Shown: positions 1 through 64,000 of the stretch, piece after piece
Numbering within the stretch: position 1 is the stretch's first letter
Layout of the letters: each line of letters begins with the position of its first letter
Assembly: GCF_014196835.1 (NCBI RefSeq)
Contig: NZ_JACIEK010000001.1
Location: 62,001 to 126,000, forward strand
Direction of reading: 5' to 3'
Source: Aureimonas pseudogalii
GTDB taxonomy: Bacteria; Pseudomonadota; Alphaproteobacteria; Rhizobiales; Rhizobiaceae
Length of the DNA: 64,000 nucleotides
Notes under the pieces: generated by a model
Database searches by the model: none
What the model was told of the DNA's origin: nothing
Seen by the model: the letters and a program-made list of their open reading frames with translations, nothing else
Made by a program: the position numbers and the translations under genes

Positions 1-87
1 TACCGCGCATCTCCTACGGATGGGAACGTGGCGTTGGCCCCCTCCCCTCCGCCTGAACGCGGCGCTGGGCGTAGCCGATGGGAACCG

Positions 88-1116
88 TCAGTCCGACTTT
101 TCGGCCGGCGGCTTCTTCTGGAGCAGGTTCTTGAACATCGAGGTCTTGGCGGTGATCGGATTGCCGTCGCGGTCGTAGCCCTCGCGGCGATGCTGCTCGG
201 CGGCGTAGGCCTCGGCGGTGATCGGCGATCCCGTCTTGTAGGTGGTGCTGACGGGCACGGCGAAGTCGGTCGGCGCCATCGTCGCGGCGATCTGCTTTTC
301 CAGTTCCTCGTCGGCCAGACGCTTGGCGACGATCTCGGCGGGATCCTGGATCGCGGGGCATTCGCCCTCGGGCGTCAGTTTGCGCCCGTCGGCCAGCGTT
401 TCGTCGAAGACGTAGCGCTTTTCGCAGACGCCGACGGCCACCGGCTTCTTGGTCAGATCGAAGCGGTCGGAGCCGTCCTTCAGCATCTTCCAGAAGGCGT
501 AGTGCTCGGAATTGCGATGCCGCGCCATGTTCTTCGGCGTCATGCGGAAGGGCATCGCCTGGAACTGGAACGAGCGCTGCCCGCCCTCGAAGGCCTTGCG
601 GGCGAGCGCGTAGAGTTCCTCGACCTGCCAGTCGTCCATGGCGTAGCAACCCGACGAGTTGCAGGACCCGTGCACCATCAGGTGCTCGCCGGTGAAGCCG
701 TTCGCCTTGTCGTAGACGTTGGGATAGCCGATATCGAGCGCGAGATGGTAGTTCGAGGCCGGGTTCAGCTGGCCGGCACCGATGTTGTAAAAGCCCTCGG
801 GCGCTTGACGGTCGCCCTCCACCTTCTTCGGCCCGAGTTTCCCGGACCACGCGCAGATCGGGTAGGTCTTCAGCAGAGCGAAGCTGCCGTCGGTCTTCTG
901 CTTCCAGACCTCGAGCTCGGACTCTTCCTTGTAGAGGCGCACGAGGATCGGCGAGTTCTCGCCCATGTCGCCGGCCCGGATCAGCTTGACCATGCCCGGC
1001 GAGAGCGGCGCCTGCGCACCCATGAGATCGCCGAGGTCGACGCCCTGCTGGCAGCCGGACAGCGCTGCGAGGCTGACGGCGAGAACGGCGGCCGCGGCAA
1101 GACGTCTGACGGACAT
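88..1116 (-). CDS. YafK-type murein L,D-transpeptidase family lipoprotein
   Basis: Predicted envelope protein of 342 aa in the L,D-transpeptidase (YkuD-fold) superfamily, closest in layout to the YafK group, which acts on peptidoglycan cross-links or Lpp attachment. The N-terminus is a lipoprotein signal ending in LSGC with Cys22 as the likely lipidated residue. The catalytic block reads HGSCNSSGCYAM, giving His149 and Cys157 as probable active-site residues. The chosen ATG has GAGGAG about 11 nt upstream; longer in-frame readings upstream would put an Arg-rich stretch before the signal peptide and are unlikely. It is transcribed in the same direction as accA but separated from it by 324 bases with strong hairpins, so it probably has its own promoter. 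Whether it makes or cleaves cross-links cannot be told from sequence. Confidence 0.86.
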   Translation of the reverse strand: MSVRRLAAAAVLAVSLAALSGCQQGVDLGDLMGAQAPLSPGMVKLIRAGDMGENSPILVRLYKEESELEVWKQKTDGSFALLKTYPICAWSGKLGPKKVEGDRQAPEGFYNIGAGQLNPASNYHLALDIGYPNVYDKANGFTGEHLMVHGSCNSSGCYAMDDWQVEELYALARKAFEGGQRSFQFQAMPFRMTPKNMARHRNSEHYAFWKMLKDGSDRFDLTKKPVAVGVCEKRYVFDETLADGRKLTPEGECPAIQDPAEIVAKRLADEELEKQIAATMAPTDFAVPVSTTYKTGSPITAEAYAAEQHRREGYDRDGNPITAKTSMFKNLLQKKPPAEKSD

Positions 1117-1440
1117 TCTCGTTCGATCTCCTCGGATGCGGCGGCTCGGCCGGTCCGATCCGCTTTCCATCCACCGTTCGCCCGGTCGGAACGGCGCCGT
1201 GCGAACGGCGCCGGGCGCGAACGAACAGCCCTCTTCTCGGCCCGCCACGGTTTCCAAACCGTTAAGGCCGAAGGGTCGATTCGCAGCTTTTCGCAAGCCT
1301 GGTCTCGACCATCTCATGGGCATTCGCCATCCGGCGGCCGATCGGCGCGAGACGGCACGGCGCGCCGATCGGCGCCCCGTGGTGTCAGACATACAGTATG
1401 AGCGGCCGCGCGAGAAGCGAGACCGCGCGGCCGGGCTGGA
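1117..1440. other. Intergenic region with two strong inverted repeats
   Basis: This 324-base stretch between two co-oriented genes has no credible gene. It contains a 9-bp stem (1404-1412 with 1424-1432) close to the 3' end of accA, and a 13-bp perfect inverted repeat (1337-1349 with 1361-1373) whose arms each include the self-complementary GCCGATCGGC. A smaller dyad CGGTTT-cc-AAACCG lies near 1252-1265. The promoter of the L,D-transpeptidase gene should be in the part nearest 1117, but no clear -35/-10 pair is evident. Confidence 0.6.
1404..1432 (-). terminator. Possible hairpin terminator of accA
   Basis: A perfect 9-bp GC-rich stem (GGCCGCGCG with CGCGCGGCC, 11-nt loop) lies 9 bases past the accA stop codon in its direction of transcription. 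There is no run of T after it, so termination would be weak or factor-assisted. The position is the main support. Confidence 0.35.
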
Positions 1441-2400
1441 TCAGACCTTGAGGTCGCGGCCGATGGCGAGAAACTTCTCGCGGCGCTGGGCCTTGAGCGT
1501 GCGCCCGTCGAGCCCGCCGAGTTCGGCGAGCGCCGCCTCGACCCGGTCGCCGGCCATGTCGATCGCGGCAGTCTTGTCGCGGTGTGCGCCGCCGAGCGGC
1601 TCGCCGACGATCTCGTCGATGATGCCGAAGCCCTTGAGATCCTGCGCGGTGATCTTCATCGCCTGCGCCACGTCCTTGGCGCGCCCCGCGTCCCGCCACA
1701 GGATGGAGGCGCCCGCCTCCGGCGAGATCACGCTGTAGATCGCATGCTCCAGCATCAAGACGCGGTTGGCGGCGGCGATGGCGATGGCGCCGCCCGAACC
1801 GCCCTCGCCGATCACGAGCGCCACGAGCGGCACTTCGAGGCCGAGGCAGGTCTCGGTGGAGCGGGCGATGGCCTCGGCCTGTCCGCGCTCCTCGGCGCCG
1901 ATGCCGGGATAGGCGCCGGCGGTATCGACCAGCGTCACCACCGGCAGGCCGAAGCGCTCGGCCAGTTCCATGATGCGCACGGCTTTGCGGTAGCCCTCCG
2001 GCCGCGCCATGCCGAAATTGTGCTTGAGCCGGCTCTGAGTGTCCGCCCCCTTCTCCTGCCCGATCACCGCCACGGGACGCCCGCGGAACCGGCCGAAGCC
2101 TGCGATGATGGCGTGGTCCTCGGCAAAGAGGCGGTCACCTGCCAGCGGCGTGAAATCGCTTACAAGCCGGGCGAGATAGTCGGAGCAGTGCGGCCGGTCG
2201 GGGTGGCGGGCGACCTGCGTCTTCTGCCAGGGCGTCAGCTTCTTGTAGAGATCGACCAGCGCATCGCCGGAGCGCTTTTCCAGCCGCTGGATGTCCTCGG
2301 ACACGTCGAGGCTGTTCTCGCCCGAGCCGATCTTCTTGAGTTCGAGGATCTGGCTGTCGAGATCGGCGACGGGTTTTTCGAAGTCGAGATAATTGTGCAT
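1441..2400 (-). CDS. accA: Acetyl-CoA carboxylase carboxyltransferase subunit alpha
   Basis: Alpha subunit (319 aa) of the acetyl-CoA carboxylase carboxyltransferase, which with AccD moves the carboxyl group from biotin on AccB to acetyl-CoA to make malonyl-CoA, the first committed step of fatty acid synthesis in the cytoplasm. The sequence has the family N-terminus MHNYLDFEKPVADLD, a crotonase-like core with the glycine-rich GEGGSGGAIAIAA loop, and the usual length near 317 aa. I chose the ATG giving this N-terminus because it matches the family start; a reading 14 codons longer exists, and a purine-rich GAAAGGA sits about 20 nt upstream. It follows xerD on the same strand after 155 bases. 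Confidence 0.96.
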   Translation of the reverse strand: MHNYLDFEKPVADLDSQILELKKIGSGENSLDVSEDIQRLEKRSGDALVDLYKKLTPWQKTQVARHPDRPHCSDYLARLVSDFTPLAGDRLFAEDHAIIAGFGRFRGRPVAVIGQEKGADTQSRLKHNFGMARPEGYRKAVRIMELAERFGLPVVTLVDTAGAYPGIGAEERGQAEAIARSTETCLGLEVPLVALVIGEGGSGGAIAIAAANRVLMLEHAIYSVISPEAGASILWRDAGRAKDVAQAMKITAQDLKGFGIIDEIVGEPLGGAHRDKTAAIDMAGDRVEAALAELGGLDGRTLKAQRREKFLAIGRDLKV

Positions 2401-2555
2401 CCAGCAGCGGCCGGTGGCCGTCCTTTCGGGGGGGCATTCCATCGCGCAGGCGCCCTGGCGAAGGGCCGGACGCGCCGCCGTGACCGGGGTGTTCGCGTCG
2501 GCGCGCAAACTGGCGATCCGTTGCCGGATTGTCAAGGAAACGGCCGGTCGGCCGC

Positions 2556-3503
2556 TCAGTCGTCGGCGAGCGCCGACAGGGGATGATGATCGGTGACGAG
2601 GCGCATCAGCCGCTCCTCCAGCACGTGGGTGTAGATCTGCGTGGTGCCGATGTCGGAATGGCCGAGAAGCTCCTGCACGGCGCGAAGATCGGCGCCGTTC
2701 TGCAGGAGATGGCTGGCGAAGGCGTGGCGCAGCACGTGGGGCGAGACGCGCGAGGGCGGCAGCCCGGCGCGAACCGCCAGGGCCTTCAGATCGCGCCCGA
2801 ACGCCTGGCGGGTCATGTGGCCGGTCTCCGAGAGCGCGGGAAACAGCCAGGCGCGCTCGCCGCTCGGGGCCAGCGCCTGCAGCGTCTCGCCGAAGGCGGC
2901 CAGCGCATCCTGCGCCCGCTCGCCGATCGGCACCATCCGCTCCTTGTCGCCCTTGCCGCGCACCACGATCACCCGGCTCTTGGCGCGCAGCACCGAGCGC
3001 GGTAGCGACACAAGCTCCGACACGCGAAGGCCCGTGGCGTAGAGAAGCTCCACCAGCGCATGCATGCGCCGCGCCCGCGCCAGCGCCGTTCCCTCCACGC
3101 CGGGCTCGGCGGCGGCCGCGGCGGCGGCGTCGATCAGCCGGTCGATCTCGGTCTCCGACAGGATCTTGGGCAGCGGCCGGGCCCGGCGTGCGCCTTCGAT
3201 CGGCGAGGTCGGATCGTCCGCCCGATGGCCCTCGGCATAGAGGAACTTGAAGAACTGGCGCAGCGATGACAGGCGGCGCTGCCGGCTGGACGCGGCGAAC
3301 CCCTGCGCGTCGAGATGCGTCATGTAGCGGCGGATCGCGTCGGTGTCGGCGTCACGAAGCGGCCCGCCACCCGGCCCGAGAAACTGGCGGGCATCATCGA
3401 GGTCGCGCCCGTAGGCGGCGAGCGTGTTGTCGGCGGCGCCGCGCTCGATCGCCATCATCTCGAGAAAGGCCTCGATGTCGGCTCCGTCCCGCCCGCCCCT
3501 CAT
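2556..3503 (-). CDS. xerD: Site-specific tyrosine recombinase XerD
   Basis: Tyrosine recombinase of 315 aa that resolves chromosome dimers at dif together with XerC and the septal translocase FtsK. It has the N-terminal SAM-like core-binding domain (about residues 8-95) and the C-terminal catalytic domain. All catalytic residues are present: Arg160 (ATGLRVSEL), Lys184 (RGKGDKERM), His256 and Arg259 (HVLRH), His282 (LLGHSDIGTT) and nucleophile Tyr291 (IYTHV). Its ATG overlaps the stop of the small membrane protein upstream by four bases, so the two are translationally coupled. Placement next to accA and aroKB is the usual arrangement for the chromosomal xerD of this order and argues against a mobile integrase. 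Confidence 0.95.
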   Translation of the reverse strand: MRGGRDGADIEAFLEMMAIERGAADNTLAAYGRDLDDARQFLGPGGGPLRDADTDAIRRYMTHLDAQGFAASSRQRRLSSLRQFFKFLYAEGHRADDPTSPIEGARRARPLPKILSETEIDRLIDAAAAAAAEPGVEGTALARARRMHALVELLYATGLRVSELVSLPRSVLRAKSRVIVVRGKGDKERMVPIGERAQDALAAFGETLQALAPSGERAWLFPALSETGHMTRQAFGRDLKALAVRAGLPPSRVSPHVLRHAFASHLLQNGADLRAVQELLGHSDIGTTQIYTHVLEERLMRLVTDHHPLSALADD

Positions 3504-3736
3504 GGCGTGGTGACCGGCGCGAGAGAGCCGGTGGTGGTGGTGTCGCGCAAGGGTTCCGGCGCGGCCGGCACGCCGGGCGATGTGGCAGCCGGCGCCTGCG
3601 CGACGTTCGGCAGCGGCACCGGGACGACGATTTCCGTCTGGCGCGGTTCCACGAAGGTGACGAGGGCTGCCATGACGCCGACAACCGCTCCGACGAGGAG
3701 GACGATGAGGGACAGGAGGCGTACGAGGGTCGGCAT
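3500..3736 (-). CDS. Small single-span membrane protein, unknown function
   Basis: I do not recognise a family. The 78-aa product starts MPTLVRLLSLIVLL and has one hydrophobic span (about residues 5-27), followed by a short Pro/Ala/Thr-rich tail. That layout suggests a small inner-membrane protein with the tail in the periplasm. Its last four bases form an ATGA overlap with xerD, so it is co-translated with it. It lies opposite aroK, with 219 bases between the two start codons. Real coding is supported by the overlap, the hydrophobic segment and consistent third-position GC, but function is unknown. Confidence 0.7.
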   Translation of the reverse strand: MPTLVRLLSLIVLLVGAVVGVMAALVTFVEPRQTEIVVPVPLPNVAQAPAATSPGVPAAPEPLRDTTTTGSLAPVTTP

Positions 3737-3888
3737 GCTCTGGCGCGGCTTTCGGTCAGTGGGGCCTCGCGAGGCACCCGGATCGTCCCGGCCGCGATCT
3801 TACGGGAGCGCCGGGTCGGAGCAAGGGCGAAGCGCGGCCCGGCGCCGCCGTCCATCGCCGGCAGGCAGCTTCGCGAGGGGCCCTTCCC

Positions 3889-3917
3889 TTGACGCCAAAA
3901 GGCTTTTCTGGTCCTAG
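3889..3917 (+). promoter_or_regulatory. Candidate sigma-70 promoter of aroKB
   Basis: TTGACG at 3889-3894, a 17-base spacer and TCCTAG at 3912-3917, 38 bases before the aroK start. The -10 half overlaps a perfect 12-bp palindrome GGTCCTAGGACC (3910-3921). The -35 is good and the -10 poor, so the call is tentative. Confidence 0.4.
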
Positions 3918-3955
3918 GACCGACGGCCAACGCGCCCGATCGAGAGCCCGAACGC

Positions 3956-4540
3956 ATGAGCGAAACCCTCGGCCCCGCCGACCGCGAAGACGCCGCAGAC
4001 CTCGGTCGCGGCGCTCGCTCGGTCGTTCTCGTGGGCTTGATGGGCGCTGGCAAGACGACGATCGGACGCCGCCTCGCGCAGCTTCTCGAGCTGCCCTTCG
4101 TCGACACCGACCAGGAGATCGAGGACGCCGCGCGCATGAGCGTCGCCGAACTCTTCGCCGCCTATGGGGAGCCGGAGTTCCGGGCGCTGGAGGCGCGCGT
4201 CGTCGCCCGGCTCGTCGAGGGCGGGCGGCAGGTGATCGCGACCGGCGGCGGCGCCTACATGAACGAGGGGACGCGTCGGTTGCTGCGCGAGCGCTCGGTC
4301 ACCGTCTGGCTGAAGGCCGATCTCGACACGCTGATGGAGCGGGTCGCCAAGCGCCCCACCCGCCCGCTGCTGAGGACCGCCGATCCGCGCGGGACGCTGC
4401 GCGACCTCATGGACAAGCGCTATCCCGTCTATGCGCAGGCCGATCTCCACATCCATTCGCGCAACGTGAAGCGCGACGTCATCGCCCGCGAGATCATCCA
4501 GTCGCTGGCCCGCCACGACCGAGCGAAAGCCGCCTCATGA
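3956..4540 (+). CDS. aroK: Shikimate kinase
   Basis: Shikimate kinase (194 aa) phosphorylates shikimate to shikimate 3-phosphate with ATP, the fifth step of chorismate synthesis, in the cytoplasm. The P-loop GLMGAGKTT lies at residues 27-35, the substrate-binding Asp region is VDTDQEIED near residue 50, and the GGGAYMNE loop and the RPLLR lid motif follow. About 20 N-terminal residues precede the core, which is common in alphaproteobacteria. The stop codon overlaps the aroB start as ATGA, so the two are translationally coupled, as is usual in this order. Confidence 0.95.
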   Translation: MSETLGPADREDAADLGRGARSVVLVGLMGAGKTTIGRRLAQLLELPFVDTDQEIEDAARMSVAELFAAYGEPEFRALEARVVARLVEGGRQVIATGGGAYMNEGTRRLLRERSVTVWLKADLDTLMERVAKRPTRPLLRTADPRGTLRDLMDKRYPVYAQADLHIHSRNVKRDVIAREIIQSLARHDRAKAAS

Positions 4541-5688
4541 CCTCGACCACCCGCCCGGCCGCCAGCGCCCCCGCCGCGATGCGCGAGAGCGTGCGCGTCT
4601 CGCTCGGCGCGCGTTCCTACGACATCCTCATCGGGCCCGGCCTCCTCGCCGAGGCCGGCGCGGAGATCGCCCGCCGTCTGCCCGGCATTCGCGCGCTGGT
4701 CGTCGCCGACGAGCGGGTGGCGGCGCTGCACGCCGACCGCCTCTCCGCCTCGCTCGACGCCGCCGGCATCGCCCATTCGCGTCTCGTGCTGCCGGCGGGC
4801 GAGCCGACCAAGTCCTTCGCCCATCTCGGCGAGGTGGTGGACCGGGTGCTGGCCGAGCGGCTGGAGCGGGGCGATGCGGTGATCGCACTCGGCGGCGGCG
4901 TGATCGGCGACCTCGCGGGCTTCGCGGCCGGCATCGTGCGGCGCGGCATGCGGTTCGTCCAGGTGCCGACCTCGCTGCTCGCACAGGTCGACAGCTCCGT
5001 CGGCGGCAAGACCGGCATCAATTCGCCGCGCGGCAAGAACCTCGTCGGCGTCTTTCACCAGCCGGCGCTCGTCCTCGCCGACACCGCGATCCTCGACACG
5101 CTGAGCGCGCGCGAGTTCGCGGCGGGCTATGCGGAGGTGGTGAAATACGGGCTGATCGACCGGCCCGACTTCTTCCGCTGGCTCGGCGAGAACCGCGAGG
5201 CGATCTTCGCGGGCGGGCCGGAGCGTGTCGAGGCGATCGCCACGAGCTGCCGCGCCAAGGCCGAAGTGGTGGCCGGCGACGAGCGCGAGGACGGCAACCG
5301 TGCCCTCCTCAATCTCGGCCACACGTTCGGCCACGCGCTGGAATCGTGCGCCCGCTACGATGCGGCCCGGCTGGTGCATGGCGAGGCGGTGGCGATCGGC
5401 ATGGCGCTGGCGCATCGCTTCTCGGTGGCCGAGGGCCTCTGCCCAGCAGAGGACGCCGCCGCCGTGAGCGCGCATCTCGCCGCGGCCGGCCTACCCACCA
5501 CGATCTCGGCCATCCCTGGCCCAGCCTTCACGGTGGACGAGCTGATGGACAAGATCGCGCAGGACAAGAAGGTCGTGCGTTCGGCGCTGACCTTCATCCT
5601 GACGCGCGGCATCGGCCGGGCCTTCGTGGCGCGCGACGTCGACCCCGCGTCGGTTCGCCGCTTCCTCGCCGCCGAGGTCGGTTGCTGA
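4537..5688 (+). CDS. aroB: 3-dehydroquinate synthase
   Basis: Converts DAHP to 3-dehydroquinate, the second step of the shikimate pathway, using NAD and a divalent metal. The 383-aa product has the NAD-binding GGGVIGDLAGFAAG stretch, the PTSLLAQVDSSVGGKTGIN block and the metal-ligand region with the LNLGHTFGHALE histidines. I take the ATG overlapping the aroK stop codon as the start because it leaves a normal-length protein; the reading frame stays open far upstream only because of the high GC content. The pair aroK-aroB forms one transcription unit and ends just before a convergent DUF1275 gene. Confidence 0.96.
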   Translation: MTSTTRPAASAPAAMRESVRVSLGARSYDILIGPGLLAEAGAEIARRLPGIRALVVADERVAALHADRLSASLDAAGIAHSRLVLPAGEPTKSFAHLGEVVDRVLAERLERGDAVIALGGGVIGDLAGFAAGIVRRGMRFVQVPTSLLAQVDSSVGGKTGINSPRGKNLVGVFHQPALVLADTAILDTLSAREFAAGYAEVVKYGLIDRPDFFRWLGENREAIFAGGPERVEAIATSCRAKAEVVAGDEREDGNRALLNLGHTFGHALESCARYDAARLVHGEAVAIGMALAHRFSVAEGLCPAEDAAAVSAHLAAAGLPTTISAIPGPAFTVDELMDKIAQDKKVVRSALTFILTRGIGRAFVARDVDPASVRRFLAAEVGC

Positions 5689-5694
5689 GCCGGA

Positions 5695-6426
5695 TCAGGC
5701 CGGCGCGGCGTCGCGCGGCCGAGCGACGGGAACACGGCGCGGCGCAGGCTTGCGCATGAGATAGCCGAGACGCCAGCGCCGCGGGATGGCGAGCGAGGCC
5801 AGCCCTATGAGCGCCGCCGCGAAGGCTGCGGCGAAGATCGCCGTCCGGTCGATCTCGCGCCAGAGGAACGCCCCGGCCAGCGCACCGGAGATCATGCCGA
5901 GCCAGGGCACGACCTGGATCCACCAGCCCGTCGCCGCCTCGCCGAGCATCGTGCGCCCGAGCCCGCGGCCGAAGCGCGACAGGGCGCCCGTCACGTAGGT
6001 GACACCCACCGAATGCCCCGCCACCTCCTCCAGCGCCACGTTGAGCGCCCCCATGGAGAAGACGAGCGCGAGCACGGTCAGCGTCGCCTCGCCGGTCAGT
6101 GTCGCCCCCGTCATGACAGCGGCGAGACCGACGAGGAGCGCGGCGTGGCTGCCCCGCGTCCATCGCATGAGGAGGACGCCCGCCGCGTTGCCGACGACGA
6201 AGCCGGCGATGACCTCCGCGAGATGCAGGATGCGCGCCTCGTCTCCTTCGGAGATCGAGATCGCCAGACGCGTCGTATTGCCGCTCATGAAGGAGACGAA
6301 GTCGCCCGCCAGCAGGAAGCCGACGACGTCGGTGAGCCCCGCCGTGAAGGACAGCGCGGCGGCGAACAGCAGGCCCACGGTGAGCCGGACCCCGCGCCGC
6401 CGATGGACGCGCCGGCGCATCGGCAT
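5695..6426 (-). CDS. DUF1275 (YoaK-family) membrane protein
   Basis: Membrane protein of 243 aa in the DUF1275/YoaK family, whose transport or other role is not established. It has about six hydrophobic segments and the family block in the first helices (FTAGLTDVVGFL followed by FVSFMSGNTTRLA). The N-terminus is Arg-rich (MPMRRRVHRRRG), consistent with the positive-inside rule. Its start codon shares one base with the bolA stop (TGATG), so it is translated with bolA. It converges on aroB with only six bases between stops. I see no specific clue to the substrate. Confidence 0.82.
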   Translation of the reverse strand: MPMRRRVHRRRGVRLTVGLLFAAALSFTAGLTDVVGFLLAGDFVSFMSGNTTRLAISISEGDEARILHLAEVIAGFVVGNAAGVLLMRWTRGSHAALLVGLAAVMTGATLTGEATLTVLALVFSMGALNVALEEVAGHSVGVTYVTGALSRFGRGLGRTMLGEAATGWWIQVVPWLGMISGALAGAFLWREIDRTAIFAAAFAAALIGLASLAIPRRWRLGYLMRKPAPRRVPVARPRDAAPA

Positions 6427-6728
6427 CAGCGCCGCGTCGGCTCGCCGGGCGCCGAGGCCTCGATCGCCAGGGCATGCACGGCGCCGGCGAGCTCGGCCTC
6501 AAGCAGACCGTTCACCAGGCGGTGCCGGTCGAGCCGCGAGCGCCCGGCGAAGGCGGCCGAGACGATCCGCACCCGGAAATGCGTCTCGCCGCTGCCGTCG
6601 AACCCGTGATGATGGTCGCTGCCACCATGATGGTGGCCCGCGTGGAGATGACTTTCGTTGACGACCCGCAATGTTTCGGGCTTCAACGCCTGGGTCAGCT
6701 TGGCTTCGATCTCGGCCTGTATGGTCAT
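6426..6728 (-). CDS. bolA: BolA family protein
   Basis: BolA-type protein (100 aa) with the class-II KH-like fold. BolA proteins pair with monothiol glutaredoxins in iron-sulfur handling and influence envelope and stress genes. The core is recognisable in GETHFRVRIVSAAF and RSRLDRHRLVNGLL, with the conserved His of the C-terminal half. A histidine-rich insert (HAGHHHGGSDHHH, about residues 35-47) sits in the loop between the first strands and could bind metal. The chosen ATG has GAGGCG seven bases upstream; an extra eight in-frame codons upstream are unlikely to be used. It is divergent from the J-domain gene. Confidence 0.9.
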   Translation of the reverse strand: MTIQAEIEAKLTQALKPETLRVVNESHLHAGHHHGGSDHHHGFDGSGETHFRVRIVSAAFAGRSRLDRHRLVNGLLEAELAGAVHALAIEASAPGEPTRR

Positions 6729-6831
6729 GCTCACGCCTCGAAATGGGACCACGGTTCTCGCCGGCTTCGTGCCGACCCCGACCGTGGATGATCCCGGATC
6801 GTTGTGGACGGGTTTTCGGATCTGTCAATTC

Positions 6832-6860
6832 TTGTCCGCTCCCGGTGGGAGCCCCATAAT
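6832..6860 (+). promoter_or_regulatory. Sigma-70 promoter for the J-domain gene
   Basis: TTGTCC at 6832-6837, exactly 17 bases, then CATAAT at 6855-6860. The predicted transcript start falls at about 6867, two or three bases from the ATG at 6870, so the mRNA would be nearly leaderless. Confidence 0.5.
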
Positions 6861-6869
6861 CCGGCTGTG

Positions 6870-7472
6870 ATGAAACTCGACTCCCAATACTTCGACAAGA
6901 TCCGCGTCCGGCCCGACCGCGACGCGCCGAAAAAGACCGCGGCACCCGAGTGCTGCTGGGACAAGTGCGAGGCGCCCGGTCTCTACAAGGCGCCGCGCGG
7001 CCGCGACCACGAGGGCCAGTACCTGCAGTTCTGCGTCGATCACGTCCGGCTCTACAACAAGTCCTACAACTACTTTTCGGGCCTCGGCGACGAGGACATC
7101 CAGAAGTATCTGAAGGATTCGCTAACCGGAAATCGGCCGACCTGGACGATGGGCTCGAACGCTTCGGGCGCCATGCCGTCGGAAAAGCCGACCGGTCGGC
7201 CGAAGCGCGCCAATGGTCGCACGCGCGGCGCCTTCAATCTCTTCGCCGACGGCGAGCCGGCGCCGCGGCGCAAGGCGCGGGCGCTTGAGGTGAAGGCGCT
7301 GGAGACGATGAATCTGGCCGCCGACGCCGCTGCCGAGACGATCCGCCTGCGCTACAAGGCCCTCGTGAAGCAGTATCACCCCGATTCCAACGGCGGCGAT
7401 CGCGGATCGGAAGACCGACTTCGCGAGGTCATTCAGGCCTACAAGCTTTTGAAGCAGTCGGGCTTCTGCTAA
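6870..7472 (+). CDS. J-domain (DnaJ-like) protein
   Basis: A 200-aa protein with a J domain at its C-terminus (about residues 145-198) including the essential HPD tripeptide in KQYHPDSNGGD, so it probably stimulates an Hsp70 such as DnaK. The N-terminal half has a Cys/His pattern (CCWDKCE, then QFCVDHVRLYN) that resembles a small metal-binding module and is seen in related proteins of this order. The chosen start gives MKLDSQYFDKIRVRPD, the usual N-terminus of the family; a GTG 22 codons upstream has no better support. No Shine-Dalgarno motif precedes the ATG. It lies upstream of cobS, a conserved neighbourhood, but its client is unknown. Confidence 0.87.
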   Translation: MKLDSQYFDKIRVRPDRDAPKKTAAPECCWDKCEAPGLYKAPRGRDHEGQYLQFCVDHVRLYNKSYNYFSGLGDEDIQKYLKDSLTGNRPTWTMGSNASGAMPSEKPTGRPKRANGRTRGAFNLFADGEPAPRRKARALEVKALETMNLAADAAAETIRLRYKALVKQYHPDSNGGDRGSEDRLREVIQAYKLLKQSGFC

Positions 7473-7578
7473 TCGCTGGAGGGCCGGTCTTGCCGAGCGC
7501 TCCGGCTGCGCCCGTCCGGTTGGACGCCCGACGACATGGACATGATGGCGCCCGCCGACCGGCGACGCCCCTGGAGGT

Positions 7579-8568
7579 ATGATGAGTGCAGCGGAACTGG
7601 AAGTGGCGAACCTGCCCGACGCCATGGTCTCCGTCCGCGAAACCTTCGGTTTCGAGAGCGATCTGAAAGTCCCCGCCTTCAAGGCCACCGATCCGCACGT
7701 TCCCGAGATCGATCCGGACTACCTGTTCGACAAGCCGACGACGCTCGCCATTCTCGCAGGCTTCGCCAAGAACCGGCGCGTCATGGTGTCGGGCTATCAC
7801 GGCACCGGCAAGTCGACCCATATCGAGCAGGTCGCCGCCCGTCTCAACTGGCCTTGCGTGCGCGTCAATCTCGACAGCCACGTCTCGCGCATCGATCTCG
7901 TGGGCAAGGACGCAATCACCGTCCGCGAGGGCATGCAGGTCACCGAGTTCCGTGACGGCATCCTGCCCTGGGCCTACCAGAACAACGTCGCGCTGGTGTT
8001 CGACGAGTACGACGCCGGTCGCCCGGACGTGATGTTCGTGATCCAGCGCGTGCTGGAATCGTCGGGCCGCCTGACGCTGCTCGACCAGGCCCGCGTCATC
8101 CGCCCTCATCCTGCCTTCCGGTTGTTTGCCACCGCCAACACGGTGGGCCTCGGCGACACGACCGGCCTCTATCACGGCACGCAGCAGATCAATCAGGCGC
8201 AGATGGATCGCTGGTCCATCGTCACCGTCCTGAACTACTTGCCGCACGACAACGAGGTGGGCATCGTCGTCGCCAAGGCGCGCCACTTCGCCACGAAGGA
8301 CGGCCGCCTCAAGGTCTCGAAGATGGTGCGCGTCGCAGACCTCACGCGCTCGGCCTTCGTCAACGGCGACCTCTCCACCGTGATGAGCCCACGCACCGTC
8401 ATCACCTGGGCCGAGAACGCCGAGATCTTCGGCGACATCGGCTTCGCCTTCCGCCTCACCTTCCTCAACAAGTGCGACGATCTCGAACGCCCACTGGTGG
8501 CCGAGTTCTACCAGCGCGCCTTCGGCGAGGAACTGCCCGAGTCGGCCGCCAATTTGGTTCTGGACTGA
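7579..8568 (+). CDS. cobS: Aerobic cobaltochelatase subunit CobS
   Basis: AAA+ ATPase subunit of the aerobic CobNST cobaltochelatase, which inserts cobalt into hydrogenobyrinic acid a,c-diamide. The 329-aa product has the Walker A loop GYHGTGKST near residues 73-81, a Walker B-like [11 protein letters not shown], and a sensor segment [17 protein letters not shown]. Two ATG codons stand in tandem; GGAGG ends one base before the first and four before the second, so the second may be preferred. The gene is followed after 13 bases by cobT. The large subunit CobN is not in this window. Confidence 0.95.
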
Positions 8569-8581
8569 AGGCCCGCGCTCT

Positions 8582-10486
8582 ATGGCCGCCATCGGCGACA
8601 ACTCCTCCAAGGCGTCCCGGCCCAAGACCGCCGACCGCGAGCCCTTCCGGCGCGCGGTGGCGGGCTGCATGCGTGCCATCGCCGGCGAGAGCGAACTGGA
8701 GGTCGTCTACGGCAACGAGCGGCCGGGCCTCAGCGGCGACCGGGCACGCCTGCCCGAACTGCCGAAGCGCGCGAGCGCCGGCGACGTCGCGATCACCCGC
8801 GGGCTCGGCGACGCCATGGCGCTGCGCAAGGCGCGCCACGACGCGCGCATCCATGCCACGCTCTCGCCCGAGGGGCGCGGCGCGCGCGCCGTGTTCGACG
8901 CGGTGGAGCAGGCGCGCTGCGAATCGATCGGCGCCAACGCCATGCCCGGCATCGCCGCCAATCTCGGCGCGATGCTGGAGGACAAGTATCTGCGCTCCAA
9001 CCTCGCCGACGTGACCGACCGCGCCGAGGCGCCGATCGAGGATGCGCTCGCGCTGATGGTGCGCGAGAAGCTGACCGGCCGCCCGGTTCCGCCCAGCGGG
9101 CAGGCGGTGGTGGACGTCTGGCGCGACTGGATAGAGGAGAAGGCCGGTCGCAAGTTCGAGCGGCTCGGTGAGACGCTGGAAGACCAGCGCTCCTTTGCCC
9201 GCGCCATCCGCGACATGCTCGTCTCCATGGAGATGGCCGAGGAACTCGCCGACGATTCGCAGGACCAGGACGAATCGACCGAGGAAGAGGCCGGCGACAA
9301 CCAGAGCCGCGACCAGGAAGAGGGCTCCTCCGAGGACAGCGAGGGCCAGGACGAGGCCGAGCCGCAGGAATCGGAAGGCGACTCGGAGAACGAGGACGCC
9401 GCCGAGGCCGAGACCTCTGAGGTCACGGCCGAGGATCCCGTCGACGACGAGGAGCCGGATTCCGAGACGCCCGGCGAATCGCGACGGCCCAACCAAGCAA
9501 TGCCGCGCGATCTCGGCGATACCGACTACCGCGTCTTCTCCGAGGATTTCGACGAGACGATCGCCGCCGAGGAGCTCTGCGACGAGGCCGAACTCGACCG
9601 GCTCCGCTCCTTCCTCGACAAGCAGCTCGTCTCGCTGCAGGGGGCCGTGGGCCGTCTCGCCAACCGGCTGCAGCGCCGGCTGATGGCGCAGCAGAACCGC
9701 GCCTGGGACTTCGATCTCGAAGAGGGCTATCTCGATACCGCGCGCCTGACGCGCCTCGTCATCGACCCGATGCAGCCGCTCTCCTTCAAGATGGAGCGCG
9801 ACACGCAGTTCCGCGACACGATCGTGACGCTGCTCATCGACAATTCCGGCTCGATGCGCGGCCGTCCCATCACCGTGGCGGCGACCTGCGCCGACATTCT
9901 CGCGCGTACGCTGGAGCGCTGCGGCGTGAAGGTGGAGGTGCTCGGCTTCACGACGCGCGCCTGGAAGGGCGGGCAGTCGCGCGAGGCCTGGTTGAAGGCC
10001 GGCAAGCCGCAGAAGCCGGGCCGCCTCAACGACATCCGCCACATCGTCTACAAGAGCGCCGACGCGCCCTGGCGCCGCGCCCGGCGCAATCTCGGCCTGA
10101 TGATGCGCGAGGGCCTCCTGAAGGAGAACATCGACGGCGAGGCGCTGATCTGGGCGCACAACCGGCTGCTGGCCCGCTCCGAGCAGCGCCGCATCCTGAT
10201 GATGATCTCGGACGGCGCGCCGGTCGACGATTCGACGCTGTCGGTGAACCCCGGCAACTATCTGGAGCGTCACCTGCGGGCCGTGATCGAGGAGATCGAG
10301 ACGCGCTCGCCGGTGGAGCTTCTCGCCATCGGCATCGGCCACGACGTGACGCGCTACTACCGCCGCGCTGTCACCATCACCGACGCCGAGGAGCTGGCGG
10401 GCGCGATGACCGAACAGCTCGCGGCGCTCTTCGAGGACGAGGGTTCGGTGCCGGTGCGCCGGCGACAGGCCGCCGGTCGGCGTTGA
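8582..10486 (+). CDS. cobT: Aerobic cobaltochelatase subunit CobT
   Basis: Partner of CobS in the cobalt-insertion chaperone complex (634 aa). After an alpha-helical N-terminal part comes a strongly acidic, disordered linker (about residues 220-302, rich in Glu, Asp and Ser), then a C-terminal von Willebrand A domain. The metal-dependent adhesion motif DNSGS is at residues 420-424, with the SDGAPVDDS segment further on. This matches the usual CobT layout and length. The last base of its stop codon is the first base of the next start (TGATG), so the downstream phytase-like gene is probably co-translated. Confidence 0.95.
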
Positions 10487-11514
10487 TGCTGCATGGGATG
10501 CGGCGTCGCTGGGTCGCGACGGCCCTGCTTCTCGCCGTCGCGACGCTCGGCAGCGACACGCCTCTCATGGCGGCCGCCGAGACGATCGAGACCAGCGCCC
10601 GCCCGATCTCGCAGTTCCGGATCGGCTCCGCGGAGCGGCGCTTCGGCAATCTCGAATTCGTCGGCGGCTTTTCCTACCGCTCGTCCGACCGTCGGCTTGC
10701 CGGCGTCTCGGCCTTCCGCATGCGCGACGGCGGCGAGCGCTTTCTGGCGGTGACCGATGCCGGCCTGTGGTTCGCCGGCGCCATCCGCCGCGATGGGGAG
10801 GGTCGACCTGTGGGTCTCGGCGACACGCGCCTTGCGCCCATGCTCGACGCGAACGGACGGACCTACGGGCGCAAGAGCGACGCGGATGCCGAAGGGCTGG
10901 CACTCGCGGGTGGACGGGCGATCGTCTCCTTCGAGGGACGCCATCGCATTGAATCCTTCGCCCTTCCCGCCGGTGACGCGCTGCCCGACAGCGAGCGCCC
11001 TCGCCCCGTGCCGATGCCGCTGACGCGGCAGGAGCTGCGCTCCAACGGCGGCATCGAGACGATCGCGGTGGCGCCCGCGGCGAGCCCGCTGAAGGGCGCG
11101 ACGGTGGTAGTGGCCGAGCGCTCGATCGACGAGAACGGCAATCTTTACGGCGCTATTCTGGAACGCGGCGCCAAGGGCCTCTTCGCAGTGCGCCGACAGT
11201 TGCCCTGGGCGGTGACGGACGGCGCCTTCCTGCCGGACGGCGACCTGGTGCTGCTCGAACGCCGCTACGAGGGATTTGGGCGTATCGGCATGCGCCTGCG
11301 CCGGATCGCCGGCGGCGACATCCGACCCGGCGCCACGGTGGACGGGCCGGTGATGCTGGAGGCCGATCTCGGCGACGAGATCGACAACATGGAAGGGCTC
11401 GACATCTGGCGGAACGGCGCCGGCCAGACCGTCCTATCGCTCGTCTCCGACGACAACGGCTCGCTCTTCCAGCGCAATCTCTATCTCGAGTTTCGGCTCG
11501 TCTCGCCGGACTGA
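10486..11514 (+). CDS. Secreted esterase-like phytase-family protein
   Basis: A 342-aa exported protein of the phytase-like, beta-propeller-type family (esterase-like activity of phytase). A hydrophobic signal segment covers about residues 5-31, ending in LMAAAE. The mature part has the pattern SAFRMRDGGERFLAVTDAGLWF, then DADAEGLAL, GGIETIAV and DNMEGLDIW, which is typical of this family's repeats. Enzymatic activity has not been shown for most members, so phosphatase or phytase action is only a guess. The start is taken at the ATG sharing a base with the cobT stop; ATG at 10498 is an alternative. Linkage to cobST is common in this order, but a functional tie to cobalamin is not evident. Confidence 0.82.
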   Translation: MLHGMRRRWVATALLLAVATLGSDTPLMAAAETIETSARPISQFRIGSAERRFGNLEFVGGFSYRSSDRRLAGVSAFRMRDGGERFLAVTDAGLWFAGAIRRDGEGRPVGLGDTRLAPMLDANGRTYGRKSDADAEGLALAGGRAIVSFEGRHRIESFALPAGDALPDSERPRPVPMPLTRQELRSNGGIETIAVAPAASPLKGATVVVAERSIDENGNLYGAILERGAKGLFAVRRQLPWAVTDGAFLPDGDLVLLERRYEGFGRIGMRLRRIAGGDIRPGATVDGPVMLEADLGDEIDNMEGLDIWRNGAGQTVLSLVSDDNGSLFQRNLYLEFRLVSPD

Positions 11515-11533
11515 CTCGGCGACGCCGCAGGCC

Positions 11534-12226
11534 TCAGATGACGATTCGCGGCGCGTCCCGGTAGGGCAGCACGGAATTGACGATCACCCGGTAGGGCACG
11601 AGGCCGAAGATCGCGATGGCGAGCTTCACCGTGAAATCACCGAGCGCCCAGGAGATCCAGCGCGGCGCCTCGGTAGAGAAGACGCCGAGAAGCGGCGCGC
11701 TCTGCAAGGCGAAATCGTCGCTCGGGCCGAACACGGCCAGGAAGGGCGCGAAGGCCACGGTGAAGAAGATCGCGGTGTCGAGCATCGAGCCGGCCAGCGA
11801 GGATGCCGCGGGCGCCTTCCACCACGAGCCCTGGCGCAGGCGGTTGAAGACGGCGATGTCGAGAAGTTGCGCGGCGAGGAAGGCGAAGCCGGAGGCCGCC
11901 GCGATTCGCGCGAGACGCTCGCCCGTGGCGGCGAACTCGAGCAGCCCGGCGCGGAAGAGAAGCGGCGGCACCACCAGCGACGACGCGATGGCGAGCGCGA
12001 AGCCGAGATAGACGATGCGGCGCGCGACCCGCGGCCCGAACAGGCGGTTGTTCAGATCCGTCACCAGAAACGCGAAGGGATAGGTGAAGGCGCCCCAGGT
12101 GAGCACGTCGCCGAGCGCGAGGGCGCCGATCTGCCCCTCGACGGGAAACTGCACGAGGACGTTGGAGGCGAGCACGATGAGCGTCATTGCGGCCACGGGC
12201 AGGACGAGAAGTCCGGGTCGGGTCAT
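11534..12226 (-). CDS. Queuosine precursor transporter (YhhQ/VUT family)
   Basis: Six-helix inner-membrane protein (230 aa) of the DUF165/YhhQ family, which brings the queuosine precursor preQ0 or preQ1 into the cell for tRNA modification. The family hallmark TYPFAFLVTDLNNRLFG is in the second helix region, and GSWWKAPAASS and SMLDTAIFF follow. Two starts are possible: ATG at 12241, which lies inside a candidate riboswitch pseudoknot, and ATG at 12226, preceded by GGA at about 10 nt. I favour the second because the riboswitch fold would then mask the ribosome site. It follows rpmB on the same strand after a strong terminator. Confidence 0.88.
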   Translation of the reverse strand: MTRPGLLVLPVAAMTLIVLASNVLVQFPVEGQIGALALGDVLTWGAFTYPFAFLVTDLNNRLFGPRVARRIVYLGFALAIASSLVVPPLLFRAGLLEFAATGERLARIAAASGFAFLAAQLLDIAVFNRLRQGSWWKAPAASSLAGSMLDTAIFFTVAFAPFLAVFGPSDDFALQSAPLLGVFSTEAPRWISWALGDFTVKLAIAIFGLVPYRVIVNSVLPYRDAPRIVI

Positions 12227-12235
12227 GGCGGGTCG

Positions 12236-12268
12236 ATCCATTTTTTTAGGCTGGGGTATGGCACCAGC
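12236..12268 (-). promoter_or_regulatory. Candidate preQ1-I riboswitch
   Basis: Reading the minus strand, GCTGG (12268-12264) pairs with CCAGC (12254-12250) to form a 5-bp stem. The 9-nt loop TGCCATACC contains CCAT, which can pair with ATGG (12241-12238) after an A-rich tail CTAAAAAAA. This is the H-type pseudoknot layout of preQ1 class I aptamers: short stem, loop ending in C, A-rich linker, second stem that masks the start or ribosome site. The gene it precedes carries preQ0/preQ1, the expected target. The call is based on pattern matching by eye. Confidence 0.68.
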
Positions 12269-12293
12269 GACAGGTCGAAGGAGGTTCGGATAC

Positions 12294-12317
12294 GAAAACG
12301 CCGCCCGAAGGCGGCGT
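12294..12317 (-). terminator. Rho-independent terminator of rpmB
   Basis: Perfect 8-bp stem ACGCCGCC/GGCGGCGT around a stable TTCG tetraloop, followed by TTTC on the minus strand, 28 bases past the rpmB stop. It separates rpmB from the transporter gene. Confidence 0.75.
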
Positions 12318-12344
12318 CGAACTCTTGAAATCGGCGGACCGAAA

Positions 12345-12650
12345 TCAGGCGGCGACAGCCTCGGCGGTCGTCGCGGTCTTCTTGGCGATCTGGCGCTTCA
12401 GCAGCTTGGCGCGCTGCGACAGGTCGGTTTCGGGCGCCTTGGTCAGGAAGGCGTCGAGGCCGCCGCGGTGCTCGACCGAGCGCAGCGCGTGGGCGCTGAC
12501 GCGCAGGCGGAAACGCTGGCCGAGCGCGTCGGAGATCAGCGTGACCTGGCAGAGGTTCGGCAGGAAGCGGCGACGCGTCTTGTTGTTCGCGTGGCTGACA
12601 TTGTTACCGGACTGGACGGCCTTGCCGGTCAGTTCGCAAGCGCGTGACAT
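12345..12650 (-). CDS. rpmB: 50S ribosomal protein L28
   Basis: Ribosomal protein L28 (101 aa), a component of the large subunit. The start [24 protein letters not shown] is diagnostic, followed by [14 protein letters not shown] and the [15 protein letters not shown] segment. An AAAGGTGAT ribosome-binding site is seven bases before the ATG. Length is typical for alphaproteobacterial L28. It is divergent from a DUF3108 gene across a 300-base region and ends in a clear terminator. Confidence 0.97.
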
Positions 12651-12950
12651 GGGATCACCTTTCAAACGTTCGATACGGCCGTTCGGGGCGCGCCGCCACC
12701 GAAACGGCAGCGCGATCATCGACCCCATGGCATGATCGGAAAATCGATCGTCCCTATAGTCGCCACCGTCCATTTCGTCAACCATCGTGGCCCGCCGTCG
12801 CACGCCATGCCCTTCGAAAGGCCGCCGCGGCCGGCGTTCCCGAGGGTTCGGCCCTTGCGGGTCGTCGCGAGCCTGCCATGATGAGGTCGTCTTCTCCCGA
12901 CCCTTCCCTCCACGTTTTTCGGCGCCGCGCGTCCGACACGGGAATCGCCC
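12651..12950. other. Divergent intergenic region rpmB/DUF3108, no gene seen
   Basis: Exactly 300 bases separate the start codons of rpmB and the DUF3108 gene. It must hold both promoters. I see no convincing small gene, repeat or structured RNA here; the open frames that cross it have no start or family match. Confidence 0.5.
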
Positions 12951-13736
12951 ATGCTCTGCCGACGTCTCGCCGCCGCGCTTCTCGTGCTCCTCGCCGCCGC
13001 GCCAGGCGCGCGGGCCGCGCCCGAATCGCTCGAGACCAACTACACGATCTCGCTGATCGGTCTGCCGGTCGGGCGTGCCAGCTTCCGCACGACGCTGGAC
13101 GGGCCGCGCTACCGCGTGGAGGGCACGCTCGCCTCCGCGGGGCTCGCCGATCTCGTGTCGAAGACCCAAGGCACGAGTTCGGTCTCGGGGCGTGTGCGGG
13201 CCGGACGGCTCCTCGCCGACCGCTATCGCCTCGCCTATACGAGCGACGCCAAGTCCTGGCGCTCGGACGTGCGCTATCGCGGCGGGCGCGCCGTCTCGGC
13301 CGATGTCGCCCCGCCGCCGCGCAACCCGCCGCAGCCCGACTTCGTGCCGGTGCGCAGGGCCCAGCTCGCCTCGGTGGTCGATCCCCTGAGCGGGCTGATG
13401 ATCAAGCCGGCCAAGCCCGATCCGGCGTCGCTTTGCAGTCGCACGCTGCCCTTCTACGACGGCTGGTCGCGGCTCGACCTCGCGCTGTCGCCGAGCGGCA
13501 CGCGCGCCTTCTCGACCGAGGGCTTCGAGGGACAGGCGATCGTCTGCGACGTGCGGGTGCGTGCCGTCAGCGGCTACCGCACGTCCTCGAACGGCATCAA
13601 GTATCTCTCCAGCCGCACGCTGCAGATCTGGTTCGCGCCGGTGCGCGACAGCGGCATCTTCGCGCCCGTCTACGTGCGCATTCCCACCGAGGTCGGCCCG
13701 CTCTCGCTCACCGCCACGACCTTCGCCAAGCCCTGA
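12951..13736 (+). CDS. DUF3108 secreted protein
   Basis: A 261-aa exported protein of the DUF3108 family, function unknown. The signal peptide (about residues 1-22) reads [22 protein letters not shown] with a probable cleavage after ARA. The mature part begins with [18 protein letters not shown], a typical DUF3108 opening in which a lipid- or outer-membrane-related beta fold is expected. The C-terminus [15 protein letters not shown] also fits the family. It is divergent from rpmB, an arrangement that recurs in Hyphomicrobiales. Two cysteines (in LCSRT and IVCDV) could form a disulfide in the periplasm. Confidence 0.82.
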
Positions 13737-13740
13737 GCGG

Positions 13741-14580
13741 TCAGAGTTCCAGCGTGCCCTCGACGAGGATGATCGTCTCGCCGCCGATCATCACCCGCCC
13801 GCCGGCGGCCGGGCGCACGTGGACGCGCCCGATGCGCCCGATCACGCTGCCCTGCGTGACTGTGTAGGGCTTGTCGAGCCGGCCCGTCGCCTGCCGCCAA
13901 CGCGCGATCGCGGCGTTGAGCGAGCCGGTTATCGGATCCTCCTTCACGCCGTGCCAGACGTCGATCATCCGCACCTCGAAATCGGTTTCGGCGCCGGCCT
14001 CGTGCGGTCCGATCAGGCCTATGGCGCGCTCATGCGGGAAATGTGCGCCGGACGGGTCGGCCGCCAGCACGGCAGCGGCACTGCGCAGTTCCAACACCTC
14101 CCATTCCGGACCGTTCACGAGATAAGCCGACCCCACAACGTCCCGCGGATCAAGATGCAGGACGCGGACGATCTCCGCGACCCGGTCCTTGCCGAGTTCG
14201 GTGATTCGCGTCTCGGGCGCTACGAAGGCTGGCACGTCGCCGCCGAGATCAACCTCGACGATGCCGATCGCGCATTCCTGCCGAACGAGACCGGGACGGG
14301 CCGGTGCGCCGCCGGCATAAGCCCAAGCCGCGCAGCTGCCGAGCGTCGGGTGGCCGGCGAAGGGCAGCTCGCGCGTCGTGGTGAAGATGCGAACCCGGTA
14401 GTCGGCCGCAGCCGGGTCGGTCGGCGGCTGGAGGAAGGTCGTCTCGGCCAGCTGCGTCCAGGCCGCGAAGCGCTGCATCGCCTCGTCGGACAGCCCCTCC
14501 CCGTCGAGCACCACCGCCAGACCGTTGCCGCAGGTCGGAACCGACGTGAACACGTCGCACTGGATGAACCGTCGTTTCAT
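13741..14580 (-). CDS. PhzF-family isomerase
   Basis: Protein of 279 aa in the PhzF family, named for phenazine biosynthesis but mostly made of isomerases with other or unknown substrates; no phenazine genes are nearby. It has the duplicated diaminopimelate-epimerase-like fold with catalytic Glu46 in LAETTFL, the substrate-binding [16 protein letters not shown], and [10 protein letters not shown] in the second half. GAGGAG stands about ten bases before the ATG. It converges on the DUF3108 gene with four bases between stops and is divergent from a DMT exporter gene. The substrate cannot be inferred. Confidence 0.88.
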
Positions 14581-14707
14581 GCGAATCGCTCCTCGCCCGT
14601 CGTCGGCCGATGATAGCCGCGGCCGGCCTCTTTGTCCGCGGGGCGCGTCCGGGTTTGACGGCGGGACGCCGCTCCGCTAGGCGCCCCTGACGAGACGGGG
14701 AACGGGC

Positions 14708-15583
14708 ATGGCGACGGCACTGGGCTTTTCGGCGATTCTCATGTGGTCGATGCTGGCGCTGCTGACGGCGCGCTCCGGCGACGTGCCCCCGTTCCAGATG
14801 AACGCAATGACCTTCGCGCTCGGCACGCTGGTCGGCGTCGCCGCGCTCGGCGTGCGGCGGGTGCCGTTCGCGGTCTTCCGGCAGCCGCCAAGCGTCTGGG
14901 CGCTCGGCATCGTCGGCCTCTTCGGCTACCACGCGCTCTACTTCGCGGCGCTGCGCAACGCGCCGGCCGCCGATGCCAGCCTCATCGCCTATCTCTGGCC
15001 GCTGCTCATCGTGCTGGGCTCGGCGATGCTGCCGGGCGAGCGGCTGCGCTGGTTCCACCTGGCGGGCGCCCTGCTCGGCCTGTCCGGCGCCGGGCTCATC
15101 ATCGCCTCGCGCGGCGCCCTCGCCTTCTCGCCCCAATACGCGCTCGGTTACGGGCTCGCCGCCCTCTGCGCGCTGTTCTGGTCGAGCTACTCGCTGCTCT
15201 CGCGGCGCGTCGCCGAGGTGCCGAGCGACGTCGTGACCGGCTTCTGCGCGACGACGGCGATCCTCTCGTTCCTCGCCCATCTCGCCTTCGAGACCACCGT
15301 CTGGCCGGCCGGCGCCTCGCAATGGCTGGCGGTTCTCGCGCTCGGCCTGCTGCCGGTCGGCGCGGCCTTCTACACCTGGGACATCGGCGTGAAGCGCGGC
15401 GACATCCAGCTGCTGGGCGCCGCCAGCTATGCCGCGCCGCTCCTCTCGACGCTCGTGCTCGTCGCCTTCGGCGAGGCCGCGCTCACCCCGTCCATCGTCG
15501 CAGCGGCGCTGCTCATCACCGCCGGCGCGGTGCTGGCGGCGCTGCCGCTGTTCCGCCGGTTGCTCGCGGCGCGCGCCCCTTGA
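14708..15583 (+). CDS. DMT-superfamily exporter (EamA, YddG-like)
   Basis: Ten-helix membrane protein of 291 aa made of two EamA repeats, predicted to export a small metabolite. The arrangement of the first repeat (FSAILMWSMLALLTARSGDVPPFQMN and GYHALYFAALRNAPAADASLIAYLWP) resembles the YddG branch, which exports aromatic amino acids, but substrate is uncertain. The start codon has GGGGAACGG upstream. It is divergent from the phzF-like gene and convergent with the cupin gene, three bases apart. Confidence 0.82.
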   Translation: MATALGFSAILMWSMLALLTARSGDVPPFQMNAMTFALGTLVGVAALGVRRVPFAVFRQPPSVWALGIVGLFGYHALYFAALRNAPAADASLIAYLWPLLIVLGSAMLPGERLRWFHLAGALLGLSGAGLIIASRGALAFSPQYALGYGLAALCALFWSSYSLLSRRVAEVPSDVVTGFCATTAILSFLAHLAFETTVWPAGASQWLAVLALGLLPVGAAFYTWDIGVKRGDIQLLGAASYAAPLLSTLVLVAFGEAALTPSIVAAALLITAGAVLAALPLFRRLLAARAP

Positions 15584-15586
15584 GGG

Positions 15587-16030
15587 TCAACTGCCGGATG
15601 CGCGCGGTGTCGGGCTCCAGTCCGGCGGTGCCAGTTCGAAGCTCTCGAAGCGAAACCCAGGCGCCACCGTGCAGCCGACCAGCGTCCATTCGCCCAGACT
15701 CGTCGCCGTCTGCCACCAGTCGGCGGGCACCGTGAACTGCGGCTCTTCGCCGGTGGCGAGGCTCGGCCCCAGGCGATGGGCGGAGGCGTCGTGCCCGTTC
15801 GGCGAGACTGTGAGCACGAGCGGCGCGCCGCCATACCAGTGCCAGGTCTCGGCGGCGTCGCGCACGCGGTGCCATTCCGAGGTCTCGCCGAGATCGAGCA
15901 GATAGTAGATCGCGGTGGAGCGCGCGCGGCCCGTCTCGTCGCACGCCTCGTCCTCGAAGGTTTGGCGATACCAGCCGCCTTCCGGATGCGGCTCCAGCTT
16001 GAGGCGCCGGATGATCTCGCGCGCGCTCAA
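15587..16030 (-). CDS. Cupin-fold DUF985 protein
   Basis: Single-domain cupin of 147 aa from the DUF985 group, whose members are usually annotated only as cupin-superfamily proteins. It contains EPHPEGGWYRQTF, AIYYLLDLGETSEWHRV and GCTVAPGFRFESFEL, all typical of the family; the His in the WHRV segment may be a metal ligand. The start is TTG and overlaps the gloB stop codon (TTGA), with AGAGGAA about eight bases upstream, so it is translated with gloB. Function is unknown. Confidence 0.84.
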   Translation of the reverse strand: MSAREIIRRLKLEPHPEGGWYRQTFEDEACDETGRARSTAIYYLLDLGETSEWHRVRDAAETWHWYGGAPLVLTVSPNGHDASAHRLGPSLATGEEPQFTVPADWWQTATSLGEWTLVGCTVAPGFRFESFELAPPDWSPTPRASGS

Positions 16031-16797
16031 TAGCCGTTCCTCTTCTCGCGCAGCGCCGCGAAGACCGCGACGGGATCGGCGCCCGCCATGTCCATCGCCG
16101 CCGCGAGATCGGGATCGTCGGCCCGCAGGAACGGGTTGGTGCGCTTCTCGCGCCCGAGCGCCACCGGCAGCGTGGCGCGCCGCTCCACCCGCAAGTGCTC
16201 CACCTCCTTCACCCGCTCCTGCAGGAGAAGGTTGCCGGGATCGACGTCCACCGCGAAGCGCGCGTTGGTGGCGGTGTATTCATGGCCGCAATAGAGCATC
16301 GTGTCGTCGGGCAGCGCCCGCAGCCGCTGCAGGCTCGCCCACATCGTCGCCGCGTCGCCCTCGAACAGGCGTCCGCAGCCGAGCGAGAAGAGCGCATCGG
16401 CGGCGAACAGCGCCTTGGCGCCCGGCAGGTAGTAGGACACCTCGCCGGCCGTGTGGCCGGGCGTGTCGATCACCTCGACGTCGATCCCGCCGATCGCGAA
16501 CGCCTCGCCGCCCGACACCGCCCGGTCGAGGCCGGGAATGCGCTGACGCTCGCCGGCGGGTCCGATGATCTCAACCGAGAAGCGGCTCTTCAGCGCGAGA
16601 TTGGCGGCGACGTGGTCGTCGTGATGATGCGTGGTGAGGATATGCGTCAGCCTCCACCCCTCGGCGTCGAGCGCGGCGAGGATCGGCGCCTCCTCCGGCG
16701 CATCGATCGAGACGGTGACGTTCGATTCAGGATCGTGGACGAGCACCCCGAAATTGTCGCTGCGGCAGGTGAACTGGCGGATCTCGATGGTCGGCAT
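16027..16797 (-). CDS. gloB: Hydroxyacylglutathione hydrolase (glyoxalase II)
   Basis: Metallo-beta-lactamase-fold hydrolase of 256 aa that splits S-D-lactoylglutathione to D-lactate and glutathione, completing methylglyoxal detoxification. The binuclear metal motif THHHDDH is at residues 56-62, followed by DTPGHTAGEVSYY and CGHEYTATNARFA. The C-terminal HAGH-type helical domain contains RTNPFLRA, which binds glutathione in characterised enzymes. It is divergent from a methyltransferase gene, as in many relatives, and overlaps the downstream cupin gene. Confidence 0.95.
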   Translation of the reverse strand: MPTIEIRQFTCRSDNFGVLVHDPESNVTVSIDAPEEAPILAALDAEGWRLTHILTTHHHDDHVAANLALKSRFSVEIIGPAGERQRIPGLDRAVSGGEAFAIGGIDVEVIDTPGHTAGEVSYYLPGAKALFAADALFSLGCGRLFEGDAATMWASLQRLRALPDDTMLYCGHEYTATNARFAVDVDPGNLLLQERVKEVEHLRVERRATLPVALGREKRTNPFLRADDPDLAAAMDMAGADPVAVFAALREKRNGY

Positions 16798-16945
16798 GGC
16801 GTTGGCGTCCCCTGCGGTTTTGCAGGGAGATAGCGCGGCGGGAGCGGTTCGGCAGCGCCTCGCCCGCGCAAGGGTTCCGCCGCTTGGCGGAAGCGACTAG
16901 GCTGCGGGCCGAAGCCGCCCCAACCCCGACGGGAATCTCCTCTCC

Positions 16946-17704
16946 GTGAATGCCGACATCGTCGATCTTCGCGATTTCTACGCGTCGCGACTGGGCGAGG
17001 TCGCCGTGCGCTCGCTCGCCTATTCGCTGGCGCCCGTGTGGAAGCCCATCCACCAGGAGCGGCTGGTGGGTCTCGGCTACGTCACGCCCTATCTCGACCG
17101 GCTGACCGGCGACGCCGACCACACGCTCGCCTTCATGCCGGCGACGCAAGGCGCGATGACCTGGCCGTTCGGCCGGCCCTCGCTCGCCGCACTCGTCCAC
17201 CCCTCGGACCTGCCGCTCGGCGACGCCTCGGTCGATCGCATCCTGATGGTTCATGCGCTGGAATTCGCCGAGAACCCGACCGAGATGCTAAACGAGACCT
17301 GGCGCGTGCTCGCCCCCGGCGGCCGCCTCGTGCTCGTGCTGCCGAACCGGCGCGGGCTCTGGTCGCGGGCCGAGCACACGCCCTTCGGCTCGGGTCGGCC
17401 CTGGTCGCGCGGGCAGGTGACACGGCTCTTGCGCGAGACGATGTTCACGCCCTCCGGCTTCTCGGATGCGCTGCACTTCCCGCCGTTTCGCCGGCCCGGC
17501 TTCCTCAAGCTCGCGGGTGTCTGGGAGGGGATGGGGCGTCGCAACTGGCCGATCTTCGCCGGCGTCATTATCGTCGAGGCGACGAAGCTCGTCTATCGCG
17601 GCATCCCCGTCACCTCGCGGCACGACATCCGCAAGCACGTGCGTCGCCCGCTCCTCGTGCCTCAGGGAGGCGGCGCGCCCGCGCTCAACCTCGAAACGGA
17701 GTAG
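16946..17704 (+). CDS. SAM-dependent methyltransferase
   Basis: A 252-aa class I methyltransferase-like protein of the type found divergent from gloB in Hyphomicrobiales. The motif-I region is degenerate, but the later blocks ASVDRILMVHALEFAENP and TWRVLAPGGRLVLVLPNRRGLWSR are typical post-I and motif-III segments. The start is GTG, since no other in-frame start precedes the conserved region. The substrate is unknown; the C-terminal basic stretch (SRHDIRKHVRRP) is of unclear role. An independent transcription unit is likely because the next gene begins 81 bases later. Confidence 0.85.
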   Translation: MNADIVDLRDFYASRLGEVAVRSLAYSLAPVWKPIHQERLVGLGYVTPYLDRLTGDADHTLAFMPATQGAMTWPFGRPSLAALVHPSDLPLGDASVDRILMVHALEFAENPTEMLNETWRVLAPGGRLVLVLPNRRGLWSRAEHTPFGSGRPWSRGQVTRLLRETMFTPSGFSDALHFPPFRRPGFLKLAGVWEGMGRRNWPIFAGVIIVEATKLVYRGIPVTSRHDIRKHVRRPLLVPQGGGAPALNLETE

Positions 17705-17785
17705 CCCTCCGCTTGTGGATCGTTCGGCCGCGCCTATCTCTTGCGGCGAGGCAGAAGCGTTCGGCCTCTGACGAAAGGATTTTCC

Positions 17786-18769
17786 ATGCAGACCCGCAAG
17801 CTCGGACCCGATCTCGTCGTCTCCTCCATCGGCCTCGGCTGCATGGGCATGTCGGAATTCTACGGCGAGGGCGACGACGCCGAATCGATGAACGTCATCC
17901 ACCGCGCCATCGATCTCGGCGTCACCTTCTTCGACACCGCCGACATGTACGGCGTCGGCCGCAACGAGACGCTTCTCGGCAAGGCGCTAAAGGCCAAGCG
18001 CGACGGCGTGGTCGTCGCCACCAAGTTCGGCAACGTGCGCGGCCCCAACGGCGAGCGCCTCGGCATCAACGGGCGGCCGGACTACGTGAAGAAGGCCTGC
18101 GACGACAGCCTGACGCGGCTCGGGATCGAGGTCATCGATCTCTACTACCAGCACCGCGTCGATCCCAACGTGCCGATCGAGGACACGGTGGGGGCGATGA
18201 GCCGCCTCGTGGAAGCCGGCAAGGTTCGCTATCTCGGGCTCTCGGAAGCCGCGCCCGCCACCATCCGCAAGGCCCACGCGACGCATCCGATCGCGGCGCT
18301 CCAGACGGAGTACTCGCTCTGGAGCCGCGAGCCGGAAGAGGAGATCCTGCCGACGCTGCGCGAGCTCGGCATCGGCTTCGTGCCCTATTCGCCGCTCGGC
18401 CGCGGTTTCCTCACCGGACGCTTCAAGACGCCCGACGATCTGCCGGACGGCGATTTCCGCAAGGGCTCGCCGCGCTTCACTGGCGCGAACTTCACGAAGA
18501 ACCTGAAGCTCGTCGAGATCGTCGAGGCACTGGCCAAGCGCAAGGGCGCGACCGCCTCGCAGTTGGCGCTCGCCTGGGTGCTGGCGCAGGGCTCCGACGT
18601 CGCGCCGATCCCCGGCACCAAGCGCGTGCGCTATCTCGAGGAGAACGCCGACGCCGTGCATGTCGAGCTGTCGCCTGACGATCTCGGCGAACTCGACGAG
18701 GCTTTCGGTGCCGAGGCGGTGGCCGGTACGCGCTATCCGGAAGCGGCGATGAAGGCGGTCAATCTGTAG
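17786..18769 (+). CDS. Aldo/keto reductase (AKR13-like)
   Basis: NADPH-dependent aldo/keto reductase of 327 aa that would reduce aldehydes or ketones in the cytoplasm. The TIM-barrel catalytic set is present: Asp in FFDTADMYG with the Tyr four residues on, Lys in VVATKFGN, and His in LYYQHRVDP. The C-terminal [13 protein letters not shown] segment is the cofactor phosphate-binding part. GAAAGGA lies nine bases before the ATG. The physiological substrate is unknown; members of this group are often induced by oxidants or aldehydes. A hairpin follows the gene. Confidence 0.91.
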
Positions 18770-18780
18770 CAACAAGACAA

Positions 18781-18807
18781 GGCGGTCGCGTTCGGCGCGC
18801 GATCGCC
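18781..18807. terminator. Hairpin between convergent genes
   Basis: Ten-bp stem (18781-18790 with 18798-18807, one G-T pair, 7-nt loop) in the 79-base gap between the convergent reductase and deaminase genes. On the minus strand it is followed by TTGTCTTGTT, so it may stop transcription of the deaminase gene; on the plus strand no T-run follows. Confidence 0.45.
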
Positions 18808-18848
18808 GCCCTCCCGTCCGTAAAAAAACGGCCGCGGACGAGACGCCT

Positions 18849-19472
18849 TCAAGCCAGCGGAATGTTTCGGCCGCCCTTGTCCTGCTGATAGGCGTCCGAC
18901 AGCTCGGCATACCGGCGGCTGATCGCCTCGACGCGGGCGGCCAGCTTCGAGCGATCCGGCTCGGCGAGCCCGGCGATCGTGCCCTTGAGATCGTGGCTGG
19001 TCCAGTAGCGGTTCGAACGATTGTACAGCGGCCGGTCCGGCGCGACCTCGCCGACATCGGGGTCGGGCACCGCGTAGACCGCCTTCAGAATCTGAATGTC
19101 GTAGGGGATCGCGAAGGCGTCGCGGCTGTCCTCGTGACGGAACAGGTAGTGGAAATTGTCGAAGCCGGCCCAGGTGATGCCGGAGAGACAGAGCGAGCAG
19201 GGCTCGTGGGTCGCCAGAAAGATGCAGTCCTTCGGCGCCGGCCGGTCGTGCTCGGACAGTTCGTAGAACCGTTTGATCGCGTGGATCTCGCCATGCCACA
19301 GCGGATTCTCGATCTCGTTGTTCGTCTCGGCGACCACCACCGAGAGGTCCGATTTTCGCAGGATCGCAGCACCGAAAATCTTGTTCCCGCGGGCGACGCC
19401 TGCGCTCGTTCTCGGGAACACGGCCGTCTCGATCACTTCGAGCAGCCTGTCGGCAAAACGAAAATCGTCCAT
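18849..19472 (-). CDS. Nucleoside/cytidine deaminase-like protein
   Basis: Zinc-dependent deaminase fold protein of 207 aa. The zinc and catalytic motifs are clear: HGE in NPLWHGEIHAIKRF (about residues 59-61) and PCSLC in ATHEPCSLCLSG. It is longer than guanine or tRNA-adenosine deaminases because of a C-terminal helical extension (YNRSNRYWTSHDLKG onward). The substrate may be a nucleoside, a base or another cyclic amidine; none can be chosen from sequence. AGGAG precedes the ATG. It ends toward the convergent reductase gene and lies 18 bases beyond the metW stop on the same strand, with its start upstream of that gap. Confidence 0.85.
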   Translation of the reverse strand: MDDFRFADRLLEVIETAVFPRTSAGVARGNKIFGAAILRKSDLSVVVAETNNEIENPLWHGEIHAIKRFYELSEHDRPAPKDCIFLATHEPCSLCLSGITWAGFDNFHYLFRHEDSRDAFAIPYDIQILKAVYAVPDPDVGEVAPDRPLYNRSNRYWTSHDLKGTIAGLAEPDRSKLAARVEAISRRYAELSDAYQQDKGGRNIPLA

Positions 19473-19490
19473 CGCGAACTCCTCAAGGCG

Positions 19491-20147
19491 TCAGGGACGG
19501 CGCAGCACGAACACCGCCTGCTGGCCGAAGAGGTTCCAGAACCACCAGGGCATGCGCATGTCGAGTTTTCGGCCGGTGGTGTCGAGCGCCACCGCCGTCT
19601 CCACCACGGCGCCGATCTCGTGCGTCAGGTCGACGAAGTCGCGGATGGTGCAGAAATGGATGTTGGGCGTGTCGTACCAGGCATAGGCGAGGTTCTTCGT
19701 CACGGGCATGCGACCCTTGATCATCAGCGACGAGCGCACCGACCAATGGCCGAAATTGGGGAACGAGACGATGGCGTGGCGCCCGATCCGCAGCAGTTCC
19801 ATGAGAACAAGCTTCGGGTTGCCGGTGGCCTGGATGGTCTGCGACAGGACCGCATAGTCGAAGGCGCCGTCGGGATAGTGGACGAGATCCTTGTCGGCGT
19901 CGCCCTGCACCACCGAAAGCCCGCGGCGCACGCATTCGTTGACGCCGGGCTGCGACAGCTCCATGCCGCGCGCATCCACCTCGCGGCGCTGCTGAAGCCG
20001 GTCCATCAACGAGCCGTCGCCGCAGCCGACGTCGAGCACCCGGCTCCCCGGCGTCACGAGATCGGCGATGAGGTCGAGATCGACGCGCCGTCCCGCGTCC
20101 TCGGCCGCAATCCGGCTGGTGGGCACCGGCGCTTCGGCAACGCTCAT
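19491..20147 (-). CDS. metW: Methionine biosynthesis protein MetW
   Basis: MetW (218 aa), a class I methyltransferase-fold protein that works with MetX in methionine synthesis through O-acylhomoserine. Motif I is [12 protein letters not shown] at about residues 38-49, and the family block [22 protein letters not shown] and [10 protein letters not shown] follow. Its start overlaps the metX stop (ATGA), so it is translated with metX, the invariant arrangement in proteobacteria that carry both. A methyltransferase reaction has not been firmly assigned; current evidence in related bacteria points to activation of MetX. Confidence 0.94.
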
Positions 20148-21328
20148 CGAACCAGCCCTCGTGCCTTGGCGGCTGAGGAGACGAAGCCCGCCACCGCCCC
20201 GATGAACTCCGGCTCGTCGAGCAGGAAGGCGTCGTGCCCCTTGTCGGTCTCGATCTCGACGAAGGAGACCGAGGCGGCGTTGGCGTTCAGCGCGTGCACC
20301 ACGGCGCGGCTCTCCTCGGTCGGAAACAGCCAGTCCGACGAGAACGAGACGAGGCAGAAGCGCGTCTTCGTCTGGCGGAAGGCCTCGGCGAGCCGCCCGC
20401 CATGCTCGGCGGCGATGTCGAAATAGTCCATGGCGCGCGTCAGGTAGAGATAGGCGTTGGCATCGAACCGGTCGACGAAGGTCATGCCCTGGTGGCGCAG
20501 ATAGCTCTCGATCTGGAAGTCGGCGTCGAAGCCGAAGCCGAGCTTGTCGCGGTCCTGCAGGTTGCGCCCGAACTTGCGCTGCAACGCGGCTTCCGAAAGG
20601 TAGGTGACGTGCGCGGCCATGCGCGCCACCGCCAGCCCCTTGTGGGGCCGGGTGCCGTGCTGGATGTAGTCGCCGCCGTGCCAGTCGGGGTCGGCCATGA
20701 CCGCCTGACGACCCACCTCGTGGAAGGCGATGTTCTGCGACGAGTGGCGCGCGCCGGTGGCGATCGGCAGCGCCGCGAAGACGCGGGAGGGATAAGCCAC
20801 CGTCCATTGTAGGCACTGCATGCCGCCCATCGAGCCGCCGATCACCGCGAACAGCGTGTCGATGCCCAGCCGGTCGATGAGCATCGCCTGCGCCCGCACC
20901 ATGTCGGGGATGGTCAGCACCGGCAGCGCGAGCGCGTAGGGCATGCCCGTCTCGAAATCGGTCGAGGCCGGCCCGGTGGAGCCCATGCAGGAGCCGAGGA
21001 CGTTGGCGCAGACCACGAAGAAGCGGTCCGTGTCGATCGGCTTGCCCGGCCCGATCAGGGTCGACCACCAGCCGGCCTTGCCGGTCACGGGATTGGGGCT
21101 GGCGGCATACTGGTCGCCCGTCAGCGCGTGGCACACGTAGATCGCGTTCGACTTGTCGGCATTCAGCTCGCCATAGGTCTCGTAGGCGAGATGGAAGGGC
21201 GAGAGCGTGCGTCCGCCGTCGAGCCGCAGCGGCTCGTCCGGGCCGAAATAGGCGACCTTCGAGGAGGGCTGGCGCGCCTCGCGGGCGCCGAGGGTCTCTT
21301 CGGTGACGGGATCGGCAATGATCGACAT
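20144..21328 (-). CDS. metX: Homoserine O-acyltransferase MetX
   Basis: Alpha/beta hydrolase-fold homoserine O-acetyl- (or O-succinyl-) transferase of 394 aa, the first dedicated step to methionine. Nucleophile Ser166 is in GGSMGGMQ, with the Asp in FSSDWLFP and the His in DKGHDAFLL completing the triad. The [20 protein letters not shown] and GTGxxGASTD-like GSTGPASTD blocks are typical. Together with metW it faces hisC. No ribosome site is obvious before the ATG; the upstream segment has TTGATC, 17 bases, TAGCAC, which would put transcription at the start codon. I looked for a SAM-II riboswitch here and did not find one. Acetyl versus succinyl specificity cannot be decided. Confidence 0.95.
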
Positions 21329-21459
21329 GGCCCGTGCTATCGACTCGTGCGGGCAAGATCAACGCATGCGGGCCCGGCTCGGGAACGGGCGGCGCTCGAC
21401 ATCGAACCGCCCGGGGGTTATGCGGCTGAGGTTTTCCCGCTGATGCCAGGATGATCGCC

Positions 21460-22563
21460 ATGTCCGAAACGCGCGCGCGCCCCGTTCCCAAGCCCGGCAT
21501 TCTCGACATCCACGCCTACGTGCCCGGCAAGGATTCCGCCCCCGAGGGCGTCAAGCTGCACAAGCTGTCGGCCAACGAGACGCCCTTCGGCGCCTCGCCG
21601 CGCGCCCGCGAGGCGGTCGCGGCGCTGGCCGACCGGCTGGAGATCTACCCCGATGGGCAGGCGACGGCCCTCAAGACCGCGATCGCCGAGGTCCACGGGC
21701 TCAATACGCGCAACATCCTTTGCGGCAACGGCTCGGACGAGCTGCTCGGCCTCATCTCGCAGGCGTATCTCGCGCCGGGCGACGAGGCGATCCACTCCGA
21801 GCACGGCTTCCTCGTCTACGCCAACTACATCCGCGCCGCCGGCGCGACGCCGGTGGTGGCGCCCGAGCGCGACGAGCGCACCGACGTCGAGGCTGTCCTG
21901 GCCGCCGTCACGGAGCGCACGAAGGTCGTCTTCATCGCCAATCCCAACAACCCGACCGGCACCTACCTGCCCTTCGACGAGGTGCGGCGCCTGCAGCGCG
22001 GCCTGCCGCCGCACGTGCTGCTCGTGCTCGATGCCGCTTACGCCGAATATGTGCGGCGCAACGACTATTCGGCCGGACTGGAACTCGCCTCCGAGGTCGA
22101 GAACGTGGTGATGACCCGCACCTTCTCGAAGGTGCACGGCCTCGCCGCACTGCGCGTCGGGTGGATGTACGCGCCCGAAGCGGTGATCGACGCGCTCGAC
22201 CGGTTCCGCGGTCCGTTCAACATCAACGCCATGGCCATCGCCGCCGGCGCTGCGGCGATCCGCGATCGGGCGCATGTCGCGCGCTCCGTCGAGCACAACA
22301 CGACCTGGGTCGAGCGCCTGACGAACGAGCTCGGCGCGCTCGGCCTGCGCGTCACGCCTTCGGTCGGCAACTTCCTGCTCGTCCACTTCCCCGACGCGGC
22401 CGGCCACACGGCGGCGGCGGCGGACGCCCATCTGACCGAGCGCGGCTTCATCCTGCGCCGGGTCACGGCCTACGGCTTCCCGAACGCGCTGCGCCTGACG
22501 GTCGGCTCGGCCGAGGCGAACGAAGGCGTCGTCGCCGCGCTCACCGAGTTCATGGCGCGATGA
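21460..22563 (+). CDS. hisC: Histidinol-phosphate aminotransferase
   Basis: PLP-dependent class I/II aminotransferase of 367 aa that converts imidazole-acetol phosphate to histidinol phosphate; in this order the gene beside tyrC may also serve aromatic amino acids. Lys224 in [15 protein letters not shown] is the PLP Schiff-base residue, and [15 protein letters not shown] and LDAAYAEYV are the cofactor-binding blocks. Of two close ATGs I chose the second because CCAGGA lies eight bases before it. The stop overlaps the tyrC start (ATGA). A separate his operon is not in the window. Confidence 0.93.
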
Positions 22564-23516
22564 ACGCTCCGCATTTCGAGAAGGTCGCGCTGATCGGCAT
22601 CGGCCTCATCGGCTCGTCGATCGCGATCAACATGCGCGAGCGCGGGCTGGCGCGCGAGATCGCCATCGCGACGCGCCGGCCCGAGACGCTGAAACGCGCC
22701 GAGGAGCTCGGCCTCGGCACGTCCTACCATCTCGACACCGCCGATGCCGTGCGCGATGCAGACCTCGTCATCCTCTGCCTGCCCGTCGGCTCCTGCGGCG
22801 CGGCCGCCGCCGCCATGGCGCCGAGCCTCAAGCCCGGCGCCATCGTCTCCGACGTCGGCTCGGTGAAGGCCTCCGTGGTGCAGCAGGTGCAGCCGCACCT
22901 GCCCGCCAACGTCCATTTCGTGCCGGGCCATCCGATCGCGGGCACCGAGCAGTCCGGCCCCGACGCCGGATTTCTCGAGCTATTCGAGAACCGCTGGACG
23001 ATCCTCACCCCCCTGCCTGAGACCGATGAGGCCGCCACGCAGCGGCTGCGCGCCTTCTGGGAGGCGACGGGCGCGATGGTGGAGATCATGACGCCCGAGC
23101 ACCACGATCTCGTGCTCGCCATCGTCTCTCACGTGCCGCATCTCATCGCCTACAACATCGTCGGCACCGCCGCCGATCTGGAAACCGTGACGCAATCCGA
23201 GGTCATCAAGTTCTCGGCCTCGGGCTTCCGGGACTTCACCCGCATCGCCGCCTCCGACCCGACGATGTGGCGCGACATCTTCCTCACCAACCGCGACGCG
23301 GTGCTGGAGATGCTCGCGCGCTTCTCGGAGGATCTCGCCTCCCTGCAGCGGGCGATCCGCTGGGGCGACGGCGACGCGCTGTTCGACCTGTTCTCTCGCA
23401 CCCGCGCCATCCGCCGCTCGATCGTGCAGGCCGGCCAGGACACGGAAGAGGCCAATTTCGGCCGCCTCCCCCACCGCAAGGACAGCTGGAACGAGACGCC
23501 GCCGGCCGCCGAGTGA
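22560..23516 (+). CDS. tyrC: Cyclohexadienyl/prephenate dehydrogenase
   Basis: NAD(P)-dependent dehydrogenase of 318 aa that oxidises prephenate or arogenate on the way to tyrosine. The dinucleotide-binding GIGLIGSS is at residues 13-20, VSDVGSVK and [12 protein letters not shown] form the active-site loop with the catalytic His, and SHVPHLIAY lies in the helical C-terminal domain. There is no chorismate mutase or ACT domain. It is coupled to hisC by an ATGA overlap, a standard pair in Hyphomicrobiales. Whether prephenate or arogenate is preferred is not decided by sequence. Confidence 0.93.
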
Positions 23517-23541
23517 GCGGCGGCAGGCTCGCAGCGGCGCC

Positions 23542-24579
23542 TCAGAGCCGCGGCAGGTCGCCGAGCGGAATGAAGCCGAGGCGCGCCTCGCCGTCGCGCA
23601 CCTGAACGTCGACCACCGTCTGGCCGTTCTCCTGCCGCCCGACGAAGCCGACCGCACCGGCGATGCTCGTGGCGATGCCGCCGGTGCCGGGCACGAGCAC
23701 GCCGACCAGCCCGGCGATGGCCTGCGGGTTCTCCAGCGCCAGACGGAAGTCGCCGGAAATGCGCCCGTCCTGCGAGACGCGGAAGGGCCCGGACACCTCG
23801 GCGCCACCGCCCGACGGCAGCGACAGGCGCAGCTGGCGGACGACGCCGGCCTGCCCGCGCAGCGCCGGGCCGAACCGGCCGCCAGGCACGCCGCTGCGAA
23901 GCCAGCCGGCGGCGCCATCCACGGTCATGTCGGCCGACACGTCGAAGGGCGGCATCACGGGAATGCCCGGCACCGCGGCGACGATCCCGGCATCGGTGAG
24001 CGCCACGTCGAGGCTGGAGCCGTTGCGGCGCGCGTGTGCTTCGAGGCGCGTCGAGCGAGCGATCTCGGCGCCCGCGGCACCGCCCGCCGCTTGCAGCGCG
24101 ACGACGGGATTGTCCATCACCAGCGACACGCGCTCCAACCCGTCCGACCAGAGGCCGGTGGAGGTCTGCGCGAGGTCCCAGCGCAGCGCCAGCGGCGGCA
24201 GGCCCGGCGCCTCGACGCTGGCCGGCGAGGCGAGTTCGGCGACGATGCGCGAGGGGTCGTAGACCTGCGCCGCCGTGTGGAGCGCGCCGGCCGTTACCCG
24301 CACGCCGTTGGCCGGCGCCTCGACACCGAGGGCGCTACAGGAGAGGCCGAGCCGGAACGGATAGCCGAAGACCTCGCGATCCGTGCAGGTGATGGTGGTG
24401 CCGCCGCCGGCCGCCTCGTCCAACGCCGCCGCGACGCGCCGGTCGAGCTCGCGGGCGAGATAGAACCAGACCCCCGTCAGCACGATCGCGAGGACGACGA
24501 CGACCCCGAAGATCCCGGCGAAGACGCGCGATGCGCTTCGCTTGCGTCGCGGCGCCTCGTAGCTCCTTGACCTCGCCAT
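23542..24579 (-). CDS. DUF2125 membrane-anchored protein
   Basis: A 345-aa protein of the DUF2125 family, function unknown. A basic N-terminus (MARSRSYEAPRRKRS) precedes one transmembrane helix (about residues 20-42), and the rest would be periplasmic. The segment FGYPFRLGLSCSALGVEAPANGV is the family hallmark, and the later beta-rich repeats end in GDLPRL. GAAAGGACGCAAGGAC stands directly upstream of the chosen ATG; a longer reading upstream is not supported. It is divergent from chaC and converges on tyrC, a recurrent layout in this order. Confidence 0.84.
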   Translation of the reverse strand: MARSRSYEAPRRKRSASRVFAGIFGVVVVLAIVLTGVWFYLARELDRRVAAALDEAAGGGTTITCTDREVFGYPFRLGLSCSALGVEAPANGVRVTAGALHTAAQVYDPSRIVAELASPASVEAPGLPPLALRWDLAQTSTGLWSDGLERVSLVMDNPVVALQAAGGAAGAEIARSTRLEAHARRNGSSLDVALTDAGIVAAVPGIPVMPPFDVSADMTVDGAAGWLRSGVPGGRFGPALRGQAGVVRQLRLSLPSGGGAEVSGPFRVSQDGRISGDFRLALENPQAIAGLVGVLVPGTGGIATSIAGAVGFVGRQENGQTVVDVQVRDGEARLGFIPLGDLPRL

Positions 24580-24630
24580 GTCCTTGCGTCCTTTCTGCCC
24601 ACCGTTCCGGCGCTTCATGACGCGCCGCCG

Positions 24631-25161
24631 ATGGGAATGGCAAGCATGGTGGGCGATTTGTGGGTCTTCGGGTACGGTTCGCTGATCTGGCGGCCGGGCT
24701 TCCCGTTCCAAGAGCGGGCGAAGGCGCGGCTGGCCGGGTTCCACCGCTCGCTCTGCATCCACTCGCACGTGCATCGCGGCACGCCCGAGCGCCCCGGCCT
24801 CGTGTTCGGGCTCGATCGCGGCGGCTCCTGCGTCGGCATGGCGTTTCGCGTGGCTGAAGAGGATCGCGAGGCGGCGGTCGCCTATCTGCGCGCGCGCGAG
24901 CTGGTGACCAACGTCTATCGCGAGGTCACCTTGCCCGTCCGGCTGCTCGACGGGCGGCCAGTGCGCGCGCTCGCCTACGTCGTGGATCGCGGCCACGCGC
25001 AATATGCCGGCCGGCTCGGCATCGACGAGGCGGCGGCGCTCGTGGCCCGCTCGCACGGCCAGTCCGGCCCCAACGTCGACTACGTGCGCTCGGCGCTCAC
25101 CGAGATCGAGGCGCTGGGTCTGCGCGATCCCTGGCTGTCGGCGGTGGTCGCCCGGCTCTGA
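24631..25161 (+). CDS. Gamma-glutamylcyclotransferase (ChaC-like)
   Basis: ChaC-type enzyme of 176 aa that would cleave glutathione or gamma-glutamyl peptides to 5-oxoproline. The substrate-binding loop VFGYGSLIWRPGF is at the N-terminus, and the catalytic Glu is in YLRARELVTNVYREV. The remainder (ALAYVVDRGHAQYAG, GPNVDYVRSALTEI) fits the family. Three in-frame ATGs occur in the first six codons and none has a strong ribosome site; the third (24646) would give MVGDLWVFGYGSL, a more typical N-terminus. Downstream lies a REP-like palindrome. Confidence 0.89.
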   Translation: MGMASMVGDLWVFGYGSLIWRPGFPFQERAKARLAGFHRSLCIHSHVHRGTPERPGLVFGLDRGGSCVGMAFRVAEEDREAAVAYLRARELVTNVYREVTLPVRLLDGRPVRALAYVVDRGHAQYAGRLGIDEAAALVARSHGQSGPNVDYVRSALTEIEALGLRDPWLSAVVARL

Positions 25162-25190
25162 GGCGACGAACTCTTTGTTTGCCGCATTGT

Positions 25191-25233
25191 CCGGACGTGA
25201 AAGCCGACTCGGCTTTCACTGGACATGCTCTAG
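25191..25233. repeat. REP-like dispersed palindrome, copy 1
   Basis: A 23-base near-perfect palindrome (GTGAAAGCCGA-C-TCGGCTTTCAC, 25197-25219) flanked by CCGGAC and by GGACATGCTCTAG. A second copy with the same flanks in the opposite orientation lies at 29614-29656. It sits between the convergent chaC and plsC genes and overlaps the very end of plsC. Confidence 0.7.
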
Positions 25234-26027
25234 ACCGCGCGAGAGAAGCCGGCCTCGGCTTCGGCGAGGCGCTCGGCCACGAGGGGGCTCATCGGCAGAT
25301 CGGGACGCTCCGTGAAGGCGTCGCGCAGGAAGTCGAGCGACCGGGTCTCGATCCGCTCGCGCAACGTCGCGATGAAGGGCATGCGCTTCAGTCCGGGCGG
25401 GATCAGCTCCAGAAACTCGGCGCGGATCGTGCCGGGCTCGCGCCGCACCGCCTGGCGCGGCCAGTACAGCCCGGAGTTCAACGCCACCGGCACCACCGGC
25501 AGACCGAGCTCGGCATAGAGGAAGTGGATGCCGGGACGATAGTTGGGAACGGCGCCGGGCGGGGCGCGCGTGCCCTCGGGGAAGATGATGATCTGGCGCC
25601 CCCGCGTCACGGCCACACGCGCGGCGGCCAGCAGCGAGGGCAGCACCGCGCCGCGTCGCTTGCGGTCGACCGGAATCATGCCGAGGCCGTAGGCGTACCA
25701 GCCGAAGACGGGAATGCGCATCAGCTCCTTCTTGAGGATGAAGGTCGGCTTCTCCAGATGCGGCAGGATCGAGATCACCTCCCAGAAGGATTGGTGCTTG
25801 GCGGCGACGATCGCCGGTCCTGCGGGAATGCGCTCCTGACCGGTGAGCACCGAGCGCGTGCCGGCGACATGGTGCAGCAGCCAGAGGCTGGAGCGCGACC
25901 AGCTCTTCACCACCCACCAACGCGCGGGTTCGGGCAGGAAGAAGAAGACCGGCAGATAGAGGATCATCTGCCCGGACAGGTTCGCGTAGAACAGGAACTG
26001 GAAGGCGATCGATCGAAGCAGGGTCAT
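25230..26027 (-). CDS. plsC: 1-acyl-sn-glycerol-3-phosphate acyltransferase
   Basis: Membrane-associated acyltransferase of 265 aa that acylates lysophosphatidic acid to phosphatidic acid. An N-terminal hydrophobic segment (about residues 8-32) anchors it. The catalytic motif reads KHQSFWE, that is His-X4-Glu rather than the textbook His-X4-Asp, a variant I associate with alphaproteobacterial PlsC. The substrate motif IIIFPEGTRA and the VPVALNSG block are intact. It lies downstream of ydcF-like, ftsX and ftsE on the same strand, a conserved cluster linking division and envelope lipids. Another acyl acceptor is possible. Confidence 0.88.
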   Translation of the reverse strand: MTLLRSIAFQFLFYANLSGQMILYLPVFFFLPEPARWWVVKSWSRSSLWLLHHVAGTRSVLTGQERIPAGPAIVAAKHQSFWEVISILPHLEKPTFILKKELMRIPVFGWYAYGLGMIPVDRKRRGAVLPSLLAAARVAVTRGRQIIIFPEGTRAPPGAVPNYRPGIHFLYAELGLPVVPVALNSGLYWPRQAVRREPGTIRAEFLELIPPGLKRMPFIATLRERIETRSLDFLRDAFTERPDLPMSPLVAERLAEAEAGFSRAV

Positions 26028-26133
26028 TCGGCCTGGGTCTTGAAGGCTCCGCTCGCGCGGCGTGCCTCCTCATAGAGGCATTCCCCGCGAATTTGAAGGA
26101 TGGGGCGGGCATGCGCCGACGGTGGTGCGAGCG

Positions 26134-26862
26134 TCAGGATTGCCGCCCGGCGACGCGGTGGACGAGGTGGCCGGCCTCGGCGAGGTTGAGCGCCAGCCGC
26201 GCCTTCACCGCCAGCACCTTGGCGTATTCGGTGGCGAGGAGGCGCAGCCCGAGCCGGCTCGGCCAGCCGTCGCGGCGCCAGAGCTTGTCGGGCGACACCG
26301 GATAGGCGACGATCTCGGGCGCGCCGGGAACGCCGGCGATCTCGAGCAGCGAACGCGGGACATGATAGTCGGAGGTGACGAGAAGGAGGCGCGAGAAGCC
26401 GTGCTCCCGCGCCCAGCGCGTCGTCATCTCGGCGTTGCCGATCGTGTTGAGCGCCTCGTAGTCGAGATCGACGCAGCAGTCGAAGAGCGCGCGGTCCGTG
26501 CCGGTGGTGCGCGCGAGCGCCGCCGCGCTCGTCTCGCGGTTGACGCCCGACACGAGAAGACGCCGCCCCCGCCCCTCGCGCAAGAGCTCGATGCCCCGTG
26601 TCAGCCGCTGCTCGCCGCCCGTCAGCACCACGATGCCGTCGGCCTGCCCCCCGGCCGGCGGCACGGCGAGCGCCGCGACGTCTCGCGCGAAGCGAATGAA
26701 GCCACCGGCGAGATAGGCCGTGCCGGCGAAGCCGACGAAGAGCGCGAGAACGAGAAGAGCGCGCCGGCGCCGGCCACGCACGCGCTTCGCTGGCCGGGCC
26801 GATGCCGGGCGGCGCGGTTCGTTTCTCGCCGTTCGGGGTTCGAAACCTTGCTCGTGTCGCAT
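26134..26862 (-). CDS. YdcF/ElyC/SanA-family membrane protein (DUF218)
   Basis: A 242-aa protein with a basic cytoplasmic N-terminus, one transmembrane helix (about residues 34-56) and a periplasmic DUF218 domain. Family landmarks are ADGIVVLTGGEQRLTRGIELL, RRLLVSGVN, EALNTIGNAEMTTRWA and RLLLVTSDYHVPRS. Relatives such as ElyC and SanA affect undecaprenyl-carrier use and envelope integrity, but the biochemical activity is not settled. It follows ftsX by 31 bases and precedes plsC, so it is probably in the ftsEX transcription unit. Confidence 0.88.
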   Translation of the reverse strand: MRHEQGFEPRTARNEPRRPASARPAKRVRGRRRRALLVLALFVGFAGTAYLAGGFIRFARDVAALAVPPAGGQADGIVVLTGGEQRLTRGIELLREGRGRRLLVSGVNRETSAAALARTTGTDRALFDCCVDLDYEALNTIGNAEMTTRWAREHGFSRLLLVTSDYHVPRSLLEIAGVPGAPEIVAYPVSPDKLWRRDGWPSRLGLRLLATEYAKVLAVKARLALNLAEAGHLVHRVAGRQS

Positions 26863-26893
26863 CAGGGACCAACGATCGGTGGGAAGAGTTTGT

Positions 26894-27862
26894 TCATCGC
26901 TCCACCGGCGAAAGCATGTCGATCGCCGCGAGCTGTTTCGTCACGGTGATGCGCGAGGTCACGGCGGTGAGAATGCCGATCGCGACCACGAGAACCACCA
27001 CGCCGCCATAGCCGGTCCAGCCGATGGCGAAGGAGCCGAACAGCGCGTTGATCTGGTCGGCTTCCGGCGTCGCCTGGTTGGCGCGCGTCCAGTAGCCGAC
27101 GAGAAGGAAGACGAGAAGTGCGCAGGCCCCGCCCGCGACCGCGCCGACGAGGCCGAGCTTGAGGAAGTGGCGCTGGAACTCGGCGGCGATGAAGGAAGAC
27201 CGCGCCCCGACGAAATGCAGCACCTCGATGATGTGGCGGTTGCCCGTCATCGCGCCGCGCGTGGCGAAGACGACGGTCAGGACGGTGGCGATCATCACGA
27301 GGGAGAGGATGGCGATACCGATGAGCACGGTGGCGCGGGCCATGGAAACGAGGCGCGACACCCAGGCGCGGTGATCGTCGAGGCTCGCTTGCGGCACGGC
27401 GGCGCGCACGCTGTTGCCGAGCGTCGCGAAGTCCGGCGGCGCGTCCTCGTCGATCGCGATGATCACGAGGCGGGGCACCGGCAGCTCGTCGAGGTCGAGG
27501 CCCTCGCCGAGCCACGGCTCGAGAAGCCGGCCCGTCGCCGCGTCGTCCAGGATGTCGGCCGAAAGGACGCCGGGCGTCGCCAGCGCCAGCATCTGCACCG
27601 AGCGCAGCGCGCCGGCCATGTCGAGCCCGTCGTCGGGCCGCACCTGCACGGTGATCTCGCGCGAGATCTGCGACTGCCACGTGGCGGCGGTGTCCGACAC
27701 CAGCGTCACCGCGCCCACCGTCAGGCTGGCGAGGAAGGTCATGATGGCGATCACCGTCAGCAGCGCGCGGCCCGCGACGTTGCCGGGCGGCACGATCGAG
27801 GTCGGGCGCACGCGCCGCTTGCGTGTCATGAGCGAGGGAAGGGTGAGGCCGCGGTCAGTCAT
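26894..27862 (-). CDS. ftsX: Cell division ABC transporter permease FtsX
   Basis: Integral membrane partner of FtsE (322 aa). In characterised bacteria FtsEX couples ATP hydrolysis at the divisome to activation of peptidoglycan hydrolases rather than to transport. Four hydrophobic segments are visible (about residues 33-57, 175-200, 222-245 and 282-305), with a periplasmic domain after the first that contains the VPRLVIIAIDEDAPPDF stretch. A basic cytoplasmic N-terminus precedes helix one. Its start overlaps the ftsE stop by eight bases, so the pair is translationally coupled. Confidence 0.92.
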   Translation of the reverse strand: MTDRGLTLPSLMTRKRRVRPTSIVPPGNVAGRALLTVIAIMTFLASLTVGAVTLVSDTAATWQSQISREITVQVRPDDGLDMAGALRSVQMLALATPGVLSADILDDAATGRLLEPWLGEGLDLDELPVPRLVIIAIDEDAPPDFATLGNSVRAAVPQASLDDHRAWVSRLVSMARATVLIGIAILSLVMIATVLTVVFATRGAMTGNRHIIEVLHFVGARSSFIAAEFQRHFLKLGLVGAVAGGACALLVFLLVGYWTRANQATPEADQINALFGSFAIGWTGYGGVVVLVVAIGILTAVTSRITVTKQLAAIDMLSPVER

Positions 27863-28514
27863 AGATTTCCAGCCGCCCCTCCGCGAGGATGAGGCGGCGG
27901 GCCTCGACCTGATCCATCAGCGAGAGATCGTGCGTGGCGATCACCACCGCCGTGCCGGTGCGGTTGAGCTCCATGAACAGGCGCAGCAGGCGACGCGCCA
28001 AGGGCGGATCGACGTTGCCGGTCGGCTCGTCGGCGAGGAGGATGTCGGGCTGGTCGATCAGCGCGCGGGCGATCGCGGCGCGCTGCTTCTCGCCGCCCGA
28101 GAGCACCACGGGCGAGGCGTCCATGCGCTCGCCGAGGCCCACCCACTTGATGAGATCGACCACGTCCTGGCGGTAGCTCGCCTCCTCCTTGCCGCGCACG
28201 CGCAGCGGCAGCGCGACGTTCTCGTAGGTCGTGAGATGGTCGAGCAGCCGGAAATCCTGGAACACGACGCCGATGCGCCGCCGGATCGCCGGCAGGTCGG
28301 TTCGCTTCAGCGTCGCGGCGTCCTGGCCGAGCACGGTGATGACGCCGCGCGTCGGGCGCAGCGCGAGAAAGAGCATGCGCAGCAGGCTGGTCTTGCCGGC
28401 GCCCGAGGGGCCGGTGAGAAACTGGAACGAGCGCGAGCGGATCTCGAACGTGAGATCGCGCAGGACCTCCGGTCCCATGTCGTAGCGAAGACCCACATTC
28501 TCGAACCGGATCAA
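27855..28514 (-). CDS. ftsE: Cell division ATP-binding protein FtsE
   Basis: ABC ATPase of 219 aa that drives FtsX. Walker A GPSGAGKTS is at residues 35-43, the Q-loop is VVFQDFRLL, the signature is LSGGEKQRAAIARAL, Walker B is ILLADEPTGNVD and the H-loop is ATHDLSL. I set the start at a TTG codon: it gives the family N-terminus MIRFENVGLRYDMG and normal length, and GGAAGGGG stands eight bases upstream. An ATG 20 codons further upstream would add a Gly-rich leader with no family counterpart. It is divergent from the small membrane protein gene upstream of hpt. Confidence 0.93.
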   Translation of the reverse strand: MIRFENVGLRYDMGPEVLRDLTFEIRSRSFQFLTGPSGAGKTSLLRMLFLALRPTRGVITVLGQDAATLKRTDLPAIRRRIGVVFQDFRLLDHLTTYENVALPLRVRGKEEASYRQDVVDLIKWVGLGERMDASPVVLSGGEKQRAAIARALIDQPDILLADEPTGNVDPPLARRLLRLFMELNRTGTAVVIATHDLSLMDQVEARRLILAEGRLEIYD

Positions 28515-28697
28515 TCCGCCGTCCCCTTCCCCGGCACGAGGCCGAACGCTCCCGGCGCCATGCGCCCCATGCAAAGCCGGCCGCGAGCGGCAAGCCGGCG
28601 CTCCGTCTTCCGACCCGTTCCAAGGTCAGCTTTGGTTAACCATGCGACCTTAACCCTTCCTGACTTCGGACCCCAACAGCAGCCCGGAGGCGGATGC

Positions 28698-29078
28698 ATG
28701 TCCAACCCCAATTTTTCGCCCGCAGCGCGCCGCCGCCGCGACGATTGGCGCGCCGACCTTGCGCCGATCATCGAGGGCCACGCGACACTCATTTCGCGCC
28801 GGCCGGGCGCCGCATCGAGCCGTGCACCCTTCGCCGATCCGGCGCCGGCCACCGAGCCGCGCTGGGCGGCACGGCTGGAAGCCGCCAACTCCAACCGCCG
28901 CCCGCCGCCGCGTCCGCGCACGCCGCGCCATCCGTGGCTGTGGACGGCGCTGTCGCTGCAGACGGGGGCCGCGCTCGCTGGCCTTGCGGTTCTCGCGCTC
29001 GTGGTGTTTCCCTCGGGCATGACCGACACCTTGCCTGCCACCGCCCCGCCTGCATCCACGATCGGCTCCGCGCGATGA
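28698..29078 (+). CDS. Small single-span membrane protein, unknown function
   Basis: A 126-aa protein I cannot assign to a named family. The first 85 residues are hydrophilic and rich in Arg, Pro and Ala (RRRRDDWRADLAPIIEGHATL, then RPPPRPRTPRHPW), followed by one transmembrane helix (about residues 88-111) and a short tail. This suggests a cytoplasmic domain anchored by a C-terminal helix. GGAGG lies seven bases before the ATG. It overlaps hpt by ATGA and is divergent from ftsE. Homologous position in relatives is often held by an MJ0042-type zinc-finger protein, but no zinc-finger cysteines are present here. Confidence 0.72.
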   Translation: MSNPNFSPAARRRRDDWRADLAPIIEGHATLISRRPGAASSRAPFADPAPATEPRWAARLEAANSNRRPPPRPRTPRHPWLWTALSLQTGAALAGLAVLALVVFPSGMTDTLPATAPPASTIGSAR

Positions 29079-29608
29079 TTCGCGTGCGCGGCAAGACCAT
29101 CGAGCCCCTGTTCACCGAGGCCGACATCGCCCGCGAGATCGAGCGGCTCGCCGGCGAGATCGCCGCGCGCAAGCCCGAGAACATTCTCGTGGTCGGCGTC
29201 CTCAAGGGCTCCTTCGTCTTCACCGCCGACCTCATCCGCGCGATGCACCGGGTGGGCCTCGCGCCGGAGGTCGAGTTCATCTCGCTCTCCTCCTACGGCT
29301 CGGGCACGGTGGGCGGCGACGTGCGCATCGTGCGCGACGTCGAGGGCGAGATCGCCGGACGCAAGGTGCTGATCGTCGACGATATATTGGAATCGGGCCG
29401 CACGCTGCGCTTCGCGCGCGATCTCATGCTCTCGCGGGGCGCCACCGGAGCGGAGATCGCGGTCCTCCTCGACAAGCGCATGCGCCGCGTCGCCGAGATC
29501 GAGGCGGACTATGTCGGCTTCGATTGCCCCGACCATTTCGTGGTCGGCTACGGCATGGACGTCGCCCACGCCTTCCGCGAACTGCCCTTCGTCGGGCGGG
29601 TCGTCTGA
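29075..29608 (+). CDS. hpt: Hypoxanthine phosphoribosyltransferase
   Basis: Purine-salvage enzyme of 177 aa that joins hypoxanthine or guanine with PRPP to give IMP or GMP. The PRPP-binding motif VLIVDDILESGRT is at residues 98-110, GVLKGSFVFTADLIRA forms the first active-site loop, and PDHFVVGYGMD near the C-terminus is the purine-contact region. Length is typical. It is coupled to the preceding small membrane protein gene, and a REP-like palindrome follows its stop codon. Confidence 0.94.
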   Translation: MIRVRGKTIEPLFTEADIAREIERLAGEIAARKPENILVVGVLKGSFVFTADLIRAMHRVGLAPEVEFISLSSYGSGTVGGDVRIVRDVEGEIAGRKVLIVDDILESGRTLRFARDLMLSRGATGAEIAVLLDKRMRRVAEIEADYVGFDCPDHFVVGYGMDVAHAFRELPFVGRVV

Positions 29609-29613
29609 GGCCG

Positions 29614-29656
29614 CTGGAGCATTTCCCGTGAAAGCCGGGTCGGCTTTCACGTCCGG
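29614..29656. repeat. REP-like dispersed palindrome, copy 2
   Basis: GTGAAAGCCG-GGT-CGGCTTTCAC (29628-29650) with flanks CTGGAGCAT-TTCCC on one side and GTCCGG on the other. Read on the minus strand it matches copy 1 at 25191-25233 over about 40 bases with few changes, including outside the stem. It lies six bases past the hpt stop. Confidence 0.7.
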
Positions 29657-29824
29657 GCGATGGGGCTCCAGATCAGCTTCGCGCAAGCGAGAAGCGTTTA
29701 CCTCAAATTATCCGCGTTTCGTAAGGGTTCGCACAAGGATGGGCCCCCATAATCCGTGCCGACGGACCGGCTGTTGCGCGGGTCCAGGCCGGCCTTTGCC
29801 GGCATGTGCCGGGAGTCAGCCATC

Positions 29825-30232
29825 ATGGCCCGAATTTTGATCGCGGAAGACGATGCCGGCATTCGCCTTCTCGTGACCCGCGCCCTGCGCCTCGAAGGCC
29901 ACGAGGTGACCATGGCAGACGACGGCGAGATGGCGCTCGACATCCTCGCCGAGCGCAATGGCGCGTTCGACCTTCTTCTCTCGGACATCCGCATGCCCGC
30001 CTTCACCGGCATCGAACTGGCGCACGCCACGAGCCGCGCCTTTCCCGACCTGCCGATCCTCCTGATGACCGGCTATGCCGAGCAGCGCGAGGCGGCCGAC
30101 GATCTCTCCGCCATCATCATCGGCGTGGTCGACAAGCCCTTCACGGTCGCCGAGATCCGCTCGCGTGTCGCCGAGGCGCTGCGCGCACCGCAATGCGACG
30201 ACGACGTGCTCCTCATGCGACGCTACGCCTGA
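29825..30232 (+). CDS. Single-domain response regulator (CpdR-like)
   Basis: Stand-alone receiver domain of 135 aa with no output domain. Asp54 in LLLSDIRMP is the probable phosphorylation site; acidic residues Asp9-Asp10 (IAEDDAG), Thr in LLMTGYAEQ and Lys in VVDKPFT complete the receiver set. Such proteins act by protein contact or phosphotransfer; CpdR of this order controls proteolysis in the cell cycle, and similarity in size and layout is why I name it, but the sequence is not a close CpdR. The 216 bases upstream contain CATAAT at about 29747 without a good -35. No histidine kinase is adjacent. Confidence 0.86.
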   Translation: MARILIAEDDAGIRLLVTRALRLEGHEVTMADDGEMALDILAERNGAFDLLLSDIRMPAFTGIELAHATSRAFPDLPILLMTGYAEQREAADDLSAIIIGVVDKPFTVAEIRSRVAEALRAPQCDDDVLLMRRYA

Positions 30233-30236
30233 TCCC

Positions 30237-31025
30237 TCACGCCTTGCGGGCCACGAGGAAGAGACGGGGGAACGGCAGAAGCCGCCGCCCGTCCGCGCGC
30301 TCGGGGTAGCGCCGGTCGATCTCCGCCGTGTAGCGATCGAGGAAGCGCGGCTTCAGCTCGGCCGGCAGCGGATCGACGAAGGGCTTCAGCCCGGTGGATG
30401 AGAACCATTGGGTGATCGCCGCGGCATCCGCCATCGGATGGTTGTAGACGGTGGTCCAGACATCGACCTCCACTGCCCCCGCCTTCACCAGCCAGTCGTA
30501 ATAGTCCTCGCGCGATCCGAGCGTCTCGCGGCGCTCGCCATCGGGGTGAGCATGGTCGCGAAACTCCGGCTCGGCCGCGATCTCGCGCATCGCGAGTTGC
30601 GCCTCCTCGGCCAGATTGTCGGGAACCTGCGCGGCGAAAAGCCCGCCCGGCGCGACGTGCCGCATCAGCGCAGGGATCAGCCGCTCGTGGCCGAGAACCC
30701 ATTGCAGCGAAGCGTTCGAATAGATGAGATCGAAGGGCCGATCCGGCTTGAAGGCGCCGATGTCGGCTGGGGCGAAGCGACATTGCGGCAGCCGCTCGCG
30801 CGCAGCCGCGAGCATAGCCTCCGACATGTCGAAGCCGGTGATGTCGGCACCTGGAAAGCGCTCGGCGAGAAGCTCCGTCGAGTTGCCGGGACCGCAGCCG
30901 AGATCGGCGATGCGCAGCGACGCCGGGTCGCGATCGGGAAAGGCGCAGCGCTCGGCGAGATCGCGCGCCGGGCGGGTGCGCTCCTCCTCGAAGCGCCGGT
31001 AGAGCGACGGATTCCAGTCTGCCAT
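30237..31025 (-). CDS. tam: Trans-aconitate 2-methyltransferase
   Basis: SAM-dependent methyltransferase of 262 aa predicted to methylate trans-aconitate, relieving its inhibition of aconitase. Motif I is IADLGCGPGNSTELL at residues 39-53, followed by ITGFDMSEAML, FDLIYSNASLQW and LLPFPRLFLVARK at the end. The N-terminal MADWNPSLYRRFEEERTRPA is a strong family marker (cf. the W-x-P-x-x-Y-x-x-F pattern). GGGAAGG precedes the ATG. It converges on the response regulator gene with four bases between stops. Confidence 0.91.
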   Translation of the reverse strand: MADWNPSLYRRFEEERTRPARDLAERCAFPDRDPASLRIADLGCGPGNSTELLAERFPGADITGFDMSEAMLAAARERLPQCRFAPADIGAFKPDRPFDLIYSNASLQWVLGHERLIPALMRHVAPGGLFAAQVPDNLAEEAQLAMREIAAEPEFRDHAHPDGERRETLGSREDYYDWLVKAGAVEVDVWTTVYNHPMADAAAITQWFSSTGLKPFVDPLPAELKPRFLDRYTAEIDRRYPERADGRRLLPFPRLFLVARKA

Positions 31026-31117
31026 GGAGAGCCTTCCCTGCGGGCGGGTGCGGCCTGCACCCGACCCGTTCGCTCTTAGGCGCGCCCGTCTCTCCTCGCA
31101 ACAGCCGGGGGCGGGCG

Positions 31118-33796
31118 TCAGGGCGTCCGCAGCAGACGCTCCAGATAGTCGCGCTCCTGCTGCGGCGAAAGCTGGTGACCCAGCCGGTCGCGGATCTGGT
31201 CGAGGATGCGCCGGGCGCGCTGGATGTCGATCTCGTCGGGCACGCCGACGTCCTGCCCGAAATCCGGCCCCTGCGTCTGGCGCTCGCGCCCGAGCGGATC
31301 GCGGCCCGAGCGCTGCTGCCCGGGGCCGTAGCCCTCGCCGAGCTGCCCCTGTCCGGGTTGCTGGCCGGGCTGCTGACCCTGGCCCTGCCCCGGTTGCTGG
31401 CCCTGCCCCTGCATCGCCTGCATCTGCTGCATGGCGTCGCGCGCGCCGCGCCGAAGCGCCTCCATCGCCTGGCCCTGCTCGCCCACGGCCCCTTCGCTCT
31501 GCCCCTGTCCCAAGGCACCCTCGGCCCGGCCCATGGACTGGCCGGCCTGCCCGAGATCCTCGCTCGGCTTCATGCCCTGCCCCTGCATCGCCTCCTGCAG
31601 TGCCTGCAGATCCTTCTGGAGCTGGCCCTGCTCGGCCTGCAGCCGCTCCTTCATCGCCTGCAGCTGCTCGGCCGTCATCGGCGCCTGCTGCCCCGGCTCG
31701 CCGTCCTGCCCCTGTTGACCCTGCTGCGGCTCGCCCTCCTGCCCGTCGGTGCCGTCCATGCCGCGCTCGGCCTCCATCTGCCGGCGCATCTCCTGGCGGC
31801 CCATCTCGAAGGTCTCGTCCATCAGCTTCTGCTGGCGCTGCAGCATCTCGCCGAGCTGGTTCATCTGCTGCTGCTGCGGGCTCTGCTGCCCCTGTCCCTG
31901 CTGCTGCTGGCCGGGACGCATCGCTTGCAGGCTCTCCATCATGTCGCGCAGCTCGGAGAGAAGCTGCTTGGCGGCGTCCTTGGAGCCGGACCGCGCGAGA
32001 TCCTCGATCTTGTCGAGCATGCGGTCGAGATCCTGCGGGCGGATCTCCTGCATTTCGCTCATCTGTGACTGCGACTGCGGCGGCATGTTGCGCATCGCCT
32101 CCGCCATGGCCTGCATGTATTCCTGCATGGCCGCGCGCAGTTCCTGCATCAGCTTGGCGATCTCCTCGTCGGTGGCGCCGTTCTCCAGCGCCTGCGAGAG
32201 GTTCTCCTGCGCGTCGCGAAGCCGCTTCTCCGACACCGACAGGTCGCCGTCCTCGATGCCGAGGGCGATCTGCCAGAGGAAATCCACGGCGCTGACGAGC
32301 GTCTCGTCGTCGCGAGCACCCGAGATGCGCTCGCGCGCGGCGCGCAGCGCCAGATAGTCCGACGGGTTGCGGATGAACTCGTCGCCGCGCAGCGTCACGG
32401 CGTCGAGCATGTCGACGACGCGGGGCGCGGCGTTGGCATCGAGCGCCAGGATGCGGCGCTGCTCCACCACCGCGCGGGCGAGCGGATCGACGAAGCGGCG
32501 CTCGGGCAGCGTCAGTTCCAGCGGCGGCGTCTCGGCCACCTGGCCCGCGTCGTCGCGCGCGCTCAGGCTTAGCGCGACCTTGGCGCCGGCATAGGGGCTC
32601 TCGGCGAGCGCGAGGCTCGTGCGCCCCTTCGCCTCGCCCTTCGTGCGGCGGGGCATCGACAGGTTGATTTCGGGCGGTGCCACCAGCGGGCGCGCACCCG
32701 GCGCCTGCGGCTCGCGGATCGCCAGCCGGCCCTCGCCGGCGGCCACGCCGTAGTCGTCGCTCACCCGGTAGGCGAGATCGAGCGCACCGTTGCGGCCCGG
32801 CGCCGGCGTGCCGTCGAAGGCGATCGTCGGCGCCTCGTCGGGGATCACCGCGAAGGTCCAGCCCTCGAGCGTGCGGAAGCGCGTGTCGACGGCGAGCGTC
32901 CCGCCGGCCGCGAGCTTCAATTCATAGGCGCCGGGTATGGGGCCCTCGGGTTCGACGGCGGCGGGATCGGCGGCGATCGGCGTCGTAGTCGCGGCATTGG
33001 CCGCGCCCGGATCGACCGGCGCGACCTCGGCGACGACGCCGCCCTCCGGCGTGAAGCGAACCGAGGCGCCGCGCCGGTCCGAGACGCGCAGCGAGAGCAC
33101 CGTGCCCTCCGGCACTTCGAGCCGCCCGCCCGGCACCGGGCCGCCGGCCGCGTCGGTGAGGAAGATCGGCGGGCGGCCGGTGTAGCCGGGCGGCGTCGCC
33201 CAGGCATCGACGCGCACGCCCACCGGCAGCGCGTCGGCGACCGGCGTCAGCGCATCCGCGACGCGTCCGCCGCCGGGGCCGAAGGAATAGGCGAAGGCGG
33301 TGACGAAGAGCATGGCGACGAGCGCGCGCAGGCCCCAAGGGTCGATCGCATAGGTGCGGGTGCGCGGCGCGCCGCCGGTGAGCCGGCCGAGCTGCCGGGC
33401 CATGCGCTGCTGGTGCTCGTGCCAGAGGGCGAGTGCGAAGGGGTCGGCGCCCGCGGCGCGGTCGTCCTGCGCGCGCAGCGGCTGGTGTTCGAGCTGGCTC
33501 GCGCGCTCGATGCGATCGACGATCTCGCCGGAGCGCGGCAGCCGGACGCCGCGGCCGAGCCAGAGCACCGCGAGCACGCCGACGACGAGCACGGCGAGCA
33601 ACACCAGACGGCCGATCGAAGGCAGCGCCGCGAAGACGCCGAACCAGGACAGCACGAAGAACAGCGCCGCGACGAGCGCGAGGCCGAGCATGGTCGGCCA
33701 GATCCGCTCCACCACGATCGCGCCGGCGGCGGCAAGGCGCACGCGGCGCGACCCGGCACGTCCGGCGGTCGGTGGGTTCGGGCGGTTGGGTGCCAT
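31118..33796 (-). CDS. TIGR02302/DUF4175 family membrane protein
   Basis: Large protein of 892 aa of the DUF4175 family, known almost only from alphaproteobacteria and of unknown function. Three hydrophobic spans lie in the first 175 residues (about 25-45, 55-78 and 153-172), then a long periplasmic part with beta-rich repeats (DAWATPPGYTGRPPIFL, SLRVSDRRGASVRF). The last third is helical and then Gln/Gly/Met-rich low complexity (GQQQQGQGQ, QGQQPGQGQGQQPG), ending QQERDYLERLLRTP. It is downstream of lysA on the same strand after 185 bases, completing the argH-lptM-lysA-DUF4175 order common in Hyphomicrobiales. Confidence 0.87.
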   Translation of the reverse strand: MAPNRPNPPTAGRAGSRRVRLAAAGAIVVERIWPTMLGLALVAALFFVLSWFGVFAALPSIGRLVLLAVLVVGVLAVLWLGRGVRLPRSGEIVDRIERASQLEHQPLRAQDDRAAGADPFALALWHEHQQRMARQLGRLTGGAPRTRTYAIDPWGLRALVAMLFVTAFAYSFGPGGGRVADALTPVADALPVGVRVDAWATPPGYTGRPPIFLTDAAGGPVPGGRLEVPEGTVLSLRVSDRRGASVRFTPEGGVVAEVAPVDPGAANAATTTPIAADPAAVEPEGPIPGAYELKLAAGGTLAVDTRFRTLEGWTFAVIPDEAPTIAFDGTPAPGRNGALDLAYRVSDDYGVAAGEGRLAIREPQAPGARPLVAPPEINLSMPRRTKGEAKGRTSLALAESPYAGAKVALSLSARDDAGQVAETPPLELTLPERRFVDPLARAVVEQRRILALDANAAPRVVDMLDAVTLRGDEFIRNPSDYLALRAARERISGARDDETLVSAVDFLWQIALGIEDGDLSVSEKRLRDAQENLSQALENGATDEEIAKLMQELRAAMQEYMQAMAEAMRNMPPQSQSQMSEMQEIRPQDLDRMLDKIEDLARSGSKDAAKQLLSELRDMMESLQAMRPGQQQQGQGQQSPQQQQMNQLGEMLQRQQKLMDETFEMGRQEMRRQMEAERGMDGTDGQEGEPQQGQQGQDGEPGQQAPMTAEQLQAMKERLQAEQGQLQKDLQALQEAMQGQGMKPSEDLGQAGQSMGRAEGALGQGQSEGAVGEQGQAMEALRRGARDAMQQMQAMQGQGQQPGQGQGQQPGQQPGQGQLGEGYGPGQQRSGRDPLGRERQTQGPDFGQDVGVPDEIDIQRARRILDQIRDRLGHQLSPQQERDYLERLLRTP

Positions 33797-33981
33797 TCTG
33801 CCGATATCCGTGCCGGCGCGGCCGCCGCCCTCGTGGAGCGGGCCGGGCGCGAGAGGGATAGGAGCGCTGGCTGCGGCCGCGGCGACGCGGCGCGAAGCCG
33901 CCCCTACCCTTGAAGCTTACCAGCTTTCATGGCGAAGGCGAGGCGTTGACGCAGGCGTGAAAGCCGCAGGGGCCTCGCCGC

Positions 33982-35250
33982 TCAGTCCAGCCAGGGCGGC
34001 AGGCGGTCGAGAGCGATGAGATCGGCCACCTCGACGCGCGGGCGCACCACCGCGAACCGATCGCCCTTCACCATCACCTCGGGCACGAGGGCCCGCGTGT
34101 TGTAGGTGCCGGCTTGCACCGCGCCGTAGGCTCCGGCCGAGGCGACGGCGAGGAGATCGCCCGCCGCGGCCGCCGGCATCGAGCGCTCCTTGGCGAGATA
34201 GTCGCCGCTCTCGCAGACCGGCCCCACCAGATCGGCAACGACGTAGTCGGCATGCGGATCGGGCTCCACCACCGGCCGGATCTCGTGCCAGGCCTCGTAG
34301 AGCGTCGGGCGGATGAGGTCGTTCATCGCGGCGTCGGCAATCACGAAGCGCCGGCCCGCCTCCTCCTTCACGTAGATCACCGAGGTCACGAGGACGCCGG
34401 CATTGGCCGCGATCAGCCGGCCGGGCTCGAAGATCACCTTGGCGCCGAGCGAGCGCACGTGACGCTTCACCGTCTCCGCATACGCGGGGGGACCGGGGGG
34501 CAGCTCGTTGGAGGCGCGATAGGGCACGCCGAGCCCGCCGCCGAGATCGATATGAGTGATCGCATGACCGCGGGCGCGCAGACGCTCCACCAGTTGGGCG
34601 AGCTTGGCGAAGGCGAGGTCGAAGGGTTCGAGCTCGGTGATCTGCGAGCCGATATGCATGTCGATGCCGGAGACCGCGATGCCCGGCAGAGTGGCCGCGA
34701 GATCGTAGATCGCCTCGGCCCGCTCGAAGGCGATGCCGAACTTATCGGACTTCTTGCCGGTGGAGATCTTGGCGTGAGTCTTGGCGTCGACGTCCGGATT
34801 GATGCGGAACGAGACATGCGCCGTCTTGCCCATCGCAGCCGCACGCGCCGAGACCAGATGCAGTTCGGGCTGAGATTCGACGTTAAAGCAGAAGATGCCG
34901 GCGGCGAGCCCGGCGTCGATCTCGGCGGCCGTCTTGCCGACGCCCGAGAACATGATCTTCTCGGGTGCGATGCCGGCGGCGAGCGCGCGCGCAAGCTCGC
35001 CGCCCGAAACGACGTCTGCCCCGGCGCCGAGCGCGGCGAGGGTCTTCAACACCGCTTGGTTGGAATTGGCCTTCATCGCATAGCAGACCACCGCGTCGAT
35101 GTCGGCGAAGGCCTCGGCGAACACCCGGTAGTGCCGCTCCAAGGTGGCCGTGGAATAGCAGTAGAAGGGCGTGCCGACGGCGGCGGCGATCTCGCGCAGG
35201 TCCACGCCCTCGGCGTGGAGAATGCCGTCATGATACTCGAAATGGTTCAT
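33982..35250 (-). CDS. lysA: Diaminopimelate decarboxylase
   Basis: PLP enzyme of 422 aa, last step of lysine synthesis, decarboxylating meso-diaminopimelate. Lys60 in VCYAMKANSNQ binds PLP; the fold-III landmarks HIGSQITELEPF, IDLGGGLGVPY and the active-site Cys in GPVCESGDYLAKER are present. Length is typical for the family. It lies 48 bases beyond the LptM-like gene and belongs to the argH-lptM-lysA run. The ribosome site is weak, which may mean coupling to the gene before. Confidence 0.95.
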   Translation of the reverse strand: MNHFEYHDGILHAEGVDLREIAAAVGTPFYCYSTATLERHYRVFAEAFADIDAVVCYAMKANSNQAVLKTLAALGAGADVVSGGELARALAAGIAPEKIMFSGVGKTAAEIDAGLAAGIFCFNVESQPELHLVSARAAAMGKTAHVSFRINPDVDAKTHAKISTGKKSDKFGIAFERAEAIYDLAATLPGIAVSGIDMHIGSQITELEPFDLAFAKLAQLVERLRARGHAITHIDLGGGLGVPYRASNELPPGPPAYAETVKRHVRSLGAKVIFEPGRLIAANAGVLVTSVIYVKEEAGRRFVIADAAMNDLIRPTLYEAWHEIRPVVEPDPHADYVVADLVGPVCESGDYLAKERSMPAAAAGDLLAVASAGAYGAVQAGTYNTRALVPEVMVKGDRFAVVRPRVEVADLIALDRLPPWLD

Positions 35251-35298
35251 GGGAGAGTGCTTCTTCGAAGAGCGGGAGAACTGGCCGCAGCCAGCAGG

Positions 35299-35556
35299 TC
35301 AGTTCAGGAGGCCGTCGAGGAAGAAGCGTTTCTTCGGCCCGTTCGGGTTGGCGGTGATTTCCGTCGGCGCCACCGAGAGGCTGGAGGCGAGCGGCGTCGC
35401 CTTCGGCAGCCGGGCGGTGCCGTTCGGCTCGGGCACCACGGCGGCGGGCGGCTGGCCCGCGGCGCGCGGATAGACGGGAACGGACTTGCGCCCGCAGCCG
35501 CTCGCCGCCAGAAGGCAGGCGAGGCCGAGCGCCAGGGTGAGTCCACGTCCGTTCAT
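35299..35556 (-). CDS. Small LptM-like lipoprotein
   Basis: Lipoprotein of 85 aa. The signal ends LLAASGC with Cys21 as the lipidated residue, followed by GRKSVPVYPRAAGQPPAAVVP. The GCGxKxPxYxP arrangement just after the lipobox resembles LptM (YifL) of enterobacteria, a small lipoprotein that helps mature the LPS transporter LptD and whose gene lies near diaminopimelate genes. The present gene sits directly before lysA, which strengthens the comparison. The mature tail is Pro/Ala-rich and ends KKRFFLDGLLN. GGACGGATGG precedes the ATG. The functional assignment is an inference. Confidence 0.75.
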   Translation of the reverse strand: MNGRGLTLALGLACLLAASGCGRKSVPVYPRAAGQPPAAVVPEPNGTARLPKATPLASSLSVAPTEITANPNGPKKRFFLDGLLN

Positions 35557-35644
35557 GCCATCCGTCCCGCACTCGCGAGGCCCACCACCTGCGCGGTGTC
35601 GCCTCGAATCCTTCGTCCCGTCATAGCGGCTTCCCGCAGCGAAA

Positions 35645-37045
35645 TCATCCCTCCGCCGCCAGTCGTTCCCGCCAGAAGCGCACCTGCGCCCGAACGTTCT
35701 CCGGCGCCGTGCCGCCGAACGAGGTGCGGCTCGCCACCGAGGCGTCGACCGAGAGCACCGAATAGATCTCCTCGCCGATCCGGTTATCCAGCGTCTGGAG
35801 GTCGGCGAGCGGCAGATCCTCCAGCGGCACCTTGCGCGCCTCGGCCATCGCCACGGCGCGGCCGGTCACGTGATGGGCCTCGCGGAAGGGCAGGCCGAGC
35901 TCGCGCACCAGCCAGTCGGCGAGATCCGTGGCGGTGGAGAAGCCGGCGCCGGCGGCGGCGCGCATCTTCGCCGCGTTCACCTGAAGGTCGCTGATCATGC
36001 CCGTCATCGCCGCGAGCGCCAGCGCCAGGCTGTCCACGGCGTCGAACACCTGTTCCTTGTCCTCCTGCATGTCCTTGGAATAGGACAGCGGCAGGCCCTT
36101 CATGATCGTCAGCAGCGCCACCAGCGAGCCGTTGATGCGGCCGGTCTTGGCGCGCACCAGCTCGGCGGCGTCCGGGTTCTTCTTCTGCGGCATGATCGAG
36201 GAGCCGGTGGAGAAGGCGTCGGAGAGGCGCACGAAGTCGAATTGCGGCGTCGACCAGATCACGATCTCCTCGGCAAGGCGCGAGAGATGCGTCACCGTGA
36301 TCGAGGCGGCCGCCAGGAACTCCAGCGCGTAGTCGCGGTCCGACACCGAATCCAGCGAATTGCGCGTCGGCTCGCGAAAGCCGAGCGCCTCGGCCGTCGC
36401 GTGCCGGTCGATCGGAAAGCCGGTGCCCGCCAGCGCGGCGGCGCCGAGCGGCGATTCGTCCATGCGGCGCATCGCGTCCTGCGCCCGGCCGCGGTCGCGC
36501 GCCGCCATCTCCACATAGGCGAGACAGTGATGGCCGAAGGTCACGGGCTGCGCCGCCTGCAGATGCGTGAAGCCCGGCATCACGGTGGCGGCATGCTCCT
36601 CGGCACGCGCCAGCAGCGCCTCGATCAGCGCTTTCAGCGCGGCGTCGAGATCGCGGCAGGCGGCCTTCACGTAGAGCCGGAAGTCCACGGCCACCTGGTC
36701 GTTGCGCGAACGCGCCGTGTGCAGGCGCCCGGCGGCGGGCCCGATCAGCTCGGCGAGCCGCGCCTCGACATTCATGTGGATGTCCTCGCGCTCGCGCGAG
36801 AAGGCGAAGGTGCCGGCCTCGATCTCGGCGCGGATCGCCTCCAGCCCGCGCCCGATTTCCGCCGCGTCCGCTTGCGAGATGATGCCGCGGTCGGCCAGCA
36901 TACGCGAATGGGCGATCGACCCGGCGATGTCTTCGCGGTAGAGGCGCTGGTCGAAGCCGATCGAGGCGTTGATCGCCTCCATGATCGCGCTGGGACCGGA
37001 GGCGAACCGGCCGCCCCACATCTCGTTGCTCGTCTTGCCGCTCAC
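35645..37045 (-). CDS. argH: Argininosuccinate lyase
   Basis: Cleaves argininosuccinate to arginine and fumarate, the last step of arginine synthesis (466 aa). The fumarase-superfamily signature [11 protein letters not shown] is at about residues 281-291, [10 protein letters not shown] marks the N-terminus, and [16 protein letters not shown] and [13 protein letters not shown] supply the other active-site regions. The start is GTG, placed to give the normal family N-terminus. Its start codon is only 20 bases from that of the divergent tlpA gene, so the two promoters must overlap the opposite coding regions or each other. Confidence 0.96.
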
Positions 37046-37065
37046 GAAGAAGGCCCTTTCCCGTC

Positions 37066-37743
37066 ATGTCCGACCCGAACCCGAAGCCCGCCGTGCCCGC
37101 CCCTCGCGGAGCAAGCAAGCGGATCGTCGGACTGGCGCTGGCCGGCGGCGTCGTCGCCGGTGCCGTCGGCGTATACGTGATGGAAACGCGCTCTGGCAAC
37201 GAGACGGCAAGCGCCGCCTGCCCGGCCAAGGCCGCGCTCGCGCAAGCGCTCGACCAAGCCGCTACCGGCGAGGTCGCGGCGATGCGCCCGCTCGACACAC
37301 CCTTCGACGTCTCGGCCATCGCCTTCAAGGACGGCGACGGCCGGCCGACGAGCCTCGGGGCATTGAGGGGCCAGACCCTGCTCGTCAATCTCTGGGCGAC
37401 GTGGTGCGCCCCCTGCCGCGCCGAGATGCCGGCGCTCGACCAGCTGGAGCGCGAGGCCGGCGACGAGAGCTTCGCCGTGGTGCCGATCAACGTGGACATG
37501 GGCGACGAAGCCAAGCCGCGCGGCTTCTATGCCGAGACGGGTCTCGCGACCCTGCCCTTCTACCGCGACGAGACGATGGGCGTCTTCAACGACCTGAAGG
37601 GCCAGGGCGTCGCCTTTGGCCTGCCGGTGACGCTGATGATCGACAAGGACGGCTGCGCTCGCGCCGCGATGAACGGCTCTGCGCACTGGGCGAGCCCCGA
37701 TGCGATGGCGCTGGTCGACGCCTTGAAACGCGATGGCGCCTAG
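37066..37743 (+). CDS. tlpA: TlpA-like thiol:disulfide interchange protein
   Basis: Membrane-anchored periplasmic thioredoxin of 225 aa. A short cytoplasmic stretch precedes a single helix (about residues 20-38); the redox motif WCAPC is at residues 113-117, and the cis-Pro lies in GLPVTLMI. TlpA proteins reduce cytochrome oxidase maturation factors and cytochrome c in related bacteria. A further Cys (Cys52) before the fold and one at the C-terminal side (DGCARA) are family features. GAAGAAGG precedes the ATG. It is divergent from argH, as in many relatives, and its stop overlaps the next gene on the other strand. Confidence 0.93.
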   Translation: MSDPNPKPAVPAPRGASKRIVGLALAGGVVAGAVGVYVMETRSGNETASAACPAKAALAQALDQAATGEVAAMRPLDTPFDVSAIAFKDGDGRPTSLGALRGQTLLVNLWATWCAPCRAEMPALDQLEREAGDESFAVVPINVDMGDEAKPRGFYAETGLATLPFYRDETMGVFNDLKGQGVAFGLPVTLMIDKDGCARAAMNGSAHWASPDAMALVDALKRDGA

Positions 37744-37955
37744 GCCTTCTTCAGGAACTCGGTGCGCAGGACGAGATCCTTCACCTTTTCCGCCCGGCAC
37801 TCGACGAGATCGGGATCGCCGGTGAGGCGGATGCCCTTGATCAGCGTGCCGCGCTTCAGCGTGACCGACGTGCCCTTTACCTTGAGATCCTTGATCACGG
37901 TGACGTTGTCGCCGTCGTTGAGGATCGCGCCGTTCGAGTCGCGGGTGTCGTCCAT
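37740..37955 (-). CDS. YjdM/PhnA-domain protein without zinc ribbon
   Basis: A 71-aa protein matching only the C-terminal domain of YjdM (PhnA), usually annotated as an alkylphosphonate utilisation protein although no phosphonate role is proven. The match is in DSNGAILNDGDNVTVIKDLKVKG and LRTEFLKKA. The N-terminal zinc ribbon (two CxxC pairs) of the longer family members is absent. Its stop codon overlaps the tlpA stop by four bases in convergent orientation. No phosphonate genes are nearby. Confidence 0.85.
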   Translation of the reverse strand: MDDTRDSNGAILNDGDNVTVIKDLKVKGTSVTLKRGTLIKGIRLTGDPDLVECRAEKVKDLVLRTEFLKKA

Positions 37956-38020
37956 GGGAAGCCGGTTCCGTCCGTTGGGGAATGACGGCGCCTAGCAGAT
38001 CGTCCCGCCCCTGTCGCGCC

Positions 38021-38899
38021 TCAGCGGGTGGGGACGGGCGTCTCGCCGCGATAATCGTAGAAGCCGCGGCCGGCCTTGCGGCCGAGCCAACCGGCCTCGA
38101 CATATTTCACCAGCAGCGGACACGGGCGGTACTTGGAATCGGCGAGCCCGTCATGCAGCACCTGCATGATCGAAAGGCAGGTGTCGAGGCCGATGAAGTC
38201 GGCAAGCTGGAACGGCCCCATCGGATGGTTGGCGCCGAGCTTCATCGAGGTGTCGATGCTCTCGATCGTGCCGACGCCTTCGTGCAGCGTGTAGATCGCC
38301 TCGTTGATCATCGGCATCAGCACCCGGTTGACGATGAAGCCGGGAAAGTCCTCCGACACCGTCAGCGTCTTGCCGAGTCTCAGCGCGAAGGCCTTGGACG
38401 CCTCGAACACGGCGTCGTCGGTGGCGATGCCGCGCACCAGCTCGACGAGCTTCATCACCGGCACGGGGTTCATGAAGTGAATGCCGAGGAAGCGCTCGGG
38501 CCGGTCGGTGCCGCTGGCAAGGCGCGTGATGGAGATCGAGGACGTGTTGGAGGCGAGGATCGCGTCGGGCTTCAGGATCGGGCAGATCTGCTGGAAGATG
38601 CGGCGCTTGACCTCCTCCTTCTCGGTGGCGGCCTCGATCACGAGATCCACCGAGGCGAGCGCGCCGACGCCATCGGCCGGTTTCAGTCGTGCGAGCGCGG
38701 CGTCGCGGTCTGATGCGGAGATCTTGTCGCCTGCGACCTGCCGCTCGAGATTGGCGGCGATCTTCGCGATGCCCTTCGTCGCCAGCTCGAGGCTGACGTC
38801 GTAGAGCGCCACCTCGTAGCCCGCGAGCGCGGCGACATGGGCGATGCCGCCGCCCATCTGCCCGGCGCCCACCACACCGACGGTTCGGATCTCGACCAT
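38021..38899 (-). CDS. 3-hydroxybutyryl-CoA dehydrogenase
   Basis: NAD(P)-dependent 3-hydroxyacyl-CoA dehydrogenase of 292 aa, interconverting 3-hydroxybutyryl-CoA and acetoacetyl-CoA. The dinucleotide loop VVGAGQMGGGIAH is at residues 9-21; catalytic residues fit Ser in SNTSSISIT, His141 and Asn144 in GIHFMNPVPVMKLVE. The C-terminal helical domain has FPGFIVNRVLMPMINEA. The ATG chosen has GGAGAGCC upstream; a reading 12 codons longer is less likely. It follows etfA by 41 bases on the same strand, so etfB-etfA-hbd is probably one unit for acyl-CoA oxidation. The usual symbol would be hbd or hbdA. Confidence 0.92.
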   Translation of the reverse strand: MVEIRTVGVVGAGQMGGGIAHVAALAGYEVALYDVSLELATKGIAKIAANLERQVAGDKISASDRDAALARLKPADGVGALASVDLVIEAATEKEEVKRRIFQQICPILKPDAILASNTSSISITRLASGTDRPERFLGIHFMNPVPVMKLVELVRGIATDDAVFEASKAFALRLGKTLTVSEDFPGFIVNRVLMPMINEAIYTLHEGVGTIESIDTSMKLGANHPMGPFQLADFIGLDTCLSIMQVLHDGLADSKYRPCPLLVKYVEAGWLGRKAGRGFYDYRGETPVPTR

Positions 38900-38940
38900 T
38901 GAGGCTCTCCGTCGGTTGGCGCCCGCTTTGGGCAAACGTT

Positions 38941-39873
38941 TCAGAGCTTACCCGTCAACTCGGGCAGGATGGTGAAAAGGTCGCCCACCAGAGAATAGTC
39001 GGCGACCTGCAGGATCGGCGCGTCGGCATCCTTGTTGATGGCGACGATGACCTTGGAATTCTTCATGCCGGCGAGATGCTGGATCGCGCCGGAAATGCCG
39101 ACGGCGACGTAGAGGTCGGGCGCCACGACCTTGCCGGTCTGGCCCACCTGCCAGTCGTTCGGCGCGTAGCCCGCGTCCACCGCCGCGCGGCTCGCGCCGA
39201 CCGCGGCGCCGAGCTTGTCGGCGAGCGGCAGCATCACCTCCTCGAACTTCTCCTTCGAGCCGAGCGCACGCCCGCCGGAGACGACGATCTTGGCGCCCGA
39301 CAGGTCGGGCCGCTCGGAATGGGCCACCTCCTCGCCGGCAAAGCGCGACAGGCCGGGATCGCCCGCCCCCGCCGCCACCGGTTCCACCGGCGCCGAACCG
39401 CCTTCTGCCGCAGCGGCGAAGGCGGCGGTGCGGATCGTCAGCACCTTCACCTTATCGGCCGAGCGCACGGTCTGCACGGCGTTTCCGGCATAGATCGGGC
39501 GCTCGAACGTGTCGGGCGCGATCACCGCGGTGACGTCGGAGACCTGCATCACGTCGAGCAGCGCGGCGACGCGCGGCAGAAGGTTCTTCACCATCGCCGT
39601 CGAAGGCCCGACGATCGCGTCGTAGTCACCGGCGAGCGACAGGACGAGCGCGGCGGTCGGCTCGGCCAGGCGATGGGCGAGCTCGGGCGATTGCGCGAGG
39701 CGGACCTTGGCGACGCCGGCGAGCTTGGCGGCGGCTTCGGCCACGGCGCCGGCCCCCTCGCCCGCCACCAGGACATGGACGTCGCCGCCGAGCGCGAGCG
39801 CGGCGGTGAGGGCCTTGGCGGTCTCGCCCGAGAGCGTGGCGTTGTCGTGGTCTGCGATCAGAAGCGTCGTCAT
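38941..39873 (-). CDS. etfA: Electron transfer flavoprotein alpha subunit
   Basis: FAD-binding subunit (310 aa) of the electron transfer flavoprotein, which takes electrons from acyl-CoA and related dehydrogenases and passes them to ETF:ubiquinone oxidoreductase. The C-terminal FAD domain is clear: [53 protein letters not shown] and [12 protein letters not shown]. The N-terminal domain is the variable partner for EtfB. It follows etfB by 72 bases. Confidence 0.95.
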
Positions 39874-39945
39874 GCCGGTCGTCCTCACGAAGAAGAATGT
39901 CCAATGCGGCGCGCTTCCGGCGCGCCGTCTACGACAGTGAAAGCC

Positions 39946-40692
39946 TCAGACGAGGCCGGCGCCCTTGAGCGCGGAGACGAGCTCGTCCACGGAATTGACG
40001 CGAATGCCGGCCTCGCGGCCCTTCGGCTCCGCGGTCTTCAGCACTTCGAGGCGCGGGCTCGTGTCGACACCGAAATCGGCGGCGCTCTTCTCGTCGAGCG
40101 GCTTCTTCTTGGCCTTCATGATGTTGGGCAGCGAGGCGTAGCGCGGCTCGTTGAGGCGAAGATCCGTGGTGACGATCGCCGGAAGCTTCAGATCCACGGT
40201 CTGCAGCCCACCATCGACCTCGCGGGTCACGCTCGCCCGGCCATCGCCGAGTTCCAGCTTCGAGGCGAAGGTGCCCTGCGACCAGCCGAGCAACCCGGCG
40301 AGCATCTGGCCGGTCTGGTTGGCGTCGTCGTCGATCGCCTGCTTGCCGAGGATCACGAGATCGGGCGACTCGGCCTCGACCACGCCCTTGAGGATCTTGG
40401 CCACCGCCAGCGGCTCCACCACGCCCTCGACCTTCACGAGGATGCCGCGGTCCGCGCCCATCGCCAGCGCCGTGCGGATCGTGTCGGCGGCCTGCGCCGG
40501 GCCGATCGACACGGCCACGATCTCGCTCGCGCCGCCCTTCTCCTTCAGGCGGATCGCCTCTTCCACCGCGATCTCGTCGAACGGGTTCATGCTCATCTTG
40601 ACGTTGGCGAGATCGACGCCGCTGCCGTCGGCCTTCACCCGGATCTTCACATTGTAGTCCACAACCCGCTTCACGCAGACCAGGATCTTCAT
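39946..40692 (-). CDS. etfB: Electron transfer flavoprotein beta subunit
   Basis: Beta subunit of ETF (248 aa), which carries AMP and contacts the acyl-CoA dehydrogenases. Family landmarks are [57 protein letters not shown] and the recognition loop region [21 protein letters not shown]. First gene of the etfB-etfA-hbd run. A 16-bp perfect palindrome 138 bases upstream overlaps a possible promoter. Confidence 0.95.
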
Positions 40693-40829
40693 GGGATTCT
40701 CCTTCCGAAGGCGAGGCGTCGATTCGCCGGACGAAGCATCCGGCCGATCCCGTTCATATGGACGTGCCAGCGCCGGTTCAAGCACCGGTCGAAACACGCG
40801 TGTCTTACGTCCAATCCATTAGTTCGACA

Positions 40830-40845
40830 TTGACGTTAACGTCAA
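40830..40845 (-). promoter_or_regulatory. 16-bp palindromic operator candidate before etfB
   Basis: TTGACGTTAACGTCAA, a perfect palindrome. On the etfB strand its first six bases are a near-consensus -35, followed after 18 bases by TAATGG as a possible -10, so the dyad would sit between the promoter elements, as MerR-family operators do. LiuR, a MerR-family regulator of branched-chain amino acid and fatty acid oxidation in proteobacteria, is one candidate binder. Confidence 0.5.
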
Positions 40846-40902
40846 CTGCGGCCGAGGGTCACGAAGTCGCTCGACACAGGCCTCGCTCCTCGCCGAACGC
40901 CG

Positions 40903-41475
40903 TCAGCGGTTCTTGCCGGGCACCCAGAGCACGTCGGCGCGCCCGCCGTCGTTGGCGTGGCGCGCGGCCACGAACAGAAGGTCCGACAGGCGGTTGACGT
41001 AGCGCAGCGCCGGCTCCGACACGTGCTCGCCGTCGCGGCGCGCCAGATCCACCATCAGCCGCTCGGCGCGGCGCGCCACGGTGCGCGCGGCGTGGAGATG
41101 CGCCGAAAGCGGGGTGCCGGCCGGCAGCACGAAGGAGTTGAGCGGTTGCAGATCGGCGTTCAGCCGGTCGATCTCGGCCTCCAGCCAGTCCACCTGCGAC
41201 TGCACGATGGCGAGGCGCTCATAGGGCAGCGGCTTGTCGGTCTCGGGCGTCGCTAGGTCCGCGCCGAGGTCGAAGAGGTCGTTCTGGATGCGCGAGAGCA
41301 GGGCGTCGGTCGCGGGGTCGGCGTGGAGCCGCGCGACGCCGAGGACGGAGTTCAACTCGTCCACCGTGCCGTAGCTCTCGACGCGCAGGTCCGACTTCAG
41401 CCGGCGCTCGCCGCTGCCGAGCCCCGTGGTGCCGGCGTCGCCGGTGCGCGTGTAGATCTTCGTCAGCCGAACCAT
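40903..41475 (-). CDS. pduO: Cob(I)yrinic acid a,c-diamide adenosyltransferase (PduO type)
   Basis: Transfers adenosyl from ATP to cob(I)alamin to make adenosylcobalamin (190 aa). The ATP-binding N-terminus KIYTRTGDAGTTGLGSGERRLKSD and the later SFVLPAGTPLSAHLHAARTVARRAER are diagnostic of the PduO family. GGGGAAAG precedes the ATG. Its neighbours etfAB and a HIG1 protein form a conserved group in this order; with cobST in the same window it shows the cell makes and activates B12. Confidence 0.94.
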   Translation of the reverse strand: MVRLTKIYTRTGDAGTTGLGSGERRLKSDLRVESYGTVDELNSVLGVARLHADPATDALLSRIQNDLFDLGADLATPETDKPLPYERLAIVQSQVDWLEAEIDRLNADLQPLNSFVLPAGTPLSAHLHAARTVARRAERLMVDLARRDGEHVSEPALRYVNRLSDLLFVAARHANDGGRADVLWVPGKNR

Positions 41476-41548
41476 GAACTTTCCCCGTCGTCTCGATCCG
41501 TGGGGGAGCTAGGGCAGCGCGCGCCGAAAGGGATGCGGAGGGCGGTGC

Positions 41549-41737
41549 TCAGCGCGAGAAGTAGATCGCGCCGACGATCACCGCCACGGCGATGGCCTGC
41601 AGCATCACGCGCGCCCGCATCAGTTTCTGCGAGGTGTTGCCGGGGCCGCCCACCATCATGTTGCGCAGGCCCATCACCAGGACGACGGCCACCGCGATCA
41701 TGAAGGCAATGGCAAGGATCGTGAAAAGCGTGGACAT
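41549..41737 (-). CDS. HIG1-domain twin-helix membrane protein
   Basis: A 62-aa protein with two transmembrane helices (about residues 4-24 and 42-60) joined by NMMVGGPGNTSQKLMRARVM, the HIG1-type loop. Bacterial members are relatives of the hypoxia-induced HIG1/Rcf1 proteins; some affect cytochrome c oxidase. The pattern of short loop with QKLMRARVMLQA is strongly conserved in alphaproteobacteria. It is 73 bases upstream of pduO on the same strand. Confidence 0.9.
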   Translation of the reverse strand: MSTLFTILAIAFMIAVAVVLVMGLRNMMVGGPGNTSQKLMRARVMLQAIAVAVIVGAIYFSR

Positions 41738-41829
41738 CGGGCGGCCTTCGGTTGCGGACGGCAGGACTCGTCGCCCCGTGCCTCATATAGTCGTGAAGCG
41801 CGGACTGCGCGACCCGGCGGGCTGCGACC

Positions 41830-42720
41830 TCACGTCCCGCGCGGGGCGCGCCGCCCGAGCGCGCCGGTGGCCACCGCGACGCCGCCGGCGGCGAGCGCCA
41901 TGCCGAGGATCTGCACGGGCTGCAGCGTCTCGCCGAAAAGCACGAAGCCCATCACCGCCGTGACGCCCGGCACGAGATACATGAGCGAGGCGACGCGCGA
42001 CACCGCGCCCCGGCGAATGAGGACGAGCAGCAGGAACACCGCGCCGATCGACAGCGCCAGGGTGAGCCAGACGAGGGCGAGCACGAATTGCGGTGTCCAG
42101 TCGATCGCGCGGGTCTCGAAGAAGAAGGCCGCCATCAGCGTCGGCAGCAGGGCGCCGGCATATTGCGCGGCGGTGCCGATGCGCAGGTCCACCGTGCCGA
42201 CGAAGCGCTTCTGCCAGACGGTGCCGAGCGAGATGGCGATCACCGCGACGACCGCCGGCACGAGGGTCGCCGGCCCGAAGGCGGCGCCGGTGCCGAGCTT
42301 GGGCGCCACCACGAGCGCGACGCCGCCGAGGCCCACGGCGAGCCCGATCCAGTGCCGACGTTCGAGACGCTCACTGAGAAGGCCGTGCGCGATCACGGCG
42401 GTGATCAGCGGCTGGAGGCCGGCCACGAGCGCCGCGATGCCGGCGGGCAGGCCGTGGCGCACTGCGAAGAAGACGCCGCCGAGATAGGCGGCGTGGATGA
42501 GGCTGCCCGCAAACGCGGCGTGGGCGAGCGCCGGCAGGCCGGCGCGGTGCGTTCGGGCCGCCCAGAGCGCCACCGGCAGTAGGATGGCGAGCGCCAGCGC
42601 ATAGCGCAGCGACAGGAAGGTGAAGGGCTCGGCATGCGGCATCGCATAGCGGGCGCCAACGAACCCGGTGGACCAGAGCAGCACGAAGAACGCGGGAAAC
42701 AGCGGCAGCAGCCGGGACAT
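41830..42720 (-). CDS. DMT-superfamily transporter (EamA)
   Basis: Ten-helix transporter of 296 aa with two EamA repeats, substrate unknown. Repeat one starts FFVLLWSTGFVGARYAMPHAEPFTFLSLRYALA, a pattern of the RhaT/EamA metabolite exporters, and repeat two has LVPGVTAVMGFVLFGETLQPVQILG. The ATG at 42720 is chosen since it begins MSRLLPLFPAFF just before the first helix; a longer upstream frame would add a hydrophilic leader. It is divergent from the AEC transporter gene, 173 bases between start codons. Confidence 0.85.
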   Translation of the reverse strand: MSRLLPLFPAFFVLLWSTGFVGARYAMPHAEPFTFLSLRYALALAILLPVALWAARTHRAGLPALAHAAFAGSLIHAAYLGGVFFAVRHGLPAGIAALVAGLQPLITAVIAHGLLSERLERRHWIGLAVGLGGVALVVAPKLGTGAAFGPATLVPAVVAVIAISLGTVWQKRFVGTVDLRIGTAAQYAGALLPTLMAAFFFETRAIDWTPQFVLALVWLTLALSIGAVFLLLVLIRRGAVSRVASLMYLVPGVTAVMGFVLFGETLQPVQILGMALAAGGVAVATGALGRRAPRGT

Positions 42721-42893
42721 GGCGGGTTTCCGAACGAAGGACACGTTCGACCTGCCGGCGGAAACCATGCCCGAAGCGGCCGAGACACCCGATGCATCGT
42801 GCAGGCGGGCCCTCGTCATGGCATCCGACAGCGGGTCGCCAGCGCGGCCAGAAGACGTTAAGCGGGGCCTATCATCCAACGGAGGCCGGCGCC

Positions 42894-43853
42894 ATGTCCC
42901 TCGTCCTGCCGATCATCGCGCCGATCTTCATCCTCATCGCGCTCGGCACCCTCACCGCCAAGCTGAAGCTGCTGCCGGCTACCACGGGCGACGCGCTGTC
43001 CGGCTTCGTGTTCCTCGTCGCCGTGCCGACGCTGATGTTTCGCACCGTCGCCACCGCCGATTTCGGCGAGGTCGCCCCGGTCTCGCTGTGGCTATCCTAT
43101 TTCGCGGGCGTCGTGCCCGTCTATGCGGCCGGCATGGTGCTGGCGCGCCGCCTGCTCGGTGCAGACCGGCGCGGCGCCGTCATCGCCGGCGTTTCCGCCA
43201 GCTTCTCCAACCTCATCTTCGTCGGCATTCCCGTGGTGGAGCGCGCCTACGGTCGCGAGGGGCTGGACGTGCTCGCGCTCATCGTCGCCATCCACCTGCC
43301 GACGATGATGACGGCCTCGACGCTGCTGCTCGAACGCGCCGCCGCGCGCGACGCCGCCCAGAGCGGAAGCGAGAGCGCAGCCGAGCCCTCGATCAAGCGA
43401 ACGCTTCGCCAGGTGGTTCGCAACCTCTCGCGCAACGCGCTCGTCATCGGCCTCGTGCTCGGTTTCGCTTGGCGCTTCACCGGCCTGCCGCTCGAAGGGC
43501 CGCATGGCGAGGTGATCCGGCTGCTGGCGGGAACGGCGGGGCCGCTGGCGCTCTTCGCGCTCGGCATGTCGCTGCCGCGCTATCGCATCCGCGGCGCGCT
43601 TCTCGTGCCATCGCTCGTCACCGCGCTGGCGCTGGTGGTGCAGCCGCTCATCGTGCTCGGCGTCGGCGCGGCACTGCTGCCGCCGCTCTGGCTGGCGGTC
43701 GCCGTCACCGCCGCCGCCTGCCCGGTGGGCGTCAACGCCTATCTCTTCGCGACCTACTTCAAGACGGGCGAGAGCCTCGCGGCCGCCGTGATCGTGGTCT
43801 CGACCGTCGTCTCGGCGGCGACGCTGACGGCATGGATCGCGCTCGTTCACTGA
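42894..43853 (+). CDS. AEC-family (auxin efflux carrier-like) transporter
   Basis: Membrane transporter of 319 aa with about ten helices in two halves, in the AEC family that includes malonate and other organic acid carriers. Landmarks are IFILIALGTLTAKLKLL, FVFLVAVPTLMFRTVA, SASFSNLIFVGIPVVERAYG and CPVGVNAYLFATYF; the last two are the family's broken-helix motifs. GGAGG lies nine bases before the ATG. The substrate cannot be stated. It converges on gluQ. Confidence 0.87.
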   Translation: MSLVLPIIAPIFILIALGTLTAKLKLLPATTGDALSGFVFLVAVPTLMFRTVATADFGEVAPVSLWLSYFAGVVPVYAAGMVLARRLLGADRRGAVIAGVSASFSNLIFVGIPVVERAYGREGLDVLALIVAIHLPTMMTASTLLLERAAARDAAQSGSESAAEPSIKRTLRQVVRNLSRNALVIGLVLGFAWRFTGLPLEGPHGEVIRLLAGTAGPLALFALGMSLPRYRIRGALLVPSLVTALALVVQPLIVLGVGAALLPPLWLAVAVTAAACPVGVNAYLFATYFKTGESLAAAVIVVSTVVSAATLTAWIALVH

Positions 43854-43862
43854 AGGGGCGGT

Positions 43863-44771
43863 TCACCGAGGGGCGAGGCCGAGCCCCACCATGCGGCGAA
43901 TGTCCTCCGGTGTCAGCCCGGCCTCGCCGAGCGTGCGCACCGCGGCGTCGCCCCGGCTCTTGGAGAGCTTGCGCCCGTCGCCGCCGAGGATCAGATCATG
44001 GTGATGATAGCGGGGAACGGGAAGGCCAAGCAGCGCCTGCAGCAGGCGGTGCACCGAGGTGGACGGCAGCAGGTCGCGCCCGCGCACGACGTCGGTGACG
44101 CCTTGCAGAGCGTCGTCCACGCTCACCGCGAGATGATAGCTCGTCGGCGTGTCGAAGCGTGCCAGCACCACGTCGCCCCAGAGCGCGGGATCGGCCCTCA
44201 CCGCCTCGCGCCCGCCGCCGCCGCTTTCCTCGAAGGCGAGCTCAGCGGACAACCGTTCGAGCGCGGCGCCCATGTCGAGCCGCCAGGCGAAGGGCTCGCC
44301 CGCCGCGATGCGCCCGCGGCGCTCGGCCTCGCCGAGATCGCGGTCGAGCGCGGGATAGAGCGGCGCCCCGTCGGGGTCGCGCGGCCAGGGCAGGCCCTCG
44401 CGCTCCTCGAAGGCGCTCGCGAAGGCGCGGGTCTCGCCTCGCGTCATGAAGCCGGGATAGACGAGGCCCTCGCCCTGCAGCGCGTCGAGCGCCGTGGCGT
44501 AATCGTCGAAATGCTCGTGCTGGCGGCGCGGCGCGGCGTCCCAGCCGAGGCCGAGCCATTGGAGATCGTCGAGGATGCGCCGTTCGAAGGCGGGCGTGCA
44601 GCGGGCGCGGTCGATATCCTCGAGCCGCAGCAGGAACGCGCCGCCCGCCGCGCGAGCGAGGTCGTGGTTGAGGAGGGCGGAATAGGCATGGCCGAGATGC
44701 AGCAGCCCGTTCGGGCTTGGCGCGAACCGAAAGACGCGTCGCTCCTCGGCGACCGGCGACGCCGCGCTCAC
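43863..44771 (-). CDS. gluQ: Glutamyl-Q tRNA(Asp) synthetase
   Basis: Paralogue of glutamyl-tRNA synthetase without the anticodon domain (302 aa) that attaches glutamate to queuosine in tRNA-Asp. The class I motifs are HLGHAYSA (HIGH-like) and KLSKSRG (KMSKS-like), and RFAPSPNGLLHLGH is typical. The CxC zinc ligands of the E. coli enzyme are replaced in VYPGFMTRGE, so the zinc site is lost. The start is GTG. A queuosine-precursor transporter elsewhere in the window fits this tRNA modification. Confidence 0.92.
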   Translation of the reverse strand: MSAASPVAEERRVFRFAPSPNGLLHLGHAYSALLNHDLARAAGGAFLLRLEDIDRARCTPAFERRILDDLQWLGLGWDAAPRRQHEHFDDYATALDALQGEGLVYPGFMTRGETRAFASAFEEREGLPWPRDPDGAPLYPALDRDLGEAERRGRIAAGEPFAWRLDMGAALERLSAELAFEESGGGGREAVRADPALWGDVVLARFDTPTSYHLAVSVDDALQGVTDVVRGRDLLPSTSVHRLLQALLGLPVPRYHHHDLILGGDGRKLSKSRGDAAVRTLGEAGLTPEDIRRMVGLGLAPR

Positions 44772-44812
44772 GATGCGCCTTCGGTGGACCGCATGCTGCC
44801 GGTGCGCTCGCC

Positions 44813-45481
44813 ATGATCCGCAGCGAGGCCGACATCGCCGAGGCTCTGGACGAGCTGCTGCGGCTCGATCCGCGGCTCGCCGCGATCGCGGCGACCGCCG
44901 GCCCCTTGCCGCTGCGCCGTCTGCCGGCGGGCTTGCGGGGTCTCCTGCGCACGCTGATGGGCCAGCAGGTCTCCATCGCGAGCGCCGACGCGATCTTCGC
45001 GCGCTTCGCCTCCCTCGTCGATCTCGACGATCCCCATGCGATCCTCGCGGCGCCCGAGGAGACCTTTCGCGCCGCCGGCCTGTCGCGCGCCAAGCAGCAG
45101 ACGGCGCTCGCGGTCGCCGAGGCGATTCGCGACGGGCGGCTCGATCTCGCCCGCGTCGAGGCCGGGCCCTCGCCGGCGGGGATCGCCGAGCTCGTGGCGG
45201 TGCGCGGCATCGGACGCTGGACGGCCGAATGCCACCTCCTCTTCGCCGCCGGCCATCGCGACGTCTTCCCTGCCGGCGATCTCGCCCTCCAAGTGGCGGT
45301 GTCGCATGCTCTCTCGCTGGAGGGGCGAATCAGCGAGAGGGCGCTGGCGACCATGGCCGCCCTCTGGAGCCCGGTGCGCTCGGCGGCCGCGCGCCTGTTC
45401 TGGGCACACTACCGCACGGTCACCCGGCGCTCCGCGGTGCCCGGCGCGGTCCCAGCCGGCTCCGGTGGCGCCGAGGGTTGA
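44813..45481 (+). CDS. DNA-3-methyladenine glycosylase (AlkA-like)
   Basis: Base-excision glycosylase of 222 aa that removes alkylated purines. It has the HhH-GPD fold: LRGLLRTLMGQQVSIASADAIF, the hairpin AELVAVRGIGRWTAECHLL and catalytic Asp156 in FPAGDLALQ. It lacks the N-terminal beta domain of E. coli AlkA, so it is the short AlkA/Mag form common in alphaproteobacteria. Divergent from gluQ, 41 bases between start codons. Confidence 0.9.
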   Translation: MIRSEADIAEALDELLRLDPRLAAIAATAGPLPLRRLPAGLRGLLRTLMGQQVSIASADAIFARFASLVDLDDPHAILAAPEETFRAAGLSRAKQQTALAVAEAIRDGRLDLARVEAGPSPAGIAELVAVRGIGRWTAECHLLFAAGHRDVFPAGDLALQVAVSHALSLEGRISERALATMAALWSPVRSAAARLFWAHYRTVTRRSAVPGAVPAGSGGAEG

Positions 45482-45565
45482 ACCCATGGGGCGAGGCTGC
45501 GGCAGGTCGGCGCGGCGCGGCTGTGCATCGCAGCCCCTAAGCCGTTCTGACGGCTTCACAAAGGC

Positions 45566-45585
45566 GACACGATAGGACACGATAG
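45566..45585. repeat. Tandem pair of GACACGATAG
   Basis: Two adjacent identical 10-base units, in the 194-base gap upstream of the HNH gene. Its role is unknown; it could be chance or a binding site. Confidence 0.4.
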
Positions 45586-45616
45586 TGCAGACGCATTTGA
45601 AACGAGCATGAGCATA

Positions 45617-45650
45617 CGGTTCGCAAGACCGGCTCCCGTTTTGCGAACCG
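45617..45650. repeat. Intergenic palindrome before the HNH gene
   Basis: Perfect 10-bp stem CGGTTCGCAA/TTGCGAACCG with a 14-nt loop GACCGGCTCCCGTT, preceded by GAGCATGAGCAT. The loop and flanking AGCAT resemble palindromic repeats common between genes in Rhizobiales. It could also shape the 5' end of the HNH mRNA, since the start codon is 26 bases on. Confidence 0.5.
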
Positions 45651-45675
45651 CTGCCTTGCGTGAAGGAGAGTATCC

Positions 45676-46236
45676 TTGACGATCGCAGTGCAGTCCACCT
45701 TGTCGCCGGCGCTCGTCCTGAACGCGGACTTTCGGCCGCTCTCCTACTACCCGCTCTCGCTGTGGTCGTGGCAGGATGCGATCAAGGCCGTCTTCCTCGA
45801 CCGCGTGACCATCCTCGCGGAATACGACCGGGCCGTCCACAGCCCCAGCTTCTCCATGCGACTGCCTTCGGTCGTCTGTCTCAAGACCTACATCCGCCCC
45901 TCGCGCCACCCCGCCTTCACGCGCTTCAACGTGTTCCTGCGCGATCGCTTCCAGTGCCAGTATTGCGGCTCGCCGCACGATCTCACCTTCGACCACGTCA
46001 TCCCCCGCTCGCGCGGCGGCCTGACGACTTGGGAGAACGTCATCACGGCCTGCTCGCCCTGCAACCTCAAGAAGGGTGGGCTGATGCCGAGGGACGCGGG
46101 TATGCATCCCCACCAGCCGGCCTACCAACCCACCGTGCATGATCTCCACAACAACGGCCGGCTGTTTCCGCCCAACTTCCTGCACGAGAGCTGGCTCGAC
46201 TATCTCTACTGGGATTCCGAACTCGATCCCGAATAG
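45676..46236 (+). CDS. HNH endonuclease
   Basis: HNH nuclease-like protein of 186 aa conserved as a chromosomal gene in alphaproteobacteria; its cellular task is unknown, and it is not part of a restriction or phage cluster here. The zinc-binding pairs are Cys94-Cys97 (CQYCG) and Cys126-Cys129 (CSPCN), with the HNH core DLTFDHVIPRSRGG (His107) and Asn130. The N-terminus reads ALVLNADFRPLSYYPLSLWSW. The start is TTG with AAGGAGAG five bases upstream, which fixes it. A terminator follows. Confidence 0.9.
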   Translation: MTIAVQSTLSPALVLNADFRPLSYYPLSLWSWQDAIKAVFLDRVTILAEYDRAVHSPSFSMRLPSVVCLKTYIRPSRHPAFTRFNVFLRDRFQCQYCGSPHDLTFDHVIPRSRGGLTTWENVITACSPCNLKKGGLMPRDAGMHPHQPAYQPTVHDLHNNGRLFPPNFLHESWLDYLYWDSELDPE

Positions 46237-46274
46237 GCCCTGCAAGACGCTGAAGAGCGCTCGCGGGGTTTTTT
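46237..46274 (+). terminator. Rho-independent terminator after the HNH gene
   Basis: An imperfect stem pairing CCCTGC with GCGGGG, with CGCT/AGCG inside, followed by six T (46269-46274), starting directly after the HNH stop codon. Confidence 0.6.
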
Positions 46275-46320
46275 GTCGGGAACTTCGCCGAACGCCGGTG
46301 TCGGGACGGAGCGCTTCCGC

Positions 46321-46848
46321 TCAGGCGAACCGGTCGCCGCGCGTCAGCGCCGCGCGCAACGCAACGGCCGCGAAGAGCGCGGCGAGGATGGCGTTCCAAC
46401 CGGCGAGCGACAGCCCGAGAATGCGCAGCGCAGCCTCGGAACACGACGGCGCATGGACCGAATCGAGCGTCGAGAGGAGATCGCCCGTGAGATCGACCGG
46501 CGCCGCCATCGCGCAGTCGGTCGGGCCGGCCCACAACGCCCATTCGACGCCGGCATGGTAGATGCCGAGGCCCATACCCCAGAGCATCAGCCCGCCTACC
46601 ACCAGCAGCAGCCCGCGCACCACCGGCGCGGGCGCGCGCAGAAGACGCGCCAGGAGCGCCGCCAGCGCCAGGGGGATGGCGAGATAGTAGGGCGTGCGCT
46701 GCTCCAGGCAGAGCGCGCAGGGAATGTAGCCGCCGACATGCTGGAACAGGAGCGCACCGCCGACCGTCGCCGACATGCCCGCCACCAGCAGGAGGGACGC
46801 CAGCGTCTGGCGGAAGCCGCAGGGCTTGCGCAGCATCGAATGCTCCAT
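46321..46848 (-). CDS. dsbB: Disulfide bond formation protein B
   Basis: Four-helix inner-membrane protein (175 aa) that reoxidises DsbA using ubiquinone. The first redox pair is CALC at Cys44-Cys47 after helix one, and the second pair is Cys112 and Cys136 in the second periplasmic loop (PTDCAMAAP and APSCSEAA). I chose the ATG that follows GGGACGAG rather than an upstream GTG seven codons earlier. No dsbA is in the window. Convergent with the HNH gene. Confidence 0.9.
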   Translation of the reverse strand: MEHSMLRKPCGFRQTLASLLLVAGMSATVGGALLFQHVGGYIPCALCLEQRTPYYLAIPLALAALLARLLRAPAPVVRGLLLVVGGLMLWGMGLGIYHAGVEWALWAGPTDCAMAAPVDLTGDLLSTLDSVHAPSCSEAALRILGLSLAGWNAILAALFAAVALRAALTRGDRFA

Positions 46849-47027
46849 CGTCTCGTCCCGGTCTGACACCAGCCTGCGCCCAACCGCTCATCGCCGCGGT
46901 CTTGCCGCCGGGCTCTAGCACAGGCGTCGGCGGGATTCACCGGTGCGATCGGCGACGATGCCTCCGGCGCTGGACGGCTCCCCGCATTCATGGCATGAAA
47001 CGGCGTCCCGACCCCTATGTCGGGCAT

Positions 47028-47112
47028 GCGGGCGTGGTGGAATTGGTAGACGCGCCGGACTCAAAATCCGGTTCCGCAAGGAGTGTCGGTTCGACCCCGA
47101 CCGCCCGCACCA
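47028..47112 (+). tRNA. tRNA-Leu (anticodon CAA)
   Basis: 85-base tRNA with encoded CCA. The acceptor stem pairs GCGGGCG with CGCCCGC; D-arm TGGTGGAATTGGTAGACGC; anticodon stem CCGGA/TCCGG with loop CTCAAAA, so the anticodon at 47062-47064 is CAA (codon TTG). The long variable arm TTCCGCAAGGAGT marks a class II tRNA, and the T-arm has GGTTCGACC. No attachment-site duplication or integrase is visible nearby. Confidence 0.96.
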
Positions 47113-47326
47113 GCCTCGAATTCGCTCCCGTCCGTCAGGACGAATGCCGTAGCCCTCCCATCGCCACTCGAATATCTCGGGCAATCGACCCTCGGCGGTT
47201 TTTCTAGCTTTCGCGGCTCGTTCGCGTCGCGGTGCTTGCGAGGCATGCCTCTGGCAGAGTGGCGGGACGGCCGGTCTCGGGCAAACATCTGCGTCGGGCA
47301 TGGTGGCAGCCGCCATGCTTGACGCC

Positions 47327-48121
47327 TCAAAGAAAACGGTAATGCGCGGCGCGGGCGACGAGTTGCGCCCGGTTGCGGGCGCCGAGCTTCCGGGCGGCCG
47401 AGTTCAGATGCATGGTGACGGTGGGCGCGGAGCGGTCGATCTTCAGCGAGATCTCCTTGGCCGACAGGCCGTCGGCCGAGAAGCGGACGCATTCGCGCTC
47501 GCGCGGCGTCAGGCGCACGGCGCGCGACTGCCGTTCGCTCTCGCCGAACAGCGGCTCGATCGCAGCGTGGACGGCGTGGGCGAGCAGCGCGAAGTCGGCC
47601 AGATGCTCCTGCGCCTCGCGGTCGAAATCGGCCGCCGCGTCGTGCCGGATGCCGGTGACAGTGGCGCAGTCGCCGCGCAGGAGATGGATCGGCACGGTCA
47701 TGCCGCAGGTGATGCGCGCGTCGTGGACGTAGTCGACCACCGGCGTGTGCACGTCGCTGAGCGCGCGGTTGAGCACCGTGCGTCCGTCGCTGCGATAGCT
47801 CCAGACGAAGGGCTGCGGGCTGCGCAGCGCCAGATGCTGTACGGGGTCGATCTGGTAGAAGCCGCTGGACGACCAGAGCTCGGCCATGTCGGGCGGCACG
47901 TCGCGCATGCCGAAGAAGGACGGGGTGATCAGGTTCCCGTCGTGGCTGAAGGCGACGGGCGTGTAGTCGTAGATGAGAGCGGTGAGACCGAGATGGCTCA
48001 TCGCCACGTGGGCTCGGTCGAGCTTGCCGTCGATCCCGGCGACCCCCTGCAGGCTCTCCTCGAACTCCGAAACGTGCCAAGCCATCAAGAGTTTGCCCAA
48101 GACTGCCAATCGATGCAGCAT
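47327..48121 (-). CDS. LuxR-type solo regulator, plant-signal (PipR/OryR/NesR) class
   Basis: Quorum-sensing-type regulator of 264 aa: an autoinducer-binding domain (about residues 20-185) and a LuxR helix-turn-helix (residues 204-258, LTPRERECVRFSADGLSAKEIS). No luxI is near. Numbering by TraR, the pocket has Met79 at position 57, Trp83 at 61, Asp92-Pro93 at 70-71 and Trp107 at 85. Canonical AHL receptors have Trp57 and Tyr61; Met57 with Trp61 is the signature of plant-associated LuxR solos, which respond to plant-derived ethanolamine-type compounds. It faces a proline-iminopeptidase gene, as in those systems. The start is uncertain: ATG at 48121 or 48085; neither has a strong ribosome site. 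Ligand identity is inferred. Confidence 0.88.
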   Translation of the reverse strand: MLHRLAVLGKLLMAWHVSEFEESLQGVAGIDGKLDRAHVAMSHLGLTALIYDYTPVAFSHDGNLITPSFFGMRDVPPDMAELWSSSGFYQIDPVQHLALRSPQPFVWSYRSDGRTVLNRALSDVHTPVVDYVHDARITCGMTVPIHLLRGDCATVTGIRHDAAADFDREAQEHLADFALLAHAVHAAIEPLFGESERQSRAVRLTPRERECVRFSADGLSAKEISLKIDRSAPTVTMHLNSAARKLGARNRAQLVARAAHYRFL

Positions 48122-48163
48122 GTTCACATTTTGTGCGCTGCGCTTCAAGATGCTCCAGATACG

Positions 48164-48183
48164 ACCTATCGATTCTGATAGCT
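48164..48183. promoter_or_regulatory. lux-box-like 20-bp dyad
   Basis: ACCTATCGATTCTGATAGCT, a dyad with six of seven outer positions matching (ACCTATC/GATAGCT). Length and the ACCT start fit the lux box (ACCTGTA...). It lies between the divergent regulator and hydrolase genes, centred about 45 bases before the transcript start predicted from TATGGT at 48207-48212, where activators of this family bind. Confidence 0.58.
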
Positions 48184-48248
48184 TTCGCACAGCCGCCACC
48201 CGACCCTATGGTTCGCGGCAACGAAGGCAGCCGGGATGGAACCGCCGC

Positions 48249-49142
48249 ATGTGGCGCGAGATCGAACCAGACGAGACGAAGCGGGTCGCGGTCGAGGGCG
48301 GCGAGGTCGTCACCTACTCGTTCGGGTCGGGCGACGACGTGGTGCTGCTGCTCAATGGCGGTCCGGGCCTGCCCTGCGACTACCTGCGCGACAGCCATTC
48401 CTGCCTGATCGACCACAGCTACCGCGTGGTCGCCTTCGATCAGCTCGGCACCGGGCGCTCCGACCGGCCGACCGACCCCGCGCTCTGGACGATCACCCGC
48501 TATGTCGGCGAGGTAGAGGCCGTCCGGCAGGCGCTGGGTCTCGGTAAGGTCCATTTGATCGGCCAGTCCTGGGGCGGCTGGCTCTCGGTGGAATACGCGC
48601 TGACGCACCCCGAGGCGCTGCGCACGCTGGTGCTAGAGAACACCGCGGCCGACATCCCCCATCTCGTCGGCGAGCTCGACCGATTGCGCGAGGCGCTGGG
48701 TTCGGAGACGGTGGCGATGATGCAGCGCCACGAGGCCGAGGGCACGCTCGACCATCCCGAATATCAGGCCGCTATCACCGTCCTCAACTACCGCCACGTC
48801 TGCCGTCTCGCCGAGTGGCCGGCGCCGGTGAGGCGCTCGCTGGACGACTGGAACATGGGTCCCTACGAGACGATCCAGGGGCCGAACGAGTTCACCTACA
48901 CCGGCAATCTCAAGGACTGGAACCGGGTGCCCGACATGCACCGGATCAAAGTGCCGACGCTCATCACCGTCGGCCAGCACGACGAACTGACGCCGGCCTG
49001 CGCCCTGCGCATGAAGCAGGCGCTTCCCGATGCCGAGCTGAAGGTCTTTCCCAACTCCAGCCACATGCCCTTCTTCGAGGAGCCGGCGGCGTTCTTTCCG
49101 GTGCTCGTCGATTTCCTGGCGCGGCGCGGCGGCCGCGCATGA
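48249..49142 (+). CDS. pip: Proline iminopeptidase-family alpha/beta hydrolase
   Basis: Alpha/beta hydrolase of 297 aa in the proline iminopeptidase (S33) family, which removes N-terminal proline or hydrolyses small amides. The oxyanion loop is GGPG at residues 37-40, the nucleophile elbow is GQSWGG with Ser107, and Asp245 (GQHDELTP) and His272 (NSSHMPFFE) complete the triad. It is divergent from the LuxR solo and is the first gene of a row leading into a peptide ABC importer. In plant-associated bacteria pip genes beside such regulators are their direct targets. The natural substrate is unknown and may be a plant amide rather than a peptide. Confidence 0.88.
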   Translation: MWREIEPDETKRVAVEGGEVVTYSFGSGDDVVLLLNGGPGLPCDYLRDSHSCLIDHSYRVVAFDQLGTGRSDRPTDPALWTITRYVGEVEAVRQALGLGKVHLIGQSWGGWLSVEYALTHPEALRTLVLENTAADIPHLVGELDRLREALGSETVAMMQRHEAEGTLDHPEYQAAITVLNYRHVCRLAEWPAPVRRSLDDWNMGPYETIQGPNEFTYTGNLKDWNRVPDMHRIKVPTLITVGQHDELTPACALRMKQALPDAELKVFPNSSHMPFFEEPAAFFPVLVDFLARRGGRA

Positions 49143-49202
49143 ACACGCCGGCTGGGCTCACCGACGGCGGCGCGACGCCTTCCGGCTACACGGACTGACG
49201 CG

Positions 49203-50141
49203 ATGCATCGCTACCGTTTCGTCCTCGCCCGGCCGTTCCAGCTTATCCCGGTGCTCCTCGGCATCAGCATCGTCACATTCGTGCTGGTCCGCTCGATTCC
49301 CGGCGACCCCGCCCGCCTCATCCTCGGCACGCGCGCGACGCCCGAGGCGCTGGCACGCGTACGCGCCCAGTTCGGCCTCGATGCCCCGCTCTGGACCCAG
49401 TATTTCTACTTCCTGAAGAACCTCGGCGCCGGCGAGATGGGTCGCTCCATCCTCTACAAGGTGGACGTTCTCGGCCTCATCGCCGCCCGCATCGAGCCGA
49501 CGCTGGTGCTGGTGGCCGGGGCCGTCGTGCTCTCGCTCCTCATCTGCGTGCCGATGGCGGCGCTCGCCGCGCGTCGGCGCGGCGGCGCGGTCGATCAGGG
49601 CGTGCGCTTCGTCTCGACGATGGGTCTCGGCCTGCCGAACTTCTGGCTGGCGATCATGCTCATCATCCTGTTCTCGGTGACCCTCGGCTGGTTTCCCGTC
49701 TCGGGCTACGGCCAGACGCTCGGCGACAAGCTGCACCACATGGTGCTGCCCTGGGCGACGATCGCGCTCTCGCTCTCGGCGGTGCTGACGCGCAGCCTGC
49801 GCGCCACGCTGGTGGCCGAGATGCAGTCGGACGTCGCGCTGGCCGCCCGCGCCCGCGGCCTGCCCGAGGGCGTCATCTTCCGCCGCCACGTGCTGCCGAA
49901 CTCGATCCTGCCGACGCTCAACCTCCTCGCCGTCAACATCGGCTGGCTGATCGGCGGCACGGTGGTGGTGGAGCAGGTCTTCGCCATTCCCGGCATGGGA
50001 CAGCTCCTGGTGCGGGCGATCTTCTCGCGCGACTACATGGTGGTGCAGGGCGTCGCCATGGTTTTTGCGGTGGCCACCGTTCTCGTCAACTTCCTCGCCG
50101 ACATCCTCACCGTCACCGCCGACCCGCGGGTGAAGCTATGA
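49203..50141 (+). CDS. Dipeptide/oligopeptide ABC transporter permease (DppB type)
   Basis: Inner-membrane permease of 312 aa with about six helices. The N-terminal FQLIPVLLGISIVTFVLVRSIPGDPARL is the DppB/OppB hallmark, and the EAA loop that contacts the ATPases is ARGLPEGVIFRRHVLPNSILP. GTVVVEQVFAIPGMGQLL is another family block. It begins 60 bases after pip and overlaps the next permease by ATGA, so all five transport genes are translationally chained. Substrate is probably a small peptide or peptide-like plant compound. Confidence 0.92.
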   Translation: MHRYRFVLARPFQLIPVLLGISIVTFVLVRSIPGDPARLILGTRATPEALARVRAQFGLDAPLWTQYFYFLKNLGAGEMGRSILYKVDVLGLIAARIEPTLVLVAGAVVLSLLICVPMAALAARRRGGAVDQGVRFVSTMGLGLPNFWLAIMLIILFSVTLGWFPVSGYGQTLGDKLHHMVLPWATIALSLSAVLTRSLRATLVAEMQSDVALAARARGLPEGVIFRRHVLPNSILPTLNLLAVNIGWLIGGTVVVEQVFAIPGMGQLLVRAIFSRDYMVVQGVAMVFAVATVLVNFLADILTVTADPRVKL

Positions 50142-51007
50142 GCGCCGCGCTTCCCGTGCCGACGCTCGCGCCGCTGCTGCCGGCCAGCCGCTCGCGGCGC
50201 ATCGCCGGCCTGCCCGCACCGCTGCTAGCGGGCGCCGCGATGCTGGCGCTGTTCCTGGCGCTGGCGCTGCTGGCGCCGGTCGTCGCGCCCTACGATCCGA
50301 TCTATCAGGATGCCACAGCGCGCCTCGCGCCGCCCTCGCTCGCCCATCCGTTCGGCACCGACAATTACGGCCGCGACATCCTCTCGCGCGTCCTCTTCGC
50401 CATCCGCATCGACCTGCAGCTCGCCGTCTTCGGCGTCGCCTTTCCCTTCGTCATCGGCACCATGGTCGGCACGGTCGCCGGCTATTTCGGCGGGATCGTC
50501 GACACCGTCTTCATGCGCATCGTCGACGTCGTGCTCGCCTTTCCCTTCCTCGTGCTGATGCTCGCGGTGATCACCATTCTCGGCCCCGGCCTGCAGAGCT
50601 TCTTCATCGCCATGGCGCTGGTCGGCTGGGTGTCCTACGCGCGGCTGGTGCGCGCGCAGATCCTCGTCCTCAAGGGCAGCGACTTCGCGGTTGCGGCCCG
50701 CTCGCTCGGCTTTTCCCACGCCCGCATCATGTTCCGCCATCTCCTGCCCAACGCGCTGACGGCCTCGATCGTCTTCGCCATGTCCGACTGCGTGCTCGTG
50801 CTCCTGTCGGGTGCGGCGATCTCCTATCTCGGCCTCGGCGTGCAGCCGCCCGCCGCCGAGTGGGGCATCATGGTGGCCGAGGGCCAGGGGTTCATTTCGC
50901 GGGCCTGGTGGATCTCGGCCTTTCCGGGCCTCGCCATCGTGACCCTCGCCTTCGCCTTCAGCCTCGTCGCCGACGGTCTCGGCGAGTGGCTGGGACGACG
51001 CGCATGA
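50138..51007 (+). CDS. Dipeptide/oligopeptide ABC transporter permease (DppC type)
   Basis: Second permease (289 aa), partner of the preceding one. The N-terminal OppC segment LALLAPVVAPYDPIYQDATARLAPPSLAHPFGTDNYGRDILSRVL region is typical, with HPFGTDNYGRDILSR the family signature. The EAA loop is ARSLGFSHARIMFRHLLPNAL. Six helices are expected. It overlaps its neighbours on both sides by ATGA. Confidence 0.93.
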   Translation: MSAALPVPTLAPLLPASRSRRIAGLPAPLLAGAAMLALFLALALLAPVVAPYDPIYQDATARLAPPSLAHPFGTDNYGRDILSRVLFAIRIDLQLAVFGVAFPFVIGTMVGTVAGYFGGIVDTVFMRIVDVVLAFPFLVLMLAVITILGPGLQSFFIAMALVGWVSYARLVRAQILVLKGSDFAVAARSLGFSHARIMFRHLLPNALTASIVFAMSDCVLVLLSGAAISYLGLGVQPPAAEWGIMVAEGQGFISRAWWISAFPGLAIVTLAFAFSLVADGLGEWLGRRA

Positions 51008-51999
51008 GCGCCGCGCTCGAGATCGAGGGCCTCACCGTCGCCAGCCGCGACGCCGCCGGCGAGCGGCGTATCGTCGACGACCTGTCGTTCCGGCTGGAAG
51101 CCGGCGAGATCCTCGGGCTCGTCGGCGAGAGCGGCTCGGGCAAGACGGTCGCCTGCCGCGCCCTCATGCGCCTGCTGCCGGCTTCGCTCGCGATCTCCGC
51201 GCGCCGGATCGTGATCGACGGGCGCGAGGTCTGCAACCTCCCTGAATCCGAGTTCGCCAGACTGCGCGGGCGCGAGATCGGCATGATCTTCCAGAACCCG
51301 GCGAGCCATCTCGATCCGGTGATGCGCATCGGCGAGCAGATCGCCGAGACCGTCCGCCACGTGCGCGGCGTCTCGCGGCGCGAGGCGGCGCGCGAGAGCG
51401 TCGATCTCCTGCGCCAGGTCGGCATTCCCGATCCCGAACGCCGCGCGGCGAGCTTCACGCACGAATTTTCCGGTGGCATGCGCCAGCGCGCGATGATCGC
51501 CGTGGCGCTCGCCTCGAACCCGAAAATCTTGATCGCCGACGAGCCGACCACCGCGCTCGACGTCACCGTGCAAGCTCAGATCCTGCGGCTCCTTCTCGAC
51601 CTGCGCGACCGGCGCGGCCTGTCGATCGTCTTCATTACGCATGATCTCGGCGTCGTCTCGCAGCTCTGCGACCGCATCGCGGTGCTCTATGCCGGCCGGC
51701 TCTGCGAGATCGGCCCCAAGCGCGATGTGCTGCTGGCGCCGCGCCACCCCTATGCCGCCGGGCTCGTCGCGTGCCAGCCGGCGGCCAGCACCGGCGCACG
51801 GCGCCTGCGCACGATCGAAGGCCAGCCGCCGTCCGCCGGCGCCATGCCGGAAGGCTGCCGCTTCCATCCGCGCTGCCCGCGGGCCGCGGACGACTGCCGC
51901 ACCCGCCAGCCGCCGCTGGAAAGCATGGGTGCCGACCACGCCATCGCCTGCTTCCACCCGCTCGCCGCGCCGGCGCCCCGTGGGGAGATCGCCGCATGA
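51004..51999 (+). CDS. Oligopeptide ABC transporter ATPase (DppD type)
   Basis: ATPase of 331 aa. Walker A GESGSGKT is at residues 41-48, the signature is FSGGMRQRAMIAVALA, Walker B is ILIADEPTTALDVT and the H-loop is ITHDLGVVS. The C-terminal extension with CRFHPRCPRAADDC is the oligopeptide-ATPase motif that can hold an iron-sulfur cluster in relatives. Overlaps dppC-type and dppF-type genes by ATGA. Confidence 0.93.
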   Translation: MSAALEIEGLTVASRDAAGERRIVDDLSFRLEAGEILGLVGESGSGKTVACRALMRLLPASLAISARRIVIDGREVCNLPESEFARLRGREIGMIFQNPASHLDPVMRIGEQIAETVRHVRGVSRREAARESVDLLRQVGIPDPERRAASFTHEFSGGMRQRAMIAVALASNPKILIADEPTTALDVTVQAQILRLLLDLRDRRGLSIVFITHDLGVVSQLCDRIAVLYAGRLCEIGPKRDVLLAPRHPYAAGLVACQPAASTGARRLRTIEGQPPSAGAMPEGCRFHPRCPRAADDCRTRQPPLESMGADHAIACFHPLAAPAPRGEIAA

Positions 52000-53057
52000 G
52001 CGCCGTCTCCCCCGCGCCCGACACGATCCTCGAAGTCGACGACGTCGAGGTGCGCTTCGCCGCGCCCGGCGGCGGGCCGCTCGGCCTGCAGCGGCGCGAG
52101 GTGCGGGCCGTCAACGGCGTGTCGCTCACCGTTCGCCGCGGCGAAACGGTCGGCATCGTCGGCGAGAGCGGATCGGGCAAGTCGACGCTCGGGCGCGCCA
52201 TTCTCGGGCTCGACCGCGTGGCGCAGGGCCATGTCGTCTTCGACGGCATCAAGGTGTCCGACGGGCGTCGCGACGCGCTTCGCACCCTGCGCTCGCGCGC
52301 GGCCATGGTGTTTCAGGACCCCGCCAACTCCCTGAACCCGCGCCTGACGGTCGGCGAGACGCTGGCGGAGGTCCTGCGCGTCCACCACAAGACGAAGCGC
52401 GGCGGGGAAGCGGCGCGCGTCGCCGAGCTGCTGCGCCTCGTCGGGCTTGATCCCGCGCTGGCATCGCGGCGCCCGGCCGCGCTGTCGGGCGGCCAGTGCC
52501 AGCGCGTCGGCATCGCGCGGGCGTTCGCGGTGGAGCCCTCGCTCGTCATCGCCGACGAATGCGTCGCCGCGCTCGACGTGTCGATTCAGGGCCAGATCAT
52601 CAATCTCTTCCTCGACCTGAAGGACGAGATTGGCCTGACGCTGATCTTCATCGCACACGACCTCGCCATCGTGCGCCGGCTCTGCGACCGGGTGGCCGTG
52701 ATGTATCTCGGGCGCATCGTCGAGGAAGGCCCGACCGAGGCGATCTTCCGCGCGCCGCGCCACCCCTACACGGCCGCGCTGATCGCCGCGATCCCCGAGA
52801 TCGACCCCGATCTTGCCCTGCCCGAGGCGCCGATGGGCGGCGAGCCGCCGAGCCCGCTCGCCCTGCCGCCGGGCTGCGCCTTCCATCCGCGCTGCGCCTT
52901 TGCCGAAGACCGCTGCCGCGAGGGCCCGCCTCCGAGCCTTCGGCGCGCCGACGACCATGGCTGGGCCTGCATTCTCGAGCCCGGCACGCTCGCCGCCCCC
53001 GCGCGAAACGTCTCTCCCCTCCCCGCCTCCCAGCCCGAACACGAGGTTCACGCATGA
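51996..53057 (+). CDS. Oligopeptide ABC transporter ATPase (DppF type)
   Basis: Second ATPase (353 aa). Walker A GESGSGKS lies at residues 56-63, the signature is LSGGQCQRVGIARAF, Walker B is VIADECVAALDVS with Cys where Pro or Ala is more usual, and the H-loop is IAHDLAIV. The C-terminal cysteine motif is CAFHPRCAFAEDRC. It would form the nucleotide-binding heterodimer with the preceding ATPase. Ends in an ATGA overlap with the binding-protein gene. Confidence 0.93.
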   Translation: MSAVSPAPDTILEVDDVEVRFAAPGGGPLGLQRREVRAVNGVSLTVRRGETVGIVGESGSGKSTLGRAILGLDRVAQGHVVFDGIKVSDGRRDALRTLRSRAAMVFQDPANSLNPRLTVGETLAEVLRVHHKTKRGGEAARVAELLRLVGLDPALASRRPAALSGGQCQRVGIARAFAVEPSLVIADECVAALDVSIQGQIINLFLDLKDEIGLTLIFIAHDLAIVRRLCDRVAVMYLGRIVEEGPTEAIFRAPRHPYTAALIAAIPEIDPDLALPEAPMGGEPPSPLALPPGCAFHPRCAFAEDRCREGPPPSLRRADDHGWACILEPGTLAAPARNVSPLPASQPEHEVHA

Positions 53058-54568
53058 CCCGATCCCGCATGACGCGCCTTCTCGCCGCCACCGCGCTGGC
53101 AGCCCTCTCCCTCACCGCCTCGATCGCCGAAGCCGCGGGCGTCCTCACCATCGGCCGGCGCGAAGATTCCACGACGTTCGATCCCATCGCCTCGGCGCAG
53201 AACGTCGACAACTGGGTCTATTCCAACGTCTTCGACGTGCTGGTGCGCGTCGACAAGACCGGCACGAAGCTGGAGCCGGGCCTCGCCGAGAGCTGGACCG
53301 TCTCGGACGACAAGCTGACCTATACGTTCAAGCTGCGCGACGCGAAGTTCTCCGACGGCTCGCCCGTCACCGCCGAGGACGCGGCCTTCTCGCTGCTGCG
53401 CATCCGCGACGAGCCGACCTCGCTCTGGTCTGCCACCTATTCGATCGTCGACACCGCCACGACGAGCGACCCGAAGACGCTCGTCGTCAAGCTGAAGGAG
53501 CCCTCGGTGCCCTTCCTCGCCTCGCTAGCGCTGCCCAACGTCTCGGTGCTGCCGAAGGCGGTGGTCGAGGCGAAGGGCGAGGAGTTCGCCTCCGCGCCGG
53601 TCGGCTCGGGCGCCTTCTCGGTGAAGGAGTGGATCCGCGGCGATCGGGTGATCCTCGAGAAGAACCCGAACTACTGGGAGGCCGACAAGGTCAGCCTCGA
53701 CGGCGTCGAGTGGATCTCGGTGCCCGACGACAACACGCGCATGCTCAACGTGCAGGCGGGCGAGCTCGACGCCGCGATCTTCGTGCCCTTCTCGCGCGTC
53801 GAGCAGCTGAAGCAGGACAAGGATCTCAAGGTCTCGCTCGACCCCTCCACCCGCGAGGACGCGTTGCTCATCAACCATACAAAGGGCAAGCTCGGCGAGA
53901 TCCCGGTGCGCCAAGCGCTCGACATGGCCATCGACAAGCAGGCGATCGTCGACGCCGTGACCTTCGGCATCGGCACGGTGGCCAATTCCTACGTGCCGAA
54001 GGGCGCGCTCTACTATTACGCAAATAACCTGCGCCGTCCCTACGACCCCGAGAAGGCCAAGGCGATGCTGGCGGAAGCCGGCGCGAGCGATCTCGCGCTC
54101 GACTACAACGTGAAGGCCGGCGACGAGGTGGACGAGCAGATCGCCGTCCTCATCCAGCAGCAGCTTTCCAAGGCCGGCGTCACCGTCAACATCAACAAGG
54201 TGGACGCCGCCTCGCAGTGGGACATGTTCATCGCCGGCGACTTCGACGTCGCGGTGGGCTACTGGACGAACGACGTGCTCGACCCCGACCAGAAGACCAC
54301 CTTCGTGCTCGGCGACGATTCGAACATGAACTACATGACCCGCTACAAGAACGAGACGGTCAAGGCGCTCGTCGCGCAGGCCCGCACCGAGGCCGACCCG
54401 GCCAAGCGTGAGGCCATGTATGTCGAGCTGCAGAAGACCGCCAAGGCCGAGGCCAACTGGATCGACCTCTACTACAGCCCCTACATCAACGTGACCCGCG
54501 CCAACATCGACGGCTTCTACCAGAACCCGCTCGGCCGCTTCTGGCTGGAGGACGTGAAGAAGAACTGA
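53054..54568 (+). CDS. ABC transporter substrate-binding protein, family 5
   Basis: Periplasmic binding protein of 504 aa (SBP_bac_5), the specificity component of the importer. The signal peptide is about residues 1-27, ending SIAEAAG. The mature part has FDPIASAQNVDNWVYSNVFDVL, LEPGLAESWTVSDDKLTYTFKLRDAKFSDGSPV and VGSGAFSVKEW, typical of peptide- and opine-type binders. It is the last gene of the row; in similar operons the binding protein comes first, so this order is slightly unusual. Ligand unknown. Confidence 0.92.
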   Translation: MTRSRMTRLLAATALAALSLTASIAEAAGVLTIGRREDSTTFDPIASAQNVDNWVYSNVFDVLVRVDKTGTKLEPGLAESWTVSDDKLTYTFKLRDAKFSDGSPVTAEDAAFSLLRIRDEPTSLWSATYSIVDTATTSDPKTLVVKLKEPSVPFLASLALPNVSVLPKAVVEAKGEEFASAPVGSGAFSVKEWIRGDRVILEKNPNYWEADKVSLDGVEWISVPDDNTRMLNVQAGELDAAIFVPFSRVEQLKQDKDLKVSLDPSTREDALLINHTKGKLGEIPVRQALDMAIDKQAIVDAVTFGIGTVANSYVPKGALYYYANNLRRPYDPEKAKAMLAEAGASDLALDYNVKAGDEVDEQIAVLIQQQLSKAGVTVNINKVDAASQWDMFIAGDFDVAVGYWTNDVLDPDQKTTFVLGDDSNMNYMTRYKNETVKALVAQARTEADPAKREAMYVELQKTAKAEANWIDLYYSPYINVTRANIDGFYQNPLGRFWLEDVKKN

Positions 54569-54626
54569 CGCCCGAGGGCCGGCCGGCGCGTCATCCGCCG
54601 ACCGCCATCGTCAATTCTCGCCGCCG

Positions 54627-55820
54627 TCACTCCTGAAACGTGACGGTGGTCACCTTCTTCTCCACCAGCTTCGACAGGGCCTCGGCGTCCCAGTTCGTCA
54701 GCCGGACGCAGCCATGGCTTTGCGTCTTGTCGATATGCGAGGGATCGGGCGTTCCGTGGATACCGTAGGTGGGCTTGGAGAGGTCGATCCAGACTGAGCC
54801 GACCGGCCCGTTCGGCCCCGGCGGCAGCGTCAGCACCTTCGTGTTCTTGCCCTGCTGGAAGTTTTCCTTCGGGTTGTAGGTGTAGCTCGGGCGTGACGCG
54901 ACGGCCTCCACGATCACCTCGCCCGAAGGCGACGGCGTGTCCGTCGAGCCGATCGAGGCGGGAACGGTGAGCACCAGCGCGCCGTCCTCGGCATAGGCCA
55001 GCAATTCTCCCTTCGACTTGTCGACGACGATGCGCGTCACCTTGGTGGTCGGTTCCTCGCCGGTGTCGGCCACCAGAATCGTCGTCCCGGCCTTCGTGAA
55101 GTCGGCGTTCGGATTGAGGCTCCTCAGCAGGTCCTCGTCCATGTGGAAGCGCTCGGCGAGCATCTCGCGCGGGCCGCGAAAGGCGATCGAGTTCAGCTCC
55201 GCGAGCTTGGCGTAGTCCGTCGGCAGCTTGGCGATATAGGGGCCCTTCGCGTCCTTGGCCGTAATTTCGTAGGTCTTCAAGACATCCCCGCCATCCACCG
55301 CTAGGATGTTCCAGAGATCGGCGTCCGGCTCGCCGTCCACCGGCAGCCCCCGCATCTCCTCGTAGGCACGCACCGCCTTCACCGTGTTGCCGCCAAGGAA
55401 CCCGTCGATGACGCCGGGCGAGGCGTGCGCGCGGTCGAGCAGCACCTGCAGACGGATGAGGAAGGGGTCAGCCGATTCCTGCTTCGGCGCATCCACGGTG
55501 TCGGTGAGATCGACCTCGTCGGATGCCGATGCGCCCGCCGCAGCGGCGCCGGCCTCGTCAGGTGCCGGATCGTCGTCGGAGGGAAGCCCTTCCGGCGCCG
55601 GCGCGTCTTCGGTTTCGCCCGCTTCCGTCTCGCCGGGGGTGGCCTGCACTGCCGCCGCTGCCTCGGCCTCCTTCGCCGCGCGTTCGCTCTGGCGTTGCTG
55701 GAAGGCCTCCAGCGTCGCGCCGTCGATCGCCTCGCGAGAGAGTTCGGCGGAAAGCGCGGGAGCGGCCGTCGAGGCCAGAAGCGCCGTGAACAGGAGGGCG
55801 GCAGGTCGAAGGGTCGGCAT
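54627..55820 (-). CDS. L,D-transpeptidase with peptidoglycan-binding domain
   Basis: Exported YkuD-family enzyme of 397 aa. A signal peptide (about residues 1-24) is followed by an Ala/Glu/Asp-rich low-complexity stretch to about residue 110, a peptidoglycan-binding type-1 domain (VLLDRAHASPGVIDGFLGGNTVKAVRAYE), and a C-terminal catalytic domain. The motif HGTPDPSHIDKTQSHGCVRL holds the catalytic His-Gly-Cys set. It would make 3-3 cross-links or anchor proteins to the wall. GGAG precedes the ATG. It converges on the ABC operon and is separated from the AKR gene by 135 bases. Confidence 0.91.
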   Translation of the reverse strand: MPTLRPAALLFTALLASTAAPALSAELSREAIDGATLEAFQQRQSERAAKEAEAAAAVQATPGETEAGETEDAPAPEGLPSDDDPAPDEAGAAAAGASASDEVDLTDTVDAPKQESADPFLIRLQVLLDRAHASPGVIDGFLGGNTVKAVRAYEEMRGLPVDGEPDADLWNILAVDGGDVLKTYEITAKDAKGPYIAKLPTDYAKLAELNSIAFRGPREMLAERFHMDEDLLRSLNPNADFTKAGTTILVADTGEEPTTKVTRIVVDKSKGELLAYAEDGALVLTVPASIGSTDTPSPSGEVIVEAVASRPSYTYNPKENFQQGKNTKVLTLPPGPNGPVGSVWIDLSKPTYGIHGTPDPSHIDKTQSHGCVRLTNWDAEALSKLVEKKVTTVTFQE

Positions 55821-55955
55821 GGGAAACTCCGCGAAGGCCGAGCGATCGAGACGAAGCCCTGGTGCCTGCTCGTCGCCCGCGCCCTCAACGATCCGCCGCC
55901 GCCCCGGTTGCCCCCGAGATGGCAAGGCGACGCTTCTTTTCGTTGCCGCGACGCG

Positions 55956-56906
55956 TCAGCCGCCGGCGGCGTCCAGCTTGGCCTTGTCGTCGGCGTCGAG
56001 CGTCAGCTCCGCAGCGCGTGCGAGGCTGGACAGCTGATCGAGACTGGTGGCGCTGGCGATCGGCGCAGTGACGCCCTCGGCCGCCATCACCCACGCGAGC
56101 GCCACCTCGGCGGGCTTGGCCGAGAGGCGAGCCGACACCGCGTCGAGCGCGGCGAGGATGCGCTCGCCCTTGGCGTCGAGATACTTGCCCACTGCGGTGC
56201 CGCGTCGACTTCCCTCCAGATCCGCCTTCGTGCGGTACTTGCCGGACAGGAAGCCGGAGGCGAGGCTGAAATAGGTGACGACGCCGATCTCTTCGTCGAT
56301 GCACAAGTCTCGAAGCGGCCCCTCGAAGCTGCCGCGGTCGTAGAGATTGTACTCGGGCTGCAGCACGTCGTAGCGTGGCAGGTTCGCTGCGGCCGAAACC
56401 TTAAGCGCCTCGCCGAGCTGGGCAGCGTCGAGGTTGGAGGCGCCGACATGGCGGATCTTGCCGGCCTCGCGCAGCCGCTGATAGGCACCGAGCGTCTCCT
56501 CGTATGGCGTGTCCTTGTCGGGCCAGTGCGAGAAGTAGAGGTCGATCCGGTCGGTCTGCAGTCGGCGGAGCGAGTCCTCGGCGGCCTCGGCGATCCAGCG
56601 CGCCGACAAGCCCTTGCGCCCCTCGCCGAGATCGGAGCCCACCTTGGTGAAGAGCGTGACCTTCTCCCGCTTGCCCGGGTTGGCGGCGAGCCAGCGGCCG
56701 ATGATCGTCTCGGACTCGCCGCCGGAATGGCCGGGCACCCAGGCCGAATAGACGTCGGCAGTGTCGATGGCGTCGAAGCCGTGATCGACGAAGGCGTCGA
56801 GCAGCCGGAAGCTCGTCGCCTCGTCGGCGGTCCAGCCGAAGACGTTGCCGCCGAAGACGAGGGGGGCGATGGAAAGGTCGGTGCGGCCGAGCCTGCGATG
56901 GTTCAT
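55956..56906 (-). CDS. Aldo/keto reductase
   Basis: Aldo/keto reductase of 316 aa. Catalytic residues are visible as Asp and Tyr in AIDTADVYSAWV, Lys in LFTKVGSD and His in LYFSHWPDKDT. The cofactor loop near the C-terminus is VTAPIASATSLDQL. The N-terminus MNHRRLGRTDLSIAPLVFGGNVFGW is typical of the YajO/Tas-like branch. It differs from the other reductase in this window (about 18 kb) enough to be a separate subfamily. Substrate unknown; divergent from the amino-acid-binding protein gene. Confidence 0.91.
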   Translation of the reverse strand: MNHRRLGRTDLSIAPLVFGGNVFGWTADEATSFRLLDAFVDHGFDAIDTADVYSAWVPGHSGGESETIIGRWLAANPGKREKVTLFTKVGSDLGEGRKGLSARWIAEAAEDSLRRLQTDRIDLYFSHWPDKDTPYEETLGAYQRLREAGKIRHVGASNLDAAQLGEALKVSAAANLPRYDVLQPEYNLYDRGSFEGPLRDLCIDEEIGVVTYFSLASGFLSGKYRTKADLEGSRRGTAVGKYLDAKGERILAALDAVSARLSAKPAEVALAWVMAAEGVTAPIASATSLDQLSSLARAAELTLDADDKAKLDAAGG

Positions 56907-57071
56907 GGGAGATGCTCCAATGGCGTTCGGCCGGCGTTTTCCGCACCGACCAAGCTTTCGCCTTCATATAAGGGAAGCCTACGATTTGCCGAGCCTCGCC
57001 TCGCCGGGCTTTCGCGCCGCAGCGACCGGGGATAAGCTCGCAGCTCCCGTTCCCTGGCGAAAGGCCTCCCC

Positions 57072-57833
57072 ATGAAGACGATCCTCCTTCTCGCGACGAC
57101 CGCGCTGCTGGCCTTCGCGCCGGCGGCTTCCGCCCAGGAAGGCCGCGAGATCCGGATCGCCACCGAGGGCGCCTATCCCCCCTTCAACGTCGCGCAGCCC
57201 GACGGCTCGATCACCGGCTTCGACGTCGACATCGCCAACGCACTCTGCGCGGCGATGAAGGCCAAGTGCACGATCGTGGCGCAGGACTGGGACGGCATGA
57301 TCCCCGCCCTCCAGGCCAACAAGTTCGACGCCATCATCGCCTCGATGAGCATCACCGAGGAGCGCCAGAAGCAGATCGACTTCACCGACAAGTACTACAC
57401 GACGCCGCTCGCCGTGGTGGTGCCGAAGGAGTCCGACGTCGCCGGCGTGACGCCCGCCGACATGAAGGGCCGGGCCGTGGGCGCGCAGGCCTCCACCACG
57501 CAAGGCAACTACGCCGACGAGGTCTATGCCAAGGCCGGCGCCGACGTGAAGCTCTACCCGACGCAGGACGAGGCCACCGCCGACCTGCAGAACGGACGCA
57601 TCGACGCGCTGATCTCCGACAAGTTCGTGGTCACCGACTGGCTGACGGCGGAGGGCAAGGACTGCTGCCGCATGCTCGGCGACGTGCCGGGCACCGAGAC
57701 CGACGCCGGCATCGGCCTGCGCAAGGGCGATGAGGCGCTGCGCACCGCCTTCAACAAGGCGATCGCCGACATCCGCACTGATGGCACCTACAAGACGATC
57801 GTCGCCAAGTACTTCCCCTTCGACATCTACTGA
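57072..57833 (+). CDS. Polar amino acid ABC transporter binding protein (orphan)
   Basis: Periplasmic binding protein of 253 aa (SBP_bac_3), similar in layout to Arg/Lys/ornithine binders. The signal peptide ends ASAQ near residue 22; mature landmarks are IRIATEGAYPPFNVAQPDGSITGFDVDIANAL, KFDAIIASMSITEERQKQIDFTDKYY and AQASTTQGNYADEV. No permease or ATPase gene follows; instead a DadA-like oxidoreductase begins 55 bases on. The cognate membrane parts must be elsewhere. Ligand is probably a basic amino acid but is not certain. Confidence 0.89.
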   Translation: MKTILLLATTALLAFAPAASAQEGREIRIATEGAYPPFNVAQPDGSITGFDVDIANALCAAMKAKCTIVAQDWDGMIPALQANKFDAIIASMSITEERQKQIDFTDKYYTTPLAVVVPKESDVAGVTPADMKGRAVGAQASTTQGNYADEVYAKAGADVKLYPTQDEATADLQNGRIDALISDKFVVTDWLTAEGKDCCRMLGDVPGTETDAGIGLRKGDEALRTAFNKAIADIRTDGTYKTIVAKYFPFDIY

Positions 57834-57888
57834 CCGGGCGCGGCGCCGCGTCCCCTTCCGGGCCGGCGCCGCTCCCTCGGACCCTTCC

Positions 57889-59145
57889 ATGACCCAGCCC
57901 GACATTCTCGTTCTCGGCGCCGGCATCGTCGGCGTCTCTGCCGCGCTGCATCTGCAGGCGCGCGGGCGAGATGTCGTGCTGGTCGATCGCCGGGCGCCCG
58001 GCGAGGGCACGAGCTTCGGCAATGCCGGGCTCATCGAGCGCTCCAGCATGGTGCCCTACGCCTTTCCCCGGCGCTGGCGCACGGTGCTGCGCTACGGGCT
58101 GAACCGCTCCACGGACCTGCGCTTCGACTGGCGCCATCTGCCGGCCGCGGCGCCGTTCCTATTGCGCTACTGGCACCACTCGGCGCCCCGCCGGCTGGCG
58201 CTCGCGGCCGAGGCGATGCGTCCGCTCGTCGAGGCGAGCGTCGCCGAGCATGACGCTCTCATCGCCGAGGCGGGCGCGGCCGATCTGGTGCGGGCCGAGG
58301 GCTGGATCGCGCTATGGCGGAGCCCCGAAGGCTTCCGCGACGGCGTCACGAACAGCGGTACGACGCCGTATCGGGGCCTTGGCGCAGACGTTCTCGATGC
58401 GGCCGCCTTCGCGGCCTGCGAGCCCGACTTCGCCCCCGGCGCGGTGGCGGGCGCCATTCACTGGCGCGACCCGAAGACGGTGAGCGACCCTTCCGAGCTG
58501 ACGAAGCGCTACGCCCGCCTCTTCGAGCGGCGCGGTGGCCGGGTGGTGCAGGGCGACGCCTCGACGCTCGATACGTCGGGTTCGCGCTGGGCAGTGGAGA
58601 CTGCGGACGGGCCGCTTCGCGCCGGCGCCGCGGTGGTCGCGCTCGGGCCCCAGTCCGGCATCCTCGCACGTCGCTTCGGCTCGCCGGTGCCGCTCGGCAT
58701 CAAGCGCGGCTATCATCGGCACTACACGCCCCCGCCCGGCCGCACGCTCCGCCACGCGGTGGTGGACGAGGATTTCGGCTACGTGCTGGCGCCGATGCGG
58801 CGCGGTGTGAGGCTCACCACCGGCGTCGAGTTCGCTCATCCCGACGCGCCCGCGGACCCCACGCAGATCGTGCGGGCCGAGCGGCGGGCGCACGAGATCT
58901 TCGATCTCGGCACGCCGGTGGAGACGACGCCCTGGCTGGGCCTGCGCCCCTGCCTGCCCGACATGCGGCCGGTGATCGGCCCGGCCCCCGGCCATCCCGG
59001 TCTCTGGTTCGACTTCGGCCATGCCCATCACGGGCTGACGGTGGGGCCGGCGAGCGGCCGACTGCTGGCCGAGATGATGACCGGCGAAACCCCGTTCGCC
59101 GACCCTGCTCCCTTTGCCGCGACGCGATTTCTTCGGCACCCCTGA
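57889..59145 (+). CDS. FAD-dependent oxidoreductase (DadA-like)
   Basis: Flavoprotein of 418 aa of the DAO fold, closest in layout to D-amino acid dehydrogenases. The FAD-binding loop is LGAGIVGVSAALHLQARG at residues 8-25, then SFGNAGLIERSSMVPYAFP, a DadA-like segment, and GLTVGPASGRLLAEMM near the end. Such enzymes oxidise D-amino acids or related amines and pass electrons to the respiratory chain. Its place after an amino-acid binding protein suggests coupled uptake and oxidation. Substrate not determined. Confidence 0.87.
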   Translation: MTQPDILVLGAGIVGVSAALHLQARGRDVVLVDRRAPGEGTSFGNAGLIERSSMVPYAFPRRWRTVLRYGLNRSTDLRFDWRHLPAAAPFLLRYWHHSAPRRLALAAEAMRPLVEASVAEHDALIAEAGAADLVRAEGWIALWRSPEGFRDGVTNSGTTPYRGLGADVLDAAAFAACEPDFAPGAVAGAIHWRDPKTVSDPSELTKRYARLFERRGGRVVQGDASTLDTSGSRWAVETADGPLRAGAAVVALGPQSGILARRFGSPVPLGIKRGYHRHYTPPPGRTLRHAVVDEDFGYVLAPMRRGVRLTTGVEFAHPDAPADPTQIVRAERRAHEIFDLGTPVETTPWLGLRPCLPDMRPVIGPAPGHPGLWFDFGHAHHGLTVGPASGRLLAEMMTGETPFADPAPFAATRFLRHP

Positions 59146-59240
59146 CCTGCGGCATACCCGGCGCCAGTCCGAGCGAGCCTTGACGAAACCGTGATGGGCG
59201 TCAGTTCGATGGGACGGAATGCTGCGTGGAGTGCCGGGGA

Positions 59241-60740
59241 ATGGATCTGAAAATGCCGGACGCGCCGAGCCCGATCGACCGGGCTTCCGAAGACGAGAGG
59301 TCGTTCGTGCAGCCGGCGTCCGACAGCGTGGTCCTCGCCCCTGCCGAAGCCTATCCCCGCATCGACCTGCGCGCGCCCGGCGAACCCTGGAGCAAGCGCC
59401 GCGCCGCCGGAAAGCGCCTGCGGCAGGCCGTGTCGCATGTCGAGCTCTGCCGCCCGGTATCGACCGGCGACCGGCCGGATCCCGTCTCGCTCATCGAGGC
59501 CTCCAACCGGGGCCGGCAGGCGCGTCTCGTACCATTGCGCACCGCGCGCATGGCGCAGTCGCCCTTCGCGTTCCTGCGCGGCGCGGCGCCGGTGATGGCG
59601 TCGGACCTGTCCCGCGCGCCCCGCAGCGGCATCGACGTGGTGATCGACGGCGACGCCCATATCAGCAATTTCGGCCTGTTCGGCACGCCGCAACGCGACG
59701 TGGTGCTCGACCTCAACGATTTCGACGAGGTGACGATCGGCCCGTGGGAATGGGACCTGAAGCGGCTCGTCGCCAGCCTCAACGTCGCCGCGCGCGACGA
59801 GGGCATCGGCAAGGGAGAGCGTCGCCGCGCCGCCACGGGCTGCGTCGCCGGCTACCGCCGGGCAATGACCGAGCTGGCGCCGCAGGGCCCGATCGACGTC
59901 TGGCACCGCGCCGCGCGGGCCGACAATCTCGACTTCGAGGGCATCGAGATCGATGCGGAATCGCAGGCCGTCTTGCGCAAGGCGGTGGAGAAGGCGCGCA
60001 AGCGCAACAACCAGTCGCTGCTGCAGAAGGTCGGCGAGCGGCAGGTCGACGGCGGCTGGCGCTTCCGCGAGGATCCGCCGATTCTTACCCCGGTCGACGA
60101 CGAGACGCGCGAGGCCGTCATCACGGGGCTAGAGCACTATGCCGAATCGCTGTCGCGCGAGCGCCGCTTCATGCTCAGCCGCTACCATGTGGTGGACGTC
60201 GCGCACCGCGTGGTCGGCGTCGGCAGCGTCGGCACGCGCGCCTATGTGGCGCTGCTCTTCGGCAATTCCGACCAGGACGCGCTGTTCCTGCAGGTGAAGG
60301 AGGCGATCCGCCCCTCGCTCGCGCCCTTCGTCGCCGACCTGCCCGAGCCCTACGGCTCGCACGAGGGCGCGCGCGTCGTCTACGGCCAGCGTCTGCTGCA
60401 GGCGGTGGGCGACCCGCTGCTCGGCTGGACGACGATCGACGAACGGCCCTACTACGTGCGGCAGATGAAGAACATGAAGGGCGAAATCCCGCACTCGCTC
60501 CTCGCCGGGCGCTCGCTCGTGTTCTTCGCCTGGGGCTACGGCGCGCTGCTCGCCCGCGCCCACGCGCGCACCGGCGACGCCGCGGCGATCTCCGGCTATC
60601 TCGGCGGCCCCGAAACTCATTCGCTCGACGAAGCGCTGGCCGACTGGGCCGAGGACTATGCCGACGTCAACGCCGCCGACCATGCCGCCTTCGTGGCGGC
60701 GATCGCGGCAGGCCGGATCGAGGCCTCCCGCGAGACGTGA
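59241..60740 (+). CDS. DUF2252 family protein
   Basis: A protein of 499 aa in the DUF2252 family, function unknown. Characteristic blocks are SPFAFLRGAAPVMASDL, DGDAHISNFGLFGTPQRDVVLDLNDFDE and WDLKRLVASLNVAAR, then YYVRQMKNMKGEI and WGYGALLARAHARTGD. The start is uncertain: this ATG has GGGGA immediately before it, a GTG at 59226 has GGGACGGA at good spacing, and an ATG at 59253 is also possible. Nothing around it indicates a role. It is convergent with the small secreted protein gene. Confidence 0.83.
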   Translation: MDLKMPDAPSPIDRASEDERSFVQPASDSVVLAPAEAYPRIDLRAPGEPWSKRRAAGKRLRQAVSHVELCRPVSTGDRPDPVSLIEASNRGRQARLVPLRTARMAQSPFAFLRGAAPVMASDLSRAPRSGIDVVIDGDAHISNFGLFGTPQRDVVLDLNDFDEVTIGPWEWDLKRLVASLNVAARDEGIGKGERRRAATGCVAGYRRAMTELAPQGPIDVWHRAARADNLDFEGIEIDAESQAVLRKAVEKARKRNNQSLLQKVGERQVDGGWRFREDPPILTPVDDETREAVITGLEHYAESLSRERRFMLSRYHVVDVAHRVVGVGSVGTRAYVALLFGNSDQDALFLQVKEAIRPSLAPFVADLPEPYGSHEGARVVYGQRLLQAVGDPLLGWTTIDERPYYVRQMKNMKGEIPHSLLAGRSLVFFAWGYGALLARAHARTGDAAAISGYLGGPETHSLDEALADWAEDYADVNAADHAAFVAAIAAGRIEASRET

Positions 60741-60749
60741 GGCTCTCGG

Positions 60750-61220
60750 CTATCGCGCTGGGCCGCGCAGGCTCTCGGTGATCGGCTTCAGCAGCCGGTC
60801 GTAGGGGTCGCGCAGGTCGGGCGGATAGCGCACGGACACCGAGTGGATCAACCCGCCGCGGAAGATGTAGCGCTCGTAGAAGATGCGTCCGTCCGGGCGG
60901 AAGCCCGAGACCACCGCCCAGTTGCTCCCCGTTCGCTGGTAGGTGACGCGGTCGAGGCTGCGGCGCCAGTCGACCAGCGTTCGCGGCGTGCGCCGCTCCA
61001 CATTGTCGAGCGCATAGATCACGATCTCGGCGCCGTCGTCCGATCGCCAGCCCTGCCCCTCGCCGTCGGGCGACGCCGGCATGATGCGCGGGAAGGCCTT
61101 CGCCGGAAAGCTCGCCGACGTGCCGTAGGTCGGGTTGGTGTAGGTATAGGCTGCGGCCGGCAGCACGCCGGCGCCCAGCGCCAGCACCGTCGCAAAGACG
61201 ATGGTTCGAAAGCCTCGCAT
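60750..61220 (-). CDS. Small secreted protein, unknown function
   Basis: I do not recognise a family. The product (156 aa) has a signal peptide (about residues 1-25, MRGFRTIVFATVLALGAGVLPAAA) and a compact beta-rich mature domain with YTNPTYGTSASFPAKAFP, DDGAEIVIYALDN and NWAVVSGFRPDGRIFYERYIFRGG. The look is of a periplasmic domain of about 130 aa without cysteines. GAGGGAAT precedes the ATG; an earlier start would extend the signal region. It is downstream of the mechanosensitive channel gene on the same strand, 78 bases away, so the two may be co-transcribed. Confidence 0.75.
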   Translation of the reverse strand: MRGFRTIVFATVLALGAGVLPAAAYTYTNPTYGTSASFPAKAFPRIMPASPDGEGQGWRSDDGAEIVIYALDNVERRTPRTLVDWRRSLDRVTYQRTGSNWAVVSGFRPDGRIFYERYIFRGGLIHSVSVRYPPDLRDPYDRLLKPITESLRGPAR

Positions 61221-61298
61221 CGATCGTATTCCCTCGTTCGTCGTCCCCACGAAGGCAACGCGGCGGATTCCGCCGGGTTGCGTCCTCGGTTGCATCGA

Positions 61299-63635
61299 TC
61301 AGGCGGGCGCGACGATCGGCAGCCCTTCGGCACGAAATCGCTCCAGCACCTGGAAGAGGATCTCCGAGCGCGTCGCGTAGACGAGCCTCGGGCCGTTCAC
61401 GAAGGCGAAGGACTTGAACTGCACCTGCCCGCTGTCGATGCCGTCGATGAAGACCGAGGGCTTGGGATCGGTCAGCACGTCGCGATGCGTGCCGTAGATC
61501 TCGAGCAGCGCCGCGCGCACCGCCGCCACGTCCACGTCGAGCGGCGCCGAGAAGGCGATCTGGATGCGGCCGAGCGGATTGGCGAGCGTCATGTTGCGGA
61601 TCGTCTTGGTGATCAGCTCGGAATTCGGCACGATCAGCGTCGAGCGGTCGGCGATCTGGATCTCGGTGGAGCGCACGCTGATGCGGCGCACGTCCCCCTC
61701 GTCGGTGCCGATGCGCACGGTGTCGCCGATCTTCACCGGCCGCTCGGCGAGGAGAATCAGGCCGGAGACGAAGTTCTGCGTGATCGCCTGGAGGCCGAAG
61801 CCGATGCCGACCGACAGGGCAGAGACCACGAGCGCGATGCGCTCGACGCCGATGCCGAGCGCCGTCAGCGCCCAGAAGCCGGCGAGGATGATGCCGATAT
61901 AGCTGACGATCGTGGAGACGGAGTTGCGCGCGCCGGGATCGAGATCGGTGGCCGGCAGGAAGCGCTCGTCCAGCCAGTGCCGGATGCCGCGAACGAGCGC
62001 CACGCCGACCGCCAGCACCACGATGGCCTTGAGGATCGAGCCCGGCACGATCGTGAACCCGCCGATGCGGATCTCGGCGGAATCGCCCAGCTGATAGAAG
62101 AGCGAGCTGGCGCCCGGCCCGAGCGGACCCGACAGAAGCAGTGCCGCGAGCACGAGAATGGCGATGCGCAGCACCGCCGAAAGCACGACGCCAAGCTGGC
62201 CGACCTGCGTCTTGCGAAGGCCGAGCCCGACATGGAGCGAGCGCCCGAGGCGGCTCTCGCCGGAGAGAAGCGTCGTGCAGAGATCGTCGGCGACGACGAG
62301 CAGCAGATAGGTGGACGCGCCCACCACCGCCGTCCAGATGGTCTGCCGGCTGAGGAAGAGCGCGAAGTTGACGTAGCCCTGCAGTGCCGCGATCAGCGAG
62401 ACGACGACGCAGACCCAGGCGGCGATCGTCGCGAGCGTGACGAGCGTCGTCTGCGCGCTCGGCTCGCGGTTCGCCACCTCCGGGTTCGAGCGCCGGATGC
62501 GGCCGAAGCTGACGAGCACTGCGACGATGAGGGCGCAGTAGCCGAAGGCCACGACATAGTTCGACAGGATGGCGGCCGACTGGCTGACGCCGACCGCGCG
62601 CCCACCTTCGATGATGAGCACGCCAAGGAACGTCGCGGTGGCTGCCAGCGGGGGATAGGACCGCAAACGCTGCGCCGTGTCGTCGCCGAGCGGTAGCAGA
62701 CGCCACGAGGGCTTGCCGACGAGCAGAAGACCGGCGCCGAGCGAAACCATGAAGGCGCCCAGCGAAGCGATCGTCGTCAGCGCGAAGGCGAGCGGCTGCG
62801 TGCCGCGCGTCAGCATGTCGGCCCAGTCGAGCGCGCCGTAGAGTGCGAAGAAGCCAAGCGCCGGCGCCAGCGTGCCGACAACCACGAACCAGAGCGTCAG
62901 CGCCGAGCGCCGCGCCCGCGTCGCCGGCACCTGGTTCAGGGCGAAGTCGCGCCCGGCCTGCCGCAGCCGCCGCCGCACCCTGGTCGCCAGAAGCAGTGCC
63001 AGACCGAGGCCCGCGGCCACGATGGCGAGGCGCGAGGCCATGTCGCGCTCGGGAATGCCGGCGATCGAGACGCGCGCATAGTCTCGCAGCCGCGCGCTGT
63101 CGTCGGGCAGGCTGCGGGCGACGCCGTTCCAGAGCGCGGGCGAGAGCGGCGACGGCACGAGCTTGAACGTGTCGCGGCTGAACGCCTCGTTGATCTCGAG
63201 GATCATCCGGTCGATCACCGCCTTGGCGTCGGCCGCGAGCAGCCGCCCGCGCTTGATCGCCGAGTCGAGGTCGCCGCGCTCGGTGTCGAGCTTGGCCCGC
63301 TGCTCCTTGATGTCCGGCGCCTCGGCATCGTTGGGCTCGCCGAGTTCGGCGATGCGCGCGTCGATGGCGACGAGTTGCGGCTCCAGCAGCGCGACCGCCG
63401 CGTTGGCGGCGCTGCCGACCGCCATGCCGCGATCGCGCAGATCCGCCTTCTGGCCGGCATCCGTCGAGGCGTCGGCCGCCTGCGTGATCGCGCCGAGTTC
63501 GGCGGTGAGCGTATCGAGTTGCGCCACCGGATCGGGCGCGGCGGCGTCCTGCGCGCTCGCCGGCAGGGCGAAGCAAGCCCAAAGCGAGAAGAGCGCCGCC
63601 GCCCAGAGGCGGACCCAGCGTGTCGTCGTCGTCAT
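61299..63635 (-). CDS. DUF3772/MscS-type mechanosensitive channel
   Basis: Large mechanosensitive channel of 778 aa. A signal peptide (about residues 1-28, ending ASAQ) leads into a periplasmic coiled DUF3772 domain (to about residue 190), about ten transmembrane helices, and the MscS domain. The pore and beta region are marked by LSVGIGFGLQAITQNFVSGLILLAERPVKIGDTV and RSTEIQIADRSTLIVPNSELITKTIRN. Members such as YbiO open under hypo-osmotic stress. GGACGGGAT precedes the ATG. Same strand as the following small secreted protein gene. Confidence 0.92.
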   Translation of the reverse strand: MTTTTRWVRLWAAALFSLWACFALPASAQDAAAPDPVAQLDTLTAELGAITQAADASTDAGQKADLRDRGMAVGSAANAAVALLEPQLVAIDARIAELGEPNDAEAPDIKEQRAKLDTERGDLDSAIKRGRLLAADAKAVIDRMILEINEAFSRDTFKLVPSPLSPALWNGVARSLPDDSARLRDYARVSIAGIPERDMASRLAIVAAGLGLALLLATRVRRRLRQAGRDFALNQVPATRARRSALTLWFVVVGTLAPALGFFALYGALDWADMLTRGTQPLAFALTTIASLGAFMVSLGAGLLLVGKPSWRLLPLGDDTAQRLRSYPPLAATATFLGVLIIEGGRAVGVSQSAAILSNYVVAFGYCALIVAVLVSFGRIRRSNPEVANREPSAQTTLVTLATIAAWVCVVVSLIAALQGYVNFALFLSRQTIWTAVVGASTYLLLVVADDLCTTLLSGESRLGRSLHVGLGLRKTQVGQLGVVLSAVLRIAILVLAALLLSGPLGPGASSLFYQLGDSAEIRIGGFTIVPGSILKAIVVLAVGVALVRGIRHWLDERFLPATDLDPGARNSVSTIVSYIGIILAGFWALTALGIGVERIALVVSALSVGIGFGLQAITQNFVSGLILLAERPVKIGDTVRIGTDEGDVRRISVRSTEIQIADRSTLIVPNSELITKTIRNMTLANPLGRIQIAFSAPLDVDVAAVRAALLEIYGTHRDVLTDPKPSVFIDGIDSGQVQFKSFAFVNGPRLVYATRSEILFQVLERFRAEGLPIVAPA

Positions 63636-63797
63636 GAGATCCCGTCCGACGACGCGTCGCCGCGCCGTCCCCTCGTCGTCGCGCCCCGCGGACCGGCCGG
63701 GCGCGCTCCTCGTCGTATCGCGGCACCAACGGCCCCACCCCTCGACCCGGCAACAGCCGTGGCAGTGCGGCGATTTGGTGTCGCCGCGGGCAGCGCG

Positions 63798-64000
63798 TCA
63801 GTTGCGGATGCGCCAGCCCGAGCGGAAGATCCAGGCGATCACTAGGATACAAGCGACGAGGATCGCCAGCGTCATCGCCAGACTCACGACCACGCCGACG
63901 TCGGACTGTCCGAAGAAGCTCCAGCGGAAGCCGCTGACGAGATAGACCACCGGGTTGAACAGCGTCACCTTCTGCCAGAAGGGCGGCAGCATGGAGATCG
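63798..64000 (-). CDS. ABC-2 type transporter permease, C-terminal part (cut by window edge)
   Basis: The last 67 or so residues of an ABC-2 permease; the frame stays open to the end of the window, so the gene starts beyond it. The visible part ISMLPPFWQKVTLFNPVVYLVSGFRWSFFG followed by a terminal helix and a short basic tail (RSGWRIRN) matches the end of YadH/NodJ-like permeases, which export lipids, polysaccharides or drugs. The cognate ATPase would be expected upstream, outside the window. Confidence 0.85.
   Translation of the reverse strand, partial: ISMLPPFWQKVTLFNPVVYLVSGFRWSFFGQSDVGVVVSLAMTLAILVACILVIAWIFRSGWRIRN

Follow-up and report, generated by a model that had tools for sequence, protein, structure and literature searches.

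A probable preQ1-I riboswitch, akin to type III, whose pseudoknot takes in an AUG before yhhQ in Rhizobiales

Type III of the preQ1-I riboswitches, reportedly defined by McCown and others in 2014, is the closest described relative of the element reported here. Its solved representative is the aptamer of the E. coli yhhQ leader, which reads UUGGG-UUCCCUCAC-CCCAA, a linker and AAAAAGG. In the passages of PMC10622847 on that structure, C9, C10 and U11 pair with G30, G29 and A28, C8 lies in the ceiling of the pocket with the A28-U11 pair, U7 contacts A27 and preQ1, and A13 touches U11; the same passages describe type III as almost exclusively gamma-proteobacterial. Riboswitches of preQ1 classes II and III likewise control queuosine precursor transporters, according to the relevant sections of a 2024 review (PMC11625349), which also predict translation-controlling riboswitches that lack a Shine-Dalgarno sequence and are hard to find for that absence. 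An Rfam-based survey that included 15 Rhizobiales genomes placed preQ1 riboswitches mostly in Firmicutes plus one or two proteobacterial lineages (PMC3766115). Among the literature matches listed, none was recognised as dealing with a preQ1 riboswitch before yhhQ in Rhizobiales; the work of McCown and others (2014) might overlap.

In the window, the whole stretch of 64,000 nucleotides that was analysed, an element of comparable plan reads GCTGG-TGCCATACC-CCAGC-CT-AAAAAAATGG on the minus strand from 12268 to 12238. An earlier note on this DNA had described a 5-bp stem, a 9-nt loop, an A7 tail and a CCAT/ATGG pairing in front of a YhhQ-family gene, and each of these parts was found in its place: CCAT (12261-12258) is complementary to ATGG (12241-12238) on the minus strand, and the ORF at 11534-12241 (235 aa), whose frame is shared by the ATGs at 12241 and 12226, matches TIGR00697 (queuosine precursor transporter, E 3e-28) and Pfam Vut_1 (E 8e-27). 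The features are as follows.

12264..12268, minus strand: 5' strand of P1, GCUGG, read from the sequence
12255..12263, minus strand: aptamer loop of 9 nt, UGCCAUACC (as DNA TGCCATACC), read from the sequence
12258..12261, minus strand: 5' strand of P2, CCAU, read from the sequence
12250..12254, minus strand: 3' strand of P1, CCAGC, read from the sequence
12242..12249, minus strand: L3 tail, CU followed by six A, read from the sequence
12247-12241, minus strand: tract of seven A, preceded by CT at 12249-12248; its last A is the A of the P2 AUG
12238..12241, minus strand: 3' strand of P2, AUGG, that is, the conserved AUG and the next base, from the sequence and relatives
12237..12239, minus strand: GGA overlapping P2, a probable Shine-Dalgarno in the window's subgroup
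12224..12226, minus strand: probable yhhQ start ATG, 15 nt after the P2 AUG, judged from relatives
11534..12241, minus strand: yhhQ (QPTR), queuosine precursor transporter; this ORF opens at the P2 AUG and would span 11534-12226 with the downstream start
12345..12650, minus strand: rpmB (ribosomal protein L28), upstream neighbour, by protein-family match

Aligned with the E. coli aptamer in the structural passages of PMC10622847, U12263 and C12255 appear to be the counterparts of its first loop U and its specificity C, and the A-rich strand of L3 is expected to lie in the minor groove of P1. Between rpmB and the element stands a GC-rich hairpin, CGCCGCC-UUCG-GGCGGCG followed by four T (12299-12316), which by eye looks like the rpmB terminator; it was absent from the output of the terminator scan, which requires five T. 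No sigma-70-like promoter was found around the element in 12150-12900, and the pseudoknot-free fold of the element's region was not unusual (z -0.16).

The gene yhhQ was found in 143 of the 151 genomes of the window's family. A covariance model (R1) was built from 29 of the 30 best loci, L014 having been left out as it has no element, and it gave a strong match (E 1.2e-4 or better) in 135 of the 151 family genomes, the next best match having E 0.013 and no further match falling below E 0.01 in these 151 genomes. All 135 elements directly precede yhhQ, which amounts to 135 of the 143 yhhQ-bearing genomes of the family. From CTGG to ATG, 23 of 29 positions were invariant in the first 29 sequences, unlike the 12 nt on the 5' side of the element, which vary widely among relatives. 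The element stands out as a conserved island in front of yhhQ, more than chance would give; chance resemblance was rejected by the strong R1 matches in 135 of 151 genomes and by the covariation in 135 of 135 elements described below. Translation puts the ATG that closes the A tract into the YhhQ frame in 130 of the 135, and coordinates do so in two more (L095, L147); the other three have it next to the gene but in another frame.

The pairings are kept in 135 of 135 elements, so that their loss in relatives with the same gene order, which together with the lack of a covariance-model match the earlier note had taken as the sign that it was wrong, did not occur there, with the caveat that 8 of the 143 yhhQ genes (G004, G006, G056, G082, G091, G093, G111, G124) stand without an intact element though the gene order is kept. 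All eight of these loci retain the L28 (rpmB) motif nearby, a motif for which 37 of 37 loci tested positive, and G111 retains, by eye, a damaged copy of the element. Two of these relatives with small genomes, L159 (G111) and L160 (G006), have no queF match and no full-length queC match, and in front of their yhhQ the element is either damaged or not clearly recognisable; possibly, and this is a guess, the element decays there as precursor salvage changes, a kind of decay discussed for Bartonella henselae in the relevant part of PMC11570991. The loss of queF and queC does not run cleanly with the loss of the element: G093 and G124 have queC and queF and no element, and G039 has no queF match and keeps the element. 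A pattern scan of GTDB species genomes gave at least 119 stretches with the element. The 80 matches listed belong to Rhizobiales where the title tells, one title saying only Alphaproteobacteria and one only 'Bacterium', and the carriers among the matches listed include S. meliloti, R. johnstonii 3841, A. tumefaciens B6, Mesorhizobium, Brucella, Aurantimonas and Aureimonas. These names suggest that the window's family is Rhizobiaceae.

Bases are numbered here from the first C of CUGG, so that base 30 is the first base after AUG. P1 is CUGG/CCAG in 134 of the 135 elements and CCGG/CCGG in one (L147); since P1 hardly varies, this single compensatory change in 135 gives it little covariation support. 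An outer, fifth P1 pair is not general (G-C in 5, C-G in 1, U-G in 10, none in 119 of the 135). In L147 (G005) the homology of the yhhQ behind the CCGG/CCGG variant begins about 60 codons after the AUG, which suggests a long N-terminal extension of this YhhQ. The loop usually has 9 nt. The complementarity of CAU and AUG is kept in 135 of 135, and the A tract, whose last A belongs to the AUG, has seven A in 130, six in 3 and eight in 2.

The covariation lies across the start codon. Where loop bases 6-7 are GC, base 30 is G (13 of 13), and where they are GG, base 30 is C (53 of 53), whereas UC goes with A in 31, C in 24, U in 14 and G in none of 69 elements. The rule that a G at base 6 is accompanied by a base 7 able to pair with base 30, as C-G or G-C, holds without exception in 135 of 135 (Fisher tests, with kinship ignored, 2e-18 and 4e-16), with 23 nt as the usual distance between base 7 and its partner at the start of codon 2. 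The second sample, from the GTDB species genomes (at least 119 loci), overlaps the family set in part, and the rule was obeyed in 119 of the 119 matches listed (GG with C 59/59; GC with G 8/8; UC with A 34, U 10, C 8, G 0). On a maximum-likelihood tree of YhhQ, which held 109 of the 135 proteins, the loop type takes 11 changes and base 30 takes 35; at least three of the loop-type changes are required by strongly supported branches. Independent pairs of GC against UC on well-supported branches went in the expected direction in 3 of 3, the numbers of such pairs, 3 and 2, being too few for a significant sign test. In the covariation count over 26 sequences the structure scored 0.027 and one slid control (+3) scored higher, 0.036, 14 of the 26 rows being U6 forms, in which the fourth pair is missing; for the 12 G6 rows the score of the structure was 0.133 and that of slid controls at most 0.024. 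This count left out 8 of the 34 distinct elements, and 4 of the 16 distinct G6 elements, for unequal length. Judged from its pairing pattern in relatives, the comparison shows a conserved RNA pseudoknot before yhhQ that pairs with the AUG and, in half of its members, also with the next base. Thus the reading of the locus as a class I pseudoknot, which the earlier note had put forward, gained support from the constancy of P1 and of CAU/AUG and from compensating changes in relatives, C-G against G-C at the fourth pair of P2, of the kind that it had proposed to look for.

The linker is GAU in 110 of the 135 elements, giving CCAGGAU, and in most members AGGA would serve as a Shine-Dalgarno 7 nt before the AUG and partly inside P1. 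Five family members (the window, L006, L010, L012 and L103) have C at position 18; this base provides the fifth P1 pair and does away with AGGA. In 3 of these 5 C18-type members the P2 AUG does not share the frame of YhhQ, versus 0 of the 130 others in the family set, and each of the three has an in-frame start codon downstream. C18-type loci among the at least 119 of the second sample are L251, L280 and L300 (all three Aureimonas) and L345; the P2 AUG is out of frame in 4 of 4, and possible starts (ATG or GTG) lie 13, 16, 14 and 17 nt downstream, respectively. AUGGA is present in all nine C18-type members, five from the family set and four from the second sample. In the window's subgroup the GGA of the P2 strand is therefore probably used as the Shine-Dalgarno, much as in E. 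coli, and yhhQ in the window probably starts at ATG 12226, as had been suggested at the outset. This downstream start is argued from the window-type relatives, in which the P2 AUG is often out of frame, since both ATGs of the window are in frame.

The earlier note had looked to the Rfam covariance model as a check, and RF00522 (cut-off 39 bits) gave no match to the window's element; indeed, no Rfam family covers it in a scan of its stretch (E up to 5). In the loci of 18 relatives neither RF00522 nor the other preQ1 families matched (E up to 10), and the models of preQ1 classes II and III (RF01054, RF02680) had no match in these Rfam scans. The control was the yhhQ leader of E. coli K-12, whose aptamer is the solved preQ1-I type III riboswitch of the structural passages of PMC10622847, and RF00522 missed this leader too (L032 3700-4600, 901 nt searched, E up to 10). 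Because a solved aptamer was missed as well, the failure of RF00522 on the rhizobial element says little, and Rfam was rejected as the arbiter of membership.

The only RF00522 match listed for the window's genome (E up to 10) reached 14.1 bits, far below the cut-off. It is a second element in this genome, CCGG-UCGCAGCCCAC-CCGG-UCAAAACAAGG, which looks like type II and stands just before a queC-queD-queE operon, in which queC was identified by Pfam and queD and queE by eye from their translations.

G000:C2:269218-269257 (L001 1501-1540; L372): type II-like element of the window's genome, before queCDE

We take this queC-leader element to resemble the thermophile type II aptamer sequence. QueC matched at E 1e-20 or better in 65 of 297 family genomes, and among the best 30 of these 65 loci the type II-like element stood before queC in 30 of 30, the window's genome included, which also has homologues of queF, queC, queA and tgt. 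Where queuosine biosynthesis is under one preQ1-I form, the uptake of the precursor is plausibly under another.

Searches of 385 class, 199 order and 398 phylum genomes yielded no convincing case beyond the family. R1 run on the 385 class genomes found only the window's own genome below E 0.01, and 14 others lay at E 0.012-0.05, about the number expected by chance. Run on the 199 order genomes it found six matching genomes, all of family f1. A pattern of the UUCCAU form hit 11 of the 398 phylum genomes, 10 of them in family f1; the eleventh, G1013, is without the CCAG closing strand. Divergent forms outside the family could be missed by these searches, since the R1 filters were stricter and the phylum scan used an exact pattern.

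We consider the element very probably a translational preQ1-I riboswitch, a rhizobial variant of type III that would bury the start codon and not the Shine-Dalgarno. From the sequence comparison we infer preQ1 as the ligand and repression of translation as the outcome. When preQ1 is plentiful it would pair with the last loop C and stack between the P1 and P2 helices, and the bound form would lock the AUG in P2, where the ribosome could not start; when it is scarce, P2 would open and the precursor transporter YhhQ would be made. In most members the start codon would be what is buried, with the AGGA Shine-Dalgarno running out of P1, and in the window's subgroup AGGA would have been lost, AUGGA turned into the Shine-Dalgarno and the start moved about 13-17 nt downstream (15 in the window).

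Another ligand on the same fold is an unlikely alternative: the rhizobial form, or its G6 half, may have shifted to preQ0 or another 7-deazaguanine. In 66 of the 135 members G6 stands where the E. coli structure has the U in contact with preQ1 and A27 (passages of PMC10622847 cited above), and YhhQ imports preQ0 as well as preQ1, as mentioned in PMC11625349. At least 3 of 22 genomes checked (G023, G073, G079) have the element and queF and no full-length queC match, so that imported preQ0 would be a meaningful signal there. On the other side, the first loop U and the last loop C, the expected readers of a guanine-like ligand, are identical in 135 of 135, and G6 and U6 forms have changed places before this gene on more than one occasion, which speaks for a single function.

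A structured leader that needs no ligand, in which the pseudoknot tunes translation by itself or answers to temperature, S1, an sRNA or a protein, seems to us very improbable. Covariation, it is true, speaks for pairing and not for ligand binding, but the unpaired first loop U, last loop C and most positions of the A tract vary no more than the paired bases, the loop nearly matches the one in a solved preQ1 aptamer that precedes the same gene, and a second preQ1-I-like element sits on the queuosine biosynthesis operon. A DNA operator with CTGG...CCAG half-sites, or a conserved coding start without RNA structure, is scarcely credible and was rejected, for although CTGG/CCAG is a nearly invariant inverted repeat, base 7 and base 30 swap in Watson-Crick fashion across the AUG in 135 of 135 while the remaining codon-2 positions vary.

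The preQ1-I riboswitch reading has several consequences. It would give a large and sharply bounded group whose pseudoknot buries the start codon itself, carried among others by Sinorhizobium meliloti, Rhizobium and Agrobacterium. As the covariation reaches into the coding sequence, the mechanism can be tested by the exchange of single bases. As RF00522 also misses type III of E. coli, queuosine regulation in proteobacteria may be under-annotated, and the yhhQ start in Aureimonas-like genomes may need moving. The wider view, that the element is a fourth form of class I aptamer, with the start codon and the base after it inside the aptamer, with interchangeable P2 helices of 3 and 4 bp under differing ceilings, and with one lineage in which the AUG became part of a Shine-Dalgarno region and a new start arose downstream, strikes us as evenly poised; if it is true, ligand sensing constrains protein sequence.

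The earlier note had likened the element to the thermophile type, a likeness that gave way to type III on comparison. With type II (T. tengcongensis, B. subtilis; Rfam RF00522) the rhizobial element shares the pseudoknot plan, the C before the 3' strand of P1 and an A-rich L3, whereas its loop is short and without the CGCAG of the type II-like element, and RF00522 does not match it. Class II and III preQ1 riboswitches (RF01054, RF02680) are larger folds with another topology.

With type III of E. coli it shares the downstream gene family, yhhQ, the H-type pseudoknot plan, the A-rich tail leading into P2, the translational position and a short pyrimidine-rich loop, UUCCCUCAC in E. coli and UUCCAUCAC in rhizobia, the latter being the commonest rhizobial loop (45 of 135 members). 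These two loops differ by one base, and the tail partner is changed to match: the C10-G29 pair of E. coli is A-U in rhizobia, which turns the buried AGG into AUG. With R1 the E. coli leader reaches only 6 bits, over the loop alone, so that R1 does not establish type III membership, which rests on the base-by-base comparison. Of the traits of type III, UU flanking the 5' strand of P1 is present in 69 of the 135, which are all the U6 forms, while all 66 G6 forms, the window's included, have UG. The last loop base, the specificity C of the type III AC motif, is C in 135 of 135, and the A before it is found in 119 (67 UC, 45 GG, 7 GC), that is, in 67 of 69 UC forms versus 52 of 66 G6 forms; the window has CC. 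The two UC members without the AC motif have a 10-nt loop ending in ACC. The 4-5 adenines before P2 have their equivalent in the tract of six to eight.

The UC forms keep the pocket bases of E. coli, except for the compensated pair and, in 2 of 69, the A; they are without G at base 30, presumably because a G there would pull the ceiling C into P2. In the G6 forms a P2 of 4 bp and an L1 of 2 nt are possible, and these forms would have to build the ceiling of the pocket differently from E. coli. Type III is joined by a rhizobial element that differs from it in range, with carriers in Rhizobiales as against the almost exclusively gamma-proteobacterial range described for type III, in its P1 (CUGG/CCAG, mostly 4 bp) and linker (3-7 nt, mostly 3), and, in 66 of 135 members including the window's, in G6 and a fourth pair of P2. 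Where P2 of E. coli type III buries the AAGG Shine-Dalgarno, AUG stands at that place in 135 of 135, and it is this AUG, with the next base in the G6 forms, that the rhizobial P2 would bury.
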